A program made the position numbers and the translations under genes. From a virus, in IMG/VR virus record IMGVR_UViG_3300028800_000145, positions 1-46,526 of that record: a stretch of 46,526 nucleotides of DNA; one strand, 5' to 3'. Below are positions 1 to 46,526 of the stretch, in pieces. Under the pieces are notes generated by a model. It was given only the letters and a program-made list of their open reading frames with translations. It was not told where the DNA came from and ran no database searches. The stretch's first letter is position 1. Each line of letters opens with the position of its first letter.

Positions 1-127
1 TCCTCTTACCCATCCCCCGGCGGTTTAGACCCGGAGGAGGGTGGCCGGTAGAAACCGGACATAGCGCGGTCGAATGCAGTGTTGGCCCTCGCGACCTCGG
101 CGGAGTTGCGCTGCTGCTCCAGCATGT
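1..127. repeat. Terminal redundancy, left copy
   Basis: These 127 bases are identical to 46400-46526. A terminal identity of exactly 127 bases matches a common assembler k-mer size, so it most likely marks a circular contig and not a biological terminal repeat. The repeat lies inside the 3' end of the minus-strand gene that ends at position 6, so that gene is complete once the circle is closed. Confidence 0.95.
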
Positions 128-527
128 CATATACGGTAACAGCCGGAACAGGAGCAGACGGCGGCGGCTCGACGTGCACAGCTTGCGGCTCAGGCTCAGT
201 CGCGAGCAGGTACTTTCCGTCCAGTGACTGCGCGAAGTCTATGACGGCCTGCACGAAGAGGCGCAGTTGATCTGGTGACTCCGCATCGCCCAGTATCGTA
301 GTACCTGGCACGCGGTGATACCGCTGCACTCCGTTCCAGTCGCTCAACACATCTACAAGGATCCTCATACGCGGTCGTGATTCCCCGCGCAGCCTGCGCC
401 TGAACCGCGATTGATCGAACAGCCTATCAGCCAAGGCCTTCTGATCGTCGTTAGCAGTTGTGGCAAGGATCCGCAATGGGCCGTCTATAAGTACGGGTTC
501 GGGAAGCATACGCCAGACTTTGCTCAT
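6..527 (-). CDS. Hypothetical protein, last gene after the circle junction
   Basis: No family is recognised. From the ATG at 527 it is 173 residues: a basic first half with several Arg clusters, then a Pro/Glu-rich linker, then an Arg/Asn/Ala-rich helical segment and a Gly/Ser/Pro tail. The open frame continues upstream to 650, but that part is AT-richer and contains the divergent promoter of the plus-strand operon. No convincing ribosome site decides the start; 527, 509 (after a possible TTGACT-17-TGTTAT promoter) or a GTG at 602 are all possible. It transcribes away from the early plus genes and could be an early regulator, but nothing shows that. Confidence 0.6.
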   Translation of the reverse strand: MSKVWRMLPEPVLIDGPLRILATTANDDQKALADRLFDQSRFRRRLRGESRPRMRILVDVLSDWNGVQRYHRVPGTTILGDAESPDQLRLFVQAVIDFAQSLDGKYLLATEPEPQAVHVEPPPSAPVPAVTVYDMLEQQRNSAEVARANTAFDRAMSGFYRPPSSGSKPPGDG

Positions 528-595
528 AACAAGGAAGATAGCACTGCGAGTCAAATAACTAGCGGTAGCGTGTGCAAGAAAGTTAAGATTTTCCC

Positions 596-631
596 TTGAC
601 ACATTCTGCGTGATTGTGTACATTGCGTACA
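596..631 (+). promoter_or_regulatory. Early promoter with operator-like inverted repeat
   Basis: TTGACA (596-601), a 17-base spacer and TACATT (619-624) form a near-consensus sigma-70 promoter. The predicted transcription start, about 7 bases after the -10, falls on the A of the ATG at 631, so the mRNA would be leaderless. A perfect inverted repeat, TGTAC-ATTGC-GTACA (617-631), overlaps the -10 and the start, as expected for a repressor operator. No repressor gene is recognised nearby; the minus-strand gene diverging from here is one candidate. Confidence 0.7.
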
Positions 632-768
632 TGGAAGCAATCAATCGCATTCAGAGGCAGTGCAAGCGATGCGGGTGGAGCTGGTTTGGCCGGCAGGACG
701 CCGAGCCTGTAGCCTGCCCGCGATGCCGTAGCAAGAAGTGGAACGAATCGAAACAGACTGCTCGTTAG
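631..768 (+). CDS. Small zinc-ribbon protein, first early gene
   Basis: The product is 45 residues, with two CxxC pairs (CKRC near residue 11 and CPRC near 29) separated by a Trp/Gly-rich loop and followed by a basic tail. This is a typical two-knuckle zinc ribbon that could bind nucleic acid or protein. Its ATG sits exactly at the predicted transcription start of the 596-624 promoter, with no Shine-Dalgarno, so translation is probably leaderless. As the first early product it may be regulatory; that is inference. Confidence 0.75.
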   Translation: MEAINRIQRQCKRCGWSWFGRQDAEPVACPRCRSKKWNESKQTAR

Positions 769-792
769 GATACGGGCATTGGAGGAATTGAG

Positions 793-1008
793 ATGACACA
801 GCCGAAGCAATATCGTGATTTCACCGCAACGGAATACGCGACGATGCGTTGCACGTCCTATACGGGCGGATCGTCGTGGTTCAAGAGCGACGGCGGTTAT
901 ATCGTGGTCGGCGCTCGCACGCCAGTCGATATTCAGCGTTTCTTCAACAGCAATCCGCAGGATACGGTACGCGGCGAATTCGTCCCATTTTTGCAAGGTG
1001 AGTTCTAA
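793..1008 (+). CDS. Hypothetical early protein
   Basis: The product is 71 residues with an excellent ribosome site (GGAGG) before the ATG. It is rich in aromatic residues and Thr, with no cysteine pairs or membrane segment. The composition suggests a small folded beta-rich protein. No family is recognised. It lies 24 bases after the zinc-ribbon gene and is probably co-transcribed with it. Confidence 0.7.
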   Translation: MTQPKQYRDFTATEYATMRCTSYTGGSSWFKSDGGYIVVGARTPVDIQRFFNSNPQDTVRGEFVPFLQGEF

Positions 1009-1051
1009 CCGCCTTCGGGCGCATGATTACGGATGGAGGAGGGAAGGGGAG

Positions 1052-1300
1052 ATGGCACAACACTGTTACTGTTCGAGCTTGGCTTATGGCAGATGCGATT
1101 TCTGTACGGGGCTTCGCGTCCCGCCACAGGTTTTTCGCAACAAGCATTTCACAAAGCGCGACTACGAGTGTACGAACGTAGTCGCATGTGTGGCTGGGAC
1201 CGCGCCGAATGAGAACTACGTGCCCGCTGAGGAATCGTTGCTCGATGGACTCACGCAGTTGTGGATTGAGGGCGGCGTGCGTTACTACGGGTGGCTGTAA
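1052..1300 (+). CDS. Cysteine-rich hypothetical protein
   Basis: The product is 82 residues from the ATG at 1052, which follows a purine-rich GGAGG-type site. The N-terminal third carries paired cysteines (CYC, then CDFC), with further cysteines near the middle, suggesting a metal site. Its central codons for QVFRNK come from a 19-base sequence repeated exactly in the next gene. The stop TAA overlaps the next ATG (TAATG), so the two are translationally coupled. Function unknown. Confidence 0.7.
   Translation: MAQHCYCSSLAYGRCDFCTGLRVPPQVFRNKHFTKRDYECTNVVACVAGTAPNENYVPAEESLLDGLTQLWIEGGVRYYGWL
1127..1145 (+). repeat. 19-base direct repeat, copy 1
   Basis: A 19-base sequence beginning CAGGTTTTTCGC is repeated exactly at 1372-1390. 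Both copies are read in frame as QVFRNK in two adjacent, otherwise dissimilar genes. Confidence 0.9.
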
Positions 1301-1434
1301 TGCCAGTCCATGACGAGGTTCCATTTCGCAAAGGTCAACGCGTTCTGGTCAGACAAAACTGGATTCGCGATCAGGTTTTTCGCAACAAGCGTGGGCACCG
1401 CAGCCACGAGCTGGACACTGCGGTTGTTGACTGA
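1300..1434 (+). CDS. Small basic protein, KOW/SH3-like
   Basis: The product is 44 residues, starting at the ATG that overlaps the preceding stop. The segment FRKGQRVLVRQNW looks like the first strands of a small SH3 or KOW barrel, followed by a basic helix. A longer ORF in another frame (1310-1495) has poor composition and no ribosome site, so this frame is preferred. It contains the second copy of the 19-base repeat (1372-1390). Role unknown; nucleic-acid binding is plausible from the charge. Confidence 0.55.
   Translation: MPVHDEVPFRKGQRVLVRQNWIRDQVFRNKRGHRSHELDTAVVD
1372..1390 (+). repeat. 19-base direct repeat, copy 2
   Basis: Exact second copy of the sequence at 1127-1145, again read as QVFRNK. 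The flanking bases differ on both sides, so the identity ends sharply. Confidence 0.9.
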
Positions 1435-1533
1435 GCTGCTAGCACAAAGGGCAAGGAAAGTATGGAGCCTTAGAGCACGTCGCCCAGCGGTTTAGGAAAC
1501 CGGCTAGTGGCTCAGTGAATGGAGGCGGGAGAA

Positions 1534-1710
1534 ATGGCAAGGCTGCAATGGGTGTTACAAAAACTCACAGACGTAAGGGCGCAATTCCGTGCCGACAATC
1601 CACCGCCTTACTTGGATCTGTCCACAGACGGGCAGATCTACCGCGTGCTCACTGAAGCCATCGATGAGATTCAGTTATTGACAACTGAGGAGGCCAGCAA
1701 TGAGCGTTGA
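1534..1710 (+). CDS. Hypothetical helical protein
   Basis: The product is 58 residues. The ATG at 1534 is chosen over 1519 because a GGCGGGAG purine run sits just before it. Two amphipathic helices flank a Pro-rich turn (NPPPYLDL). There are no cysteines or membrane segment. It overlaps the next gene by 11 bases, so the pair is probably coupled. Family unknown. Confidence 0.65.
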   Translation: MARLQWVLQKLTDVRAQFRADNPPPYLDLSTDGQIYRVLTEAIDEIQLLTTEEASNER

Positions 1711-2047
1711 GGAACTGTTGGCGAAGGCGAGCGCACGACCGTGGGAAGTTACTGGCGGCAATAACTGCCCGATTTACGTCAACCAAGTAGCGGGCGAGAA
1801 GTTCGGCGTGGCCATGATGGACGGTTTACTTGAGCAGCGACGCTTAGACGCTGAGCTTATCGTGCTGGCCGTCAACTCCTTTGAGGCACAGCGGGATCTG
1901 CTGAAAGACATGACGGCGGCGCTGGATCGGGCGCGGTTGCAACTCATCGTGGAAGGATACGCCACCGACCACATGCAATACCCGATCCTGAGTGAACTTG
2001 AGCCCGTGCTCGCCCGTGCTCGCATGGCGCTCGGAGGTGGGAAATGA
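1700..2047 (+). CDS. Hypothetical phage protein
   Basis: The product is 115 residues with a good ribosome site (GAGGAGG). The pattern ARPWEV near the start and DAELIVLAVNSF in the middle recalls a widespread group of small phage proteins that look like degenerate cofactor- or nucleotide-binding folds, usually of unknown function. The C-terminal half is helical. It overlaps the next ATG (ATGA). Confidence 0.7.
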   Translation: MSVEELLAKASARPWEVTGGNNCPIYVNQVAGEKFGVAMMDGLLEQRRLDAELIVLAVNSFEAQRDLLKDMTAALDRARLQLIVEGYATDHMQYPILSELEPVLARARMALGGGK

Positions 2048-2220
2048 GGAAAGTCAAGTGCATCTGTGGCGAAGCTGGCAAGGATGGAACCCAAGCACAT
2101 ACAACTCAAAGCAAGCGCCGGTTCCGCTTTGTTCGCTGGCCGAAGAAAATCATTGACTGCTGCACCAACCACGCTTGGAATTACGCTCAGAGTTCGGCGT
2201 TTGAGGAAGTTCGCAAGTGA
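2044..2220 (+). CDS. Small basic cysteine-containing protein
   Basis: The product is 58 residues, coupled by ATGA to the gene before it. CIC near residue 6 and a CC pair near 39 with a following His may form a metal site. A strongly basic middle (SKRRFRFVRWPKK) suggests nucleic-acid contact. Its stop overlaps a GTG start of a tiny membrane protein. No family recognised. Confidence 0.65.
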   Translation: MRKVKCICGEAGKDGTQAHTTQSKRRFRFVRWPKKIIDCCTNHAWNYAQSSAFEEVRK

Positions 2221-2318
2221 TCCCCCTCTCCGCATTGGCGGTAGCCCTCGGACTCGGCACCCTCGCATGGGCCGTGCCTGACCCGTTCCTGCGCTGGGCC
2301 TGCGTGGGTGAGTTGTGA
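2217..2318 (+). CDS. Tiny membrane peptide
   Basis: The product is 33 residues from a GTG overlapping the previous stop. Residues 3-20 form one hydrophobic helix, ending before PDP. Its TGA overlaps the GTG start of the M50-like protease (GTGA). The tight coupling suggests it is made together with the protease and may sit beside it in the membrane. Confidence 0.5.
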   Translation: MIPLSALAVALGLGTLAWAVPDPFLRWACVGEL

Positions 2319-2677
2319 AACTACAAGCGTTCCTAATCGCGGTGATGGTCGGCAGCACGTTGGTTCACGAGCTGGGGCACTGTGCTGCCGGATGGTGGTT
2401 CGGCTATCGTGTGGTCGGGCTGCGCTGGATTCCGCCTGGAGTTCACCTGCGGGGGCCACGCGGCAAGTACGGTGTCGCCCCTCGCGTAGAATGCCTGGCC
2501 GTGGCGCTGGGAGGCCCGTGCGCGACGATTGCAACCACAGCCGTAGTTTGGAGCCTTGGATTGCCATTTTGCGCGTTCTTGTGGGCGCTGTGCGGATTGT
2601 CGGAATTAGCTATCCCGTGGGTTAATGGAACTGATTGGAATCAAATCATAACGGCCTTATTCAAGGCAGAAAGGTAA
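2315..2677 (+). CDS. Mini M50 (site-2-protease-like) membrane metalloprotease
   Basis: The product is 120 residues. A first membrane helix carries HELGH at residues 18-22, the HExxH zinc motif of M50 intramembrane proteases. Two further hydrophobic stretches follow (about 60-80 and 83-100). PWVNGTDWNQ (about 101-110), with Asp107, stands where the family has its third zinc ligand in an N/D-G motif. M50 enzymes cut membrane-bound substrates within the bilayer. This copy is far shorter than standard S2P and has no PDZ domain. It starts at a GTG overlapping the tiny membrane peptide and is followed 4 bases later by the Flp pilin gene, so the pilin or the host pilus system may be its target (inference). 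Confidence 0.75.
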   Translation: MKLQAFLIAVMVGSTLVHELGHCAAGWWFGYRVVGLRWIPPGVHLRGPRGKYGVAPRVECLAVALGGPCATIATTAVVWSLGLPFCAFLWALCGLSELAIPWVNGTDWNQIITALFKAER

Positions 2678-2681
2678 CACA

Positions 2682-2846
2682 ATGAAAACGCTACTTCGCA
2701 ATCTGATTCATGAGGATTCCGGCCAAGACCTGATCGAGTACGCCCTGATCGCTTTGCTGGTCGCTGTGGGCTGCATTGCCGGCATGGGCACGCTGGCGAC
2801 GAAGATCAACGCCGAGTTTGTCAGCATCGCTGGCAAGCTGACCTAA
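2682..2846 (+). CDS. flp: Flp/Tad type IVb pilin
   Basis: The product is 54 residues with all marks of a Flp major pilin. There is a short charged leader ending in Gly14, then QDLIEY, an exact match to the G/xxxxEY prepilin-peptidase site with Glu+5 and Tyr+6. A single hydrophobic helix and a short Gly/Ser/Lys C-terminal end follow. Flp pilins polymerise into Tad pili for adhesion after cutting by TadV/CpaA-type peptidases. No tad assembly genes occur here, so it could only act through the host machinery. It follows the M50-like protease closely in the early operon. A pilin on a phage could alter or block the host's pili (inference). Confidence 0.9.
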   Translation: MKTLLRNLIHEDSGQDLIEYALIALLVAVGCIAGMGTLATKINAEFVSIAGKLT

Positions 2847-2926
2847 CAACCGACGCGGCAGGGTGGGAAGCTCTGCCGCTATTCTCCACGGCAGTAACCG
2901 TGCCAATAGCGATGGAGGAGGAGAGA

Positions 2927-3304
2927 ATGTCAGACCTGACGAAGTCCGAGGTTGAAGCGTTAGAGACTGTGGACTCGACCGATGGGGCTGAATACCCCTA
3001 CGAGGTTATGGAGCTTGTCGCGCTCCGAGACAAAGGCATGGTCACGTTTAGTGGCAAGCGTGGCCCCGGCAATGTGTGGTATCGCGTGGAGCTTACCGAC
3101 GCCGGCCGCGAAGCTCTTAACAGCGATATTGAAGAAGCACATCCCCAGGCCGAAGGTTCCGAACAGGGTGAGAAAGTTCCCCTTCTCTTTGGTCGTTTCC
3201 GATTTCCTAGCAGACTGGAGGAGTTCTACAGCATCCTTCTGCTCTGCTTCGTGGCGGGCAGTATGTTCGGTTTCTGCGCCGCCTTCTTGGTCTTTCATAG
3301 GTGA
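2927..3304 (+). CDS. Winged-helix-like protein with C-terminal membrane anchor
   Basis: The product is 125 residues. The ATG at 2927 has a GGAGGAGGAGAG site; an upstream in-frame ATG does not. Residues 1-70 read like a small winged helix (SEVEALETV, then LRDKGMV, then ELTDAGREAL). A linker leads to a C-terminal membrane helix (about 106-123, with FVAGSMFGFCAAF). Such a layout suggests a membrane-tethered regulator or sensor. It follows the pilin by 80 bases, and its function may be tied to the envelope. Confidence 0.65.
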   Translation: MSDLTKSEVEALETVDSTDGAEYPYEVMELVALRDKGMVTFSGKRGPGNVWYRVELTDAGREALNSDIEEAHPQAEGSEQGEKVPLLFGRFRFPSRLEEFYSILLLCFVAGSMFGFCAAFLVFHR

Positions 3305-3329
3305 AGGCGAAATTGTAGCACAATAACAG

Positions 3330-3368
3330 TTGACAGGCATTAATTATTGCGCTACAACACATTGCGCT
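3330..3368 (+). promoter_or_regulatory. Consensus promoter with direct repeat
   Basis: TTGACA (3330-3335), 17 bases and TACAAC (3353-3358) form a good sigma-70 promoter in the 134-base gap before the gene at 3439. ATTGCGCT occurs at 3346-3353 and again at 3361-3368, exactly 15 bases apart, straddling the -10 and the predicted start. This may be a pair of protein-binding half sites. Confidence 0.65.
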
Positions 3369-3438
3369 GCACTCCGGCGATGGCGGCTGGGGTCGAGCGT
3401 GACTTCTGGAGTGTCGATCAACTAATTGAGGCTGCAAT

Positions 3439-3834
3439 ATGACTGACTGGGTTACCGAACGAAACAAGTGCTCGATAGACAAAGTATTTGAGCAGATGCG
3501 TCTGGACGTTAAAGACGATGTTGAAAAGCGGCAGGAGCTAAGAGTAAAACACCCTGAATTCGGCTTCCTTACCGGATTTCATTTTAATTCGAGCACGAGC
3601 AAGTTCTCTGCGTCTACGCAGAGACAAGGCGGAAGCCTCTCGATAACTTTCTGTAACCGCAAGAGCCGAATTGCCGTTATGGACGAAAACGACAAAGAGT
3701 TTATGAGCGGTACGCTGACCCTCACCGACGATATGGAATGCCGCATTGTGGTGAGCGGTGAATCTCAGCCGCTAGAGCCGTGGCAGTTCCGAAAGAGGGC
3801 ATTGGAGAAACTTTTCTTCGGTGGAGACGAGTAA
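3439..3834 (+). CDS. Hypothetical protein
   Basis: The product is 131 residues with GAGG before the ATG. An N-terminal helical third is followed by a beta-rich part with alternating polar and hydrophobic residues (about 45-105). There are no metal motifs or membrane segments. It is transcribed from the 3330 promoter. The stop TAA overlaps the ATG of a very short downstream frame. Family unknown. Confidence 0.7.
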   Translation: MTDWVTERNKCSIDKVFEQMRLDVKDDVEKRQELRVKHPEFGFLTGFHFNSSTSKFSASTQRQGGSLSITFCNRKSRIAVMDENDKEFMSGTLTLTDDMECRIVVSGESQPLEPWQFRKRALEKLFFGGDE

Positions 3835-3902
3835 TGGCGTCCCACATCGAAGAATTACGCGGTGTCATTCGCAAGCTGCACGGAGCGGAACCTACGCATT
3901 AG
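3834..3902 (+). pseudogene. Truncated N-terminus of a small conserved bacterial family
   Basis: Only 22 codons run from a TAATG overlap to a TAG. The sequence (IEELRGVIRKLHG, then Ala-Glu-Pro-Thr-His) resembles, from memory, the start of a family of about 90 residues common in acidobacteria and other soil bacteria. In that family the next residues are Val-Glu-Ser-Val-Pro. Here the frame stops directly after the His, so it looks like a cut-off remnant. It could also be a genuine micro-protein. Confidence 0.4.
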
Positions 3903-3981
3903 GAGCGGTAAAATCAGGTAGTGGGTCAGTTTGAAATTGAAGCCCCTCGCACACACTGCCGATTCATGCAATGATGTGATT

Positions 3982-4239
3982 ATGCCAAGACGTACTCACG
4001 GCGACCACGATTTCTTCGTCAACGCCCGCCGAGTCGTGGAGCAGGCCATCGGAGAACACATGGACGGTACGCCGCTCGAAGACCAGAACGTTGGCAAGAG
4101 TCCGGCGGCCATTGCTCGCGGCAAGAAGGGCGGCAAGGCTGGAGGACGGGCAAGGGCGCATGTGCTGACTCCGGAGCGCCGCTCCGAGATCGCCAAGAAA
4201 GCGGCTAGGGCCCGATGGGCAGAGCCCACCGAATCCTAG
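3982..4239 (+). CDS. Basic protein with histone-H1-like GKKGG motif
   Basis: The product is 85 residues from the ATG at 3982; the longer frame from 3931 lacks a ribosome site. An N-terminal segment with FNVNARRVV-like residues (FFVNARRVVEQ) is followed by KSPAAIARGKKGGKAGG and a Lys/Arg/Ala-rich helical end (EIAKKAARARW). This layout recurs in small acidobacterial and proteobacterial proteins of unknown role. The basic Gly-Lys segment suggests DNA or RNA binding. The ribosome site is weak. Confidence 0.7.
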   Translation: MPRRTHGDHDFFVNARRVVEQAIGEHMDGTPLEDQNVGKSPAAIARGKKGGKAGGRARAHVLTPERRSEIAKKAARARWAEPTES

Positions 4240-4284
4240 CCACCGTTACAACTGGTTAGTTAGGCCGTACAGCGCCTAAGTGTC

Positions 4285-4470
4285 CTACAGACCTACGGTC
4301 AGGGAAGCTGTCGTGGCGCGGTACTCGCAGAGCGGGCACTCGCACGTTGACCCTTCACCAACCGCATGAAAGTAAAACTGGGTTGAAGAATTGAACACCG
4401 GCAGCCAAAGCCCCGGTGCAACCTGAGGACCGGTAAGACCCTCAGTTACTACTGGATGTTCGTTAATCAT
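4285..4470 (-). CDS. Small cysteine-motif protein
   Basis: The product is 61 residues from the ATG at 4470, which has an AGAGGT ribosome site 9 bases upstream. A Pro/Trp-rich middle (GLWLPVF) is followed by CECPLCEYR near the C-terminus, a likely metal knuckle. It is oriented against the surrounding early plus genes. A GTG at 4491 would add seven residues. No family recognised. Confidence 0.5.
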   Translation of the reverse strand: MINEHPVVTEGLTGPQVAPGLWLPVFNSSTQFYFHAVGEGSTCECPLCEYRATTASLTVGL

Positions 4471-4655
4471 GTTATTGACCTCTGGACCCACTTTTTAAGG
4501 GGGCCGGAAACACTACGTGGAGTTATCCATTGGGCGGCCTTGGGTTTATCAGGCCCATTGCCGCTTCTGGCGCTGACTACGAGACCGTAGCCGGTAAACT
4601 CAATCTTGACAAATGCAACTTTCGGGCGTACCGTCGAATCAGATTTAGATGTAAA

Positions 4656-4720
4656 CCGTCGGCTTTATCACCCGACGGCGGGCTTCCCGGCCAACCGAGT
4701 GACCTCCGGTTGGCCTTTTG
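4656..4720 (+). terminator. Double hairpin with T-tract
   Basis: A 7-bp stem (CCGTCGG...CCGACGG, 4656-4678) is followed by an 8-bp stem (GGCCAACC...GGTTGGCC, 4689-4715) and TTTTGTTTT. The second is a classic intrinsic terminator for plus-strand transcripts and closes the early plus block ending at 4239. The first stem may belong to a small RNA or to a terminator in the other direction. Confidence 0.8.
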
Positions 4721-4724
4721 TTTT

Positions 4725-4874
4725 CTACGATAACTCGACCCCCTCTTCGGTAACCCCGTCATTCTCTAATACTGGCGGTTCGGCTCGGATTGCCTGAATT
4801 GCAGAATCTAGTTGCGCCTTCTTAGCCTCCAGATCGGCGATCACGGCTTCGTAATCAATCGGGTTAGTGCTCAT
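4725..4874 (-). CDS. Small coiled-coil protein
   Basis: The product is 49 residues from the ATG at 4874 (GAGGAAG site). IDYEAVIADLEAKKAQLDSAIQAI is one amphipathic helix with heptad character, followed by an acidic tail. Short proteins with this YEAVLADL...AQLDAAI pattern are, from memory, common in acidobacterial and soil-bacterial genomes with no known role. The gene ends 5 bases before the hairpin terminator. Confidence 0.6.
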   Translation of the reverse strand: MSTNPIDYEAVIADLEAKKAQLDSAIQAIRAEPPVLENDGVTEEGVELS

Positions 4875-5121
4875 GGCTTCCTCTTCATCGGACTGGAATT
4901 CGAGTCCCACTATGTGGTATGCTAGAAGCAGTAGAGGCCAGTAAAAATGCGGCCTCCACTGCATCGGTCTGGGGAGTTACCTTAACCCCTTGCCCCTCTT
5001 AAGGGCTTGGCTGTCTTCTCAACCGAACCTCCTGCGCCGTTGGTTCGAGCTTTCACTTGGCGGTGGACTCGAACCTTCGGCAATGCTGCATCCGTATAGG
5101 TAGGCTTGTTGGTGTTGTGCC
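4875..5121. other. Non-coding stretch with inverted repeats
   Basis: No supported gene is present. It holds a 6-bp stem (GAGGCC...GGCCTC, 4934-4956), a weaker GCCC/GGGC hairpin near 4990-5005, and an 8-bp perfect inverted repeat GGTTCGAG...CTCGAACC (5042-5049 and 5068-5075) with an 18-base loop. No convincing promoter for the gene at 5122 was found. Confidence 0.6.
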
Positions 5122-5364
5122 ATGTTTGCCCGAATCAAAGAAACATATCGAATCCTATCTTACCGTGAGCCGCATAGTGGCCCTGAAATACAGGCAGTCA
5201 GAGACGCACTAGCTGACTACATAGTGTCCGAAGGCTGCTCATGCTGTCGCAATGAGGAAGCGCACACCGAAGCTAAAGCCAAGTTGGCTAGACTGCTGGA
5301 AGTTCCCGCCTATAAGGACGGCTCGGGATGGGACTTTTATAAATTCGGGAGCAAGCGCAAGTGA
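5122..5364 (+). CDS. Hypothetical protein with CSCC motif
   Basis: The product is 80 residues. A Tyr/Arg-rich N-terminus is followed by a helix, CSCCRNEEAH near residue 38 (a possible metal site with the following His), and a second helix with KAKLARLL. The C-terminus is Gly/Lys/aromatic. The ribosome site is poor, so it may depend on transcripts entering from upstream or start unusually. Composition and codon use look genuine. Family unknown. Confidence 0.6.
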   Translation: MFARIKETYRILSYREPHSGPEIQAVRDALADYIVSEGCSCCRNEEAHTEAKAKLARLLEVPAYKDGSGWDFYKFGSKRK

Positions 5365-5531
5365 ACCCCCGCCTCCCGCTGGCCCTCGCCATCTCGCTTA
5401 CTGTCCGCGGCGATTCAGGATTCCCGCGGCGATATTCGCGGCACTCACCGCCTGCGCGACGTTGGGCTTGGGCGAGCACTGGCAAGTCGATCTTTGGGCG
5501 GCAATCCCGTTTACCGGGTTGGTGATCTGGA
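5365..5531 (+). other. Possible decayed membrane-protein gene
   Basis: A frame with no good start encodes two hydrophobic stretches (IPAAIFAALTACATLGLG and AAIPFTGLVIWIT). A GTG start at 5361, coupled to the preceding gene, opens in a different frame with a hydrophobic start (LPLALAISL). Together they look like one small membrane protein broken by a frameshift. Alternatively the stretch is non-coding. Confidence 0.3.
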
Positions 5532-5903
5532 TTACAAACAGGATGCCCCTACAGCGCGTTGTGGGCCGTGTTTTAGCCCTTTCTGCCTCGCGGTCAGGTC
5601 TGAGGCCACCGGCTTCCGATAGCAACGCTCTAGCGCCCTCTGGAACGAATTGCGGTGTATCCCGATCCGTCTAGCCGCAGCGCACTTATTCCCCTGCTCG
5701 ATTACCAGCGCCCGTCTCAGGTACTCGGCCTCGATCATCCGGCGGAGCTGCTGGTGCTTAACTCCCTTGCCTTCCATCTCAGCCACAAAGACTTCCACAA
5801 ATTCCACAACATTACCGCGACGGGATACGCGGGTCAGTAGCGGCTCGTCGGGCGAGGCCCAGGCGTCGGAAGGGGTTTGATTACCGTAGGGCTGTGCGCT
5901 CAT
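5532..5903 (-). CDS. Fis-type helix-turn-helix protein
   Basis: The product is 123 residues. The middle and C-terminal part (YLRRALVIEQGNKCAAARRI, then GIHRNSFQRALER) matches the C-terminal DNA-binding helices of Fis/NtrC-type proteins. In these the Gly-Asn-...-Ala-Ala-Arg turn precedes the recognition helix. It has no ATPase or receiver domain. It is the last gene of the minus-strand replication operon and starts in an ATGA overlap with the methyltransferase stop. A role in organising phage DNA or in regulation is likely but unproven. Confidence 0.75.
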   Translation of the reverse strand: MSAQPYGNQTPSDAWASPDEPLLTRVSRRGNVVEFVEVFVAEMEGKGVKHQQLRRMIEAEYLRRALVIEQGNKCAAARRIGIHRNSFQRALERCYRKPVASDLTARQKGLKHGPQRAVGASCL

Positions 5904-6586
5904 AGACTTAGCTGCTCAGGTTTGGATTCAAACAGGATGGGCTGGACGTCGATCTCAGCCATCCTTCGCCGTGCTATCTCGCAGTACTCGTGGCTGATCT
6001 CGAAGCCGAGGAAGTGCCGCCCTAGCTTCTTGGCGGCTACTAACGTGGTTCCGCTGCCGCAGAAGGGGTCGAGGATGGTTCCCTCAATCTCGAATCTCTC
6101 TATTAGGGTAAGAAATTGCCTAAACGATTGACCCCATTTGTGATAATGCTTATCGTCTTCGTTTTGTGTGGCATTTTCGAAGACATCGTATTTCCACGGT
6201 TTGAACTTTTGGCTCGAGGATGTTCCGTAAATCAGAAGCGGTTTCCACCCCGTAGAAATCCCTATCGGCCAAATCGGAGAGTTCGCCATCGGCATCCTGA
6301 AGTTTCCCATCCAACGGTATTCCCAAGCGGCTCGAGCAATGTCGCTCATGACACGCGGCAACCAAACCTGCCCACTCATAACCAACAGCCACGCCCCGTC
6401 TCGAGCCGCCCGCCGGCACAGCGGCCACGCATCTCTCAGGAAGTCTAGATATTCCTTCGGATAGGGAGGGTCTGCCACGACCGCATCCACACACCCATCC
6501 GGCAGCGCCTTCATCAGCTCAAGGCAGTCGCCTTCTACTACCGAGCAGCACGGGTATGGGCCGATCATGCGATCACAGGCGCTCAT
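5900..6586 (-). CDS. DNA N4/N6 (amino) methyltransferase
   Basis: The product is 228 residues from the ATG at 6586 (GGAGG just upstream; the longer frame to 6673 is the neighbour's shadow). ADPPYPKEY is motif IV, the catalytic D/N-P-P-Y of amino methyltransferases. DPFCGSGTTLVAAKKLGR near the end is the SAM-binding motif I. Motif IV before motif I gives the beta-class order. It would methylate adenine N6 or cytosine N4 in DNA, perhaps protecting phage DNA from restriction. No partner nuclease is nearby, so it is an orphan. It overlaps the preceding 47-residue gene by 14 bases. Confidence 0.9.
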   Translation of the reverse strand: MSACDRMIGPYPCCSVVEGDCLELMKALPDGCVDAVVADPPYPKEYLDFLRDAWPLCRRAARDGAWLLVMSGQVWLPRVMSDIARAAWEYRWMGNFRMPMANSPIWPIGISTGWKPLLIYGTSSSQKFKPWKYDVFENATQNEDDKHYHKWGQSFRQFLTLIERFEIEGTILDPFCGSGTTLVAAKKLGRHFLGFEISHEYCEIARRRMAEIDVQPILFESKPEQLSL

Positions 6587-6716
6587 AGTCCTCCATGTTC
6601 TCGCGACGCGCCCAGCTCTCAGGGTCGAGGTCAGCATCTCTGTCTGACGGCAGCAGATCGCCAAAAATATCAATCAGCACGCCGTTGGGGTCCGGTTCTG
6701 CGTCTGGGCGGTTCAT
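6573..6716 (-). CDS. Small acidic hypothetical protein
   Basis: The product is 47 residues from an ATG in an ATGA overlap with the upstream gene. It is acidic (many Asp/Glu), with one hydrophobic strand (GVLIDIFGDLL). Its last codons contain the ribosome site of the methyltransferase, so the two are coupled. No family recognised. A role as methyltransferase partner or DNA mimic would be speculation. Confidence 0.6.
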   Translation of the reverse strand: MNRPDAEPDPNGVLIDIFGDLLPSDRDADLDPESWARRENMEDYERL

Positions 6717-6922
6717 GCGGACTTCCCAGCGCGTATCGCTTTGGCGCAAACGTGTTCAGCGCAATCCTCTTCGAGGCTGTCGAGTACGTCGCCTGAAGCT
6801 ACCCCCTCACACTGCTGGGCGCACCACTCCATTGCCTCGTTCACGCATTGCAACACTTCATCTGCGCTGATGTAATCGGGATAAACTTTGCATCCAGAGA
6901 CTATTTCTTCTGCTTTGCTCAT
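6713..6922 (-). CDS. Hypothetical helical protein with scattered cysteines
   Basis: The product is 69 residues, mostly helical and acidic, with six cysteines spaced over its length (CVNEAMEWCAQQC in the middle). The spacing does not give clear CxxC knuckles. Similar small proteins with an EAMEWCA pattern occur in phage replication clusters. It is coupled by overlaps on both sides. Confidence 0.65.
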   Translation of the reverse strand: MSKAEEIVSGCKVYPDYISADEVLQCVNEAMEWCAQQCEGVASGDVLDSLEEDCAEHVCAKAIRAGKSA

Positions 6923-7488
6923 ACTCTCTCCCTAATGGCGGTACGAACCGCCAGAACTTCCGCAATCATCGCGTCGGCATTTAGTGCCTGTTGGCCTTTT
7001 CCCTTGCGCTCCAGCGCAATCCGCATCATCGCTACTACGTCAGCATCGCCAAAGTATTCGTCGGGGTTCTGACGGCGGTCGCGGGCCATTGCCCTGATTG
7101 CTTCCGTGTCGATGTCGGATGTCAAGCACTGGCAGCGCAGCACGCACGTCGCGTTGGGGTCGCGGTACATCCGTCGCGCTTCATAGTCTGGCAGCCTCAT
7201 CCAGCCTGAGCCGTGGCACTTCTCACAGTTGGCGTCGGCGTGGCGCCCACCAGGGGCCGGGATGAAGGCGCGAAACTCGGCCAGCGATGGGAAGAACTGG
7301 TACTTGCCTTCCCGCAGGATGGACGAAACGCCAGCATCGAATCGCGATACTCCAACTTCGTCGAAGATGGCGCGGTATTCACGCTCCAGCGTCTTGTAGC
7401 GCCCTTCGTCAATCGGCCAGTTCGCCAGTAAGCGCCGAAAGCTGCTCAGAAATACAGTCGAGGCCCGTTCGCTTTTGCTGTCTGCCAT
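6919..7488 (-). CDS. Helicase-loader-like zinc protein
   Basis: The product is 189 residues from the ATG at 7488 (GGGGGAAG site). The first part is helical with FFPSLAEFRAFIP, a pattern seen in phage helicase loaders of the lambda P type. A zinc segment follows (CEKCHGSGW near residue 90, then C-x3-C-x-C about 30 residues later), with the first pair resembling a DnaJ CxxCxGxG knuckle. The rest is helical. It lies directly after the O-like protein and overlaps its end by 80 bases, the usual O-P order of replication modules. Loading the host DnaB at the origin is the likely job (inference). Confidence 0.6.
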   Translation of the reverse strand: MADSKSERASTVFLSSFRRLLANWPIDEGRYKTLEREYRAIFDEVGVSRFDAGVSSILREGKYQFFPSLAEFRAFIPAPGGRHADANCEKCHGSGWMRLPDYEARRMYRDPNATCVLRCQCLTSDIDTEAIRAMARDRRQNPDEYFGDADVVAMMRIALERKGKGQQALNADAMIAEVLAVRTAIRERV

Positions 7489-8227
7489 TGCCGTTACTTC
7501 CCCCGTTTCTTGCCACTGAGTTTCGTATCCAGTTTCGGAACGTAGCATCCCAATCCAACTTCGTCCCATCCCGGCCCGGCTTCGCCGTCCAGAAGTCCAC
7601 GAACGCCCCGATGTGGCCATGGGGGTCTGGCATGTGATTTTGCTTTGCCCATTGGACGTGTTCGAGGGTTACAGAAAAGTTCTCAGGTATCCGATAGGCT
7701 TTCAGTTTTCCCGCTTGCGGGGAAAAGACTTTGACTTTATCTGTATATGCTTCTGCATCTGCTTGCGTTACTGTAACGCTTTTACCGTTACGTAACGCCG
7801 TTACTTCAGCCTTTGTTTGCCTATATCTACGCTGACGCAGTGCGTTGGTGTGATCTTTCTCGCGATACTTGACGAAGTTGAGCACCACAAAGCCACCAGG
7901 AACGCGCACTATGCGACGACCGTTATGCTCCGGGGATCGGCTCTGTTTGTCGGGTTCTCCGAGGCGTTTCAGGGCGTCCATCCCGGCGTCATATTCGACC
8001 AGGGCACGGCGCACGATTCCCTGCCCAGAAGATTCCACGAATCCGTACCAGCCAACCGGAACGGTGAACTCGCATTCCGTATCGTCCAGCACGCTGAGTT
8101 GTTTTTGGGAGCGGGAGATGCGCTTGGGTCGGGCCATAAGTAACGCCGTTATGAACACGTCTCTGGCGTCCCGGTCGATCCAAAGCGTCGAATCTAGGAT
8201 GGCAACATCAAGTTTTAGAAATGGCAT
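7409..8227 (-). CDS. Replication-initiation (O-like) protein
   Basis: The product is 272 residues. The N-terminal third resembles the winged-helix start of phage replisome organisers (LWIDRDARDVFITALLMA, then GIVRRALVEYDAGMDALKRLG). A middle segment with NFVKYREKDHTNALRQRRYRQTK is typical of the DNA-binding linker. The C-terminal part ends in WDATFRNWIRN, the W-x-x-xFRNWI signature common in O/DnaD-like proteins. It should bind the origin and recruit the helicase loader encoded next. The upstream gap 8228-8432 has repeats that could be its sites. Confidence 0.75.
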   Translation of the reverse strand: MPFLKLDVAILDSTLWIDRDARDVFITALLMARPKRISRSQKQLSVLDDTECEFTVPVGWYGFVESSGQGIVRRALVEYDAGMDALKRLGEPDKQSRSPEHNGRRIVRVPGGFVVLNFVKYREKDHTNALRQRRYRQTKAEVTALRNGKSVTVTQADAEAYTDKVKVFSPQAGKLKAYRIPENFSVTLEHVQWAKQNHMPDPHGHIGAFVDFWTAKPGRDGTKLDWDATFRNWIRNSVARNGGSNGNGRQQKRTGLDCISEQLSALTGELAD

Positions 8228-8432
8228 GTCCAGCGAGTTCGTGAAAGATCGCTGACTGATAGCGGAATTTTCACAGTTCGTCGCAACTCAATTATTGACT
8301 CAGCCATCGAAATAATGCAAGATAAAAATGCGGGTGGTGCCAACCATCCTCGGTTTCACGGTTCGTCGCTGATTCGTGACGCCACCTGCACGGCTTCATC
8401 CTATTCTCCGTCGCTTTCCCCGTTAAATCGGG
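8228..8432. promoter_or_regulatory. Intergenic region with direct repeats, candidate origin
   Basis: No gene is present. A 16-base element TTTCAC(A/G)GTTCGTCGC occurs at 8269-8284 and 8354-8369 (15 of 16 identical). Related GTTCGTGAAAGATCGC and GATTCGTGAC fragments lie at its edges. The 70 bases between the two copies are AT-richer. Its position directly before the O-like gene suggests iterons of a replication origin or operator sites. No clear promoter could be assigned. Confidence 0.5.
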
Positions 8433-9056
8433 CTAGATCGATTTCATACCGCCCGCCAGATCATCGGCGGGTTTAGTTTGTTCCATAAGCCGTTCGGCGT
8501 AATCGGCGACACAGGCGGATAGTTCGGGAGGGATTGTGGCTGTATTGGCCGCCCTGCGATGCGGGGAAATTCTGTCCAGGTTGGCGTGGTAGTGCTCTGT
8601 GCTCTGGTCACCAAACCCTTTGTTTATCCCCTGCGGCATAATCGCCGGAACTCCGTTGCCCCACAGGTAGAACGGCCCGCAGTGATGCACCGCATTGCCC
8701 ACGAACTGCTGTGCTGCCCGCACGTTTTCCATGACATACTGAACGCCGGCCGATTCGCACAGCATCCGCGTATGGTTAAACAGCTTGATTCCCAGCTCTG
8801 GATAGGGCGGATTCGGGTGGAAGTGCTTCATCCCGTGGACGCTGAACTGCTCGCATGGGCTGCTGGCGCAGATAAAGTCAAATCCCTGCTCCGCTATCCA
8901 ATCAGGCGTGATCGTGAGCACGTCAGCCTGGATGAACTCGCATCCCTGCGGAATCTCAGGCGGCAAGGTCAGGTCGATGCCCACCACTTCCCATCCGCGA
9001 GCGGCAAATACGCGGCCCCACCCAAATCTGCCAGCGAACAGATCCAGCATCCTCAT
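8433..9056 (-). CDS. DNA cytosine-5 methyltransferase
   Basis: The product is 207 residues, short for the family. It starts with MLDLFAGRFGWGRVF (SAM-binding motif I, F-A-G). Motif II-like VVGIDLT follows, then ASSPCEQFS, which holds the catalytic Cys of motif IV with Ser-Ser-Pro-Cys in place of the usual Pro-Pro-Cys. VMENVRAAQQFVG is motif VI (ENV). The target-recognition part is small, and motifs IX-X are reduced to IPPELSACVADYAERL. It probably methylates phage DNA to escape restriction. It is coupled to the upstream zinc-ribbon gene by ATGA. Confidence 0.85.
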   Translation of the reverse strand: MRMLDLFAGRFGWGRVFAARGWEVVGIDLTLPPEIPQGCEFIQADVLTITPDWIAEQGFDFICASSPCEQFSVHGMKHFHPNPPYPELGIKLFNHTRMLCESAGVQYVMENVRAAQQFVGNAVHHCGPFYLWGNGVPAIMPQGINKGFGDQSTEHYHANLDRISPHRRAANTATIPPELSACVADYAERLMEQTKPADDLAGGMKSI

Positions 9057-9184
9057 CGCTTAACCATCTTTACCATCACATTGTTGACGCCAACAAAGGG
9101 ATGGCCGCAGACAGCACAGTACGGCCAGTGCTTGAGCATCAGCCGCTTACAGGCGGCGCAGCGCGTAATCAGGAACGGAATCAT
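9053..9184 (-). CDS. Zinc-ribbon micro-protein
   Basis: The product is 43 residues. CAAC (about 9-12) and CAVCG (about 26-30) form a two-knuckle zinc ribbon with a Lys/Trp loop between. It is in ATGA overlap with both neighbours. Such ribbons are common next to phage methyltransferases and replication genes. The partner is unknown. Confidence 0.7.
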   Translation of the reverse strand: MIPFLITRCAACKRLMLKHWPYCAVCGHPFVGVNNVMVKMVKR

Positions 9185-9363
9185 AGCTTGGCTAAAGGGT
9201 CGGGTGGCTCAATATTCGGCAGACCGAATACCCGCCTAAGAGGGTTTGGCAGTTGCATACAAGCCTTCTGGAACAGGCGCCTAACTTCCTCGGCATCATC
9301 TAGCCACTTGACGTAAGCCCTCAGCACCTCTAGTTCTTTTTGACTCCTGCTTTTGTTTTCCAT
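9181..9363 (-). CDS. Small helical protein, first gene of the replication operon
   Basis: The product is 60 residues from the ATG at 9363. A basic start is followed by two helices (LRAYVKWLDDAEEVRRLFQKA) and a Pro-rich end. The ribosome site is inside an unusual G-rich run: ten consecutive G residues (C on the plus strand, 9369-9378), then A and four G. Changes in this run could alter translation of the first gene. Family unknown. Confidence 0.65.
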   Translation of the reverse strand: MENKSRSQKELEVLRAYVKWLDDAEEVRRLFQKACMQLPNPLRRVFGLPNIEPPDPLAKL

Positions 9364-9457
9364 TTGCACCCCCCCCCCTCCCCGGTAGCGGTCAGCGGGA
9401 GACATCCGGTACTCCCGCCCCGCCCGGACACGCCGGGTGCGTGCCCTATGGCCCTGA
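9364..9457 (-). promoter_or_regulatory. Structured 5' leader of the replication operon
   Basis: Two strong hairpins precede the first gene: CCCGG...CCGGG (9423-9437) and GCGGGAG...CTCCCGC (9395-9418). The G10 tract containing the ribosome site follows. The leader of about 90 bases is unlike the leaderless promoters elsewhere in this genome and could control translation or early termination. Confidence 0.5.
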
Positions 9458-9485
9458 ATCTTACGCCGATTCCTGTAATCCACAA
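9458..9485 (-). promoter_or_regulatory. Promoter of the replication operon
   Basis: On the minus strand TTGTGG (9485-9480), 16 bases and TAAGAT (9463-9458). The -10 is identical to that of the scaffold-gene promoter at 39758-39763. It drives transcription towards 9363. The -35 is only a partial match. Confidence 0.5.
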
Positions 9486-9512
9486 TAGCCCATGAGTGCC
9501 ATCATTATTTTC

Positions 9513-9546
9513 TTGACGGAACAATTACTATGCGCTTACTATGCGC
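9513..9546 (+). promoter_or_regulatory. Early promoter with tandem 11-base repeat, leaderless start
   Basis: TTGACG (9513-9518), 18 bases and TACTAT (9537-9542). TTACTATGCGC is repeated head to tail at 9525-9535 and 9536-9546, covering spacer and -10. The ATG at 9549 is 7 bases after the -10, the same geometry as the promoter at 596-624, so the transcript should be leaderless. The repeat could be a regulator site. Confidence 0.65.
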
Positions 9547-9548
9547 GT

Positions 9549-9695
9549 ATGGCTGAAAAGAAAATCAGGCGGTGCAAGGCGAGGGGCTGTGACGCCATGT
9601 TCACGCCGAAGGTAAGAACGCAAATCTATCACAGCCCAGCCTGCCGTAACCGGGAGCAGCAACGCAAGCTCCGCCAGAGAGCGAGGATTGCATGA
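9549..9695 (+). CDS. Small zinc-finger protein, leaderless
   Basis: The product is 48 residues. CKARGC near the start and a later Cys in SPACRNR, following a Tyr/His, give the layout of small C-x4-C...C-R zinc fingers with a basic tail (QRKLRQRAR). Such proteins bind nucleic acids and often act as phage regulators. It is the first gene of the recombination block, begins at the predicted transcription start, and is coupled by ATGA to the next gene. Confidence 0.7.
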   Translation: MAEKKIRRCKARGCDAMFTPKVRTQIYHSPACRNREQQRKLRQRARIA

Positions 9696-10012
9696 GCACC
9701 CAAACACTATTCGAGTTGGTTTACGACCTCCAATACGTCAGCTTCAGGACGCAGCGCAATCTCGGCAGCAGCTACCAGTCCTGCGCTCATCCGCTGGCGT
9801 TCGGCGCCGAGGCTGTTGCTTTCGAGGAACGCTACCAGGCCGAGCAATCTCAGGCCGAGCACTGCGAACACGGCGTAGACGCCGATCAGTGCTGGTACTG
9901 CAGCAATCCCGATCCCGAACGTGTCGAGAAATGCACGTACTGTCCGCGCATGGCAACGGTAATCACTGCCAGCGAGATGCCTCTGTGCGATGAGCATGTG
10001 GAGTGGAGATGA
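9692..10012 (+). CDS. Zinc-binding hypothetical protein
   Basis: The product is 106 residues. The N-terminal half is helical and Gln/Ala-rich. The C-terminal half holds CEHG...CWYC, then CTYCPR, then C-x2-H, enough ligands for two zinc sites. Similar CxHG...CxxC patterns occur in short phage DNA-binding proteins. It is coupled to the preceding zinc finger. Function unknown. Confidence 0.7.
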   Translation: MSTQTLFELVYDLQYVSFRTQRNLGSSYQSCAHPLAFGAEAVAFEERYQAEQSQAEHCEHGVDADQCWYCSNPDPERVEKCTYCPRMATVITASEMPLCDEHVEWR

Positions 10013-10028
10013 GCGCAATGTTGGATAG

Positions 10029-10260
10029 TCGAAACAAGCCAATAGCTCCCTACGAGATCAGGAGCAGAGCCTGTACAAGCACAGCGGAAGGCCGGAGTTC
10101 CGGCGCTGGCGCGAGGGCATCGACGTGGTGGTTGTAGACGAGCTGCACAAGGCGCTCAATCGTCGCCACTTCTCGGTGGTGCGCTCCATCCCGGCGGGCG
10201 CGGTGTTCGGGCTGACCGCTACGTTGCGGCTTGGCAAGGCGCACACCCGGCTGCAGGCTT
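10029..10260 (+). pseudogene. Fragment of a superfamily-2 helicase
   Basis: An open stretch without a proper start encodes IDVVVVDELHKAL followed by SIPAGAVFGLTATLRLGK. These match helicase motif II (DExH-type, here DELH) and motif III-like G-L-T-A-T with normal spacing. Motif I and all C-terminal motifs are missing. The frame is closed upstream by a TAG (10026), and after about 10260 the composition loses sense. It is a decayed remnant of a DEAD/DEAH-box or UvsW-like helicase in the middle of the recombination block. Confidence 0.7.
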
Positions 10261-10309
10261 ACGGCCAGCGGCGAGATGCGGAACTTGCAGTCGAGCCGTG
10301 TTCCTGGAA

Positions 10310-10426
10310 ATGCGCAACGGGAAGTTGTTCTTCATCCAGCACGTCGGCGCTTCGGGTGGAGTCTGCTCGGGCAGCGGAACCGAGCCGAGCGAGGACTCGC
10401 GTGTCGGCGGGATAGATGAAGTATGA
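10310..10426 (+). CDS. Short hypothetical protein
   Basis: The product is 38 residues from the ATG at 10310, or 42 from the GTG at 10298. KLFFIQHVG is a beta strand followed by a Gly/Ser-rich tail ending acidic. It lies directly after the helicase fragment in another frame and could be a surviving tail of a larger gene. Coding status is moderate. Confidence 0.4.
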   Translation: MRNGKLFFIQHVGASGGVCSGSGTEPSEDSRVGGIDEV

Positions 10427-10459
10427 CCGGCAGCGGAGTTGCTGCGGACGAAGGAGCGA

Positions 10460-10693
10460 ATGATGGGGAATCGCAAGAAGCCGAAGTGGGAAACAGAATT
10501 GCCGGATACGCTGTTTGCATTTCGGGACAGTAACAACTTCCTGCAAGCGGAGAAAGATCTGAAGATGACTGAGGACGGAGAAGTCGGGGTCTACATACTG
10601 GAGCGTGTCGTCAAGAAGCGGACCATTGCGCAGATGCGTTCGCCCGACGGCAGAAGCGGAGACTGGGTGAACATCGAGGATGTTTATGTATGA
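10460..10693 (+). CDS. Hypothetical protein
   Basis: The product is 77 residues from the first of two ATGs after AAGGAG. The N-terminus is basic; the rest is beta-rich, with strands around GEVGVYILERVV and RTIAQMRS. No metal or membrane motif is seen. Family unknown. It is part of the plus-strand block. Confidence 0.65.
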   Translation: MMGNRKKPKWETELPDTLFAFRDSNNFLQAEKDLKMTEDGEVGVYILERVVKKRTIAQMRSPDGRSGDWVNIEDVYV

Positions 10694-10712
10694 AGACTAA
10701 GGAGTGTGCATA

Positions 10713-10847
10713 ATGAAGAAGATTGACTGTCTGAGTCTCGGTACCATGTGCGAAGTCCTGCTCGATGGCGAGCCGGTGTTCATACTGCGGGCGCAAGGAC
10801 GTCGCGGAGCACGCGAGATGCCTGTGCAAACGCTGCAAGGAGAATGA
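10713..10847 (+). CDS. Small protein overlapping a zinc-ribbon frame
   Basis: The product is 44 residues with AAGGAG upstream. EPVFILRAQG recalls a common phage micro-protein pattern (PVFVLRAQD) whose second half normally continues helical. Here the second half is Arg/Gly-rich and out of character. A better protein begins in another frame at 10765. The gene may be truncated or fused at that point. Confidence 0.5.
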   Translation: MKKIDCLSLGTMCEVLLDGEPVFILRAQGRRGAREMPVQTLQGE

Positions 10848-10854
10848 AGCATGA
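10765..10854 (+). CDS. Micro zinc-ribbon protein in an overlapping frame
   Basis: The product is 29 residues: CSYC near the start and CLCKRC near the end, separated by 12 residues, a compact two-knuckle zinc ribbon. It lies almost wholly within the 3' half of the gene at 10713-10847 in a different frame. Its stop overlaps the start of the next membrane gene. The clean knuckles argue it is real. Confidence 0.5.
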   Translation: MASRCSYCGRKDVAEHARCLCKRCKENEA

Positions 10855-10943
10855 AATCCGCCGACTACTGGCCACGGGCACTACTATTCTGGGCGCTGTT
10901 TCTCTTGCTGGCCTCGTGGGGATGGCTGGAGATGGTGAAATGA
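10851..10943 (+). CDS. Micro membrane protein
   Basis: The product is 30 residues, coupled to both neighbours by ATGA. ALLFWALFLLLASWGW is one short hydrophobic helix. It is too small to classify. Its position before the nuclease gene suggests it only shares transcription. Confidence 0.5.
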   Translation: MKSADYWPRALLFWALFLLLASWGWLEMVK

Positions 10944-11581
10944 TTACGACTCGCGTCTCAGCAATCGAAGATTACCGCTGGTGGCAAAGCTCCGGCCTTG
11001 AGTGGGATTGGTTTATCAACAAGGATCGGGGAGAGAACGACCGGATGCGGGCCGGGACTGTGCTGCATGAGTTTCTGGAAAAGGTCGGAGAAGGTGAGTG
11101 TCCTGAGGGCCGCGTCGGGGGTTACATCTTCGTGTTCGACTGCGACCACGAGCTGGCGCTACCGAAGTTCAGGGAACAGCGGCGTTCTAAGGACTACGGG
11201 GCGCTGCGCGTCACAGGTAAGACAGACGGACTGAACGGCAATCGGATTCAGGATTACAAGCTCATCATCGACCACCAGGTTGAGGGCGAGCAGTACATGG
11301 ACTCGTACCAGTGGCGCTATTACCTCGACATCTTCGGCGCTGACGTGTTCGATTACTTCATCTTCCAGGCGCACGATACCGGCGACAACATCCTGCGCGT
11401 CGAGGAGATCCACCAAATCACGCAGTACCGCTACCCGGAGCTGTCTCAGGACTGCTCCCGCCTTGCGGTTGAGTTCTATGACGCCGCGTTACGCTCACCC
11501 GATCTGCGAAAGATCATTGATAACGGACTGGAGGACGCCCGTGCTAAAGATCATCAAGTCGAATCAACCCATACCAGTTAA
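10940..11581 (+). CDS. PD-(D/E)XK exonuclease (RecB/Cas4-like)
   Basis: The product is 213 residues from the ATG at 10940. AGTVLHEFLEKV holds the conserved His. VTGKTDGL supplies the Asp and IQDYKLI the D-x-K of the PD-(D/E)XK core. QWRYYLDIFG afterwards matches the Q-x-x-x-Y motif of RecB-type nucleases. In phages such enzymes resect double-stranded DNA ends for single-strand annealing. It is directly followed by the Sak4-like ATPase and then a VRR-NUC nuclease, forming a recombination set. Confidence 0.8.
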   Translation: MITTRVSAIEDYRWWQSSGLEWDWFINKDRGENDRMRAGTVLHEFLEKVGEGECPEGRVGGYIFVFDCDHELALPKFREQRRSKDYGALRVTGKTDGLNGNRIQDYKLIIDHQVEGEQYMDSYQWRYYLDIFGADVFDYFIFQAHDTGDNILRVEEIHQITQYRYPELSQDCSRLAVEFYDAALRSPDLRKIIDNGLEDARAKDHQVESTHTS

Positions 11582-12869
11582 GCAAATCACCGTCACTGTA
11601 TACGCCCTTCCGGGCATCGGGAAAACATCTCTAGCGTTCAGTGCCGGGGCGCTCCTGATCGACACCGACAAAGGCGCGTACCGCTCTGCCAACCGTGGAG
11701 ACACGGTGCAGCCGGCGTCATGGTCGGAGATTGCCAACCTGACTGCCAGCGATCTGGAAGGCTATCAGGCTGTGGCGCTGGACACTGCTGGTCGCGCTCT
11801 CGATATGCTCTCCGCGCACATTCTGGAGAACGACCCCAAGATGGGCCGCAAGTCCGGGGATCTGAGCTTACAGGGGTTTGGCGCTCTCAAGAGTTCGTTC
11901 ATTTCGTGGCTGAAGCGTCTGCACGCCTGCGGCAAGGACGTTATCCTGCTGAGTCACTTGGACGAAAAGCAGGAAGGCGACATCATCAAAGACCGCCTCG
12001 ACATTCAGGGCGGAAGTAAGGCCGAAATCTACAAGTGCTCCGACGCAATGGCGAAGCTCTACATCGAGGGAAAGGCCCGCAAGTTGGACTTCTCGCCTCG
12101 CGAGGGAGCCTTGGGCAAGAATCCAGCGCAGTTCGACATCCTTACCGTCCCGAACTTCACAGTCGAGCCGCAATACTTCGCTGGCGTAATCGGAGACATC
12201 AAGAAGGCTCTCAACAAGATGTCGGAGTCTCAGACGCAGGCACAGGACGAGATTGAGGGCTGGCGGAAACTATTGAACGCCTGCAAGAACGCCGCCGACT
12301 TCAATTCCCTGCTACCGCAAGCGGTTAAGGCCGATCATTCGGTCAAGGTTCTAATCATGGCCGTGGCGACCGATAAAGGGCTGAAGTTCGATAAGGACGA
12401 GAAGGCGTTTTACGCCCCTTCCACGCCAGGGGTGGCCCAAACCCCTACGGAGCCAGAGAAAGCCCCAGAAACCGTCACAGAATCGCAGGACGGGGCATCC
12501 CACGTACCCGGTGAAATCTACCGGCAGGAAGTAAGCGTTACCGAAGTGGAACAGCGGAGCAAGGGCGGCAAGCAGTGGATGCTCCTCGACTGCGAGATTT
12601 ACGAGGAAACGGGCGGAACGGGGAACTCCGACAACATGGACGAGCCTGCCCACGATACCTATGGAATAGCACTCCAGTGCTGGCACAAAAACACCATGTT
12701 CGGACATCTCAAGACCTCCAAGGGTAAGGCGTGCGAGTTCGGCATAATGCGCCACGAAGTAGGGGACTCTGTCCACTACACCATCGAGGAGATTCACCGA
12801 ATCGGAGATTTGCAGTTCTCCAAGAATCAGCCGCTGGCATCGCCCAGCGGGAAGCAGATGGGGTTCTGA
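11541..12869 (+). CDS. Sak4-like RecA-fold ATPase with C-terminal OB-like domain
   Basis: The product is 442 residues from a GTG with GGAGG upstream, overlapping the nuclease by 41 bases. Residues 1-230 are a RecA/AAA ATPase: LPGIGKTS (about 23-30, Walker A), LLIDTDKG, then VALDTAGR as Walker B, and LLSHLDEK as a sensor. This is the layout of phage Sak4 single-strand annealing ATPases. After a Pro-rich linker (about 295-325), the last 115 residues form a beta-rich domain (VSVTEVEQRSKGGKQWMLLD...) resembling an OB-fold. Sak4 proteins usually work with a separate SSB; no ssb gene is seen here, so a fusion is plausible (inference). Confidence 0.75.
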   Translation: MLKIIKSNQPIPVKQITVTVYALPGIGKTSLAFSAGALLIDTDKGAYRSANRGDTVQPASWSEIANLTASDLEGYQAVALDTAGRALDMLSAHILENDPKMGRKSGDLSLQGFGALKSSFISWLKRLHACGKDVILLSHLDEKQEGDIIKDRLDIQGGSKAEIYKCSDAMAKLYIEGKARKLDFSPREGALGKNPAQFDILTVPNFTVEPQYFAGVIGDIKKALNKMSESQTQAQDEIEGWRKLLNACKNAADFNSLLPQAVKADHSVKVLIMAVATDKGLKFDKDEKAFYAPSTPGVAQTPTEPEKAPETVTESQDGASHVPGEIYRQEVSVTEVEQRSKGGKQWMLLDCEIYEETGGTGNSDNMDEPAHDTYGIALQCWHKNTMFGHLKTSKGKACEFGIMRHEVGDSVHYTIEEIHRIGDLQFSKNQPLASPSGKQMGF

Positions 12870-13204
12870 TGAAATCCGAAGCTCAGGTAAAGCGCGAAAT
12901 CTGCGATGCCCTGACGAAGTTGGGTATCGAGTGGTGGCGCATCAACAGCGGTGCTGTGCGGGTTCGTGGCGGGTTCTCGCACGGAGCCAAGAAGGGCACG
13001 GCGGACTTGCTGGCAAGCGCCTACTTCGACGGATATAAAGACCCTTCGTTTCTGTGGATTGAAGTGAAGAAGCCTGATGGTGTGCAGTCGAAGGAGCAGT
13101 GTCAATTCCAGTTAGCGAGAAGCCGGAACCATCATCGCTACTGGCTCATTACCAGCGTGGGTGAGTTGATGAATCAGATTCAGGCTTACGGAGTCCGGGG
13201 ATGA
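12869..13204 (+). CDS. VRR-NUC domain nuclease
   Basis: The product is 111 residues, starting in a TGATG overlap. KREICDALTKLG, then RINSGAVRV, then KKGTADLL, then FLWIEVKKPDG with a following Gln (KEQCQFQ) gives the E-(x)-G-x-x-D-(x)-E-V-K core of VRR-NUC nucleases. These are PD-(D/E)XK-fold enzymes that resolve branched DNA. It completes the recombination set and is coupled to the next gene. Confidence 0.85.
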   Translation: MKSEAQVKREICDALTKLGIEWWRINSGAVRVRGGFSHGAKKGTADLLASAYFDGYKDPSFLWIEVKKPDGVQSKEQCQFQLARSRNHHRYWLITSVGELMNQIQAYGVRG

Positions 13205-13510
13205 AACGCAACACTCCACTTCGCAGAACGCCCATGCGTCCCAAGCAGCGGAGCAGGAAGACGAAGACCGTTGGCAAGTACAGCGGCAAGATCAGGCTCA
13301 CAGGTTGGCGTTTGGAGTTACTTCGGATGAAGGTGGCCGAGAATGCCAGCTTATCGTGCCAACTGAAATATAGGCGGATGCGAGGGCTACATATCCTGGG
13401 ATTACGGCCACATGCACCACAAGATTCACCGCTCCCTCGGCGGTTCGGACACGCTGGAGAATTGCGTGTGGGCGTGCCCAAGTTGTCATCGTAAGGAACA
13501 TAACCAGTAG
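13201..13510 (+). pseudogene. Frameshifted HNH endonuclease
   Basis: The gene starts normally at 13201 with a Lys/Arg-rich N-terminus (LRRTPMRPKQRSRK) in one frame. From about 13370 the HNH core continues in another frame: DYGHMHHKIHRSLGGSDTLE then CPSCHRKEHNQ and a TAG at 13508. GHMHH, GGSDTLEN and CxxCH-x4-H are the HNH metal and catalytic segments. A small piece between them (ECQLIV near 13342) reads best in the third frame, so at least two indels separate start and core. It is either a decayed gene or two assembly errors. Confidence 0.75.
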
Positions 13511-13541
13511 CCGGGTAGTTGGCTCCGCAGGAGGGAAGGCA

Positions 13542-13760
13542 ATGGCAGAAGATAAAACTTGTATTTGTGAGCATTGGTTCCCGTTGAGAGAAGTTCGGGA
13601 GCGGTGCCCTATTCACCGCTCGGCGGTCAGACCTCCAGGGCATAACTACTGGAACGGAGCCAAATGCACTTGGCAGGAGAATCCAGTTTGGCCATCGCAA
13701 ACGCCTTGGACTGATGAGCGGGCTGAGTCCCGTCCGCGAGAGGAGGAAAAGCGTGGGTAA
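13542..13760 (+). CDS. Cysteine/His-rich hypothetical protein
   Basis: The product is 72 residues with GGAGGGAAG before the ATG. CICEHWF near the N-terminus and CPIH form likely metal ligands. The middle is Trp/Pro-rich. The C-terminus (ESRPREEEKRG) is encoded by the first copy of the repeated junction sequence described at 13720-14350. The next gene starts inside it at a GTG. Confidence 0.65.
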   Translation: MAEDKTCICEHWFPLREVRERCPIHRSAVRPPGHNYWNGAKCTWQENPVWPSQTPWTDERAESRPREEEKRG

Positions 13761-13917
13761 CTGGAAGCAAAAGACCGTCATTCGCATCTTGCTGTTAGTT
13801 GCCAAGATCGTCAACGACGAACCGTGGATTAGCGACGAGATCAAGTCTCTGTCCAATCACATCGCCTACAACTGGGCCGAGTCCCGTCCGGTGGAGGGTA
13901 GCAATGGCGAGCGATAA
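13753..13917 (+). CDS. Small hydrophobic/helical protein in junction-repeat cluster
   Basis: The product is 54 residues from a GTG with GAGAGGAGG upstream. KTVIRILLLVAKIV is a hydrophobic helix, followed by a polar helix and the repeat-encoded tail ESRPVEGSNGER. The gene is bounded by junction copies on both sides. Function unknown. Confidence 0.55.
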   Translation: MGNWKQKTVIRILLLVAKIVNDEPWISDEIKSLSNHIAYNWAESRPVEGSNGER

Positions 13918-14065
13918 CCGCCACTGTTGCGTTATCAGTCCGGTGCTCCGCTGTGAGAAGTGCGGCAAGGAAGTCTGCGCCACTCACTGGTGGAAGATTT
14001 ACGGCAAGAACCTGTGCCCAGAGTGTGCCAATGGAGTATCGTCCCGTCCGCGAGAGGAGGAATAG
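13904..14065 (+). CDS. Zinc-ribbon protein in junction-repeat cluster
   Basis: The product is 53 residues. CEKCGKEVC and later CPEC give a two-knuckle zinc ribbon with a Trp/His-rich loop (CATHWWKIYG). The tail SRPREEE comes from junction copy 3. The ribosome site GGAGGG lies in copy 2. It resembles B-box or GcrA-type small ribbons only loosely. Role unknown. Confidence 0.65.
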   Translation: MASDNRHCCVISPVLRCEKCGKEVCATHWWKIYGKNLCPECANGVSSRPREEE

Positions 14066-14067
14066 CG

Positions 14068-14235
14068 ATGCTGATACCAGCCGCAAATTGGAGCGACGAT
14101 AAGCTGCGGTCGTTCTGTGCCGCTCTATATGAAATCACTTCTAGGATCGAGCGCGGCGAGAAGTTGACGCGCAAGCAAATCGTAGAGATTTCTCGCAGGG
14201 CCGAGTCCCGTCCGGTGGAGGGTAGCAATGGCTGA
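14068..14235 (+). CDS. Small helical protein in junction-repeat cluster
   Basis: The product is 55 residues from the ATG after GAGAGGAGG of copy 3. Two helices (DKLRSFCAALYEITSRI and KQIVEISRRA) are followed by the repeat-encoded ESRPVEGSNG tail, identical over ten residues to the tail of the gene at 13753. No family recognised. Confidence 0.6.
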   Translation: MLIPAANWSDDKLRSFCAALYEITSRIERGEKLTRKQIVEISRRAESRPVEGSNG

Positions 14236-14353
14236 GTTTCAAATCGAAGCCGTGGCGCTTTTTGTAGCTGTGCTTTTCTTGGGGATCATGATAGGCCGTG
14301 CGATAGAGAGTCACAGGGCTGAGGCCCACCCGGAGGAGAAAGATAATGGGTGA
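14228..14353 (+). CDS. Small single-pass membrane protein in junction-repeat cluster
   Basis: The product is 41 residues. AVALFVAVLFLGIMIG is one membrane helix, followed by a short charged tail (HRAEAHPEEKDNG) that comes from the diverged fifth junction copy. The topology is probably N-out/C-in. Function unknown. Confidence 0.6.
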   Translation: MAEFQIEAVALFVAVLFLGIMIGRAIESHRAEAHPEEKDNG

Positions 14354-14540
14354 CGTAGCCTGCATCCAGAAATCGTGTATCCGCTGTCAGTCTACGGACG
14401 TGAAGCCCTATGGCGGACGCTGGCAGTGTCTCGGTTGCGGGTTCACCTTCCACCGCGACAGCACAGACGAGTTGGATGAGAATATTCGCAGGGAAGTGGG
14501 ATGCCTAGCCCACCAGGAGGAGAGGAAGCAGAGGACATGA
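14346..14540 (+). CDS. Zinc-ribbon protein in junction-repeat cluster
   Basis: The product is 64 residues. CIRCQSTDVKPYGGRWQCLGCGF is a classic C-x2-C...C-x2-C zinc ribbon of the transposase/TFIIB type, followed by an acidic helix. It overlaps the next gene by ATGA. A traceable junction-like sequence (GCCCACCAGGAGGAGA) lies at its 3' end. Confidence 0.7.
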   Translation: MGDVACIQKSCIRCQSTDVKPYGGRWQCLGCGFTFHRDSTDELDENIRREVGCLAHQEERKQRT

Positions 14541-15700
14541 GTGAAACTATTGGCTGCGCTTTCTGCGAGCAGAACTTTGAAGATTACAACGATCTTCGGC
14601 TACACGCTAGCGAAGTACATGCAGACAAACTTAGTCGGCCCGAAGCCTCCCGCCAGGAGCCTGCATCGCCGACCGCTGACTCCACCCAACCCGCCCCACA
14701 GGTTGCACGCACAGAGGACGCAATGACCAGCATCGGTAAACGTGCGATAGAGGCCGATGCCCCCGCCCCACGCGAGAGTGCGGACGATCCCCCGCTCGAC
14801 AAAGAAACTAAAGCTATCCTGCACCTTAAGCACCTTCAGCCGTTCGTAAGCCAAAGAATTTTGGACGATCTGAGAATTGTTCTGCGTGAGTATGCAGCCT
14901 ATCTCGAAGCCCCACGCGAGAGGGCAAGTGAATCAACTAATTCTGTCTATTTAGAGGCGAGGCGGATTTATTGCTGCCATGGGGCGGAATTCGCTAGACC
15001 AACTTTGGAGAAGTGCTGGAAGGAGATTGCCACTCTCGAAGCCAGCCTGCGGGAGTTGCGGGAGGAGAATAAACGGCTGAAGCAAGAACTGGAATTGGCG
15101 GAAGGATACGTAGCAAATGGGCCATTACACGAAGCTATCGAACGAGAGTTAAACGGGCCTCTAGCTCAGTCGGCAGAGCAGCGAACTCATAATTCGCAGG
15201 ACGGTGGTTCGACCCCATCGAGGCCCACCAATCTCACCGCCGAACTCGCCCGCTGCAAAGAGCAGTTGGAAGCCAGCGAGGAATTAACCAAGCAACTTCA
15301 ACTGGCCAAACTACCATGCGGCCACTACGACCGCTATGGCCATACCGAGGACAGGGGCGCTCACATCATATGCCTCGTGTGCGAGTTATCCACATCCCAG
15401 CAGCAGGCAGCGGAGGCGGAAGCTAGGGCCGAGGGGATGCGGGAAATACAATTTATCGTCAACAAAGTAGAGCTTTCGTCGGATGCGGCTGGAGCAATCT
15501 TTGTCATTAAAGGAATCGCGGATAAGGCTCTCTCCCTCCCCGCAACTTCAGCTCTGGCGCTGCACGAAGTACGGACTTTGAGACGTGAGGCCGCAATCGC
15601 TAAGGACTTACATGGCAGCATTGGATCGTGGCTAGAAACTCGCGCTGACGCACTGGAGCGGGCCGCTGGAGAACTTTCGCCTAAGCCGAGGGAGAAATGA
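14537..15700 (+). CDS. C2H2-finger coiled-coil protein with an internal tRNA gene
   Basis: The product is 387 residues. An N-terminal C-x2-C-x12-H-x4-H finger (CAFCEQNF...LHASEVH) is followed by a Pro/Ala linker, then coiled coil (about 165-195, LEASLRELREENKRLKQEL). A second possible zinc site (CGHYDRYG...CLVC) and a helical tail come after. Between them about 25 residues (LAQSAEQRTHN...) are simply the translation of a complete tRNA (15155-15230) lying in frame. The coiled coil resumes after it (LARCKEQLEASEEL). So the tRNA seems to have inserted without breaking the frame, or the gene is two genes joined by it. Function unknown. Confidence 0.65.
   Translation: MSETIGCAFCEQNFEDYNDLRLHASEVHADKLSRPEASRQEPASPTADSTQPAPQVARTEDAMTSIGKRAIEADAPAPRESADDPPLDKETKAILHLKHLQPFVSQRILDDLRIVLREYAAYLEAPRERASESTNSVYLEARRIYCCHGAEFARPTLEKCWKEIATLEASLRELREENKRLKQELELAEGYVANGPLHEAIERELNGPLAQSAEQRTHNSQDGGSTPSRPTNLTAELARCKEQLEASEELTKQLQLAKLPCGHYDRYGHTEDRGAHIICLVCELSTSQQQAAEAEARAEGMREIQFIVNKVELSSDAAGAIFVIKGIADKALSLPATSALALHEVRTLRREAAIAKDLHGSIGSWLETRADALERAAGELSPKPREK
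15155..15230 (+). tRNA. tRNA-Met (CAT) with encoded CCA
   Basis: A full cloverleaf is visible: acceptor GGGCCTC/GAGGCCC (7 bp), D-arm GCTC...GAGC, anticodon stem GCGAA/TTCGC around loop CTCATAA (anticodon CAT), T-arm GGTGG-TTCGACC-CCATC, then ACCA with the CCA encoded. The first base pair is G-C, so it is not an initiator. Elongator Met is most likely, though CAT can also be modified Ile2. It lies in frame inside the 14537-15700 reading frame on the same strand. Confidence 0.93.
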
Positions 15701-15882
15701 CAGCAAGCGTTCGAGTTCAGTTTTAGCTAGTGATTTTCGCGCTCATAACGACAGCCATTTGCATTTCTGGCAAGTTCGGCATTCCAACGATTCAGCAGAG
15801 GACTGTGTACTTGTTGCAGGGGATGGCAATCGGGGCTTTGATTCTAAACTCGGTGTCGATTGTATTTGGACTGTACAAGTAA
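15697..15882 (+). pseudogene. Small two-helix membrane protein interrupted by an early TAG
   Basis: The frame starts at an ATG overlapping the previous stop (ATGA, with GAGGGAG upstream). It runs nine codons, meets TAG (15724-15726), then continues open for 52 more codons to TAA at 15882. The downstream part encodes two hydrophobic segments (VIFALITTAICI and QGMAIGALILNSVSIVFGL). A GTG at 15730 directly after the stop could restart translation and give 50 residues. It may be a nonsense mutation, a leaky stop or a reinitiation gene. The two-helix layout fits a small holin-like protein. Confidence 0.5.
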
Positions 15883-15918
15883 AATTGCCCTAGCCGACAT
15901 TTCGGCTGGAGCAAGACT

Positions 15919-16059
15919 ATGAAATCGCTGATTTTAGCCGTGGTACTGATCGGGGGAGCCATCACATGGACGCAAACGACAAAGCCGCCAAGCAAGCCTC
16001 CGGCGCAGCCGACGAATCCGACACCGGGCGGGCCGGTGCCGTGCAACCCGCCGTGCTGA
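15919..16059 (+). CDS. Proline-rich exported micro-protein
   Basis: The product is 46 residues. MKSLILAVVLIGGAITW is a signal-like hydrophobic start. The rest is Pro/Thr-rich (KPPSKPPAQPTNPTPGGP) and ends with two cysteines (CNPPC). No ribosome site of strength is seen. It overlaps the start of the next gene in another frame, a nested arrangement reminiscent of embedded outer spanins. No lipobox Cys follows the signal, so that role is uncertain. Confidence 0.45.
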   Translation: MKSLILAVVLIGGAITWTQTTKPPSKPPAQPTNPTPGGPVPCNPPC

Positions 16060-16190
16060 GGCAGTACACATTTGACATCGAAGAGGGCTTGGTCGTATTC
16101 CGTCGCCCGAGTCCTCTGAGTGCCGATAGTGCACGCATGATTGAAGATTGGCTGATGATAATCCTTGGCCAAATAAGGGCGGGTCGATGA
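15966..16190 (+). CDS. Hypothetical protein overlapping the proline-rich gene
   Basis: The product is 74 residues with GGGGGAG upstream. An Ala/Asp-rich N-terminus is followed by a strand-turn segment (YTFDIEEGLVVFRR) and an amphipathic C-terminal helix. The first 94 bases overlap the exported micro-protein in another frame. Its stop overlaps the next ATG. Family unknown. Confidence 0.6.
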   Translation: MDANDKAAKQASGAADESDTGRAGAVQPAVLRQYTFDIEEGLVVFRRPSPLSADSARMIEDWLMIILGQIRAGR

Positions 16191-16855
16191 ATCCAGCAAT
16201 ACACCCCGCACTCGCCTGCCTCTGGGCCGTCCTGACTATCGCCTCCGCTGCTCTGGCATGGATTCTGCGCCGTGAGTGGCGTTCACCGTTCGCGTGGTTC
16301 GTGTGGGCGTTCGTGGCGCAGCAGACGTGGCAATGGGCAGGATTGGCGCTGTGGGGGATGGGATGGGTGCCGTGGGATACGATCTACACAGGATGGTGGG
16401 AATTCGAGTTCCTGAGCTATGCCCTCGTCGCCTGCATCGTCGGACAGTATGCTTGGCTGACGCTTCGCAATAAGGGCAAGGTGCCGGGGGAGTTCGTAGT
16501 CACGGCCGGTTCGCTGGCGCTCAGTATCTCGGCTGTTGCGATCATTCTCAGCCGCTGGCAGATTGACCCTGACGCGAGGCCGGAGATTCGCTGGTCGCAG
16601 GGATGTGCGTTCGTGCTGCTGTGGCTGCTGGTGTGCGTGTACTTGGCTGCAAACTACTACGTCCAGCCAGCGTGCAACCGGCTTCCGAGGGACATCATAC
16701 GAGGGCTGATAGCGACGTTCGGAGTGGCGTGGCTGACGAGCTGTATGCGGTCGTACATGCCATTCACGCGGGAGCAGTGCTGGTGCTTGGACTTATCCGT
16801 GCAGTTGGCAGCGGTATCATACTGGACTTATTCCATTCGCAAGGAGAAACCATGA
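16187..16855 (+). CDS. Polytopic membrane protein
   Basis: The product is 222 residues from the ATG in an ATGA overlap at 16187. Five or six hydrophobic segments are visible (about 7-27, 33-53, 68-90, 100-122, 135-157 and 180-200), with several Trp. No enzyme motif or transporter signature is recognised. It overlaps the following lipoprotein gene by 4 bases. The cassette of membrane peptide, this protein, a lipoprotein and a small protein suggests envelope modification, such as superinfection exclusion or lysis (inference). Confidence 0.65.
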   Translation: MNPAIHPALACLWAVLTIASAALAWILRREWRSPFAWFVWAFVAQQTWQWAGLALWGMGWVPWDTIYTGWWEFEFLSYALVACIVGQYAWLTLRNKGKVPGEFVVTAGSLALSISAVAIILSRWQIDPDARPEIRWSQGCAFVLLWLLVCVYLAANYYVQPACNRLPRDIIRGLIATFGVAWLTSCMRSYMPFTREQCWCLDLSVQLAAVSYWTYSIRKEKP

Positions 16856-17250
16856 AGCATGTACTGTGCATCGCCTTGGCTCTGGCGCTGTGCGTCGGAT
16901 GCGCCAAGAAAACTGGAACCACTACACCGTCGCCGCCGACAGGAACAGCAGAGAGCCGTGGCCGTGACGTATCCGCCGCACTCGGAGGCCTGCTGAAGAG
17001 TGCTCAATCCAAGTACCACGACTCCTGTGTGGCCAATAACAAGCAGTCCGTATGCCAGCAGATCAACCGGGCCGGGGCTGCACAGAACGCCCTGATTACG
17101 GCCCTCGACACGTATTGCGGCTGGCCAGCATCAACTTCTCCGCCTGACCCCAACCAGGTATGCGTTCCCATAGCCAGCGGCCAGCAGGCGCTGATTGACG
17201 CAACCACTAACGCGGCGACATTCGTCGCAGAAATCCAGAGCGTGCTATGA
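16852..17250 (+). CDS. Putative lipoprotein
   Basis: The product is 132 residues with AAGGAG before the ATG at 16852; the longer upstream frame is a shadow. MKHVLCIALALALCVGC ends in a lipobox-like Val-Gly-Cys (Cys17), so the mature protein should be lipid-anchored. A Thr/Pro linker follows, then a helical region with three to four further cysteines that may form disulfides in the periplasm. It is coupled by ATGA to the next gene. It is too long for a typical outer spanin; a superinfection-exclusion lipoprotein is an alternative. Confidence 0.65.
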   Translation: MKHVLCIALALALCVGCAKKTGTTTPSPPTGTAESRGRDVSAALGGLLKSAQSKYHDSCVANNKQSVCQQINRAGAAQNALITALDTYCGWPASTSPPDPNQVCVPIASGQQALIDATTNAATFVAEIQSVL

Positions 17251-17441
17251 ACGAAACCGAACAGTACATTCTTCTGACGCTGGCGTTTCTGAAGGTAGTG
17301 CTGGAGGCCGCGAAAATCAACGGATGGGAGCAAGGGGCGATCGACGCGATCACGGCATCGATAACGGAACTGGAGTCGGTTCAGGGGACGCCGGTCACAT
17401 GGCAGCAGCTTCAGGGGCTACGCTTCACGCCTCAGTGGTAA
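17247..17441 (+). CDS. Small helical protein, last gene of the plus block
   Basis: The product is 64 residues, coupled to the lipoprotein stop. It starts with a hydrophobic helix (YILLTLAFLKVVLEAAKI), continues with an amphipathic helix (AIDAITASITELES) and ends in TPVTWQQLQGL. Similar short proteins are found in phage lysis regions. It is followed 5 bases later by the bidirectional terminator. Confidence 0.6.
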   Translation: MNETEQYILLTLAFLKVVLEAAKINGWEQGAIDAITASITELESVQGTPVTWQQLQGLRFTPQW

Positions 17442-17445
17442 CACA

Positions 17446-17480
17446 AAAGGCCGCTTCCTCTCGGTTGCGGCCTTTGTCCA
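17446..17480. terminator. Bidirectional intrinsic terminator
   Basis: AAAGGCCGC...GCGGCCTTT (17446-17475) is a 9-bp perfect stem with a 12-base loop. A T-run follows on each strand: TTTGTCC on plus, TTTTGTG on minus. It sits exactly between the convergent plus-strand block (ending 17441) and the minus-strand late operon (ending 17521). Confidence 0.92.
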
Positions 17481-17520
17481 TTCATCCAAGCTGCGTACCG
17501 CTCTGCGGAGCAGTATAGCA

Positions 17521-17868
17521 CTACGGCGCTTTCGGGGAACTCACCGACACAACTGGAGCAGCCTCAGGCGAAGCAGCGTTGGCAATCGCTACCGCGTCGG
17601 CTACCTTGGCAGGCTCAGTCTGAGCCGCAGCAATGAGCTGTGCGGCCTGTCCCTGCGTGCTGTGGGAGCCGCTGTACTTGGCGACAGCGAACGCGGCGAA
17701 GTTGCCGATAATCGCCCAATAGGGGTGATTGGCCAGAAACTGCAAGACGAGGCCACGAGCAGTCGCATCCACAGCCAGATACGCCGTCACCGTGGCGTAA
17801 GCTCCCACTAGCGTGTGCGTGCTGATGTTGAACGTGGCAAAGAACTTAGTGATCGGATTCTGATTCAT
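17521..17868 (-). CDS. Holin-like membrane protein
   Basis: The product is 115 residues with AAGGAGAAG upstream. Two hydrophobic segments (about 18-34, TLVGAYATVTAYLAV, and 48-66, YWAIIGNFAAFAVA) are followed by an Ala/Pro-rich cytosolic-type tail. The size and layout fit a phage holin. It is the last gene of the late operon and overlaps the gene before it. No endolysin is recognised beside it. Confidence 0.5.
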   Translation of the reverse strand: MNQNPITKFFATFNISTHTLVGAYATVTAYLAVDATARGLVLQFLANHPYWAIIGNFAAFAVAKYSGSHSTQGQAAQLIAAAQTEPAKVADAVAIANAASPEAAPVVSVSSPKAP

Positions 17869-18028
17869 TCTTCTCCTTCTCCAATTCCCTTACCACTCGC
17901 AGATGCAGCACCTTGAGCCGATTGGCGTCGGTCTGGTTCATCGCTGGGAGTTTGAATCCGCAGTCCACACATTCTACTACCCACGCACCGCTGGACTTGA
18001 GCGTGACCGTGACCGTATGCTGTGCCAT
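17846..18028 (-). CDS. Small zinc-site protein
   Basis: The product is 60 residues. CVDCGFKLP is a single zinc knuckle after a beta hairpin (TVTVTLKSSGAWVV). The C-terminal half is a charged helix with a His-containing end. The ribosome site is weak. It is located in the putative lysis block; its role is unknown. Confidence 0.6.
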   Translation of the reverse strand: MAQHTVTVTLKSSGAWVVECVDCGFKLPAMNQTDANRLKVLHLRVVRELEKEKNESESDH

Positions 18029-18032
18029 CGCA

Positions 18033-18239
18033 CTAGCGGCACGGCCCCCGCATCCCGCCGAGAGCCAAGCTCCCTCCCGAGAACTGCATCAGGAAGATAA
18101 TCAGGATGATCACCACCACCACGACCGCTATCACCGTGGCAATCTTCTTGAACGGCTCAGGGATGATGTTGTTGATGATGTAGAACACGGCGAAGATAAC
18201 CAACGCCATGATCAGAAGCCAAATCAGTAGACCTACCAT
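18033..18239 (-). CDS. Two-helix membrane protein, holin-like
   Basis: The product is 68 residues with a strong AAGGAG site. Residues 2-22 (LLIWLLIMALVIFAVFYII) and 32-52 (IATVIAVVVVVIILIIFLM) are membrane helices joined by a short turn with Pro and Lys. A short Gly-rich tail follows. This is the class II holin/small-holin layout, and small proteins of this DUF3309-to-Thr4-like appearance are frequent. Together with the genes at 17521 and 19788 it gives three membrane candidates for lysis control. Confidence 0.65.
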   Translation of the reverse strand: MVGLLIWLLIMALVIFAVFYIINNIIPEPFKKIATVIAVVVVVIILIIFLMQFSGGSLALGGMRGPCR

Positions 18240-18251
18240 GTCGGTCTCCTT

Positions 18252-18923
18252 TCAGAATCCGAATAGCCCACAGCGGACAAGGCACGTAATCGGCTTGCCC
18301 TGCCCTTTGCTGTCCAGCTGGAATGCGTTGTTCACGTATGGCGTCTGCGCTTTCACCACGGACGGATAGTTGTACGGCAGTGACACAATCTTGTCATCGA
18401 TGCACAGCGCCTCGTAAGCGAGTCGGGAACTGTCCCGCGAGCACGTCAGCGCCAATTGCTTCGCCACGCCGGGAGTGAACTTAACCAGCGGCAGCGTGTC
18501 AGGAATCGGCCCTTCCCACTCGCCAGCGCCGTTCTTGGCTGCGCGGTTCCAAATGAACAGGCCCGATCCAAAGCGTAGCTGGATGCCCCAGTTGAACATG
18601 TTGCCGCCGGGATTGTCTTGACGGTCTAGCTCGAAACACTGGCTGTTGTCGATGTCCGCCTGAGTCGGGTACATCGCCGTGACCGGATATGTCCAGTTCG
18701 TCGCGGGAGTGAACGGATGACGGTGCAGGATGTAGGCGTTGGCCCACGGACTGCCAGCCGTAGGCGAGAACACAGCCTTCATGGGCGTCGAAGCGTTGCC
18801 AGCGGAGAGAACACACTTGCCGCCAGTCTTGGAGTCGGACTCCTCCGTCCATGCCTGCGAGAATTCGAGTGCGGGATACGAAATCGGGTACATATAGTCC
18901 TTAACGGAAGGGCCAAGCGCCAT
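18252..18923 (-). CDS. Hypothetical virion-associated or receptor-binding protein
   Basis: The product is 223 residues with GAGAGGG upstream. It is beta-rich with many Trp, Pro and Tyr. WGIQLRFGSGLFIWNR in the middle and LVKFTPGV later suggest a concanavalin-like or carbohydrate-binding sandwich. There is no signal peptide. Several cysteines are spread without pairs. It follows the fibre genes, so cell-surface binding is possible. Confidence 0.5.
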   Translation of the reverse strand: MALGPSVKDYMYPISYPALEFSQAWTEESDSKTGGKCVLSAGNASTPMKAVFSPTAGSPWANAYILHRHPFTPATNWTYPVTAMYPTQADIDNSQCFELDRQDNPGGNMFNWGIQLRFGSGLFIWNRAAKNGAGEWEGPIPDTLPLVKFTPGVAKQLALTCSRDSSRLAYEALCIDDKIVSLPYNYPSVVKAQTPYVNNAFQLDSKGQGKPITCLVRCGLFGF

Positions 18924-18941
18924 CGCCCAGCCCTCTCCGTG

Positions 18942-19274
18942 TTACTGAGCGGCTTCCTGGATAACGAAGCCAGATGGGGTTCCGTCCGACACGACATCAA
19001 TCGGAGCTTCCGAACCGTCGTCCTTGATAACCGTGCCGTCGGGCAGAGTTGCCGTGACGCTGGCGAGAACACCCGTGCCGTCCGATATTGGAGTACCCAG
19101 AGCGGTCAACCCGCTAGGGTCACTCGGGTCGGCTGCAACGGTCAGAACTGCCGGGTTTGAGGATGCCCACACGGGCACGATGCCGACGGGCAACGATACC
19201 TGCTTGCCAGCCTTGTTTACGGGTTCGGCAGTGAACTTTACGCCCTTGCCGCTGTCTGTGATTTGCAGATCCAT
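18942..19274 (-). CDS. Ig-like (BIG2-type) domain protein
   Basis: The product is 110 residues with AGGAG upstream. One immunoglobulin-like domain is read from VPVWASSNPAVLTVAAD followed by GLTALGTPISDGTGVLASVTATLPDGT, the W-x-S-S/D...V/L-T-V...G...G-x-A-x-V/I-T/A pattern of bacterial Ig-like group 2 domains. On phages these decorate capsids or tails and bind surface sugars weakly. There is no signal peptide. Confidence 0.75.
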   Translation of the reverse strand: MDLQITDSGKGVKFTAEPVNKAGKQVSLPVGIVPVWASSNPAVLTVAADPSDPSGLTALGTPISDGTGVLASVTATLPDGTVIKDDGSEAPIDVVSDGTPSGFVIQEAAQ

Positions 19275-19284
19275 AATGTGTCTC

Positions 19285-19515
19285 CTAGAGTTTGGTTTCG
19301 TTGATCTTTAAGCCTACGGCTTGGCCGTCAACTGCATGGTTGCGCAGCGTCCGCACGCTAATTTCTATCTGCTGGAGGAGGGCCGTCTGCTCCTTCATCT
19401 CATCGAGAATCTGGCGCAGCGTATGCTCCTCGTGTTTCGTTTGTGAGATGTCGGGCCTCCCTTCGGGGATAGCGTACGATTCGTTGGATGCACCACGCTG
19501 CTCACTAATGCTCAT
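19285..19515 (-). CDS. Small helical hypothetical protein
   Basis: The product is 76 residues. A Gly/Asn/Ser-rich start is followed by a long coiled-coil-type helix (TLRQILDEMKEQTALLQQIEI) and a basic end. It overlaps the preceding membrane/coiled-coil gene by 11 bases. It may partner with that protein. Family unknown. Confidence 0.6.
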   Translation of the reverse strand: MSISEQRGASNESYAIPEGRPDISQTKHEEHTLRQILDEMKEQTALLQQIEISVRTLRNHAVDGQAVGLKINETKL

Positions 19516-19786
19516 CTGTCTTGGTCAGCGCCGCAATTTGCCTGTCTTTTTCGTTCAGCTCCGCGACGTGACTCGCCTGCTTGTCCTTGGCTTCAATTGT
19601 GCCTTGCAACCTGCCTACGATTCCATCCGTCTGCTGAATCAGCGTGTCCGCCTTCTGGTCTACCTTGGACATGGTTTCCTTGATCGCCTTGCGCTCCCAC
19701 GAGGAAAGCAGCCACTGACCCAAGCCAGTAATCACCACGATAAGAGGCGTCAGAACCTGCCAGAAAGTGTCGGGTATGATCGCCAT
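19505..19786 (-). CDS. Membrane-anchored coiled-coil protein, i-spanin-like
   Basis: The product is 93 residues. The N-terminal membrane helix (TFWQVLTPLIVVITGLGQWLL, about 8-28) is followed by a long charged coiled coil (about 34-88). One N-terminal anchor plus a periplasmic coiled coil is the layout of inner-membrane spanins. No outer spanin is clearly next to it. It ends with TAG at 19505. Confidence 0.5.
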   Translation of the reverse strand: MAIIPDTFWQVLTPLIVVITGLGQWLLSSWERKAIKETMSKVDQKADTLIQQTDGIVGRLQGTIEAKDKQASHVAELNEKDRQIAALTKTDEH

Positions 19787-19787
19787 T

Positions 19788-20054
19788 TCACTTAACCACT
19801 CTCGCTATCATCGTGCCCAGCAGCCACAGTCCGATGACGACTAACCCGCTGAATAGCCACCACACGAACCGCTCCAGCCGACCGATACGACCGCCAGAAG
19901 GATCAATCGTGGTGCCGTTGGACTTGCCGATCAGAGACACGGATAGCGCCCGCGTGATCTTTAGAGTCTCGTTGGCGGTTTCTTGGATATCGTCCACGAC
20001 TCTGCGGTCGTCGGCGTTCAATGGGTAATCCCAAGTGACGACATTAGCAGTCAT
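19788..20054 (-). CDS. C-terminal-anchored membrane protein
   Basis: The product is 88 residues from the ATG at 20054; a TTG at 20060 is possible. The polar N-terminal two-thirds is helical (ETANETLKITRALSVSL). The C-terminal helix (FVWWLFSGLVVIGLWLLGTMIA) is a membrane anchor. It lies one base before the coiled-coil membrane gene and probably belongs to the same lysis or envelope unit. Confidence 0.6.
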   Translation of the reverse strand: MTANVVTWDYPLNADDRRVVDDIQETANETLKITRALSVSLIGKSNGTTIDPSGGRIGRLERFVWWLFSGLVVIGLWLLGTMIARVVK

Positions 20055-20119
20055 CCTCAACGTTTGGGGTCATTGCCTACATCCTCCTTCCTGGCCAGTC
20101 TTACGAAGCGGGGGCGCGA

Positions 20120-22510
20120 TTACTTTGATTCCAGTGCTGCAATCTTGGTGCGAAGTTCCTGAATCTCTGCCTGCTGCTCTTTCACGGCGTTAACCAGGGC
20201 GGCCACAATGCCGTCCGTGCCATGCGGCAGCGAGAGGTAGTCCACGCCGTCGTGCTGTTCCGTGCCCACAGATTCAGGCATCACCTGCTGAATGTTGGCC
20301 GCATTGAAGCCGAGGTGCACAGTGGAGTCGTCGGCATTGTACTTGCGCCCTAGTTCATTCCATGTGAAGCGAATCGGGTTGATCCGCATGACGGCATTAA
20401 GGCCGTAGGGTGAAGGCTCGTAGTTCTTCAGGCGCGGGTCGGAGGTTGCGGTGCAAACGGTGATTCCTCCGAGCTTGTAGTTGATCGTGGCCGAGCACAG
20501 AGTTGAGCCTGTCAGTCCCGCCGTACCGTTGTAGGAGAGCGTGCCGCCGCCGCTGGCGAGGTTCACGTTGCCGGAGGTGTTGATGGCCACTCCGACCGTT
20601 GAGCCGCCGACGAGGTTACACGCTACGCTCGACCAACCACAGTTATAGACAGCTGTGATCGGCGTACCGCCACCAGCACCTACTTGATAGGTAACGTCAT
20701 AGGCTGTCGCTCCGCCGCCATTAGTAGTGAAAATCTTGCCGGACGCATTGGTGTCGGATGTGTAGTTAGTCCAGATAGCCAAGCCGCCGCTGTTTACAAA
20801 CTCCGATGAGATGGTCAGAGGGCCGCTACCTGTATGTAAAAGTCCGACATAGGCTAGAGCCGATGAGCCTGAGTACTGCCAGTGAGTTCCATCACACCAA
20901 AAATAATCCGCCGCCGCACTACCGGGAAACTCAAACTGGCCTTCTGTTGCGCATGTAGTAGAACCCGGCGTGATGCCTGCCGTGCCACCCGCGTGAAATA
21001 CAATTGGGTTATTAGAGCCACCGAACGAGCCTGACTCGGTAATCAATGTAAGTCCAGCAGTAGCATTAGCGGACCCGTTCTCCATAATCGCTCCGCCGAT
21101 AGAGGCCGGAGCCACACCAAAGGTTTGAACCCCGGCAGTCGGGCCGACCGCAAAGTAGGCGTAGTTCGCCCCACCCTGTACGATACATCCGGTCGCGCTG
21201 GAACCAGGATTCGCGCCGACGCCCGTGATGGTGAATGTAGTCTGTCCCGCCCCGGATGCTGCGATTGTCCATCCGCCAGTTGGAGAATTGTAGGCGGACG
21301 GCGTACAGCTCGTAACCGTTACATAAGTTCCCGAGGCATAATCTACGGCCCAAGTGCCCGCCGCAGGTTTGGTAAAGGTGAATGTACCGCCCGCAGCCGA
21401 TGACCATGAGGCTGTAACGCTGGTGACGTTCGTACCGTCGCCTGTGAGGTAATATAACCCGGCTCCCGTGTCAGAGCCGAAGTGCATGAACTGTGTGACG
21501 CCTGTCTTTGTATTGTTAGCCGTGGTGAGCCATCGCAACTGGCCAACGCCAGAATTGGTCGGATACACCATGCAGTGAAATTCGTTCTGGCAGGTATTAG
21601 CGTCGGAGGTGCAATACTTCGATTCCATCTGGCACCAGTTTGCAGGTAGGGTATTGTCTATCGGCCCGCCACCTTGCGCCACGTTGAACCCAAGCGTGAA
21701 GATGTTGTCGTAGACCCCCTGAAACGATGAAGTTTGCATCGCTCCACGGAAGTCATTAGTGGTCGTCTGGTTAACCACATCGAGAGCGTTCAGCCCGCCG
21801 CCATCCGTGTAGCCGAGATTTATCGTCGCGCTTCCCGCGTGCGTCCCGTTGCCCTGATTCACGGTCAGCAGGTTTCCGCTGCCGTCGAACAGGATGGCGG
21901 GCGTGCTGGCTACGGTATGCGTTCCCGTGGCGTACACGTCCTGATTGGCGGTGAGCGTCCCGGTAATTCCCGTACCGCTGCCGCCAGCGATCTTGTTCCA
22001 CGCACTCGAGAAGCAGTCATAGAAGTCTCCGTTCGACGTATTCACCGCCAAGTTAAATTCGCTACACGACCCGGTGGGCGCTCCAGGGAACACACGCGGT
22101 GGGTTCTTCGCTGCCGATGACACTCCAACGTAGGTAACATTGACCCCGGTGAATCCTGATATGGCACTGAGTTTTACCCGGATCTTGGTGTATACGCCAT
22201 TGCAGGACAGCGATGGCCCTGTAGGAGTTGAACTGCTGGCAATGGTCGCTGTAGCGCATGTTGCCGCATCACTGAAGTCGCCAACGATGCTCCCTTGGAT
22301 GAGCAGCGTCAAACTGCCAGGAGTTCCCTGCACAACGGCGTACACGTTCTGAGTGTCGATGCCAGCGTTCAGCACTGGGGAGCCGGACGATCCGGGGCAG
22401 TAGTCGCCTACGTTCACCAGCGAGCAGTTGAAGTAGCTCTGCCCCCAGCACAGAGCGGAGAACATACAGAAGGCGATTATTCCCAAGATACGTTTCATGT
22501 TGTACCTCAT
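20120..22510 (-). CDS. Tail fibre/spike with S74 intramolecular chaperone and signal-like N-terminus
   Basis: The product is 796 residues from the ATG at 22510, in overlap with the gene before; an ATG at 22498 is an alternative. The N-terminus (ILGIIAFCMFSALCWGQ) reads as a Sec signal peptide. The body is Gly/Ser/Thr/Asn-rich beta structure. The last 105 residues are a Peptidase_S74 chaperone: SDPRLKNYE with the Ser at the self-cleavage site, then NPIRFTWNE, LGFNAANIQQVMPE, and a closing coiled coil (VKEQQAEIQELRTKIAALE). S74 domains fold trimeric fibres and cut themselves off. A signal peptide on such a fibre is unexpected. Confidence 0.85.
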   Translation of the reverse strand: MRYNMKRILGIIAFCMFSALCWGQSYFNCSLVNVGDYCPGSSGSPVLNAGIDTQNVYAVVQGTPGSLTLLIQGSIVGDFSDAATCATATIASSSTPTGPSLSCNGVYTKIRVKLSAISGFTGVNVTYVGVSSAAKNPPRVFPGAPTGSCSEFNLAVNTSNGDFYDCFSSAWNKIAGGSGTGITGTLTANQDVYATGTHTVASTPAILFDGSGNLLTVNQGNGTHAGSATINLGYTDGGGLNALDVVNQTTTNDFRGAMQTSSFQGVYDNIFTLGFNVAQGGGPIDNTLPANWCQMESKYCTSDANTCQNEFHCMVYPTNSGVGQLRWLTTANNTKTGVTQFMHFGSDTGAGLYYLTGDGTNVTSVTASWSSAAGGTFTFTKPAAGTWAVDYASGTYVTVTSCTPSAYNSPTGGWTIAASGAGQTTFTITGVGANPGSSATGCIVQGGANYAYFAVGPTAGVQTFGVAPASIGGAIMENGSANATAGLTLITESGSFGGSNNPIVFHAGGTAGITPGSTTCATEGQFEFPGSAAADYFWCDGTHWQYSGSSALAYVGLLHTGSGPLTISSEFVNSGGLAIWTNYTSDTNASGKIFTTNGGGATAYDVTYQVGAGGGTPITAVYNCGWSSVACNLVGGSTVGVAINTSGNVNLASGGGTLSYNGTAGLTGSTLCSATINYKLGGITVCTATSDPRLKNYEPSPYGLNAVMRINPIRFTWNELGRKYNADDSTVHLGFNAANIQQVMPESVGTEQHDGVDYLSLPHGTDGIVAALVNAVKEQQAEIQELRTKIAALESK

Positions 22511-23073
22511 GGCGTTACGTCGATGTATATCGACCCGGTTCCGGTGAAGTTGCTGGGGCTTGAAAAGTTTGAGAAAGTGCAACAGCTTTGGGACTTATAC
22601 CACTGATTACCGCTGGTATTCTGCATGGCCGCATTCACCGAACCACTAGCGGTATTGAACACCAGCCAATAGGTATGCCCGTTCGTAAGCGTTGGACAAC
22701 TTGACGGAGTGATGAGATTCCATGCGGCAGCGGTCTCGCTTGCTAGTGGGGTAGCTTGACAGAGAACAGTTCCGGCTGCACCGCCACCGCCATCCGAATC
22801 GTAGATGGCCGCATTCCAATTGGCCCCACACCCACCGCAGGAGTTGATGTAGACCTGAAGATCAACAACCGTCTCATTCTGTGTTGGAGTGCACGAAGCC
22901 ATCGCGATGGCGAAGTTGGCCCCGTAAAATGAACCACTGTTGCCAGCCTCGACTGTCTTGTGGCCGCATGTTCCAGCAGGAGGCGTAGTGTTCTGAGGAC
23001 TCCCAAGAATCGGGTAAACCTGCTGGGCCGACGCCAGCGTACACCACAACAGGAATCCGCACAAGACTCTCAT
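22507..23073 (-). CDS. Secreted-looking beta-sandwich protein in the fibre unit
   Basis: The product is 188 residues with GGAAGG upstream. MRVLCGFLLWCTLASAQQ is a good signal peptide with a cut after Ala-Ser-Ala. The mature part is beta-rich with several Cys (CGGCG) and a pattern (NWNAAIYDSDGGG..., then WNLITPS, then YWLVFNTASG) like carbohydrate-binding jelly rolls in tail spikes and secreted enzymes. It is coupled by ATGA to both large neighbours. Confidence 0.7.
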   Translation of the reverse strand: MRVLCGFLLWCTLASAQQVYPILGSPQNTTPPAGTCGHKTVEAGNSGSFYGANFAIAMASCTPTQNETVVDLQVYINSCGGCGANWNAAIYDSDGGGGAAGTVLCQATPLASETAAAWNLITPSSCPTLTNGHTYWLVFNTASGSVNAAMQNTSGNQWYKSQSCCTFSNFSSPSNFTGTGSIYIDVTP

Positions 23074-25544
23074 CGTGGCACCTTCCAGTTGAGTGTCAGC
23101 GCCTGCGGAGTAATGGAACTTCCGGTATTGTTGCAGACCTGGAAGTTAACATTGTTGGCCGTTGGGTAGGCGTTGATGTACAGCGACCCCGTGGCTGATA
23201 CCGCATACCCGGTCAGAGTCTGAGGGTTGACGTTCGCCGTCGCGATAATCACGTCCGTAGTCGCTACTCCTGGAGCACTCGTCGTTACCGTACTGGCGCA
23301 GGCACCCGATGCGATGAGCGAAGTGCCCATCGTGGACGTGCCACTGGCAACTGTGTTGCTGACAGTGGCGGGGTCGGACAATTCCCAGTATGTCCCGTCC
23401 CACCAAACGTGAGCGATCTTGGTGGTTATCAGGTCGTTGGCGACGAGGGCTGTCTGCCCGTTCTTGGTGATTGTCTGCGCACCAAGTGAGCACCAGTTAA
23501 GGGTTGGCGTAGTGGTGGTGTTGGCATGTGCTGGCATAAACCAAGCATACGACTGGCCGGGTACAAGCGTTGGAGGGCAAGTACCTGCACTTAGCGCTCC
23601 ACCTGCATTAACCACATAAGCATCAGCGGCACCAAGATCAGGGCTAGTTGGCTGTGCCAAATACCCCTGTGAGAATCTAGTTGGTGCTACCACTATCGCT
23701 GCTGGTGTACCAGTAGAACTCAACTTAACAGCAATCGTATAGGTTTCTGTTGAGCATATCCCACTAGCCGTCATGCTAGGTGTGTGTGCACCAAGAGATG
23801 TGAATGCCTGCCACTCTATTGCAATAGAGCGTGATTGACCAATGCCGCCTCCACCGTCAATTGTGTACTGTCCGGGCAAGAAGTAACCCGGCCCCGTTGA
23901 GTACACACTATAGCCTGCATGTGCAATTCCATCGCCAATCACCATACCAATTATGGTTGCCGACTGTCCAATGGTCACACTGTTAAAGTTAGGGTTCTGC
24001 CCGGTGCAAGAACCATCCTCTCCACCATCTACAAGGATAGGGCTAGTTGGGTCGGCCCCAATAATTTCAAAGGGCATGACCACGAATCCACCATTGGAGC
24101 CAAGGTGCATGGTGACAGTGTTGTTGCCGTCCTTGACATTCTTAGCATAATAAAACGCCCTGCCGCCAACATTGTAAAGCGACGTATATGTGTTTAACTG
24201 CGTATCAGTAGGTGGAGATATTCCACCGCCTGAATCTGTTATGATGATGAACCCAACCGTGTCGCCTTTATGCGTAGCGTTGGGCATCGCACACGCATAA
24301 GTGCTCAGGGTTCCGCTGGAATCGTGGCAGGTCGTGTTTACGTTTGTCACCCACGGCAATCCGAAGGTGTTGGGTGGCGGGCCTTGGGCCACAGTGTCTA
24401 CGTCCTGCACGTATGGGGAAGGCGTAACGTCGCTCGTGGTCGCCGGGAAATTGGCGTTGCAACCGTACAGCGAATACCAGTTCTCGCACGAGATAGCCGA
24501 AGTTCCGCTGGCGCTGGGGTTCTCCAAGTCCCAATGCGACGTGATCGAGTTCCATGCCAAACGAATTACGCTGGCCGTACCAGTGTCGAAAATGTCTCCG
24601 TTGGCTAACGCGGTCTCGCCCGTGGCGCTATTCTTTACGATGGTCGCAGGGGATCCGAGTCCGCAGAGTTGGAACGTAGGAGTCGTGGAAGTGTTGGTGT
24701 GGACAGGTATGACAAGTGCCGTGACTCCTGTGGTCAACGAAGCAGGGCACCTGTTTGAGTTAGTGTTGAGATTTCCTGATGTCAGAACGTAGTTTGTCCC
24801 GTTCGTTCCCGAATCCGTTCCTGCCAGGTAAATCATCGACTGAGACGCCGCCGCACTTACCTTGACCCGGTTATTTGCAGAGTCATTGGTCAGCGTGAAC
24901 GTGACTGTACTGCTGTCGTCAAAATCGAGAGCTGGTTGCTGTCCTACCTCGACTTCGTTGTGTTGATATATGGCGAAGGCCGAACTGCTGGAGCAAGCCT
25001 CATACCAGTTCATCCCGTTCCACACATCCTGGCATCCCGTAGTGACGTTGAAGAAGAAGCCACCGGGAAGGGGAATCGGCTGAACCTCAGCGGTGCTGTA
25101 GCCGTAGGAAATCAGTCCCGTGGCGAATACAGGAGGTGTGACGTTCGCCGAGAAGTCAGAAGTGAAGTCCTCTGTTGCGCCTGTTACGGTTCGCTTCAGT
25201 TGTGAGCACTTGGCAACGGTCTGAGCACATAGCACAAACGTCCATTGCGTGCCGCTAGGCGTGATGCAGTTGTTGTCGGGAATCGAGATGGAGAAATGGC
25301 CGCTGCCGTCGAATGTTCCCGTGTACTGTTGGGGAGTGAACTGCGATCCGTCCTGCCCGCATCCGGTCTTGTAGTACGGCCCCTGATAGCCGGGAGAGGG
25401 CGTCCAGATGATCTGGTACGTTCCACCGAACCACACCTGTGACGTGCTGTCGGTGATCGTCGCCGAAACAGTCGTCATCTGCGCGTGAGCGGCGATACAC
25501 AGCAGCACCAGGCTACAGAGCGTTAATAGTTTGATCGTACGCAT
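23070..25544 (-). CDS. Large fibre/adhesin with signal-like N-terminus and duplicated domain
   Basis: The product is 824 residues from the ATG at 25544, which has GGGGTGGA upstream. MRTIKLLTLCSLVLLCIAAHAQ is a signal peptide. An N-terminal domain resembling carboxypeptidase-regulatory/Ig strands (GGTYQIIW...FDGSGHFSISIPDN) is followed by two related fibre modules of about 100 residues (NYVLTSGNL...PVHTNTSTTPTFQLCGLG and AYVVNAGGAL...PAHANTTTTPTLNWCSLG). Between them lies a lectin-like domain. Such modules occur in receptor-binding fibres. The signal peptide suggests export or a hydrophobic anchor. Confidence 0.8.
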   Translation of the reverse strand: MRTIKLLTLCSLVLLCIAAHAQMTTVSATITDSTSQVWFGGTYQIIWTPSPGYQGPYYKTGCGQDGSQFTPQQYTGTFDGSGHFSISIPDNNCITPSGTQWTFVLCAQTVAKCSQLKRTVTGATEDFTSDFSANVTPPVFATGLISYGYSTAEVQPIPLPGGFFFNVTTGCQDVWNGMNWYEACSSSSAFAIYQHNEVEVGQQPALDFDDSSTVTFTLTNDSANNRVKVSAAASQSMIYLAGTDSGTNGTNYVLTSGNLNTNSNRCPASLTTGVTALVIPVHTNTSTTPTFQLCGLGSPATIVKNSATGETALANGDIFDTGTASVIRLAWNSITSHWDLENPSASGTSAISCENWYSLYGCNANFPATTSDVTPSPYVQDVDTVAQGPPPNTFGLPWVTNVNTTCHDSSGTLSTYACAMPNATHKGDTVGFIIITDSGGGISPPTDTQLNTYTSLYNVGGRAFYYAKNVKDGNNTVTMHLGSNGGFVVMPFEIIGADPTSPILVDGGEDGSCTGQNPNFNSVTIGQSATIIGMVIGDGIAHAGYSVYSTGPGYFLPGQYTIDGGGGIGQSRSIAIEWQAFTSLGAHTPSMTASGICSTETYTIAVKLSSTGTPAAIVVAPTRFSQGYLAQPTSPDLGAADAYVVNAGGALSAGTCPPTLVPGQSYAWFMPAHANTTTTPTLNWCSLGAQTITKNGQTALVANDLITTKIAHVWWDGTYWELSDPATVSNTVASGTSTMGTSLIASGACASTVTTSAPGVATTDVIIATANVNPQTLTGYAVSATGSLYINAYPTANNVNFQVCNNTGSSITPQALTLNWKVPR

Positions 25545-25896
25545 TCCAGTCCACCCCGAGTTCATCGGCTATCATTCGTTCGATCTTTGTGGCGAATTTA
25601 TGCTCCTTACGATACGGAGCATCGGGATCGTCTCCCGGTTCCGAATCATCTCCTTCGGGCCTTTTTTTCTCGAAAGCTATATCGAAAGCTCGAACAGCCG
25701 GTTCTGGAATACCGCGTTTCTTGCAAAGCCATGCCTCAATCAACTCGTGGATCATTATCAGGAAATCGTAGTTGTCGTTTCCTGTATTACTTGCCCAGAC
25801 TTCGATCAGAGACTCCCCGTTAGGGGTTATTTCCCAATCTCCAACCGTGGGGAATCGATGTTGGTCATGAGCTATAGTTCTACCGACAATCTTCAT
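25513..25896 (-). CDS. Small HE-motif putative metal-dependent hydrolase
   Basis: The product is 127 residues from the ATG in an ATGA overlap with the ATP-grasp gene. LIMIHELIEAWLCKKRGI carries His-Glu and a further Glu. The later KEHKFATKIERMIADELG carries another conserved-looking His and Glu. This HExxE...EHxxAxxxE pattern recurs in small phage and plasmid proteins and looks like a metal site related to minimal zincins, but lacks the second His of HExxH. Coupling to the ATP-grasp enzyme suggests they work on one substrate (inference). Confidence 0.55.
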   Translation of the reverse strand: MKIVGRTIAHDQHRFPTVGDWEITPNGESLIEVWASNTGNDNYDFLIMIHELIEAWLCKKRGIPEPAVRAFDIAFEKKRPEGDDSEPGDDPDAPYRKEHKFATKIERMIADELGVDWNAYDQTINAL

Positions 25897-27179
25897 CCCA
25901 CCCACCCCATGTCCCGTAGTCCTTGTAATCGCTTCAATGTCCTATCCTTCATGTCGCATCTCGCCTGCCCGTCTGGAATGTGGATTTTCTTTTGCATCTC
26001 ATCTATCCCCTTCCACGCACCTTCAGGCGTATGTCCGCAGGCAATCGGACATCCGATGAGACCGTTGATTCCTGCCGTAACCAATCCCTCTCCGTTAAGC
26101 ATGGCATCATACAGAAACCAGTTAAGCCACGCATCATCGAGTTCGACCCCCTTGATGGGGAGATCGCGGGGATGTCTTCCCGCGACTTCTTCTGGATATG
26201 GAGGGATCGAATACCTCACAGACCCTGCCCAACCAGCTCTCAGGCTTAATGGGATTTCCATCGTTCCATCCTGAGTTATGACAGAATGACAGAACTCTCC
26301 GAAGTTACTCTTGATAAGAGAAAATACGGTCGCAGAACTGTCGTAGCCGAAACGGGGAGTGAACTCCAACCCCCAGACGTGCTGCTGATTGACAATCGTG
26401 TTTATGTCTATCATCCCACGGTATTGATGCTCACTTAGAAATTCGGCCATGCGACCAAGACTATGCGTGAATAAACGAGAAGGCCCATTCGTCGCCCACA
26501 TCAGGCAGCCCGCACTCCCTGTATTCGGGCCATAGCCTCCAGACATGAACTTCTTTTCTTCTAGGGTATGATTCGGAAAGTGAAACTGAAATCCGTCAAA
26601 CCATCCCTCTGTAGCTACTTCTTCTCCCTCGACAACTTCTTGCAGTAAAAATGGGGCGTGCATCGAATCCTCGAACAGATGATCGAGGCATTGAATCAAA
26701 TCTTCCGCAGATTCAGATACGTAAGTAACATCACAATCCTGCTCCTGACCTTCGGGAGTGAATGGCTTGTAGACGTACCGCTTGGGATTATCTTCAATCC
26801 ACTTGCGAGCATCGTCGGGAGACTCGAAGGTCTGGTACTTGGGAACCTCGATTCCGCACTGCTCCATCACCTGAATTCCGAACAGGCGGTCGTCTTCCAG
26901 CCGAGCTGCAAGCTCACCATCGCCGATGACAGGAGTTTGCTTGCGCACTTCTTCGGCGAACTCGCCGTGGCCGGTGGAGTCGAAAATTACGAGGTCGTAT
27001 TGTGAGAAGTCAGTGGGAGGAGCGTCAAGCGGAGCGGGGATAAGGCCGCGAAGAATCCGTCGCTCCGCTTGACGTGGAGGAGAAGTTAGAAGAAACCAGT
27101 CGCACTGATGGCCTTCGCGCATGAGGCGCAAGAGAAACCATGCTCCGATACCGTGCGACGATGCCAGTAGAATACGCAC
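25893..27179 (-). CDS. PurD-like ATP-grasp ligase
   Basis: The product is 428 residues. An N-terminal Rossmann-like part (MRILLASSHGIGAWFLLRL, then YDLVIFDSTG) is followed by an ATP-grasp fold. LLQEVVEGEE (about 178-187) and GGYGPNTGSAG (214-224) match PurD's E-E-F-L-x-G-E-E and D-x-G-P-N-T-G-G. GLEFTPRFG (270-278) matches its Mg-binding L-E-F-N-x-R-F-G. PurD joins glycine to phosphoribosylamine in purine synthesis. Here the gene lies among tail genes with no other purine gene, so it more likely ligates an amino acid or amine to another carboxylate. The start is a GTG with a weak ribosome site. Confidence 0.8.
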   Translation of the reverse strand: MRILLASSHGIGAWFLLRLMREGHQCDWFLLTSPPRQAERRILRGLIPAPLDAPPTDFSQYDLVIFDSTGHGEFAEEVRKQTPVIGDGELAARLEDDRLFGIQVMEQCGIEVPKYQTFESPDDARKWIEDNPKRYVYKPFTPEGQEQDCDVTYVSESAEDLIQCLDHLFEDSMHAPFLLQEVVEGEEVATEGWFDGFQFHFPNHTLEEKKFMSGGYGPNTGSAGCLMWATNGPSRLFTHSLGRMAEFLSEHQYRGMIDINTIVNQQHVWGLEFTPRFGYDSSATVFSLIKSNFGEFCHSVITQDGTMEIPLSLRAGWAGSVRYSIPPYPEEVAGRHPRDLPIKGVELDDAWLNWFLYDAMLNGEGLVTAGINGLIGCPIACGHTPEGAWKGIDEMQKKIHIPDGQARCDMKDRTLKRLQGLRDMGWVG

Positions 27180-27188
27180 ATGCGTTGA

Positions 27189-27434
27189 TTACAGCGTCTT
27201 TCCGCTCCCAGCGCCGGGTCCGGTGTCCTGCCGCGTGGCGTTTCCGGTTTCGTTCATCAGGTTGCAAACGTCTTTGTAGACGGGCATCATGCCGTCCGCC
27301 GTCCCGCCCTTGCGGCCCATGCCGCCGATGGGGGAAGTCTCGGAGCCGGATACCCCGCTCATGCCTGGGCCTTTGATCGCGTTGATGTCCGACATCACCG
27401 TGCCAATCGTGTTGTTCGCTGCACGTCCTGCCAT
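27189..27434 (-). CDS. Glycine/methionine-rich small protein before the ATP-grasp gene
   Basis: The product is 81 residues with GGAGG upstream. It is Gly/Ser/Thr/Met-rich (GPGMSGVSGSETSPIGGMG), with one short helix (YKDVCNLMNETGN) and a C-terminal GAGSGKTL. There is no stable-domain signature. It is the first gene after the promoter at 27456-27483 and ends 9 bases before the ATP-grasp start. It could be a minor virion protein or a peptide substrate of the enzyme (speculative). Confidence 0.6.
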   Translation of the reverse strand: MAGRAANNTIGTVMSDINAIKGPGMSGVSGSETSPIGGMGRKGGTADGMMPVYKDVCNLMNETGNATRQDTGPGAGSGKTL

Positions 27435-27455
27435 GTTGTTCCTCCGTATGCGTAA

Positions 27456-27483
27456 AGTGTACTTAGAAGCGTTGGTTTGTCAA
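27456..27483 (-). promoter_or_regulatory. Internal late promoter for the ATP-grasp/fibre unit
   Basis: On the minus strand TTGACA (27483-27478) overlaps the stop codon of the ejection protein. A 16-base spacer and TACACT (27461-27456) follow. The predicted start lies about 15-20 bases before the ATG at 27434, which has GGAGG. This gives the downstream unit its own transcription. Confidence 0.6.
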
Positions 27484-29231
27484 TAACTTTGATGAGAAAC
27501 GGGTTGTCGGGGCATAGGCTGATCGAGTGCTTGCGCTGCAATCCGAGCCGCCAGAGCCGTCGCAGCCGCTCCTCCAGAGTTGAAATAGGCCCTGAGCAAC
27601 TTGACCCCGCCGGGGTTCGCCATGACCTTCGCCATCGCCGAAAGCGCCGCAAGCGACATTCCGCCGTGCGTGGCGGATTTAGCCGCGCCGGAGATGATCT
27701 GGCCAGGAATCCTCATCGCTTCCAGCGCCACACCGATTCGGGCGATGGACTCGGAGATACCGGCGTTTCCGCCCATTGTCGTGTATTTGGTCTTCAGGAA
27801 GTCGGCCAGCTGAATCATCGCTTGCTTGTCGGACGGGTTGTCGAAAAGGATGTCCAGTTTGGATGGCTTGGCGACAACCGAATCCCCCTCACGCACGAGA
27901 GGCGAATGAGCCAACTTGTTTACCATCTTCACAAACCCGTCCACGGCGACCATCGGTGCCGCACTCGGAGCCTGCGCGTTCTGCATGGCCGTTAAGCCCT
28001 TGGTGATCTCCTCCTGAATGTACGACCGCCGCCAGAGCCTGTCAGCATCAGCCTTTAGTGCCTTCTGCTCAGATGTCAGACCGGCATTGATCGAGGCGTC
28101 CAGCTTTTCCCATGCCTGCCCGTAAAGACGGCGCAGGTTGCGGTCGGCGCTGGTGCTCGCCAGATCGCGGAGTTCAGATCGTGCAGAAAGAGCGTCCCTA
28201 ACGGTAGGAACGGTAGCCACATGGCCTGCTTTCGCCTCAGCAGTAATAAGCTGATTCCAGACCGTCTCGCCGACTGCTTTCTTAGCGTCCTCGGTGGACT
28301 TGTAGCCGAGGCTCTTGGCGATCTCCATGTGCGGGTCGCTGGCTATCTTGCTCAGCGCGTCACGGGCCTTGCCGGGAAGTCTCAGGGACTCGTCCTTGAG
28401 GATTTCTGCCGCCACGGGCGCCGAAGTCTTAGCCTCATGCTCGCCGATGGCGTTATACATCCCGTCCGCCGTGATACGCGTCTCCTGCGTTGCCCGTTCC
28501 CAATTCTGGGCCATTGCTCCCGGTACAGCATCGTCGGTGTGCGACAGGTTGGCTAGTATCTGACGAGTTGATGCCTGCTGCGCTGCTTTTACTTCCTGCA
28601 ACGGCTTGCCGAGAAACGTCTTGGACAGGTAATGCTCGATGGTCTGGGTAAAGCCCCCGGAGCGACCCGACGATTGCCCCATCGTCTCGGGAACCTTAAC
28701 GCCGCCGATGGTCGAACCAACCACTTCCGGGGTACGCCCGCGCAAGGCATCCACGGCTCGTCCGGTAACAGCTCCGACCGCCCTCCCGCCAGCCTCAAAC
28801 GCTGCTTGCTTGCCGCCCTCCTTGAGCAGTTCGCTGGATTCGGCAGTGCCGGAGGTCTGAGGGGACTTCAGCCCCAATTTCTCCTCTACAGAGCTTTCTA
28901 ACGCTTTTCCGGCCATTCCCCCTGCCCCGGCTGCTACGACGGCTCCTGGGCCTGTTTCCGCCCCAAGAATGCCCATTCCTGTCGCTGCTGCGGCGGGGAT
29001 TAGACCGAGCGTCTTAGTTAGCACGGGATGCTGTGCTCGCTGGGACTCGACCGACTTCTGTACAGCGGTGTCGTACATCTGCTGGCCAGATGGCTTACCA
29101 GCGATGCCTTTACTCTTGAAGTAAGCAACGGCCTGATCTTTGGTCGTACCTTTAGGAAAGCGGTACATCCGGTTATCCGGGCCTTGTACCCGCACCGAAT
29201 CAGATACCGGAGGCGTGGGAGTCGTGCTCAC
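27480..29231 (-). CDS. Ejection/internal virion protein
   Basis: The product is 583 residues. VRVQGPDNRMYRFPKGTTKDQAVAYFKSKG at the N-terminus is the short degenerate-repeat motif often found at the start of podoviral ejection and transglycosylase proteins. A Gly/Ala-rich membrane-active stretch follows (about 72-105, AAAATGMGILGAETGPGAVVAAGAGG). The middle is long and helical, and a second Ala/Gly-rich hydrophobic region lies near the end. Such proteins leave the virion first and form a channel through the envelope. It is coupled to the Gln-rich protein before it. Confidence 0.75.
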   Translation of the reverse strand: MSTTPTPPVSDSVRVQGPDNRMYRFPKGTTKDQAVAYFKSKGIAGKPSGQQMYDTAVQKSVESQRAQHPVLTKTLGLIPAAAATGMGILGAETGPGAVVAAGAGGMAGKALESSVEEKLGLKSPQTSGTAESSELLKEGGKQAAFEAGGRAVGAVTGRAVDALRGRTPEVVGSTIGGVKVPETMGQSSGRSGGFTQTIEHYLSKTFLGKPLQEVKAAQQASTRQILANLSHTDDAVPGAMAQNWERATQETRITADGMYNAIGEHEAKTSAPVAAEILKDESLRLPGKARDALSKIASDPHMEIAKSLGYKSTEDAKKAVGETVWNQLITAEAKAGHVATVPTVRDALSARSELRDLASTSADRNLRRLYGQAWEKLDASINAGLTSEQKALKADADRLWRRSYIQEEITKGLTAMQNAQAPSAAPMVAVDGFVKMVNKLAHSPLVREGDSVVAKPSKLDILFDNPSDKQAMIQLADFLKTKYTTMGGNAGISESIARIGVALEAMRIPGQIISGAAKSATHGGMSLAALSAMAKVMANPGGVKLLRAYFNSGGAAATALAARIAAQALDQPMPRQPVSHQSY

Positions 29232-30781
29232 TTAACATCCTTGGGGTCAACCACAATGTCGGCGTCCCCAACGGGAGCACCGGCAGGCTCACCCTGCATG
29301 TACTTGCTGGCCGTGCCGCGAGCGTTTGTCGCCGCGATGCCAATGCTGTTCACCAACTGCTGCCGGAAGTCGTCGTCCAGTTTGCCGGATAATGCCCGGT
29401 TGTAGGCATTGGAGGCGCGTGTTCCGAACGACCCAGACTTTAGTGCCGCTTCGATTTCGGTGTTGGTCATACGTCCCGCTCCGGCCACAGCCGAACGAAC
29501 GTAGGCGAAGATCAGTTGTGTGTCGTTGGTCGGAGACGGGTTCTTGAGATAGTCCTGAGCGTTCTTGTAAGTCGTCTCCAGATCGTCGGCCTTTTTCCCT
29601 GCCGCAGCCGCTACGGGAGACATGGCGATAGCAGCTCTCGCAGCCGATGCCTGAGCCGAGATCATGCGAGCCTGCGCGTCCAAAGCCGAAATCCCAAGCT
29701 GGCGAGCCTTGAGCTGCAACAGTGGATTCTGCGGGTTCATCTTCGCATCGGCGTCGGCTCGCTGCGCGTCCGTCTTGGCCTTGGTCAGTTCGTCCTGCGC
29801 CGATAGAACAGGGTTCTTCTTGCGCTCCTCTGGCGTCATCTGGCGAATCACCAGAGTTCCGTCAGGATTGCGCTGTGGCTGACCGCTGGAGTCCTTCTCC
29901 ATAGTCAGTCCAGAGCGTTCCAGAACAGGAGCCAACTTGTCCGCCGCAATGCCCTGCTTGACCGCATTGTTAGCCGTGTTGATGGCCCACTTCATCTGAT
30001 CGGATAAAGCGCGAGACTCGGCATTCAAAACCTGCCCGCCAGTAGCGGGACGGCCTACAACCCCAGCCTGCACCAGTCCGGCACGGGCCTGCCCTTCCGG
30101 CGACAACTGCTGCGTCTGCGGAAGGCGGGACATCATGGACGCGCCCTGATCGCTCATGCCCTGGTTCTGCTGCTTGAGAGACTGAATCGCAGCCTGACGC
30201 TCAGGCGAGTTAGCATTCTTGTCGTCGATGCCAAACGCCTTGATGATGATTTTGTGCTTCTTCGGATCGTTCACCAGGTCGTTGTAGTTGGTCATGTTCT
30301 GCTGCAAGGACTGTTGTGCGGCCTGCATCATCTGCTGTCCCTGCTGCACCATCTGCGGATTGTTCGACTGCTGGCCCTGCTGAACGAGTTGCTGGCCCTG
30401 CTGGAGTTGGGACTTGGCGTCATTGATACCCCTCACCATCGAAGTGAACTGTCCAGTGACCTGCATGTCCTCCCGCCTCTTCTTGGCCTGCACCTGCTGG
30501 CCAAGCTGGTTGGCGAGGTTCTGCGCAGCCGCGACGGTGTTCTGCATCCCCTGACGGCGTACCGCCCCACCCTGTCCAACGCCTACCGCTTGCGCAGGCT
30601 GGATTCTCTGCTCTGGACGCTGCGGATTCTGGATCGGAGCCACAGGAGAGAGATTCGGCTGCACCGACGTGAGACCGCCAATGTCCCCCTGACCGCCCTG
30701 ATGCGTCATCATCTGGCGGAACAAGTCCAGTGGGAGGCCGGAAGTCTCAGTCATCGGAGATTGTGTCGGTTCGTCAGCCAT
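29228..30781 (-). CDS. Gln-rich internal virion protein
   Basis: The product is 517 residues, mostly helical and extremely rich in Gln, Ala and Met (for example QQGQQLVQQGQQSNNPQMV). Coiled coil covers the middle third. There are no enzyme motifs. Its place between the glycine-rich virion protein and the ejection protein, in a run of three, matches the three internal proteins of T7- or P22-type phages. It ends with a helical Ala/Arg segment and a short acidic tail. Confidence 0.7.
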   Translation of the reverse strand: MADEPTQSPMTETSGLPLDLFRQMMTHQGGQGDIGGLTSVQPNLSPVAPIQNPQRPEQRIQPAQAVGVGQGGAVRRQGMQNTVAAAQNLANQLGQQVQAKKRREDMQVTGQFTSMVRGINDAKSQLQQGQQLVQQGQQSNNPQMVQQGQQMMQAAQQSLQQNMTNYNDLVNDPKKHKIIIKAFGIDDKNANSPERQAAIQSLKQQNQGMSDQGASMMSRLPQTQQLSPEGQARAGLVQAGVVGRPATGGQVLNAESRALSDQMKWAINTANNAVKQGIAADKLAPVLERSGLTMEKDSSGQPQRNPDGTLVIRQMTPEERKKNPVLSAQDELTKAKTDAQRADADAKMNPQNPLLQLKARQLGISALDAQARMISAQASAARAAIAMSPVAAAAGKKADDLETTYKNAQDYLKNPSPTNDTQLIFAYVRSAVAGAGRMTNTEIEAALKSGSFGTRASNAYNRALSGKLDDDFRQQLVNSIGIAATNARGTASKYMQGEPAGAPVGDADIVVDPKDVK

Positions 30782-30790
30782 TAGTATCTC

Positions 30791-31513
30791 CTATGAGAAC
30801 GGCGTCCATCCCAAGTCGCCAGCCGTGCTCAATGCGCTCGTAGCGCCACCGAGAATAGAACTGAAAACATCCCAACCCGTAGTCTGATTGGCTTTCCACG
30901 TTCCTGCTCCCTGAGCCACTTCTCCAAGAATACTGGTCTCATTCGATTGGCTCTGGTTCCACATATTGTAGAACTCCTGCGCAATCAAAGCGTTCTCCTG
31001 CGTGGCCGCATTGGAATAGTAATCGGCCTGACCAAGCGCATACGTAGAGGAGTTGGGGCTGATTCCCGACTCAGCGAAGTGGGAAGCCTGATCTCCCCAG
31101 CCGCGCTGAATCGCCTGTTGCATGGCCGCTTCCTGAGCGGTTACAGCCTGCTGCGTGATCGGGGAGTTGTATCCTCCACCGCTTTGCAGGAACTGCTCAA
31201 GCACAGAACCGATTCCCTGTCCATAAGTCTGCTGTAATCCGTATTGCAGCTCGCTGCCCCCAGTCGGACCGAGCGGACTAGTGAACTGATTTCCAGAAGC
31301 AGGAGACCCGGTAGGGTTCTGAACCGGAGTCGTGCCACCAGAGTAGTTAGGCTGCGATCCCCACGTCTGCACTCCGGGATTCGGATTCATCGTGTTGCCG
31401 AACCCAAAGTTCCCGCTTCCTCCGGTCATGGACGATGGAGGCGTGATACCGCCATTTCCCGTTGCTCCGGTGGGGTTCATCTGCGGCGTTGCGGGAAACA
31501 TGCTGTCAGCCAT
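30791..31513 (-). CDS. Gly/Asn/Gln-rich virion protein
   Basis: The product is 240 residues from the ATG at 31513 (GGAGG upstream). The first 90 residues are disordered, rich in Gly, Asn, Pro and Thr. The second part is helical and Gln/Ala-rich (QQAVTAQEAAMQQAIQRGW, then AQEFYNMWNQSQ). The end is a short hydrophobic Ala/Gly segment. It is probably the first of the ejected proteins. Family not recognised. Confidence 0.65.
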   Translation of the reverse strand: MADSMFPATPQMNPTGATGNGGITPPSSMTGGSGNFGFGNTMNPNPGVQTWGSQPNYSGGTTPVQNPTGSPASGNQFTSPLGPTGGSELQYGLQQTYGQGIGSVLEQFLQSGGGYNSPITQQAVTAQEAAMQQAIQRGWGDQASHFAESGISPNSSTYALGQADYYSNAATQENALIAQEFYNMWNQSQSNETSILGEVAQGAGTWKANQTTGWDVFSSILGGATSALSTAGDLGWTPFS

Positions 31514-31749
31514 CACAAACCTCCTGCGGCTTCTAACCAGCAATCATAGTGGCTGTTGTGCTCGGATGAAAGGTCTTTCACGTTGTTCCGCAACTTGAAC
31601 ATGCCCGCCTTGGTCGAGACAATGGCCGCATCGGAATGTGAAGCCTTTACCTTAGCCACAGCTGCCAGCATCTTTTTCGAATTGCGCAGCGACGACAGCT
31701 TTCGCTTGCCAGCCCGTAGAGCGTCCGCCGTCAACACGACATCCGACAT
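31513..31749 (-). CDS. Small basic helical protein
   Basis: The product is 78 residues from the ATG at 31749 (GAGGGATG before it). It is helical and Lys/Arg-rich, with one strand-like part (AAIVSTKAGMFKLRN). Its stop overlaps the start of the next gene. A virion or assembly role is suggested by position only. Confidence 0.65.
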   Translation of the reverse strand: MSDVVLTADALRAGKRKLSSLRNSKKMLAAVAKVKASHSDAAIVSTKAGMFKLRNNVKDLSSEHNSHYDCWLEAAGGL

Positions 31750-31757
31750 AACATCCC

Positions 31758-32885
31758 TCACGAGAACGAATACTTGGAACCGCGAAAAGAGAACTGGCGC
31801 TCGTTGTGCATCTCGTCGCGTTCCATTTGAGGTTTGAGACGAAGAACCTTCGCTACGTCAATTCCCAAACCCGACAACTTCTCAGCAAACGACTTAACGT
31901 AATCCTCGGCCCCTTCCCACGTCGCCAGATGGTAGCAAGCAAGATACTCCGCCGCCTGCTTCCACGAGTCCGGCATGAATACCTGCTGCGTAGACTGTGA
32001 AGCTGCATAGCAGTAAGGAGGAAATCCCAAGCTCGTGCCGCCATACGATCCGGTAGTGATTGACGTGACGGTTCCCTGTGCGCCGGTGTTGGCGTACCAG
32101 CCATAGGCCGTAGGAATATTCAGAGGCCCCAGCGGTGGATCGAAGTAGATCGGGAACCTGGTGTTCGGCTGATACCCTTGTCCGTCATCCACGATAGTGA
32201 TGGAGATCACAACCCCGCCCGACAACACCGCCTGTAATGTGCAGGGATAGAAATTAGCGCCCGATTGCCCCGTCACTTGATCTGCCGTGTACTGCTGGCT
32301 GATTCCCGTAGGAAACGGATGGCGCAACTTGACGCGCACGAAATACTCGAAGTTCTGGTTCGGCGCAGGCCCAACTTCGAGCATGTTGCCGAACCGTGAG
32401 TAGTACACCGGAGGAGCCACGCCGATATTGCCTTGCGTGTTCGACGTGATGCCATAGGAGTACGTGTCAATCGTGGTGATGCGACGATACTTCAGGGTTC
32501 GACCTGAGACGGACGGGCTGTTGGCGAACCACACCCAGAAGGTGTAGATGTCGGTGATGTCATTGATGTTCTGGTTCTGCAACTGCGGATAGCCCGCATT
32601 GCCTTGGATCGTAGCCAGCAAGTCCGAGATGAGAACAACGGGCTGTCCCATCGTCAGCGAAAGCGGAGACGCCGGCGGAACGGGAGTCTGGTACTTCAAC
32701 TCCTCGAACTCGAAGCTCTCCGTCAGGTTCTGCACTGCCTGAATCAGAGCCTGCAATGCAAGCGAATTGTCCTCAAGAATCCGGTTCGTGGCCGTCATGG
32801 TTCCGGGGAGGTATGCACCCAGGTTCTGGCGGTTGCCGAACTTATTGACCACACCGAGCGCGCACTGTGCCAGCGAGTAGGCCAT
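31758..32885 (-). CDS. Tail connector/adaptor-type structural protein
   Basis: The product is 375 residues. The N-terminal 70 residues are helical (NRILEDNSLALQALIQAVQNLTES). The rest is beta-rich with strands around VWFANSPSVSGRTLKYRRI and FEYFVRVKLRHPFP. The final part is helical (SWKQAAEYLACYHLATWEG). This mix and the position next to the propeller protein fit a head-to-tail adaptor or tail tubular protein of podoviruses. Specific family unproven. Confidence 0.6.
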   Translation of the reverse strand: MAYSLAQCALGVVNKFGNRQNLGAYLPGTMTATNRILEDNSLALQALIQAVQNLTESFEFEELKYQTPVPPASPLSLTMGQPVVLISDLLATIQGNAGYPQLQNQNINDITDIYTFWVWFANSPSVSGRTLKYRRITTIDTYSYGITSNTQGNIGVAPPVYYSRFGNMLEVGPAPNQNFEYFVRVKLRHPFPTGISQQYTADQVTGQSGANFYPCTLQAVLSGGVVISITIVDDGQGYQPNTRFPIYFDPPLGPLNIPTAYGWYANTGAQGTVTSITTGSYGGTSLGFPPYCYAASQSTQQVFMPDSWKQAAEYLACYHLATWEGAEDYVKSFAEKLSGLGIDVAKVLRLKPQMERDEMHNERQFSFRGSKYSFS

Positions 32886-33088
32886 CAGGTAAGCCTCACA
32901 TGAACCGTTCCATCGCCTTCGTAATACTGCCCGCCGATCATAACCCCTCCCGCTTCTGCCGCCGCATCATTCGCATACGGCCCCGGAGTGATCGGGTCTT
33001 GCATGGCCTGAATCGCATTGAACACTCGCTGGCGAAAGTACATCGGGTTCTCCAGCGGGTGCTGCATCGTCGGTACAGGCTTGGCCAT
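32885..33088 (-). CDS. Small structural-region protein
   Basis: The product is 67 residues, in ATGA overlap on both sides. The N-terminus has NPMYFRQRVFNAIQAMQDP as a helix; the rest is Gly-rich with a strand end (YEGDGTVHVRLT). It may be a minor tail or connector component. Family unknown. Confidence 0.65.
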   Translation of the reverse strand: MAKPVPTMQHPLENPMYFRQRVFNAIQAMQDPITPGPYANDAAAEAGGVMIGGQYYEGDGTVHVRLT

Positions 33089-34995
33089 TACTGTGTCGTC
33101 CCCGTTGAATCAATTCCGATGAACGAAACGTGCGTGAAGCGGAACGTCGCCATCGACGCCCACTGCGCACCGATGGCTCCTACCGTCGTAGTCATATTGC
33201 ACTGAATCATCTCGTCGGACAAGTTGCCGTCCGCGTAGTATGTCTGAATCGGCGCTCCCGTGTTCTTGGGGTAAACATTAACGTTCGGAGCGACGAGTTG
33301 CTGATTCGATCCGATCATGGTCGTGTTCACAAGTTGCGAGGTTTGACTGACCAACGAAACTCCGTCGTTCTGCAACCTCATTCTGCGCCATGTGATCTTG
33401 TGGCCCGCTGAGATTGTCTCCCCGCGAAACACCAGCGTGGTCTTGGGAATCTCGATGATCGAATACAGCGGCGACAGTACCTGGGAATAAACCAGCGACA
33501 CATTTCCGTTATTGTAAGCCGCTGGAATGAACTGTCCGATGGGGGTAAGCGAGCCGCTGACCTGTGCTCCAAAAAGATAAAACGTCGGGGAATAAACGCA
33601 GAACCCGCTGGGACTGCTGGCCGTCGCCACCACTTCAACTTGCTTAACCTGGACGATTGGCGAAGTGATGGTCGTGAAAACCGGAGAAGTAGAGGTCGCG
33701 GCAAAATACTGAGTCAAGTCCCAGAAGTTCCACGTCTGATCCGCGATGTTCAGATCGTAGACATATGATCCTGGCTGGACTTCGATTCCGAAAGTGGTGT
33801 TTGGAATCCATGTCATCACCAGCAGGTAATGCAACTCCCCGGAAATCTCCACAATGGACGCGAGGTAGGTCACAGTTCCAGTGACGGTGAGGCCGATCAC
33901 GTTAAATGCGGGAGTAGCCAAATAAGACCCATATCGTGCTTGATCGAAGTTGATCTTGGGGATGATCTTAGTCCCGACCTGCGTTAGACCCCCTGTCATG
34001 GAGATCGAATAAATATTGTCCGATGAACGGAACACCGCAATCTCCCCAAACTGAGCTACGGTGTTGTCGTATGCTCCAATTCCCTGCGGGGACGCCCACA
34101 AGTGATACCACACGAACGGCTCAAGCCCAGCGCCGGGTCCGAGGTTGGGATCTTGCTGGGTAAGGCCACGTAGACGGAAGATGATCGCCGAGCGACCTTG
34201 CGGTGATACGCCGGTGATCCGGTCGGACACATCAGGCAGTTCGTTGTATCCGGCCTGCGGATTCGACATCGGATCCCATTCCGTATAGTCGCCGGGTACG
34301 CTCCATGCAATCGTAGGTAGAACGGCTGTCCCCGTCCCTCCTCCGGTCGGAAACGCGGCCCCAGCAGTGCACATATAGCCGTCGAGCACAAACAGGTACG
34401 GAGAACACACGTAATCGGTAGCTGTCGCAAAAGTGAAAGAAATGTCGGGGGCCACGCCCTGCACGATCTGGATGGAGAAGATTCCCAAAAACATGTACCC
34501 GCTGAAGTACACCGTGTCCAGAACTTGAACGAACCCTACCGACTGTCCTGGAACTACCAGCCCATCGTTAATATCCCCCGACCAGGTATGAAGTTTGGTC
34601 AACCGCTCCGCGCCAACGGTAGCAGGCGGAGAGCCGGAAGGATTAGACGGCTCAGAGGCATAGACCGCTACGCTGGTGACGATGATCGTGCATACACCTG
34701 TCTGGATACCGTCAGGTGTCGTCACTGTTCCGGGGAAGGTTCCAAGAACTATCTCACTCGACGAGGGCAGCGATCCTGCCGTGAACGGAGAACTGGAGAT
34801 GGCCGGAGAAGAACACAACACTCCGTTGATCGTCTGCGTGTTGGTAGTACCGGGAGCGAGGGCGTTCTGAGGAAGATTGTTATAGGGAGATGTGTAGTCT
34901 AGGCCCGCGCAGGGGACGCGCTGCTTGCCGTCCCATCCGAGATAAACGACCTCGAACTCGCCTTTTGCAGCCACATGCTCCCTACTTGTTCGCAC
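33088..34995 (-). CDS. Tail nozzle/stabilisation protein, beta-propeller-like
   Basis: The product is 635 residues from a GTG at 34995; a GTG at 34974 with AGGGAG is an alternative. It is almost all beta, with repeated blade-like segments containing W-x-x-P/G-D-Y-T-x-W (WSVPGDYTEWDP) and W-N-F-W-D-L-T. The C-terminal third is a beta sandwich. Size, place and composition resemble P22 gp10 and T7 gp12-type nozzle proteins, which close the portal after packaging. Identification rests on these features, not on a clear motif. Confidence 0.65.
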   Translation of the reverse strand: MRTSREHVAAKGEFEVVYLGWDGKQRVPCAGLDYTSPYNNLPQNALAPGTTNTQTINGVLCSSPAISSSPFTAGSLPSSSEIVLGTFPGTVTTPDGIQTGVCTIIVTSVAVYASEPSNPSGSPPATVGAERLTKLHTWSGDINDGLVVPGQSVGFVQVLDTVYFSGYMFLGIFSIQIVQGVAPDISFTFATATDYVCSPYLFVLDGYMCTAGAAFPTGGGTGTAVLPTIAWSVPGDYTEWDPMSNPQAGYNELPDVSDRITGVSPQGRSAIIFRLRGLTQQDPNLGPGAGLEPFVWYHLWASPQGIGAYDNTVAQFGEIAVFRSSDNIYSISMTGGLTQVGTKIIPKINFDQARYGSYLATPAFNVIGLTVTGTVTYLASIVEISGELHYLLVMTWIPNTTFGIEVQPGSYVYDLNIADQTWNFWDLTQYFAATSTSPVFTTITSPIVQVKQVEVVATASSPSGFCVYSPTFYLFGAQVSGSLTPIGQFIPAAYNNGNVSLVYSQVLSPLYSIIEIPKTTLVFRGETISAGHKITWRRMRLQNDGVSLVSQTSQLVNTTMIGSNQQLVAPNVNVYPKNTGAPIQTYYADGNLSDEMIQCNMTTTVGAIGAQWASMATFRFTHVSFIGIDSTGTTQ

Positions 34996-35257
34996 CAGGG
35001 TTGATGATGATTACCCCGGAATCGAGCTTGGTAATGGTCAGAGACGGTTGCCAGCCCAGCTCACCAAAGTTCTGCTGGAAGTTGGCCTGCTGCGCCTTGG
35101 AGTCCAGAATCGGCTTGCCAGCGACAGTCTGGAGGATCACCTGATCCCCGACGTTGGCCTGATCCGTCCAGCTAATCTGCTTGATCTTAAGCTCGTAGGG
35201 GTAGGTGAACGGAACCGTGTCCAACCGCCAGCTGTTTCCTGAGATGTCGTTGGCCAC
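34982..35257 (-). CDS. Small beta-rich structural protein
   Basis: The product is 91 residues. Strands KIKQISWTDQA, DQVILQTVAG and SLTITKLDSGVIIINPG form a small beta barrel of the kind seen in phage head-completion and tail proteins. It overlaps the next gene by 14 bases and meets the end of the zinc-site gene by one base. Family unknown. Confidence 0.65.
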   Translation of the reverse strand: MANDISGNSWRLDTVPFTYPYELKIKQISWTDQANVGDQVILQTVAGKPILDSKAQQANFQQNFGELGWQPSLTITKLDSGVIIINPGANK

Positions 35258-35424
35258 TATTTACCACCCTCTCCCACCAGCCTGCCTTCGTCTGCCAACT
35301 TCTCTCGTGCCGGCGTACAGACATGAGAAGTCGTTTCGACGTTGATCTTGTACATCCAACAGTGCAAGCACTGCCCGCGCTTGTCGAACTCATGCGCCGT
35401 TGATGGCTGTCCCCGTTTCGCCAT
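35257..35424 (-). CDS. Small zinc-site protein between virion genes
   Basis: The product is 55 residues from the ATG at 35424. CLHCWMYKINVE...HVC supplies three Cys and His for a zinc site, followed by a charged helix. It sits in the structural operon between the beta-helix protein and a beta-barrel protein. Role unknown. Confidence 0.6.
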   Translation of the reverse strand: MAKRGQPSTAHEFDKRGQCLHCWMYKINVETTSHVCTPAREKLADEGRLVGEGGK

Positions 35425-35426
35425 GA

Positions 35427-36410
35427 TTATGTCGGGTTGACCGCCTTGAGAACGTGGGTCGAAGCGTCCGCCAGCGGCGTGGCCCATACCAGCGAACTGG
35501 CCGGTAGCGCCGTAGCGCCGATCACGATGGTCTGTTGTATGATGATGTCGCCACCAGCCGCGCCGTTGATGCTGTAGGCGTTTGTCAGGGCCGCGCCACC
35601 ATTCCCTATGTAGTTGTAGAACGTACAGCCGGTGAACTGGGTATAACGGTCAACTCCGCCAGCCCCGATCAGCAGAAAGAACGAACCGGCCACACCGTTG
35701 TGGTCGAAAAAGCAGCCCTCGAATACGTTGCGAGGCGTGCCGCCCTTCAACTCCACTTCGTAGTTCACGGCGTTGCGAAGGATCGTGTCCAGACCGATCT
35801 GGCAGTGGACGAAGTTGTTCTCTCCATTGCCGGTGCTCGTGCCGTCGATCACCAGAGATCGCATAGCCGCATTGCCAGCCGAGGCGACCGTGCCTCCGCC
35901 GGAAATCTGGCAGTTCTCGAAATAGTTCCTTCCGCCAGTGATGAGCAGGCATACCGCAGCCCCGGTGGCGTCGTTTCCTCCCTGGAAGAATTCGACATTG
36001 CGAACGATGACCCGGCTGGCCGAGATAGTCACCATCGGAGTCATCAGATTGGTTGACGCTCCGTTCGTGATTCGCGCCCTCTGCTGTCCCAGAGTGGGAG
36101 CGCACAAGCCGATCAGAAACGTATCGCTTGCCGACCATACCAGCGGAACAGTAAGTGCCGCAGCGGAAGTCGTTCCCACGAGAAAGATGCCGTCCCAATG
36201 CCCACTGCGAAGGTTCGCGTAGGCGTGTCCGATGGTCTGGAACGGGGCCGTACAGTCGCCGGAGTTACCGTCCGAGCCGTTGACCGGATCGACAAACCAG
36301 TATTGGCTGTCGTATGCCACTGGAATCTGCGGCGCAGCTCCGAGAAGCGGAAGGCCGAAGCTGGATACACCGTGAGGATGATGTGTCAGCGTATTGCTAG
36401 GAAAGGTCAT
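35427..36410 (-). CDS. Right-handed beta-helix protein
   Basis: The product is 327 residues. WFVDPVNGSDGNSGDCTAPFQTIGHAY is the typical opening of parallel beta-helix proteins (polysaccharide lyases and spike proteins). Coil after coil then follows with VRNVEFFQGG, YFENCQISGGG, FVHCQIG and FEGCFFDHNG. There is no signal peptide or catalytic triad visible. It follows the capsid gene by one small gene, an unusual place for a spike, so a capsid-surface fibre or enzyme that touches host polysaccharide is possible. Confidence 0.8.
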   Translation of the reverse strand: MTFPSNTLTHHPHGVSSFGLPLLGAAPQIPVAYDSQYWFVDPVNGSDGNSGDCTAPFQTIGHAYANLRSGHWDGIFLVGTTSAAALTVPLVWSASDTFLIGLCAPTLGQQRARITNGASTNLMTPMVTISASRVIVRNVEFFQGGNDATGAAVCLLITGGRNYFENCQISGGGTVASAGNAAMRSLVIDGTSTGNGENNFVHCQIGLDTILRNAVNYEVELKGGTPRNVFEGCFFDHNGVAGSFFLLIGAGGVDRYTQFTGCTFYNYIGNGGAALTNAYSINGAAGGDIIIQQTIVIGATALPASSLVWATPLADASTHVLKAVNPT

Positions 36411-36422
36411 CGTTCATTCTCC

Positions 36423-36725
36423 CTACGGTGCGTCAAAGTAAACGTCTTCGTCAGGCAGGTTCGGCTCCGACAACAGCGGGTGAGGCTGCAAGTCGCTGGT
36501 GTCCATCGCAATGTGCCGCGATACATCGGCGTCACGAGACCCCAGCAACCCAAACGCTCCACCAGCCACCGAATCCGACCATCTCGTGCCTACCAGCAAC
36601 CCCTGCTCCCAGATCAGTTCGTCGTCAAGGTTGTACCTGATCTGGGTGCGCATACAGTTGAACCACGCGCCGTGAGAGATATGCTTCCCCGGCCAAAGGT
36701 TACCGCCATGCGCTTTCACAGTCAT
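36423..36725 (-). CDS. Hypothetical protein downstream of capsid
   Basis: The product is 100 residues. It is Trp/Gly/His-rich in the first half (GGNLWPGKHISHGAWF) and acidic at the end (EPNLPDEDVYFDAP). A strand-rich middle (QIRYNLDDELIWEQGLLVGT) suggests a small fold. Position after the capsid gene fits head completion or decoration. Family unknown. Confidence 0.65.
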   Translation of the reverse strand: MTVKAHGGNLWPGKHISHGAWFNCMRTQIRYNLDDELIWEQGLLVGTRWSDSVAGGAFGLLGSRDADVSRHIAMDTSDLQPHPLLSEPNLPDEDVYFDAP

Positions 36726-36731
36726 AAAGCT

Positions 36732-37694
36732 CTAGGGTCCGGCGCTTCCGAAAGTATTGATCCACGTGTCAGCACCAGCCGAGTGCCGGCTGATGGCGAT
36801 GACCTTCAGTGCCTGCGAGTCAAAGTCCCGGTCGCGGTCGAAGTAAATCGGCTCGCGGTCGTAGAACATCAGGCGGTGATCCTGCTTCTCCGAGGTCAGG
36901 AACCAGTAGGTTGCCGACGTGAAGTAGTTTCGCACCGAGTAGCGAAGTCCAAGAGAGACCAGCCAGTTCACAGTGTTGTCGCCGGTGTCGGGCTTGCCAG
37001 CCGAACCCAGAAGCTCAATCGCTACCGGCTCGTCCTCGGGCGGAATCAGGAGCCGCGTAGGCCGTACCGCCACAACCAGGCCGCGAGCGTTAGGCATACG
37101 CTGGAAGGTCATGGTCGCATACAGCAGGGCCGTGGACGACAGATCGGCATCGGTCTGCGGACGGTTCGGGTACGTGCCAGCCGCCGTCGAGTAGATCGAA
37201 GCACCGGGGGCGACGTTGATCGCCTGCTGCCCGCCCAGCAACGGATGCTGGTTGTTGAACAGCGACACACCGTCGTCGGTGATCGTTCCTGTCGAGGAGA
37301 ATCCGAAGGTGAAGACGTTGGCCGCCGTCTGCTCCTGCGCGAAGATGTGGGACTGGAGCAAGCCTTTCGGCATCTGCTCCATCATGCCCGTCTGATCGTC
37401 CGACATCAGCTCGTAGGAGGCCCGTCCGCCAAGACCGTAGGTCTGGTGAACGTAACGCCGCGTGCCGCCCTGGATCAGAACGTCATACGTGGTCGGCGAT
37501 CCTTCCTTCTTCGGCACCGCAGGCCCGAATCCGGCATAATGCACCGCGTCCTCGTATGCCTTCTTGGACGGATGGACGTTGAAGTCCTCTTTGTACTGGA
37601 GGGAACGTTGCCGGAGGTCAAGCATCTCGATGAAGTTGTGAGCTACATCAAGTGACATTGCCTGGAAGAACTGGTTCCGCACCATAGTGGCCAT
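36732..37694 (-). CDS. Major capsid protein (HK97-fold candidate)
   Basis: The product is 320 residues with AGAGGGA before the ATG. A helical start is followed by YGLGGRASYELMSDDQTGMM, a helix of the spine type, and DDGVSLFNNQHPLLGG, a D-G-x-x-L-F-x-x-x-H pattern also seen in Mu-gpT-like capsid proteins. A beta-rich end follows with LGLRYSVRNYF. It forms the icosahedral shell. No N-terminal delta domain is present; a separate scaffold-like gene lies upstream, and the order portal-scaffold-capsid fits. It ends with TAG. Confidence 0.85.
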   Translation of the reverse strand: MATMVRNQFFQAMSLDVAHNFIEMLDLRQRSLQYKEDFNVHPSKKAYEDAVHYAGFGPAVPKKEGSPTTYDVLIQGGTRRYVHQTYGLGGRASYELMSDDQTGMMEQMPKGLLQSHIFAQEQTAANVFTFGFSSTGTITDDGVSLFNNQHPLLGGQQAINVAPGASIYSTAAGTYPNRPQTDADLSSTALLYATMTFQRMPNARGLVVAVRPTRLLIPPEDEPVAIELLGSAGKPDTGDNTVNWLVSLGLRYSVRNYFTSATYWFLTSEKQDHRLMFYDREPIYFDRDRDFDSQALKVIAISRHSAGADTWINTFGSAGP

Positions 37695-37745
37695 AAGTTC
37701 CCTCTTTTCAGTAACTTACATTACCGTATATTGACAATACCTGAT

Positions 37746-38390
37746 CTAGTTGTTCACCGACGTTGCCGCTGACAGGAACGCTGCGTAAATGTGGCCGTTG
37801 TTGACCTGAGTCGTCACCGAACCCGCCACAAAATCTAGCGGGTCAAGCGCGATCACCAGCATCACCGTGTTGCTGTTCGGGGTGACTTTGGCCAGATCGG
37901 CGTACCACGTACCGTTGCCGTCTGCGGTCAGTCCGATCTGGGTTCCGATCAGTGCGGTCGTCGCGTTGTACGTGCCACCGCTCGAAGCATCCACCTGGAA
38001 CCGGAAAATCGAGTCCTGAACCGCGAGCGATACCAGCGTCTGCCCAGTAACGAACGGGGTTCCATCGCCCAAGTTTACGGCATTGGGCTGGTTCGGCGGG
38101 TGCGGAGGAATCGTCGGAGCTCCACCGGGAAAGCCGATGGAACCGAATGTCGGAGGAGCGCCGGCAGCGTTAGTCGCAAGGTTCTCGCCTGAGAGAGCGG
38201 TGATTCCGAGAATGGCTCCAGTGACTGTCGTGCCGTCCCACGGAATGACCAGACCGGAGGAAAGCTCAACCGGAGTTCCGCCGAGAAATGTTTCGCCGGA
38301 GTGCTCGTTGTAGGACTCCATGCGCTCGGCGTTGCCGGAAATCGTCCAAACCACTCGGATCGGATCGTGGGTGGTGATGTTCTGCGCCAT
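37746..38390 (-). CDS. Head decoration-type protein
   Basis: The product is 214 residues, beta-rich and full of Gly/Thr/Ala/Asn. It carries a Pro-rich loop in the middle (GGAPTIPPHPPNQP) and strands such as VMLVIALDPLDFV at the end. Position directly before the capsid gene and composition fit a capsid decoration or cement protein (DUF2190-like in style). It is coupled to the preceding gene by one shared base. Family not certain. Confidence 0.6.
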   Translation of the reverse strand: MAQNITTHDPIRVVWTISGNAERMESYNEHSGETFLGGTPVELSSGLVIPWDGTTVTGAILGITALSGENLATNAAGAPPTFGSIGFPGGAPTIPPHPPNQPNAVNLGDGTPFVTGQTLVSLAVQDSIFRFQVDASSGGTYNATTALIGTQIGLTADGNGTWYADLAKVTPNSNTVMLVIALDPLDFVAGSVTTQVNNGHIYAAFLSAATSVNN

Positions 38391-39067
38391 TATCTATTCT
38401 CCTGCGCTTGCTGGATCTGCTGCACCGGGCCTAAGCCCTGAAACTCTGTTTTGGCCTGCTTGGTGAGGTCAAACCCGAAGTACTTCTGGTTGACCGCGTT
38501 CTCGGCCATCTGCCGATAGTGCTCAGGATTGCCGCGAACCTTGGCAATGTCCATCGCCTCTTTGTACCGCATATACAGCTTGGCCTTGTGAATCTTCATC
38601 AGGATCAGGTCGTTCTGCTTCACCGACCCGTCCGAAGTGTCAATTCCATCAGCCACAAACTTGAGGTCATCACGGTGCGCTGGAACAAACCCACGAGCAC
38701 GTGCGTCGTTGACGCGGATTCCGTTCTTGTGGAAGCAGTTCACCCAATATCCGGCGATGTGGGGGTCGTGAAACTCGGCCACGAGGTTCAACGGCAGCCG
38801 TCCAGCCTGAATGTCGTAGGCGGCTACCGGCAGGTCGTAGAAGTCCTGCTCCGTCATCTCTTCCAGCGGCTTCAGGCAGACCAGTTCCTGGCCTTCGATG
38901 ACGTACTTGTAGTACGTCCGCCCGTCCTGCCCGGTGTACTTCTCAGCCTGCGGCCCCGCCGACAACGTGGTGTTCGGCTTGACTTCGGTGGTATTGAGGG
39001 CGTTGGCCTTCTTGATGAGATCGGCGGGATTGACAGCTTGGACAGATGGCTTGGGAGTATCAGGCAT
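38390..39067 (-). CDS. Hypothetical capsid-region protein
   Basis: The product is 225 residues. It has a disordered N-terminus, then a beta part (YTGQDGRTYYKYVIEGQELVCLKPLEEM), helices, and a Gln-rich tail (FQGLGPVQQIQQAQ). It lies between the scaffold-like gene and the decoration gene, overlapping the former by 8 bases. It may be an assembly factor or minor head protein. Family unknown. Confidence 0.65.
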   Translation of the reverse strand: MPDTPKPSVQAVNPADLIKKANALNTTEVKPNTTLSAGPQAEKYTGQDGRTYYKYVIEGQELVCLKPLEEMTEQDFYDLPVAAYDIQAGRLPLNLVAEFHDPHIAGYWVNCFHKNGIRVNDARARGFVPAHRDDLKFVADGIDTSDGSVKQNDLILMKIHKAKLYMRYKEAMDIAKVRGNPEHYRQMAENAVNQKYFGFDLTKQAKTEFQGLGPVQQIQQAQENR

Positions 39068-39749
39068 TGCCCACGTCTCCCTTGTAGTTGGCGATGGTCA
39101 AAGGCTCTCCCATGTCGAACAGCTTCTGAATCTTGGCTGCCTTGTCGAGTGGAATGTGACGCTCATTGAGGTAGTCCTTCACGGCAGGAGAGAAATCGGA
39201 ACCTGGGTCTCGGCGGTCACCGGTGGGATTCACGCCGACCGTGGAATTGCCGATGAGCGACGGATACTGCGACTTGATGTCTCCGGCGACGAGTTTGTCT
39301 CCGAGGAATGTTCGGACAAACGTGTCCCAGAAGTTGCCTTGCGCCCGATGCTCTACCGGGAACGCATACGCACGCTTCAGCATGTCGTCACCGTACTGTG
39401 TGAACACGTTGGCCAGCGGGCCTTGCCGCGCTCGCATCTCCATCACTTGCGCCTGCGTCTCCAACTGCATCTTGCGAACGTCAGCAGTTTCCTGACGAAC
39501 GAACCCCGCAGGATCGACGAGGACTTGAGTAGTGGGGTCGGGTGGATCGGTTACGGCTTCGGTGATCGGCTTAGAGGCCAGCGTTCGCAGAGAATCTCGC
39601 AACTCATTGATCGAGTCCGAGAACTGCTTTACCTGTTCGCCTACAGCGGTCACGTCAGCCTTGCTGGCAGCGGACTCAAGTTGCTTCTTGAGGTCGTCCG
39701 CCGACATGCCAATCACTTCTTCAGCAGTCGCTTTGTTAGGCCATGCCAT
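39060..39749 (-). CDS. Scaffold-like protein
   Basis: The product is 229 residues from the ATG at 39749, just 8 bases after a promoter -10. The upstream part of the open frame to 39818 contains that promoter, so it is not coding. The N-terminal half is coiled coil and charged (MSADDLKKQLESAASKADVTAV, then SINELRDSLRTL). The C-terminal half is mixed. A helical, soluble protein between portal and capsid is the usual place for scaffold. Family not recognised. Confidence 0.65.
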   Translation of the reverse strand: MAWPNKATAEEVIGMSADDLKKQLESAASKADVTAVGEQVKQFSDSINELRDSLRTLASKPITEAVTDPPDPTTQVLVDPAGFVRQETADVRKMQLETQAQVMEMRARQGPLANVFTQYGDDMLKRAYAFPVEHRAQGNFWDTFVRTFLGDKLVAGDIKSQYPSLIGNSTVGVNPTGDRRDPGSDFSPAVKDYLNERHIPLDKAAKIQKLFDMGEPLTIANYKGDVGNA

Positions 39750-39757
39750 TTGCCGCA

Positions 39758-39787
39758 ATCTTAGGGATGGAAAACCATGATTGTCAA
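39758..39787 (-). promoter_or_regulatory. Promoter of the capsid operon, near-leaderless
   Basis: On the minus strand TTGACA (39787-39782), 18 bases and TAAGAT (39763-39758). The ATG at 39749 follows 8 bases after the -10, so the mRNA would have about two leader bases and no ribosome site. The -10 is identical to that of the replication-operon promoter. It allows separate high-level expression of scaffold and capsid. Confidence 0.65.
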
Positions 39788-39820
39788 CAACTTTTTGTGG
39801 TGCCCCGATTTTGACCACAA

Positions 39821-40138
39821 TTAGTAGCCCGCCGAACCGACCTTTTTGGCCTGATCTTTCGGCTTCTGCTGCGCCTGAAGTTGCTGCTCAAGCGTGCGTT
39901 TCAGGTTGAGAAAACGGGCCATAGATTCACACACTCCACGGTAGAAATCCTGCTTCGCCTGCGTCATGTCGGGATTGTTGAGGTAGATCGCAAGAGTGCC
40001 GGCAAGCCCGTTCTGGATGTAGCGAATGAAGTGTTTGGCCCGCTCGTCGGAGAGCAATGAAACGATAGCTGCCATGTCAGCTGGTTCCTGATCTTCGTTA
40101 AGATGTTTCAGTAAATCCAAGATTTCCTGTTTTTTCAT
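39821..40138 (-). CDS. Small helical protein after portal
   Basis: The product is 105 residues in ATGA overlap with the portal stop. It is entirely helical (EILDLLKHLNEDQEPADMAAI, then RGVCESMARFLNLKRTLEQQL), with a Gln/Lys-rich tail ending in Gly-Tyr. It may be an assembly chaperone or head protein. Family unknown. Confidence 0.7.
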   Translation of the reverse strand: MKKQEILDLLKHLNEDQEPADMAAIVSLLSDERAKHFIRYIQNGLAGTLAIYLNNPDMTQAKQDFYRGVCESMARFLNLKRTLEQQLQAQQKPKDQAKKVGSAGY

Positions 40139-42102
40139 TGCGTTGGCATCCTGTCCGTCTCAGGCGCGGCCTGCGCCAAGTTCTGTGGAGTAAGCTGCTG
40201 AGGCCCACCACCCGCCCCAAGCTGTGGCTGCTGTCTTCCCTGCTGGCCTTGCTGCAAGAGCTGCTGAATCATCTGCATCATCTTCTGCTGCTGCGCCTGC
40301 ATCTGAATCTGCTCGCTGCGTTCCTTGATTCCCATAGGCTCAGGAACGAACTGATCCGGGTCGCCATCGGGGATGAACTCCTTAGAGATACGGCGCATGA
40401 GATACGTGGACGAGAGAATCGCCTGACAAATGTAGTCCTGCTGCTCGGGAGTCACCATCGGGTTCCCCAACTGCTGCATGAGCTGCAATGTCATCTGCTC
40501 ATGAGCGCGATGGTTGTTCAGGAACAGCATCAGGTTCTGCTTCTCGATTTCCTTGTTGATCGAACCCGTCGCGGCCCGGATGGGAAGAATGATTCTCCCC
40601 TCTTTCACGTTGTCGAGGGCCTTCTGGAGATATTGCCCTTGCTCTCCAAGCGCCTTCAGGTCTTTGGGGTTGACGCCGAAGTGGGCGTAGTACATCAGCG
40701 CGATTCTTCCGAACACGTAGTGCGAGACGCGGAACTCGGTGATGTTGAGATTAGCTCGGGTATTGCCTTCCTGCTGCGTCTGGTACGACCCCATCGCTGA
40801 GTACGCGCCCTTCTTGTTGACCGTTCCTGCGCCCGAACCTGAAGAAGACGGCCCTACTCCGGCTCGATCCGTTGCCAGATTCAGCGTCATCTGCTCGTCC
40901 TTGATGGTCTCGTTGGCCGTTCTGCCGAGCGGTATGATCTCAACCTGATCTTTCGATGCCGGGATGAGAGCATTCGGGTAGAGCGAGAACTGAGTATCGA
41001 GTTGGGTTCCGGGATCGACGCGCAGGAGGTTCGTATTCGCCAGCGTAGAAGCATCGCCGCGGCGGTTGTGAATAGCCGAAATCTCCTCCTGGTAGTCCTT
41101 CAGCATCTCGCAGAATCCGAACCCGTAGGCCCGCTCACCGTCCGATCCGAGTCGTGCGCCGATGAACGGCAGCGAGTTATCGGGAAGCCAGTTGAAGACG
41201 CACTTCAGTTGCTTGTGGTTGTGCAGGTCGTATTCGGCGATGAGATGGAACATTCCTGCCGCGGTGTTCCACTTGAAGTACGTCTGGTAGATGTCCCAGA
41301 TGGCCGAATACTTTCCCATATCGGTCTTGACGCCGGTGTCCTGCTCGACTTCTTCTTCCGCCAAATCGGGGCCGGGGCGTGTGGGGTTTTTCAGAATCTG
41401 CCTGATGACTTCCTTGTCGTAGGTCGGATCATTGAGCAATGCTTCCAGGTCGAAGCGGTTCATCCTGATGCGCTGGGCGATGATGGGGGCGCGTTCAATC
41501 TCGCTAGTCATCGGCGGCATGAGGAAATCTTCAAACACGATGTTGTGCGCTACCGGGCCATCGTGCCGGGTGAAGTTAGTGAACTCGACTTTCGATCCCG
41601 AGGAGAGAGCGACCTTCTCCACCTGCAACTCAGGCAACAGCTTGATCGCGCCGAACCCGTACTTCACGAACGTCCTGATCCAGATCACGTACTTCAGCAG
41701 AAGATTGAGATGTGACGGCTCGAATCCCGCGTAGTAGAGCCATTCCTGAACTGCGGCCCGCTGATCTTCTGCCCGGTCGCCGCGCTTGAATTTTCCGCAC
41801 AGCATCGCCACCCACACGGGGTCAATGCCGATGGTGCCAATGGCGATCTTGGCTGTCAGTTGATCGACAAACGAGCCGACGATCTGAGGAACGATGTTGG
41901 AGGCGTTCTGCCACGGGAAGGACTTGGTGACTTCACGCGGACGCCCGGAGTAGACCCTGCGCCACTGCTTGATCTTGTCTTCGCGGATGTCACGCAGTCC
42001 GCGCACCATCGACTCCAGGCGGGTATCGAGGTAACGGTCGATTTCCGTCAGTTTGTCGACGTGGAAATACTTGGAGACGGGAATCTCTACAGGAATGGGC
42101 AT
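40135..42102 (-). CDS. Portal protein
   Basis: The product is 655 residues from the ATG at 42102. RKQ-type residues of portal cores are visible in IREDKIKQWRRVYSGRP and WQNASNIVPQIV. EFRVSHYVFGRIALMYYAHFG and the preceding region fit the stem and wing. A long Gln-rich C-terminus (QAQQQKMMQMIQQLLQQGQQG) resembles the barrel of P22-type portals. It would form the dodecamer ring for DNA passage. It follows the large terminase by 7 bases, the standard order. Confidence 0.85.
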   Translation of the reverse strand: MPIPVEIPVSKYFHVDKLTEIDRYLDTRLESMVRGLRDIREDKIKQWRRVYSGRPREVTKSFPWQNASNIVPQIVGSFVDQLTAKIAIGTIGIDPVWVAMLCGKFKRGDRAEDQRAAVQEWLYYAGFEPSHLNLLLKYVIWIRTFVKYGFGAIKLLPELQVEKVALSSGSKVEFTNFTRHDGPVAHNIVFEDFLMPPMTSEIERAPIIAQRIRMNRFDLEALLNDPTYDKEVIRQILKNPTRPGPDLAEEEVEQDTGVKTDMGKYSAIWDIYQTYFKWNTAAGMFHLIAEYDLHNHKQLKCVFNWLPDNSLPFIGARLGSDGERAYGFGFCEMLKDYQEEISAIHNRRGDASTLANTNLLRVDPGTQLDTQFSLYPNALIPASKDQVEIIPLGRTANETIKDEQMTLNLATDRAGVGPSSSGSGAGTVNKKGAYSAMGSYQTQQEGNTRANLNITEFRVSHYVFGRIALMYYAHFGVNPKDLKALGEQGQYLQKALDNVKEGRIILPIRAATGSINKEIEKQNLMLFLNNHRAHEQMTLQLMQQLGNPMVTPEQQDYICQAILSSTYLMRRISKEFIPDGDPDQFVPEPMGIKERSEQIQMQAQQQKMMQMIQQLLQQGQQGRQQPQLGAGGGPQQLTPQNLAQAAPETDRMPTQ

Positions 42103-42109
42103 ATCGCGC

Positions 42110-43930
42110 TCAGTATCCTGCCTGCGATACGGTTTGTGCAACCCTTTTTCTGCGGGCCATCTCGCTTTGGATGAAATCCCTGGCCGTGGCGTTCGACCCC
42201 ACACCCCACGTCTGAGGCGAGTAGCCGATCATGTCGAGAACGTCTATGGTCTCTCCATTGGGGTAGCGTTCGTACTCCTCCATGAAGGCTTCCTGCCCGC
42301 GTGCGCGGCACCAGAAGAACCCGTTCTCGTAGATCGACTCCATGCCCTGAATGCGCGTGGCCTTGGCGTTGGCGTCACGAGAAGTCTTGAGAGGCCGAAC
42401 GGTCGGAATCCACTCGTTCTTGTTCTTGTTCAGGATGTTTTGCAGGCGGTCTTTGAAGACGTAGTACCAGCCTTGCTGTCCGGCAGCCTGCGATTCGATG
42501 TAGAGGTAGTGACAGCGCCAGCGGAAGCACAGACCTCGCTCTCCCGGCTTCTCGTTGATCGCCGCCTTTATCCATTCTTCGTGACTGGAAGCCTTTGCCC
42601 ACACGTCGAGCAAATAGATTCGTCGCGGCTCATTTGGGCGGTTGTAGAGGCCGATGATGACGATAACATTTCGGCAGCGGCTGCGATCTCCTGCGTGGTT
42701 GGGATCGAGGATTGCGATGCGGTCGAGTTCACCAGCCCGGATGTCGTCCATCTTGGCCCCGGTCTCAACCTCATGGTGGATGGCAATCTTCAGACGCTGA
42801 GGAGTTGCCCCCATAGACTCCGCCAGTTCCTCCTGCTCCAGTCCCATCGACTTGCGAGCAGCCTTGCGGTTCTCGTAAGTCAACTGCTGCTGATTGGCGA
42901 TGGAGAAATCACGTTGCTGCGGGTTCCACTCAACCTGCGAGTAGTACCTGAGCCATTCTTTCTTGAACCGCACCGACTCAGGATCGACGGGGCGGTTCCT
43001 CATCTGGCAGGCATAGTTATAGCTTCCGAGAATCTGCCGCATCTGATCGCACTTCTCGGCATTCCACTCTTCGGGGAAAATGTACGTCCCTGATGGATGC
43101 AGGGCACAACACCCTCCGTCTACCGAGTGTGACTCGACTTCCAGATACGGGACGTTCTTCTTCAGCCAGAAATTCACGTCGCGGTGCGACCAGCAGTTTC
43201 CGATGAACAACTGATCGGCGAGAGAACCGGGAAGCGTAGGCTCGGAATCGAACGCACCGGGCAACTTCCTGATCCAGTCAATCGTGGTCTCCATGACCAG
43301 ATCGGAGTTGATGGCCTTCTCTCCCACCGGGTCGTCAATCACCTGCCTGTCGTAGTGACGGGACTGCAAAGCTCCTTTGACGCCGATGAGGTCGTAAGTT
43401 CCTTCTCCGTGATACACGCCCGCAGGTCGGCGGTGCGTCATCGAGTCCTGGTTCCACTTCTCTGTACCTTTCGGCAATATCTCCGGGAACAGATAGCGGA
43501 ACAGATCGTTGGACTTGTAATGGCCGTCGATCTTGGAGCCGAGCTTGCGGGCGTTGCCGATGGTCTCCGATGCGATCAGGGTTCGCGTGCCTGGATTGTG
43601 GGCGCGGTGCATCCACTTCACGAACGCATCGTCGTATCCCAACTTCATCATCATCTCTTCGTCGTGCTCGGTGATAGGTAAGGCCCACCACATCGGCGCA
43701 GAGACGGATCCAATCGTGGACTTGAAGTGGTCGCGGGGAATCTCGAAGATCATGCGAACCGTCTGGCGTTCCAGACGAGAGCACATATAGCGGTGGAAGG
43801 ATGCGAGGCGGGTGTGGCCGAGGACAATTTTGGAAAAGTAAAACAGCGATCCGAGGGAGTTAAGGCGTATGGCGAGACGCTTGGCTTCGGTAGAGAGGTC
43901 GTCGGTTACGGGGATTTCTTGCCGTGTCAC
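42110..43930 (-). CDS. terL: Terminase large subunit
   Basis: The product is 606 residues from a GTG overlapping the small-subunit stop; the longer frame upstream is a shadow. IFEIPRDHFKST is a Walker-A-like P-loop of the terminase type (R-x-x-x-K-S-T). HYDRQVIDDPVG gives Walker B with two Asp. IAILDPNHAGDRS begins the C-terminal RNase-H-like nuclease with its first Asp; LLDVWAKASSHEEW follows. It cuts and pumps DNA into the prohead. Packaging type cannot be decided from the sequence. Confidence 0.9.
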   Translation of the reverse strand: MTRQEIPVTDDLSTEAKRLAIRLNSLGSLFYFSKIVLGHTRLASFHRYMCSRLERQTVRMIFEIPRDHFKSTIGSVSAPMWWALPITEHDEEMMMKLGYDDAFVKWMHRAHNPGTRTLIASETIGNARKLGSKIDGHYKSNDLFRYLFPEILPKGTEKWNQDSMTHRRPAGVYHGEGTYDLIGVKGALQSRHYDRQVIDDPVGEKAINSDLVMETTIDWIRKLPGAFDSEPTLPGSLADQLFIGNCWSHRDVNFWLKKNVPYLEVESHSVDGGCCALHPSGTYIFPEEWNAEKCDQMRQILGSYNYACQMRNRPVDPESVRFKKEWLRYYSQVEWNPQQRDFSIANQQQLTYENRKAARKSMGLEQEELAESMGATPQRLKIAIHHEVETGAKMDDIRAGELDRIAILDPNHAGDRSRCRNVIVIIGLYNRPNEPRRIYLLDVWAKASSHEEWIKAAINEKPGERGLCFRWRCHYLYIESQAAGQQGWYYVFKDRLQNILNKNKNEWIPTVRPLKTSRDANAKATRIQGMESIYENGFFWCRARGQEAFMEEYERYPNGETIDVLDMIGYSPQTWGVGSNATARDFIQSEMARRKRVAQTVSQAGY

Positions 43931-44424
43931 TGCACGGTCTCTTTCTCGGCCTTGATGCGCTGCATGGCCGTGACCAACTCTGACGCAATCGACTCCTGCT
44001 TCTCGCTGAGGTTCCGTCCATCGCCTTCGTCGGCAGTCACGATGTTGCCGGTGATCTGGGCAGTCAGGCGGGCGGCGGCGATGATGTCCTTGAGCGAAGC
44101 CTTGCGGCTCGTCACCATCTCCATGATGCGCTTGAGCGAGGAAGTCAGGATTGCGCCGGCGGCGGAACGGACTGAATGTCCGGTGCAAGGTTCCAAGAGG
44201 TTCTTCTGCCACGTCTCCTTGAGGGACAGTGACATTTCCTTATAGGCGTCCGTATCTCGGAGGTTGGTGATCGTAACCGGGGCATACGGCTCGCCGTCGA
44301 GCTTGGTAAGTTCTTCGAGGATGACTGAGGTTGGAGCGCCAACCCAATCGAGCATCGCCAGAAGTGTAGCGTTCTTGAAGGCGTTAGTCTGTCCCTGAAT
44401 CGAGCGTCCGCTGTTGTCCTTCAC
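43927..44424 (-). CDS. terS: Terminase small subunit candidate
   Basis: The product is 165 residues from a GTG with GGAGGGG upstream, two bases after the preceding gene. It is helical throughout. An N-terminal KNATLLAMLDWVGAPTSVILEEL segment could form a helix-turn-helix, a long middle helix (SLSLKETWQKNLL) and a C-terminal helix pair follow. Size, alpha content and coupling to the large subunit (GTGA) fit a small subunit that recognises phage DNA. No family motif is certain. Confidence 0.65.
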   Translation of the reverse strand: MKDNSGRSIQGQTNAFKNATLLAMLDWVGAPTSVILEELTKLDGEPYAPVTITNLRDTDAYKEMSLSLKETWQKNLLEPCTGHSVRSAAGAILTSSLKRIMEMVTSRKASLKDIIAAARLTAQITGNIVTADEGDGRNLSEKQESIASELVTAMQRIKAEKETVQ

Positions 44425-44425
44425 G

Positions 44426-44665
44426 TCAGTATTCCCCTCCAGCCTCAAGATACGCTTTGGCGGCGTTCCGCTTGCGTTCCTGATGGAAGTCGGAGCGCAG
44501 GAGGTCAGGACGCCCGTAGGGATGACAGACATCTCCGACATCGGCACGGCAGATGGGGCAATCGACGGAGCAGCAGATCACGGGCCAGTCCTTTCGCTTC
44601 TCCAACTTCCAGTACATGATACGGGAAGGGTCGGTGAAGTCCGGTTTTTCCGGGTAGGACTTCAC
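44426..44665 (-). CDS. Zinc-finger protein of the actinophage/soil-phage type
   Basis: The product is 79 residues. CPICRADVGDVC...GRPDLLRSDFHQERKR matches the C-P-x-C-x-A-x-x-G-x-x-C...H-x-x-R layout of a small zinc finger frequent in phages of soil bacteria. It lies between the GroES-like gene (4-base overlap) and the small terminase. A DNA-packaging or regulatory role is possible. Confidence 0.75.
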   Translation of the reverse strand: MKSYPEKPDFTDPSRIMYWKLEKRKDWPVICCSVDCPICRADVGDVCHPYGRPDLLRSDFHQERKRNAAKAYLEAGGEY

Positions 44666-45471
44666 ACCGCCTCCCGCATGAGGTTCAGAACTTCGGCCTC
44701 GCGCATGGTAATCAGGGTTTCGTTTCGCATCGTAAGATGCTGGCCAGCATAACGGGAAAACTGGACTCGATCACCCAACTTGCAGAGAACCGTGTCGTAA
44801 CCAACGGACACCACGATCCCGGTGACGGGCACAGATTGAGCTATCTCGGGAATGATGATGCCCCGGCTCCACCCATTACCGTTGCACGACTCACATCGAA
44901 CCTTACCAGAGGAATAGGGCGTCTCCGATCCCCATCGGACACAGAGGCAGTCGCGGCAGTTGTCTGGCTTGCCGTCGCATCGCTTGCAGGTTTCATCGGT
45001 ATGCCCCTTCCCCTTACAGATGCGGCACGTGTAGACGCTCTCTGTCGTGTCCTGGCGGACGATGATACGGTCGCCAGTGCAGCTGATGTCCTGCTTGGCT
45101 CCCTCTAGCCGGAACCAGCACAACTGCTCACGAGGATTTCGCTTGGTGATCTCGTTCAGGCGAAGGATGGATTCCATTGCGACGTTGAGCCGCTGCTGTA
45201 GTTCAGCACGGGTCGCGGGAGAAGCCTGCGGGTCATCAAATATCTGGGCGCGGGTGATGGATTCCGCCGACTCGCGGAACTCAGGATCGCCCATGATCGG
45301 CTTCTCGGGAATAAGGGTGACGTGGTGCTCGCCGCGCTCGACTGTTACCGTGATCGGTTCCGGCATGGGTTGTAGTTCTGATCGGTTGATGCCAGAGAAG
45401 TCGGCACCTTCGTCGTAAGCGCCCTGCTCAGAGGCTTTGTTGCCGATGATTTCGAGAGATGGTTCAGCCAC
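44662..45471 (-). CDS. GroES-like co-chaperonin with inserted DnaJ-type zinc domain
   Basis: The product is 269 residues from a GTG. After about 130 residues of unrecognised, partly helical N-terminus comes GDRIIVRQD (about 133-141), the first strand of GroES. Four cysteine pairs follow (CRICKGKG 149-156, CKRC 162, CRDC 172, CESCNGNG 193-200), laid out like the DnaJ zinc domain. GroES then resumes: RGIIIPEIAQ (203-212, like the mobile loop's hydrophobic triplet), VTGIVVSVGYDTVLCKLGDRVQFSRYAGQ and ETLITMREAEVLNL. It should bind the host GroEL during capsid folding. The insertion is unusual and lies where GroES meets GroEL. Confidence 0.8.
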   Translation of the reverse strand: MAEPSLEIIGNKASEQGAYDEGADFSGINRSELQPMPEPITVTVERGEHHVTLIPEKPIMGDPEFRESAESITRAQIFDDPQASPATRAELQQRLNVAMESILRLNEITKRNPREQLCWFRLEGAKQDISCTGDRIIVRQDTTESVYTCRICKGKGHTDETCKRCDGKPDNCRDCLCVRWGSETPYSSGKVRCESCNGNGWSRGIIIPEIAQSVPVTGIVVSVGYDTVLCKLGDRVQFSRYAGQHLTMRNETLITMREAEVLNLMREAV

Positions 45472-45618
45472 TTATTCGTCCTCGCATTCGGGAAATAGAT
45501 CTGCTATTGCCTCTTCGGGTACACACAGAAATTCCTGACGCGGGGAGCAATACATCTGCTCGACCCACGCCGTTCCGTCAGTCCTGATGATAATCTCCAG
45601 CGGACTCCGGTTCTTCAT
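45472..45618 (-). CDS. Small hypothetical protein overlapping the RHH gene
   Basis: The product is 48 residues from the ATG at 45618, overlapping the end of the ribbon-helix-helix gene by 41 bases in another frame. A beta hairpin (LEIIIRTDGTAWVEQMYC) is followed by an acidic helix (EEAIADLFPECEDE). Its stop is directly followed by the GTG of the GroES-like gene. Family unknown. Confidence 0.6.
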   Translation of the reverse strand: MKNRSPLEIIIRTDGTAWVEQMYCSPRQEFLCVPEEAIADLFPECEDE

Positions 45619-45763
45619 CCACGCCATTCCGGGTAAGATCATATCCGGCCCTCAGCCACTCTTCCACCACTGCATCCCGGCTCCTGAGACCTCTCCGGGC
45701 CGTCTCCATCCTGATCGCCAGCATAAGCTCTTCCGGGATGTTGCGGACATACAGGATCGGCAT
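45578..45763 (-). CDS. Ribbon-helix-helix DNA-binding protein
   Basis: The product is 61 residues. ILYVRNIPEELMLAIRMETARRGLRSRDAVVEEWLR is the standard ribbon (strand) plus two helices of Arc/FitA-type repressors, with Arg/Asn on the strand for DNA contact. It probably binds as a dimer of dimers. As one of the first genes of the late operon it may regulate late or early promoters. The acidic tail is short. No toxin partner is visible. Confidence 0.75.
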   Translation of the reverse strand: MPILYVRNIPEELMLAIRMETARRGLRSRDAVVEEWLRAGYDLTRNGVDEEPESAGDYHQD

Positions 45764-45877
45764 TCAGCGTCCAGCCTCCCGCAAGGCCCGAATGAACGCC
45801 AGAAACAAGACTCCGGCTACGATCATCCACACCCAGCCGTATCCGGCATCCCAATCGCCATGAGCAGGAACCATCAT
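45764..45877 (-). CDS. Micro membrane protein
   Basis: The product is 37 residues from the first of two ATGs at 45877. WVWMIVAGVLFLAFIRAL is one membrane helix with a basic C-terminus. The stop directly abuts the ribbon-helix-helix start. The ribosome site is weak. Function unknown. Confidence 0.5.
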   Translation of the reverse strand: MMVPAHGDWDAGYGWVWMIVAGVLFLAFIRALREAGR

Positions 45878-45910
45878 TTGCTTGCTACGATAGCACTGCA
45901 AGCAGAGAAG

Positions 45911-46171
45911 TCAAGAGGTAATATTGCGGTCGGAGAGGATTTGTTTGCAGATCATCGCGGGGCCGAGTTTGGAATCGGCGTACTTGCTCCAAAGGTTCTT
46001 CTGCCGCTGGGCCAGAACGTACCGGGTTCCACGCTTACGACAACCGCACGAGTCCTGAATGACCGCATTAGCAGCCCTGACCGCTTCCCTTCCGAAGCAC
46101 CACGAACACTCAACCTCAACCATCCTGTGCCCGTATTTATCGTTTTCAGACTCACGTAGAACCCGTAACAT
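45911..46171 (-). CDS. Zinc-binding protein, first gene of the late operon
   Basis: The product is 86 residues with AAAGG before the ATG. VEVECSWCFGREAV, then DSCGCRKRG provide CxxC and CxC ligands for one zinc, followed by a basic helix (YVLAQRQKNLWSKYADSKLG). Proteins with ECxxCG...CGC are common in phages and resemble small DNA-binding ribbons or HNH-less remnants. It starts about 85 bases after a candidate promoter. Confidence 0.7.
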   Translation of the reverse strand: MLRVLRESENDKYGHRMVEVECSWCFGREAVRAANAVIQDSCGCRKRGTRYVLAQRQKNLWSKYADSKLGPAMICKQILSDRNITS

Positions 46172-46399
46172 CGTTAAACCTTTCGGTTGAAAATACGCTA
46201 AATCCCTTCCTTATTAAATTCTTTTCTGTCTTTTCCCGCCCGTCCTCCCCGCCAAAATAGCACGCCTTCCCAAGATTGTCGTGTGTCATTTTTGCAACAA
46301 CTGCGGCCACAATTACCACACTGTTACTCACGGGATATTTTCTTGCTGTGCAAGCAAAAGCTCGCAGCATATCCCCGATTTTTTACGTCGTAATCCCCA
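46172..46399 (-). promoter_or_regulatory. Leader region of the late operon with candidate promoter
   Basis: No gene is supported in these 228 bases. On the minus strand ACGACA (46282-46277), 17 bases and an extended -10 TGC-TATTTT (TATTTT at 46259-46254) form a candidate promoter for the late operon. A hairpin TGCGAGC-TTTT-GCTTGCA lies near 46350-46367, upstream of it. The stretch is AT-richer than the genes around it. Confidence 0.45.
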
Positions 46400-46526
46400 T
46401 CCTCTTACCCATCCCCCGGCGGTTTAGACCCGGAGGAGGGTGGCCGGTAGAAACCGGACATAGCGCGGTCGAATGCAGTGTTGGCCCTCGCGACCTCGGC
46501 GGAGTTGCGCTGCTGCTCCAGCATGT
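46400..46526. repeat. Terminal redundancy, right copy
   Basis: Exact copy of positions 1-127. On the minus strand 46405-46526 again holds the 3' end of the gene that finishes at position 6. It should be removed to obtain the circular genome. Confidence 0.95.

Follow-up and report, generated by a model that had tools for sequence, protein, structure and literature searches.

A Flp/Tad Pilin Gene Paired with a Putative Minimal Site-2 Protease in Two Divergent Tailed Phages

Introduction

We describe a tailed phage in which the gene for a Flp/Tad prepilin directly follows the gene for a putative minimal site-2 protease (S2P), and in which this pair, headed by a small membrane peptide, may serve to modify the Tad pili of an acidobacterial host. 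Tad pili are widespread adhesive pili, and the soil Acidobacteria are abundant and poorly studied. The reading that we tentatively favor is that the phage would alter adsorption or adhesion by supplying the host Tad pilus with a subunit of its own, and that the protease would cut a host membrane protein of the same pathway.

Phage-borne Flp pilins have been annotated before; their pairing with a minimal S2P appears to be new. In prophages of Vibrio harveyi, a Flp pilin is annotated as a putative virulence factor (PMC12482185), and in the phiLM21-like prophages of Sinorhizobium meliloti it is given as a COG entry (PMC12429752). These pilins are likewise carried by phages, but the relevant passages of the two papers give no M50 partner and no phage-side mechanism. 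The open-licence literature searched gave neither a tested function for a phage-borne Flp nor any account of a phage pilin with an intramembrane protease as its partner, and it contained no phage gene shown to act on Tad pili.

The Cassette and Its Phage Genome

The window analyzed here is the whole 46,526-nucleotide record IMGVR_UViG_3300028800_000145, a complete tailed-phage genome of ~46.4 kb whose contig ends share a 127-base exact overlap. PHROGs matches include terminase, portal or head-tail adaptor, major head, and tail-fibre proteins. The initial annotation placed three open reading frames, for a 33-aa peptide, a HELGH protein, and a pilin, on the plus strand, in agreement with the ORF positions. 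The features of the region are as follows.

596..624, plus strand: possible sigma-70-type promoter at the start of the plus-strand genes (TTGACA, 17 nt, TACATT)
2217..2318, plus strand: 33-aa single-span membrane peptide; GTG start, stop overlapping the protease start
2315..2677, plus strand: 120-aa putative minimal site-2 protease (M50); GTG start, HELGH at residues 18-22, putative third ligand D in NGTDW (~residue 107)
2682..2846, plus strand: 54-aa Flp/Tad prepilin; ATG start 4 bases past the protease stop, predicted cleavage G14/Q15 (SG/QDLIEY), one hydrophobic helix
2855..2879, plus strand: 10-bp RNA hairpin just past the pilin stop (z -1.9)

The protease and pilin genes are probably co-transcribed, and the cassette likely lies in an early region. 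The promoter at the start of the plus-strand genes is only suggestive, given that sigma-70-type matches in the surrounding region are no more numerous than in shuffled sequences. An RNA terminator after the pilin was also considered and rejected: the hairpin is present, without a U-tract. Elsewhere in the genome, the C-terminal part (204-264) of a 269-aa protein (44662-45471, minus strand) matches the phage co-chaperonin GroES, and two DNA methyltransferase-like genes (5900-6673 and 8433-9056, both on the minus strand) flank a replication-initiation-like gene.

The same three genes, in identical order, are found in a second phage, IMGVR_UViG_3300028800_000019 (G001, L002), a 47.5-kb genome with phage genes that is also complete by a 127-base overlap. 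The pilins of the two phages are 81% identical and the proteases ~37%. The peptide of the second phage also has 33 aa and a GTG start and lies at the same place (L002:9566-9667), with weak similarity over a short gapped alignment; the hydropathy of the best 19-residue stretch is 1.9 here and 2.65 in the counterpart. Even the 10-bp hairpin recurs after the pilin, with a different sequence (z -3.2). The search for the gene pair thus upheld the coupling of pilin and protease that was initially noted, and this second phage was the only other phage found with the protease. Because the ends overlap, the GC content shows no step at 2-3 kb, and a second complete phage has the same three genes, a chimera with host DNA at 2-3 kb is ruled out, and the phage origin of the locus stands.

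Only 9 of the 57 ORFs tested have any tblastn match in the second phage. No match was obtained for the terminase, the portal, or the head and tail-fibre proteins, and homology is undetectable for most tail proteins; the cassette is thus kept while most of the genome is unrecognizable. It should be mentioned that the two phages also have exact DNA blocks of 32-107 bases in common (1279-1373, 15242-15273, 15527-15633, and 17476-17513), which sit in or near unidentified genes, the first of them being 95 identical bases. These blocks point to recombination, either of the two phages themselves or of their ancestors, or else to a constrained element; recombination would suggest overlapping hosts. 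A diversity-generating element at 15-17 kb, suspected from the near-identical islands, was rejected, as no such repeat pair was present.

The Pilin and Its Host

The identification of the 54-aa protein as a Flp pilin is supported by the Pfam profile search, in which it scores 36.2 bits against Flp_Fap (PF04964; cut-off 32.2, E 5e-9). Two Tad pilins of solved structure, 8u2b and 8u1k, are also matched by a profile built from the Flps of viral contigs. The short leader ends in SG and is followed by the predicted cleavage site (MKTLLRNLIHEDSG/QDLIEY), the predicted mature N-terminus is QDLIEYALIALL, and the hydrophobic helix has a hydropathy of 2.32 over residues 21-39. The protein therefore resembles known Flp/Tad pilins (PF04964; 8u2b, 8u1k, and the acidobacterial L067) in its short G-ending leader, its DLIEY-like mature start, its single hydrophobic helix, and its lack of a globular domain; what sets it apart is its S2P-core partner and its place in a tailed phage where searches found no pilus machinery.

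We compared the phage pilin, one alignment column at a time, with 114 pilins taken from the 80 bacterial loci closest to it. All strongly conserved positions are kept, including mature E5, the following Y, L22, and F46, although the GQDL[IV]EY residues carry no independent weight in this comparison because they belonged to the pattern used in the search. Because every strongly conserved host position is kept, the phage pilin looks like an assembly-competent, regular subunit. The initial annotation had considered a dominant-negative pilin; with the conserved positions of the host Flps intact, the sequence gives no support to a defective "poison" pilin and suggests a normal subunit instead.

The nearest bacterial pilins, with up to 72% identity, belong to the Acidobacteriaceae, mostly metagenome-assembled genomes (MAGs) from palsa and bog soils, in keeping with the acidobacterial host proposed initially. 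In two of these loci (L067 and L075), the genes after the pilin are those of an A24 prepilin peptidase of the TadV/CpaA type, confirmed by profile, and of a CpaB-like protein, and L075 also has a CpaC-like gene; the CpaB-like and CpaC-like names were read from the sequences. Profile searches found pilus motors and the A24 peptidase in the host genomes, which carry several Flp genes each, whereas neither a prepilin peptidase (PF01478) nor a TadA/CpaF-type motor (PF00437) was found in either phage. Compared with a complete Tad pilus system, then, the phage holds only the pilin, and the peptidase and motor are in the hosts. The absence of assembly genes and the dependence on host Tad machinery were both part of the initial annotation and agree with these searches: the phage pilin could be processed and assembled only by the host.

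Between the two phages, the pilin genes have a dN of 0.14 and a dS of 0.84, giving a dN/dS of ~0.16, which with 54 codons is a rough estimate only. By this estimate, the pilin is under purifying selection.

The Mini Site-2 Protease

The single protease sequence scores 19.8 bits (E 5e-4) against the M50 family (PF02163), below the cut-off of 27.2, and its membership therefore rests on profile and fold matches. A five-member profile, comprising this protease, its relative in the second phage, and three acidobacterial homologues, matches SpoIVFB (1.4e-10) and MjS2P (1e-8); both matches span the core and take in the region of the third zinc ligand. In the profile, the GSDG of the homologues aligns with the third-zinc-ligand DG of SpoIVFB and MjS2P, and NGTDW stands at the same place here; the structural model is of low confidence in this region, and in the second phage the Asp falls in a gap of the automatic alignment and was placed by hand.

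An AlphaFold model made from three sequences (pLDDT 73, pTM 0.64) places HELGH within a helix at residues 2-28; the second phage has HEAGH. In a Foldseek search, the first two ranks were SpoIVFB (probability 1.00, E 0.03). The eight best structural alignments were all S2Ps (RseP, MjS2P, and SpoIVFB), with Z 7.1-8.7 over 98-114 residues, the next being 5.1. Such Z values are modest for helical proteins, and the fold match is therefore weighed together with the five-member profile match. Taken together, these matches accord with the initial description of the HELGH protein as site-2-protease-like, and we regard the 120-aa protein as a bare S2P core with putative catalysis. It is like SpoIVFB, MjS2P, and RseP in its HExxH helix, its GP-containing second core helix, its putative third-ligand Asp, and its model fold; it differs in consisting of the 120-aa core only, with no PDZ or CBS domain, and in its Pfam score.

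No close relatives of the protease were found in 398 Acidobacteriaceae genomes at E 1e-6, in a search that had no known positive. The same protease alignment finds mini-M50s in Acidobacteriaceae at weaker E. Mini-M50 genes lacking a pilin are present in genomes of Acidobacteriaceae as well as in a stretch resembling a Mu-like prophage (L150, L154, and L155/L159). In L159 (G012:C31), the mini-M50 at ~9.4-9.9 kb lies in the apparent early region of this prophage, which was read from the sequences, in an Acidobacteriaceae MAG.

Flp Pilins in Other Phages

Flp pilins recur in several unrelated phages. A scan of viral contigs for the GQDL[IV]EY motif, together with pilin searches, found them in nine further contigs, and phage genes stand around or near the pilin in four of these. 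In one (G006), the pilin lies between the portal and the head maturation protease, with an M15 peptidase and small hydrophobic ORFs nearby; in a complete genome (G007), it lies beside a glycosyltransferase, with terminase and portal elsewhere in the genome; a helicase and ParB are near the pilin in the third (G009); and in the fourth (G002), it directly precedes a gene reading as DNA polymerase I. The other five contigs may include host or prophage flanks. In the G007 locus (L025), the pilin (~9800-10000, minus strand) runs into the glycosyltransferase (9076-9819, minus strand), possibly a pilin-modifying pair.

A further 33 stretches came from the classical GATAIEY motif, some with phage neighbors, such as PhoH and an exonuclease near the pilin in L039, and terminase and portal in L038. 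GATAIEY-type pilins occur in large viral contigs (L039, 183 kb; L059, 93.7 kb; L041, 77 kb; L045, 147 kb; L038, 54 kb), and L039 and L059 encode an identical 60-aa pilin. Among the isolate phages of INPHARED, tblastn with a hand-made consensus gave no Flp match; the same query finds 75 plasmids.

The protease is not a general partner of phage pilins, as a profile search found an M50 gene in none of the nine contigs. Nor is it the usual partner of host pilins, an idea rejected because, in the 80 closest host loci, no such protease lies within 2.5 kb of a pilin; L075 does have a 165-aa mini-M50, ~3.6 kb upstream of its pilin, and this was taken as chance.

What Might the Cassette Do?

The initial annotation proposed superinfection exclusion, a decoy receptor, or adhesion control as possible roles. 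Because the pilin is retained under selection and looks like a working subunit, entry into the host membrane and the Tad pilus is suggested. The phage prepilin would be cleaved by the TadV/CpaA of its Acidobacteriaceae host, would join the pool of pilins in the inner membrane, and would be built into the Tad pilus, which would then differ in composition, amount, or dynamics. The most plausible outcome would be that pilus-dependent competitor phages fail to adsorb (superinfection exclusion). The S2P core, for its part, may cut pilins or pseudopilins of the host, or else a regulator of the Tad locus that is bound to the membrane, and thereby favor the phage subunit. A Caulobacter phage uses Tad pili as its receptor (PMC11067988), and type IV pili, a frequent target of superinfection exclusion, are blocked by several phages to exclude rivals (PMC11436027); for these reasons, an alteration of the pilus that keeps rivals out seems the most economical reading. 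The proposed outcome, altered pili and the exclusion of rivals, is the same as that of the known inhibitors of type IV pili, namely the PilB ATPase inhibitors and Gp21 of Pseudomonas phages, but these hit the motor or expression, whereas here the phage would supply a subunit (PMC11436027).

Pilus modification is supported by the following observations: (i) the pilin passes the Flp cut-off, keeps its cleavage site and conserved positions, and appears to be under purifying selection; (ii) the cassette is kept in two divergent phages, and Flp pilins recur in unrelated ones; and (iii) the nearest pilins sit in Acidobacteriaceae with an A24 peptidase and motor, and the phages have neither. On the other hand, the protease-pilin pair is known in two phages only, and in the second phage the third ligand is aligned with uncertainty, so that catalysis by its protease is putative. 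The rapid divergence of the protease beside a conserved pilin also argues against the pilin as its tightly co-evolving or main substrate. Finally, the pilin looks normal rather than poisonous, so that extra pilin might simply mean more pili.

The main rival of superinfection exclusion is greater adhesion. Here the extra pilin would raise or sustain Tad pili, infected cells would stick to surfaces or to each other, progeny would reach new hosts, and the protease would relieve a membrane-bound repressor. Consistent with this, the pilin lies within normal host variation at all conserved positions, its gene has a Shine-Dalgarno-like sequence (GAAAGG here, AAAGGAGG in L002), and the hosts have several Flp genes each, so subunit mixing may be normal there; the likely early location of the cassette and a probably short infection cycle would leave little time for such a benefit, and we consider this role rather unlikely. 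We give the same weight to the idea that the two genes are independent. RseP and SpoIVFB act in envelope or sigma-factor pathways, and the S2P core may activate or silence such a pathway in the host, with the pilin as a separate accessory neighbor. Since mini-M50s exist without pilins in the hosts and in the apparent Mu-like prophage, the protease may act on something unrelated, and other phage pilins have no M50; yet the pair, its order, and the leading membrane peptide are all kept in two otherwise very divergent phages.

Two further explanations concern the pilin itself. It might be a captured host gene with no function in the phage, given its 72% identity to a host pilin and the fact that, in amino acids, the phage pilins are barely closer to each other (~80-81%) than the second-phage pilin is to a host pilin (78%). 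Synonymous distance, however, is smaller between the phages (0.84) than between phage and host (1.6-1.8), these relationships being taken from pairwise identity and synonymous distance and not from a tree; this difference, together with the apparent purifying selection and the protease and peptide common to both cassettes, makes idle capture improbable. Less credible still is a membrane-active toxin or lysis-like (holin-like) peptide under the control of the protease. The pilin is indeed a single-span protein beside another small membrane peptide, and the G006 pilin has the M15 peptidase and small hydrophobic ORFs nearby, but a holin would need neither the exact prepilin cleavage motif nor E5 and the other Flp-conserved residues, and the closest relatives are host pilins adjoining TadV.

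Conclusions

A bolder form of pilus modification would be superinfection exclusion by "pilin swap", with the phage pilin fed in, the intramembrane protease of the phage eliminating host pilins or a regulator of the Tad system, and phage Flps forming a general receptor-remodeling class; we hold this extended form to be unlikely. If it is true, phages would remodel host Tad pili by subunit replacement. The pilin-protease cassette and the recurring phage Flps offer directly testable genes for the rewiring of host surfaces by phages of soil bacteria.
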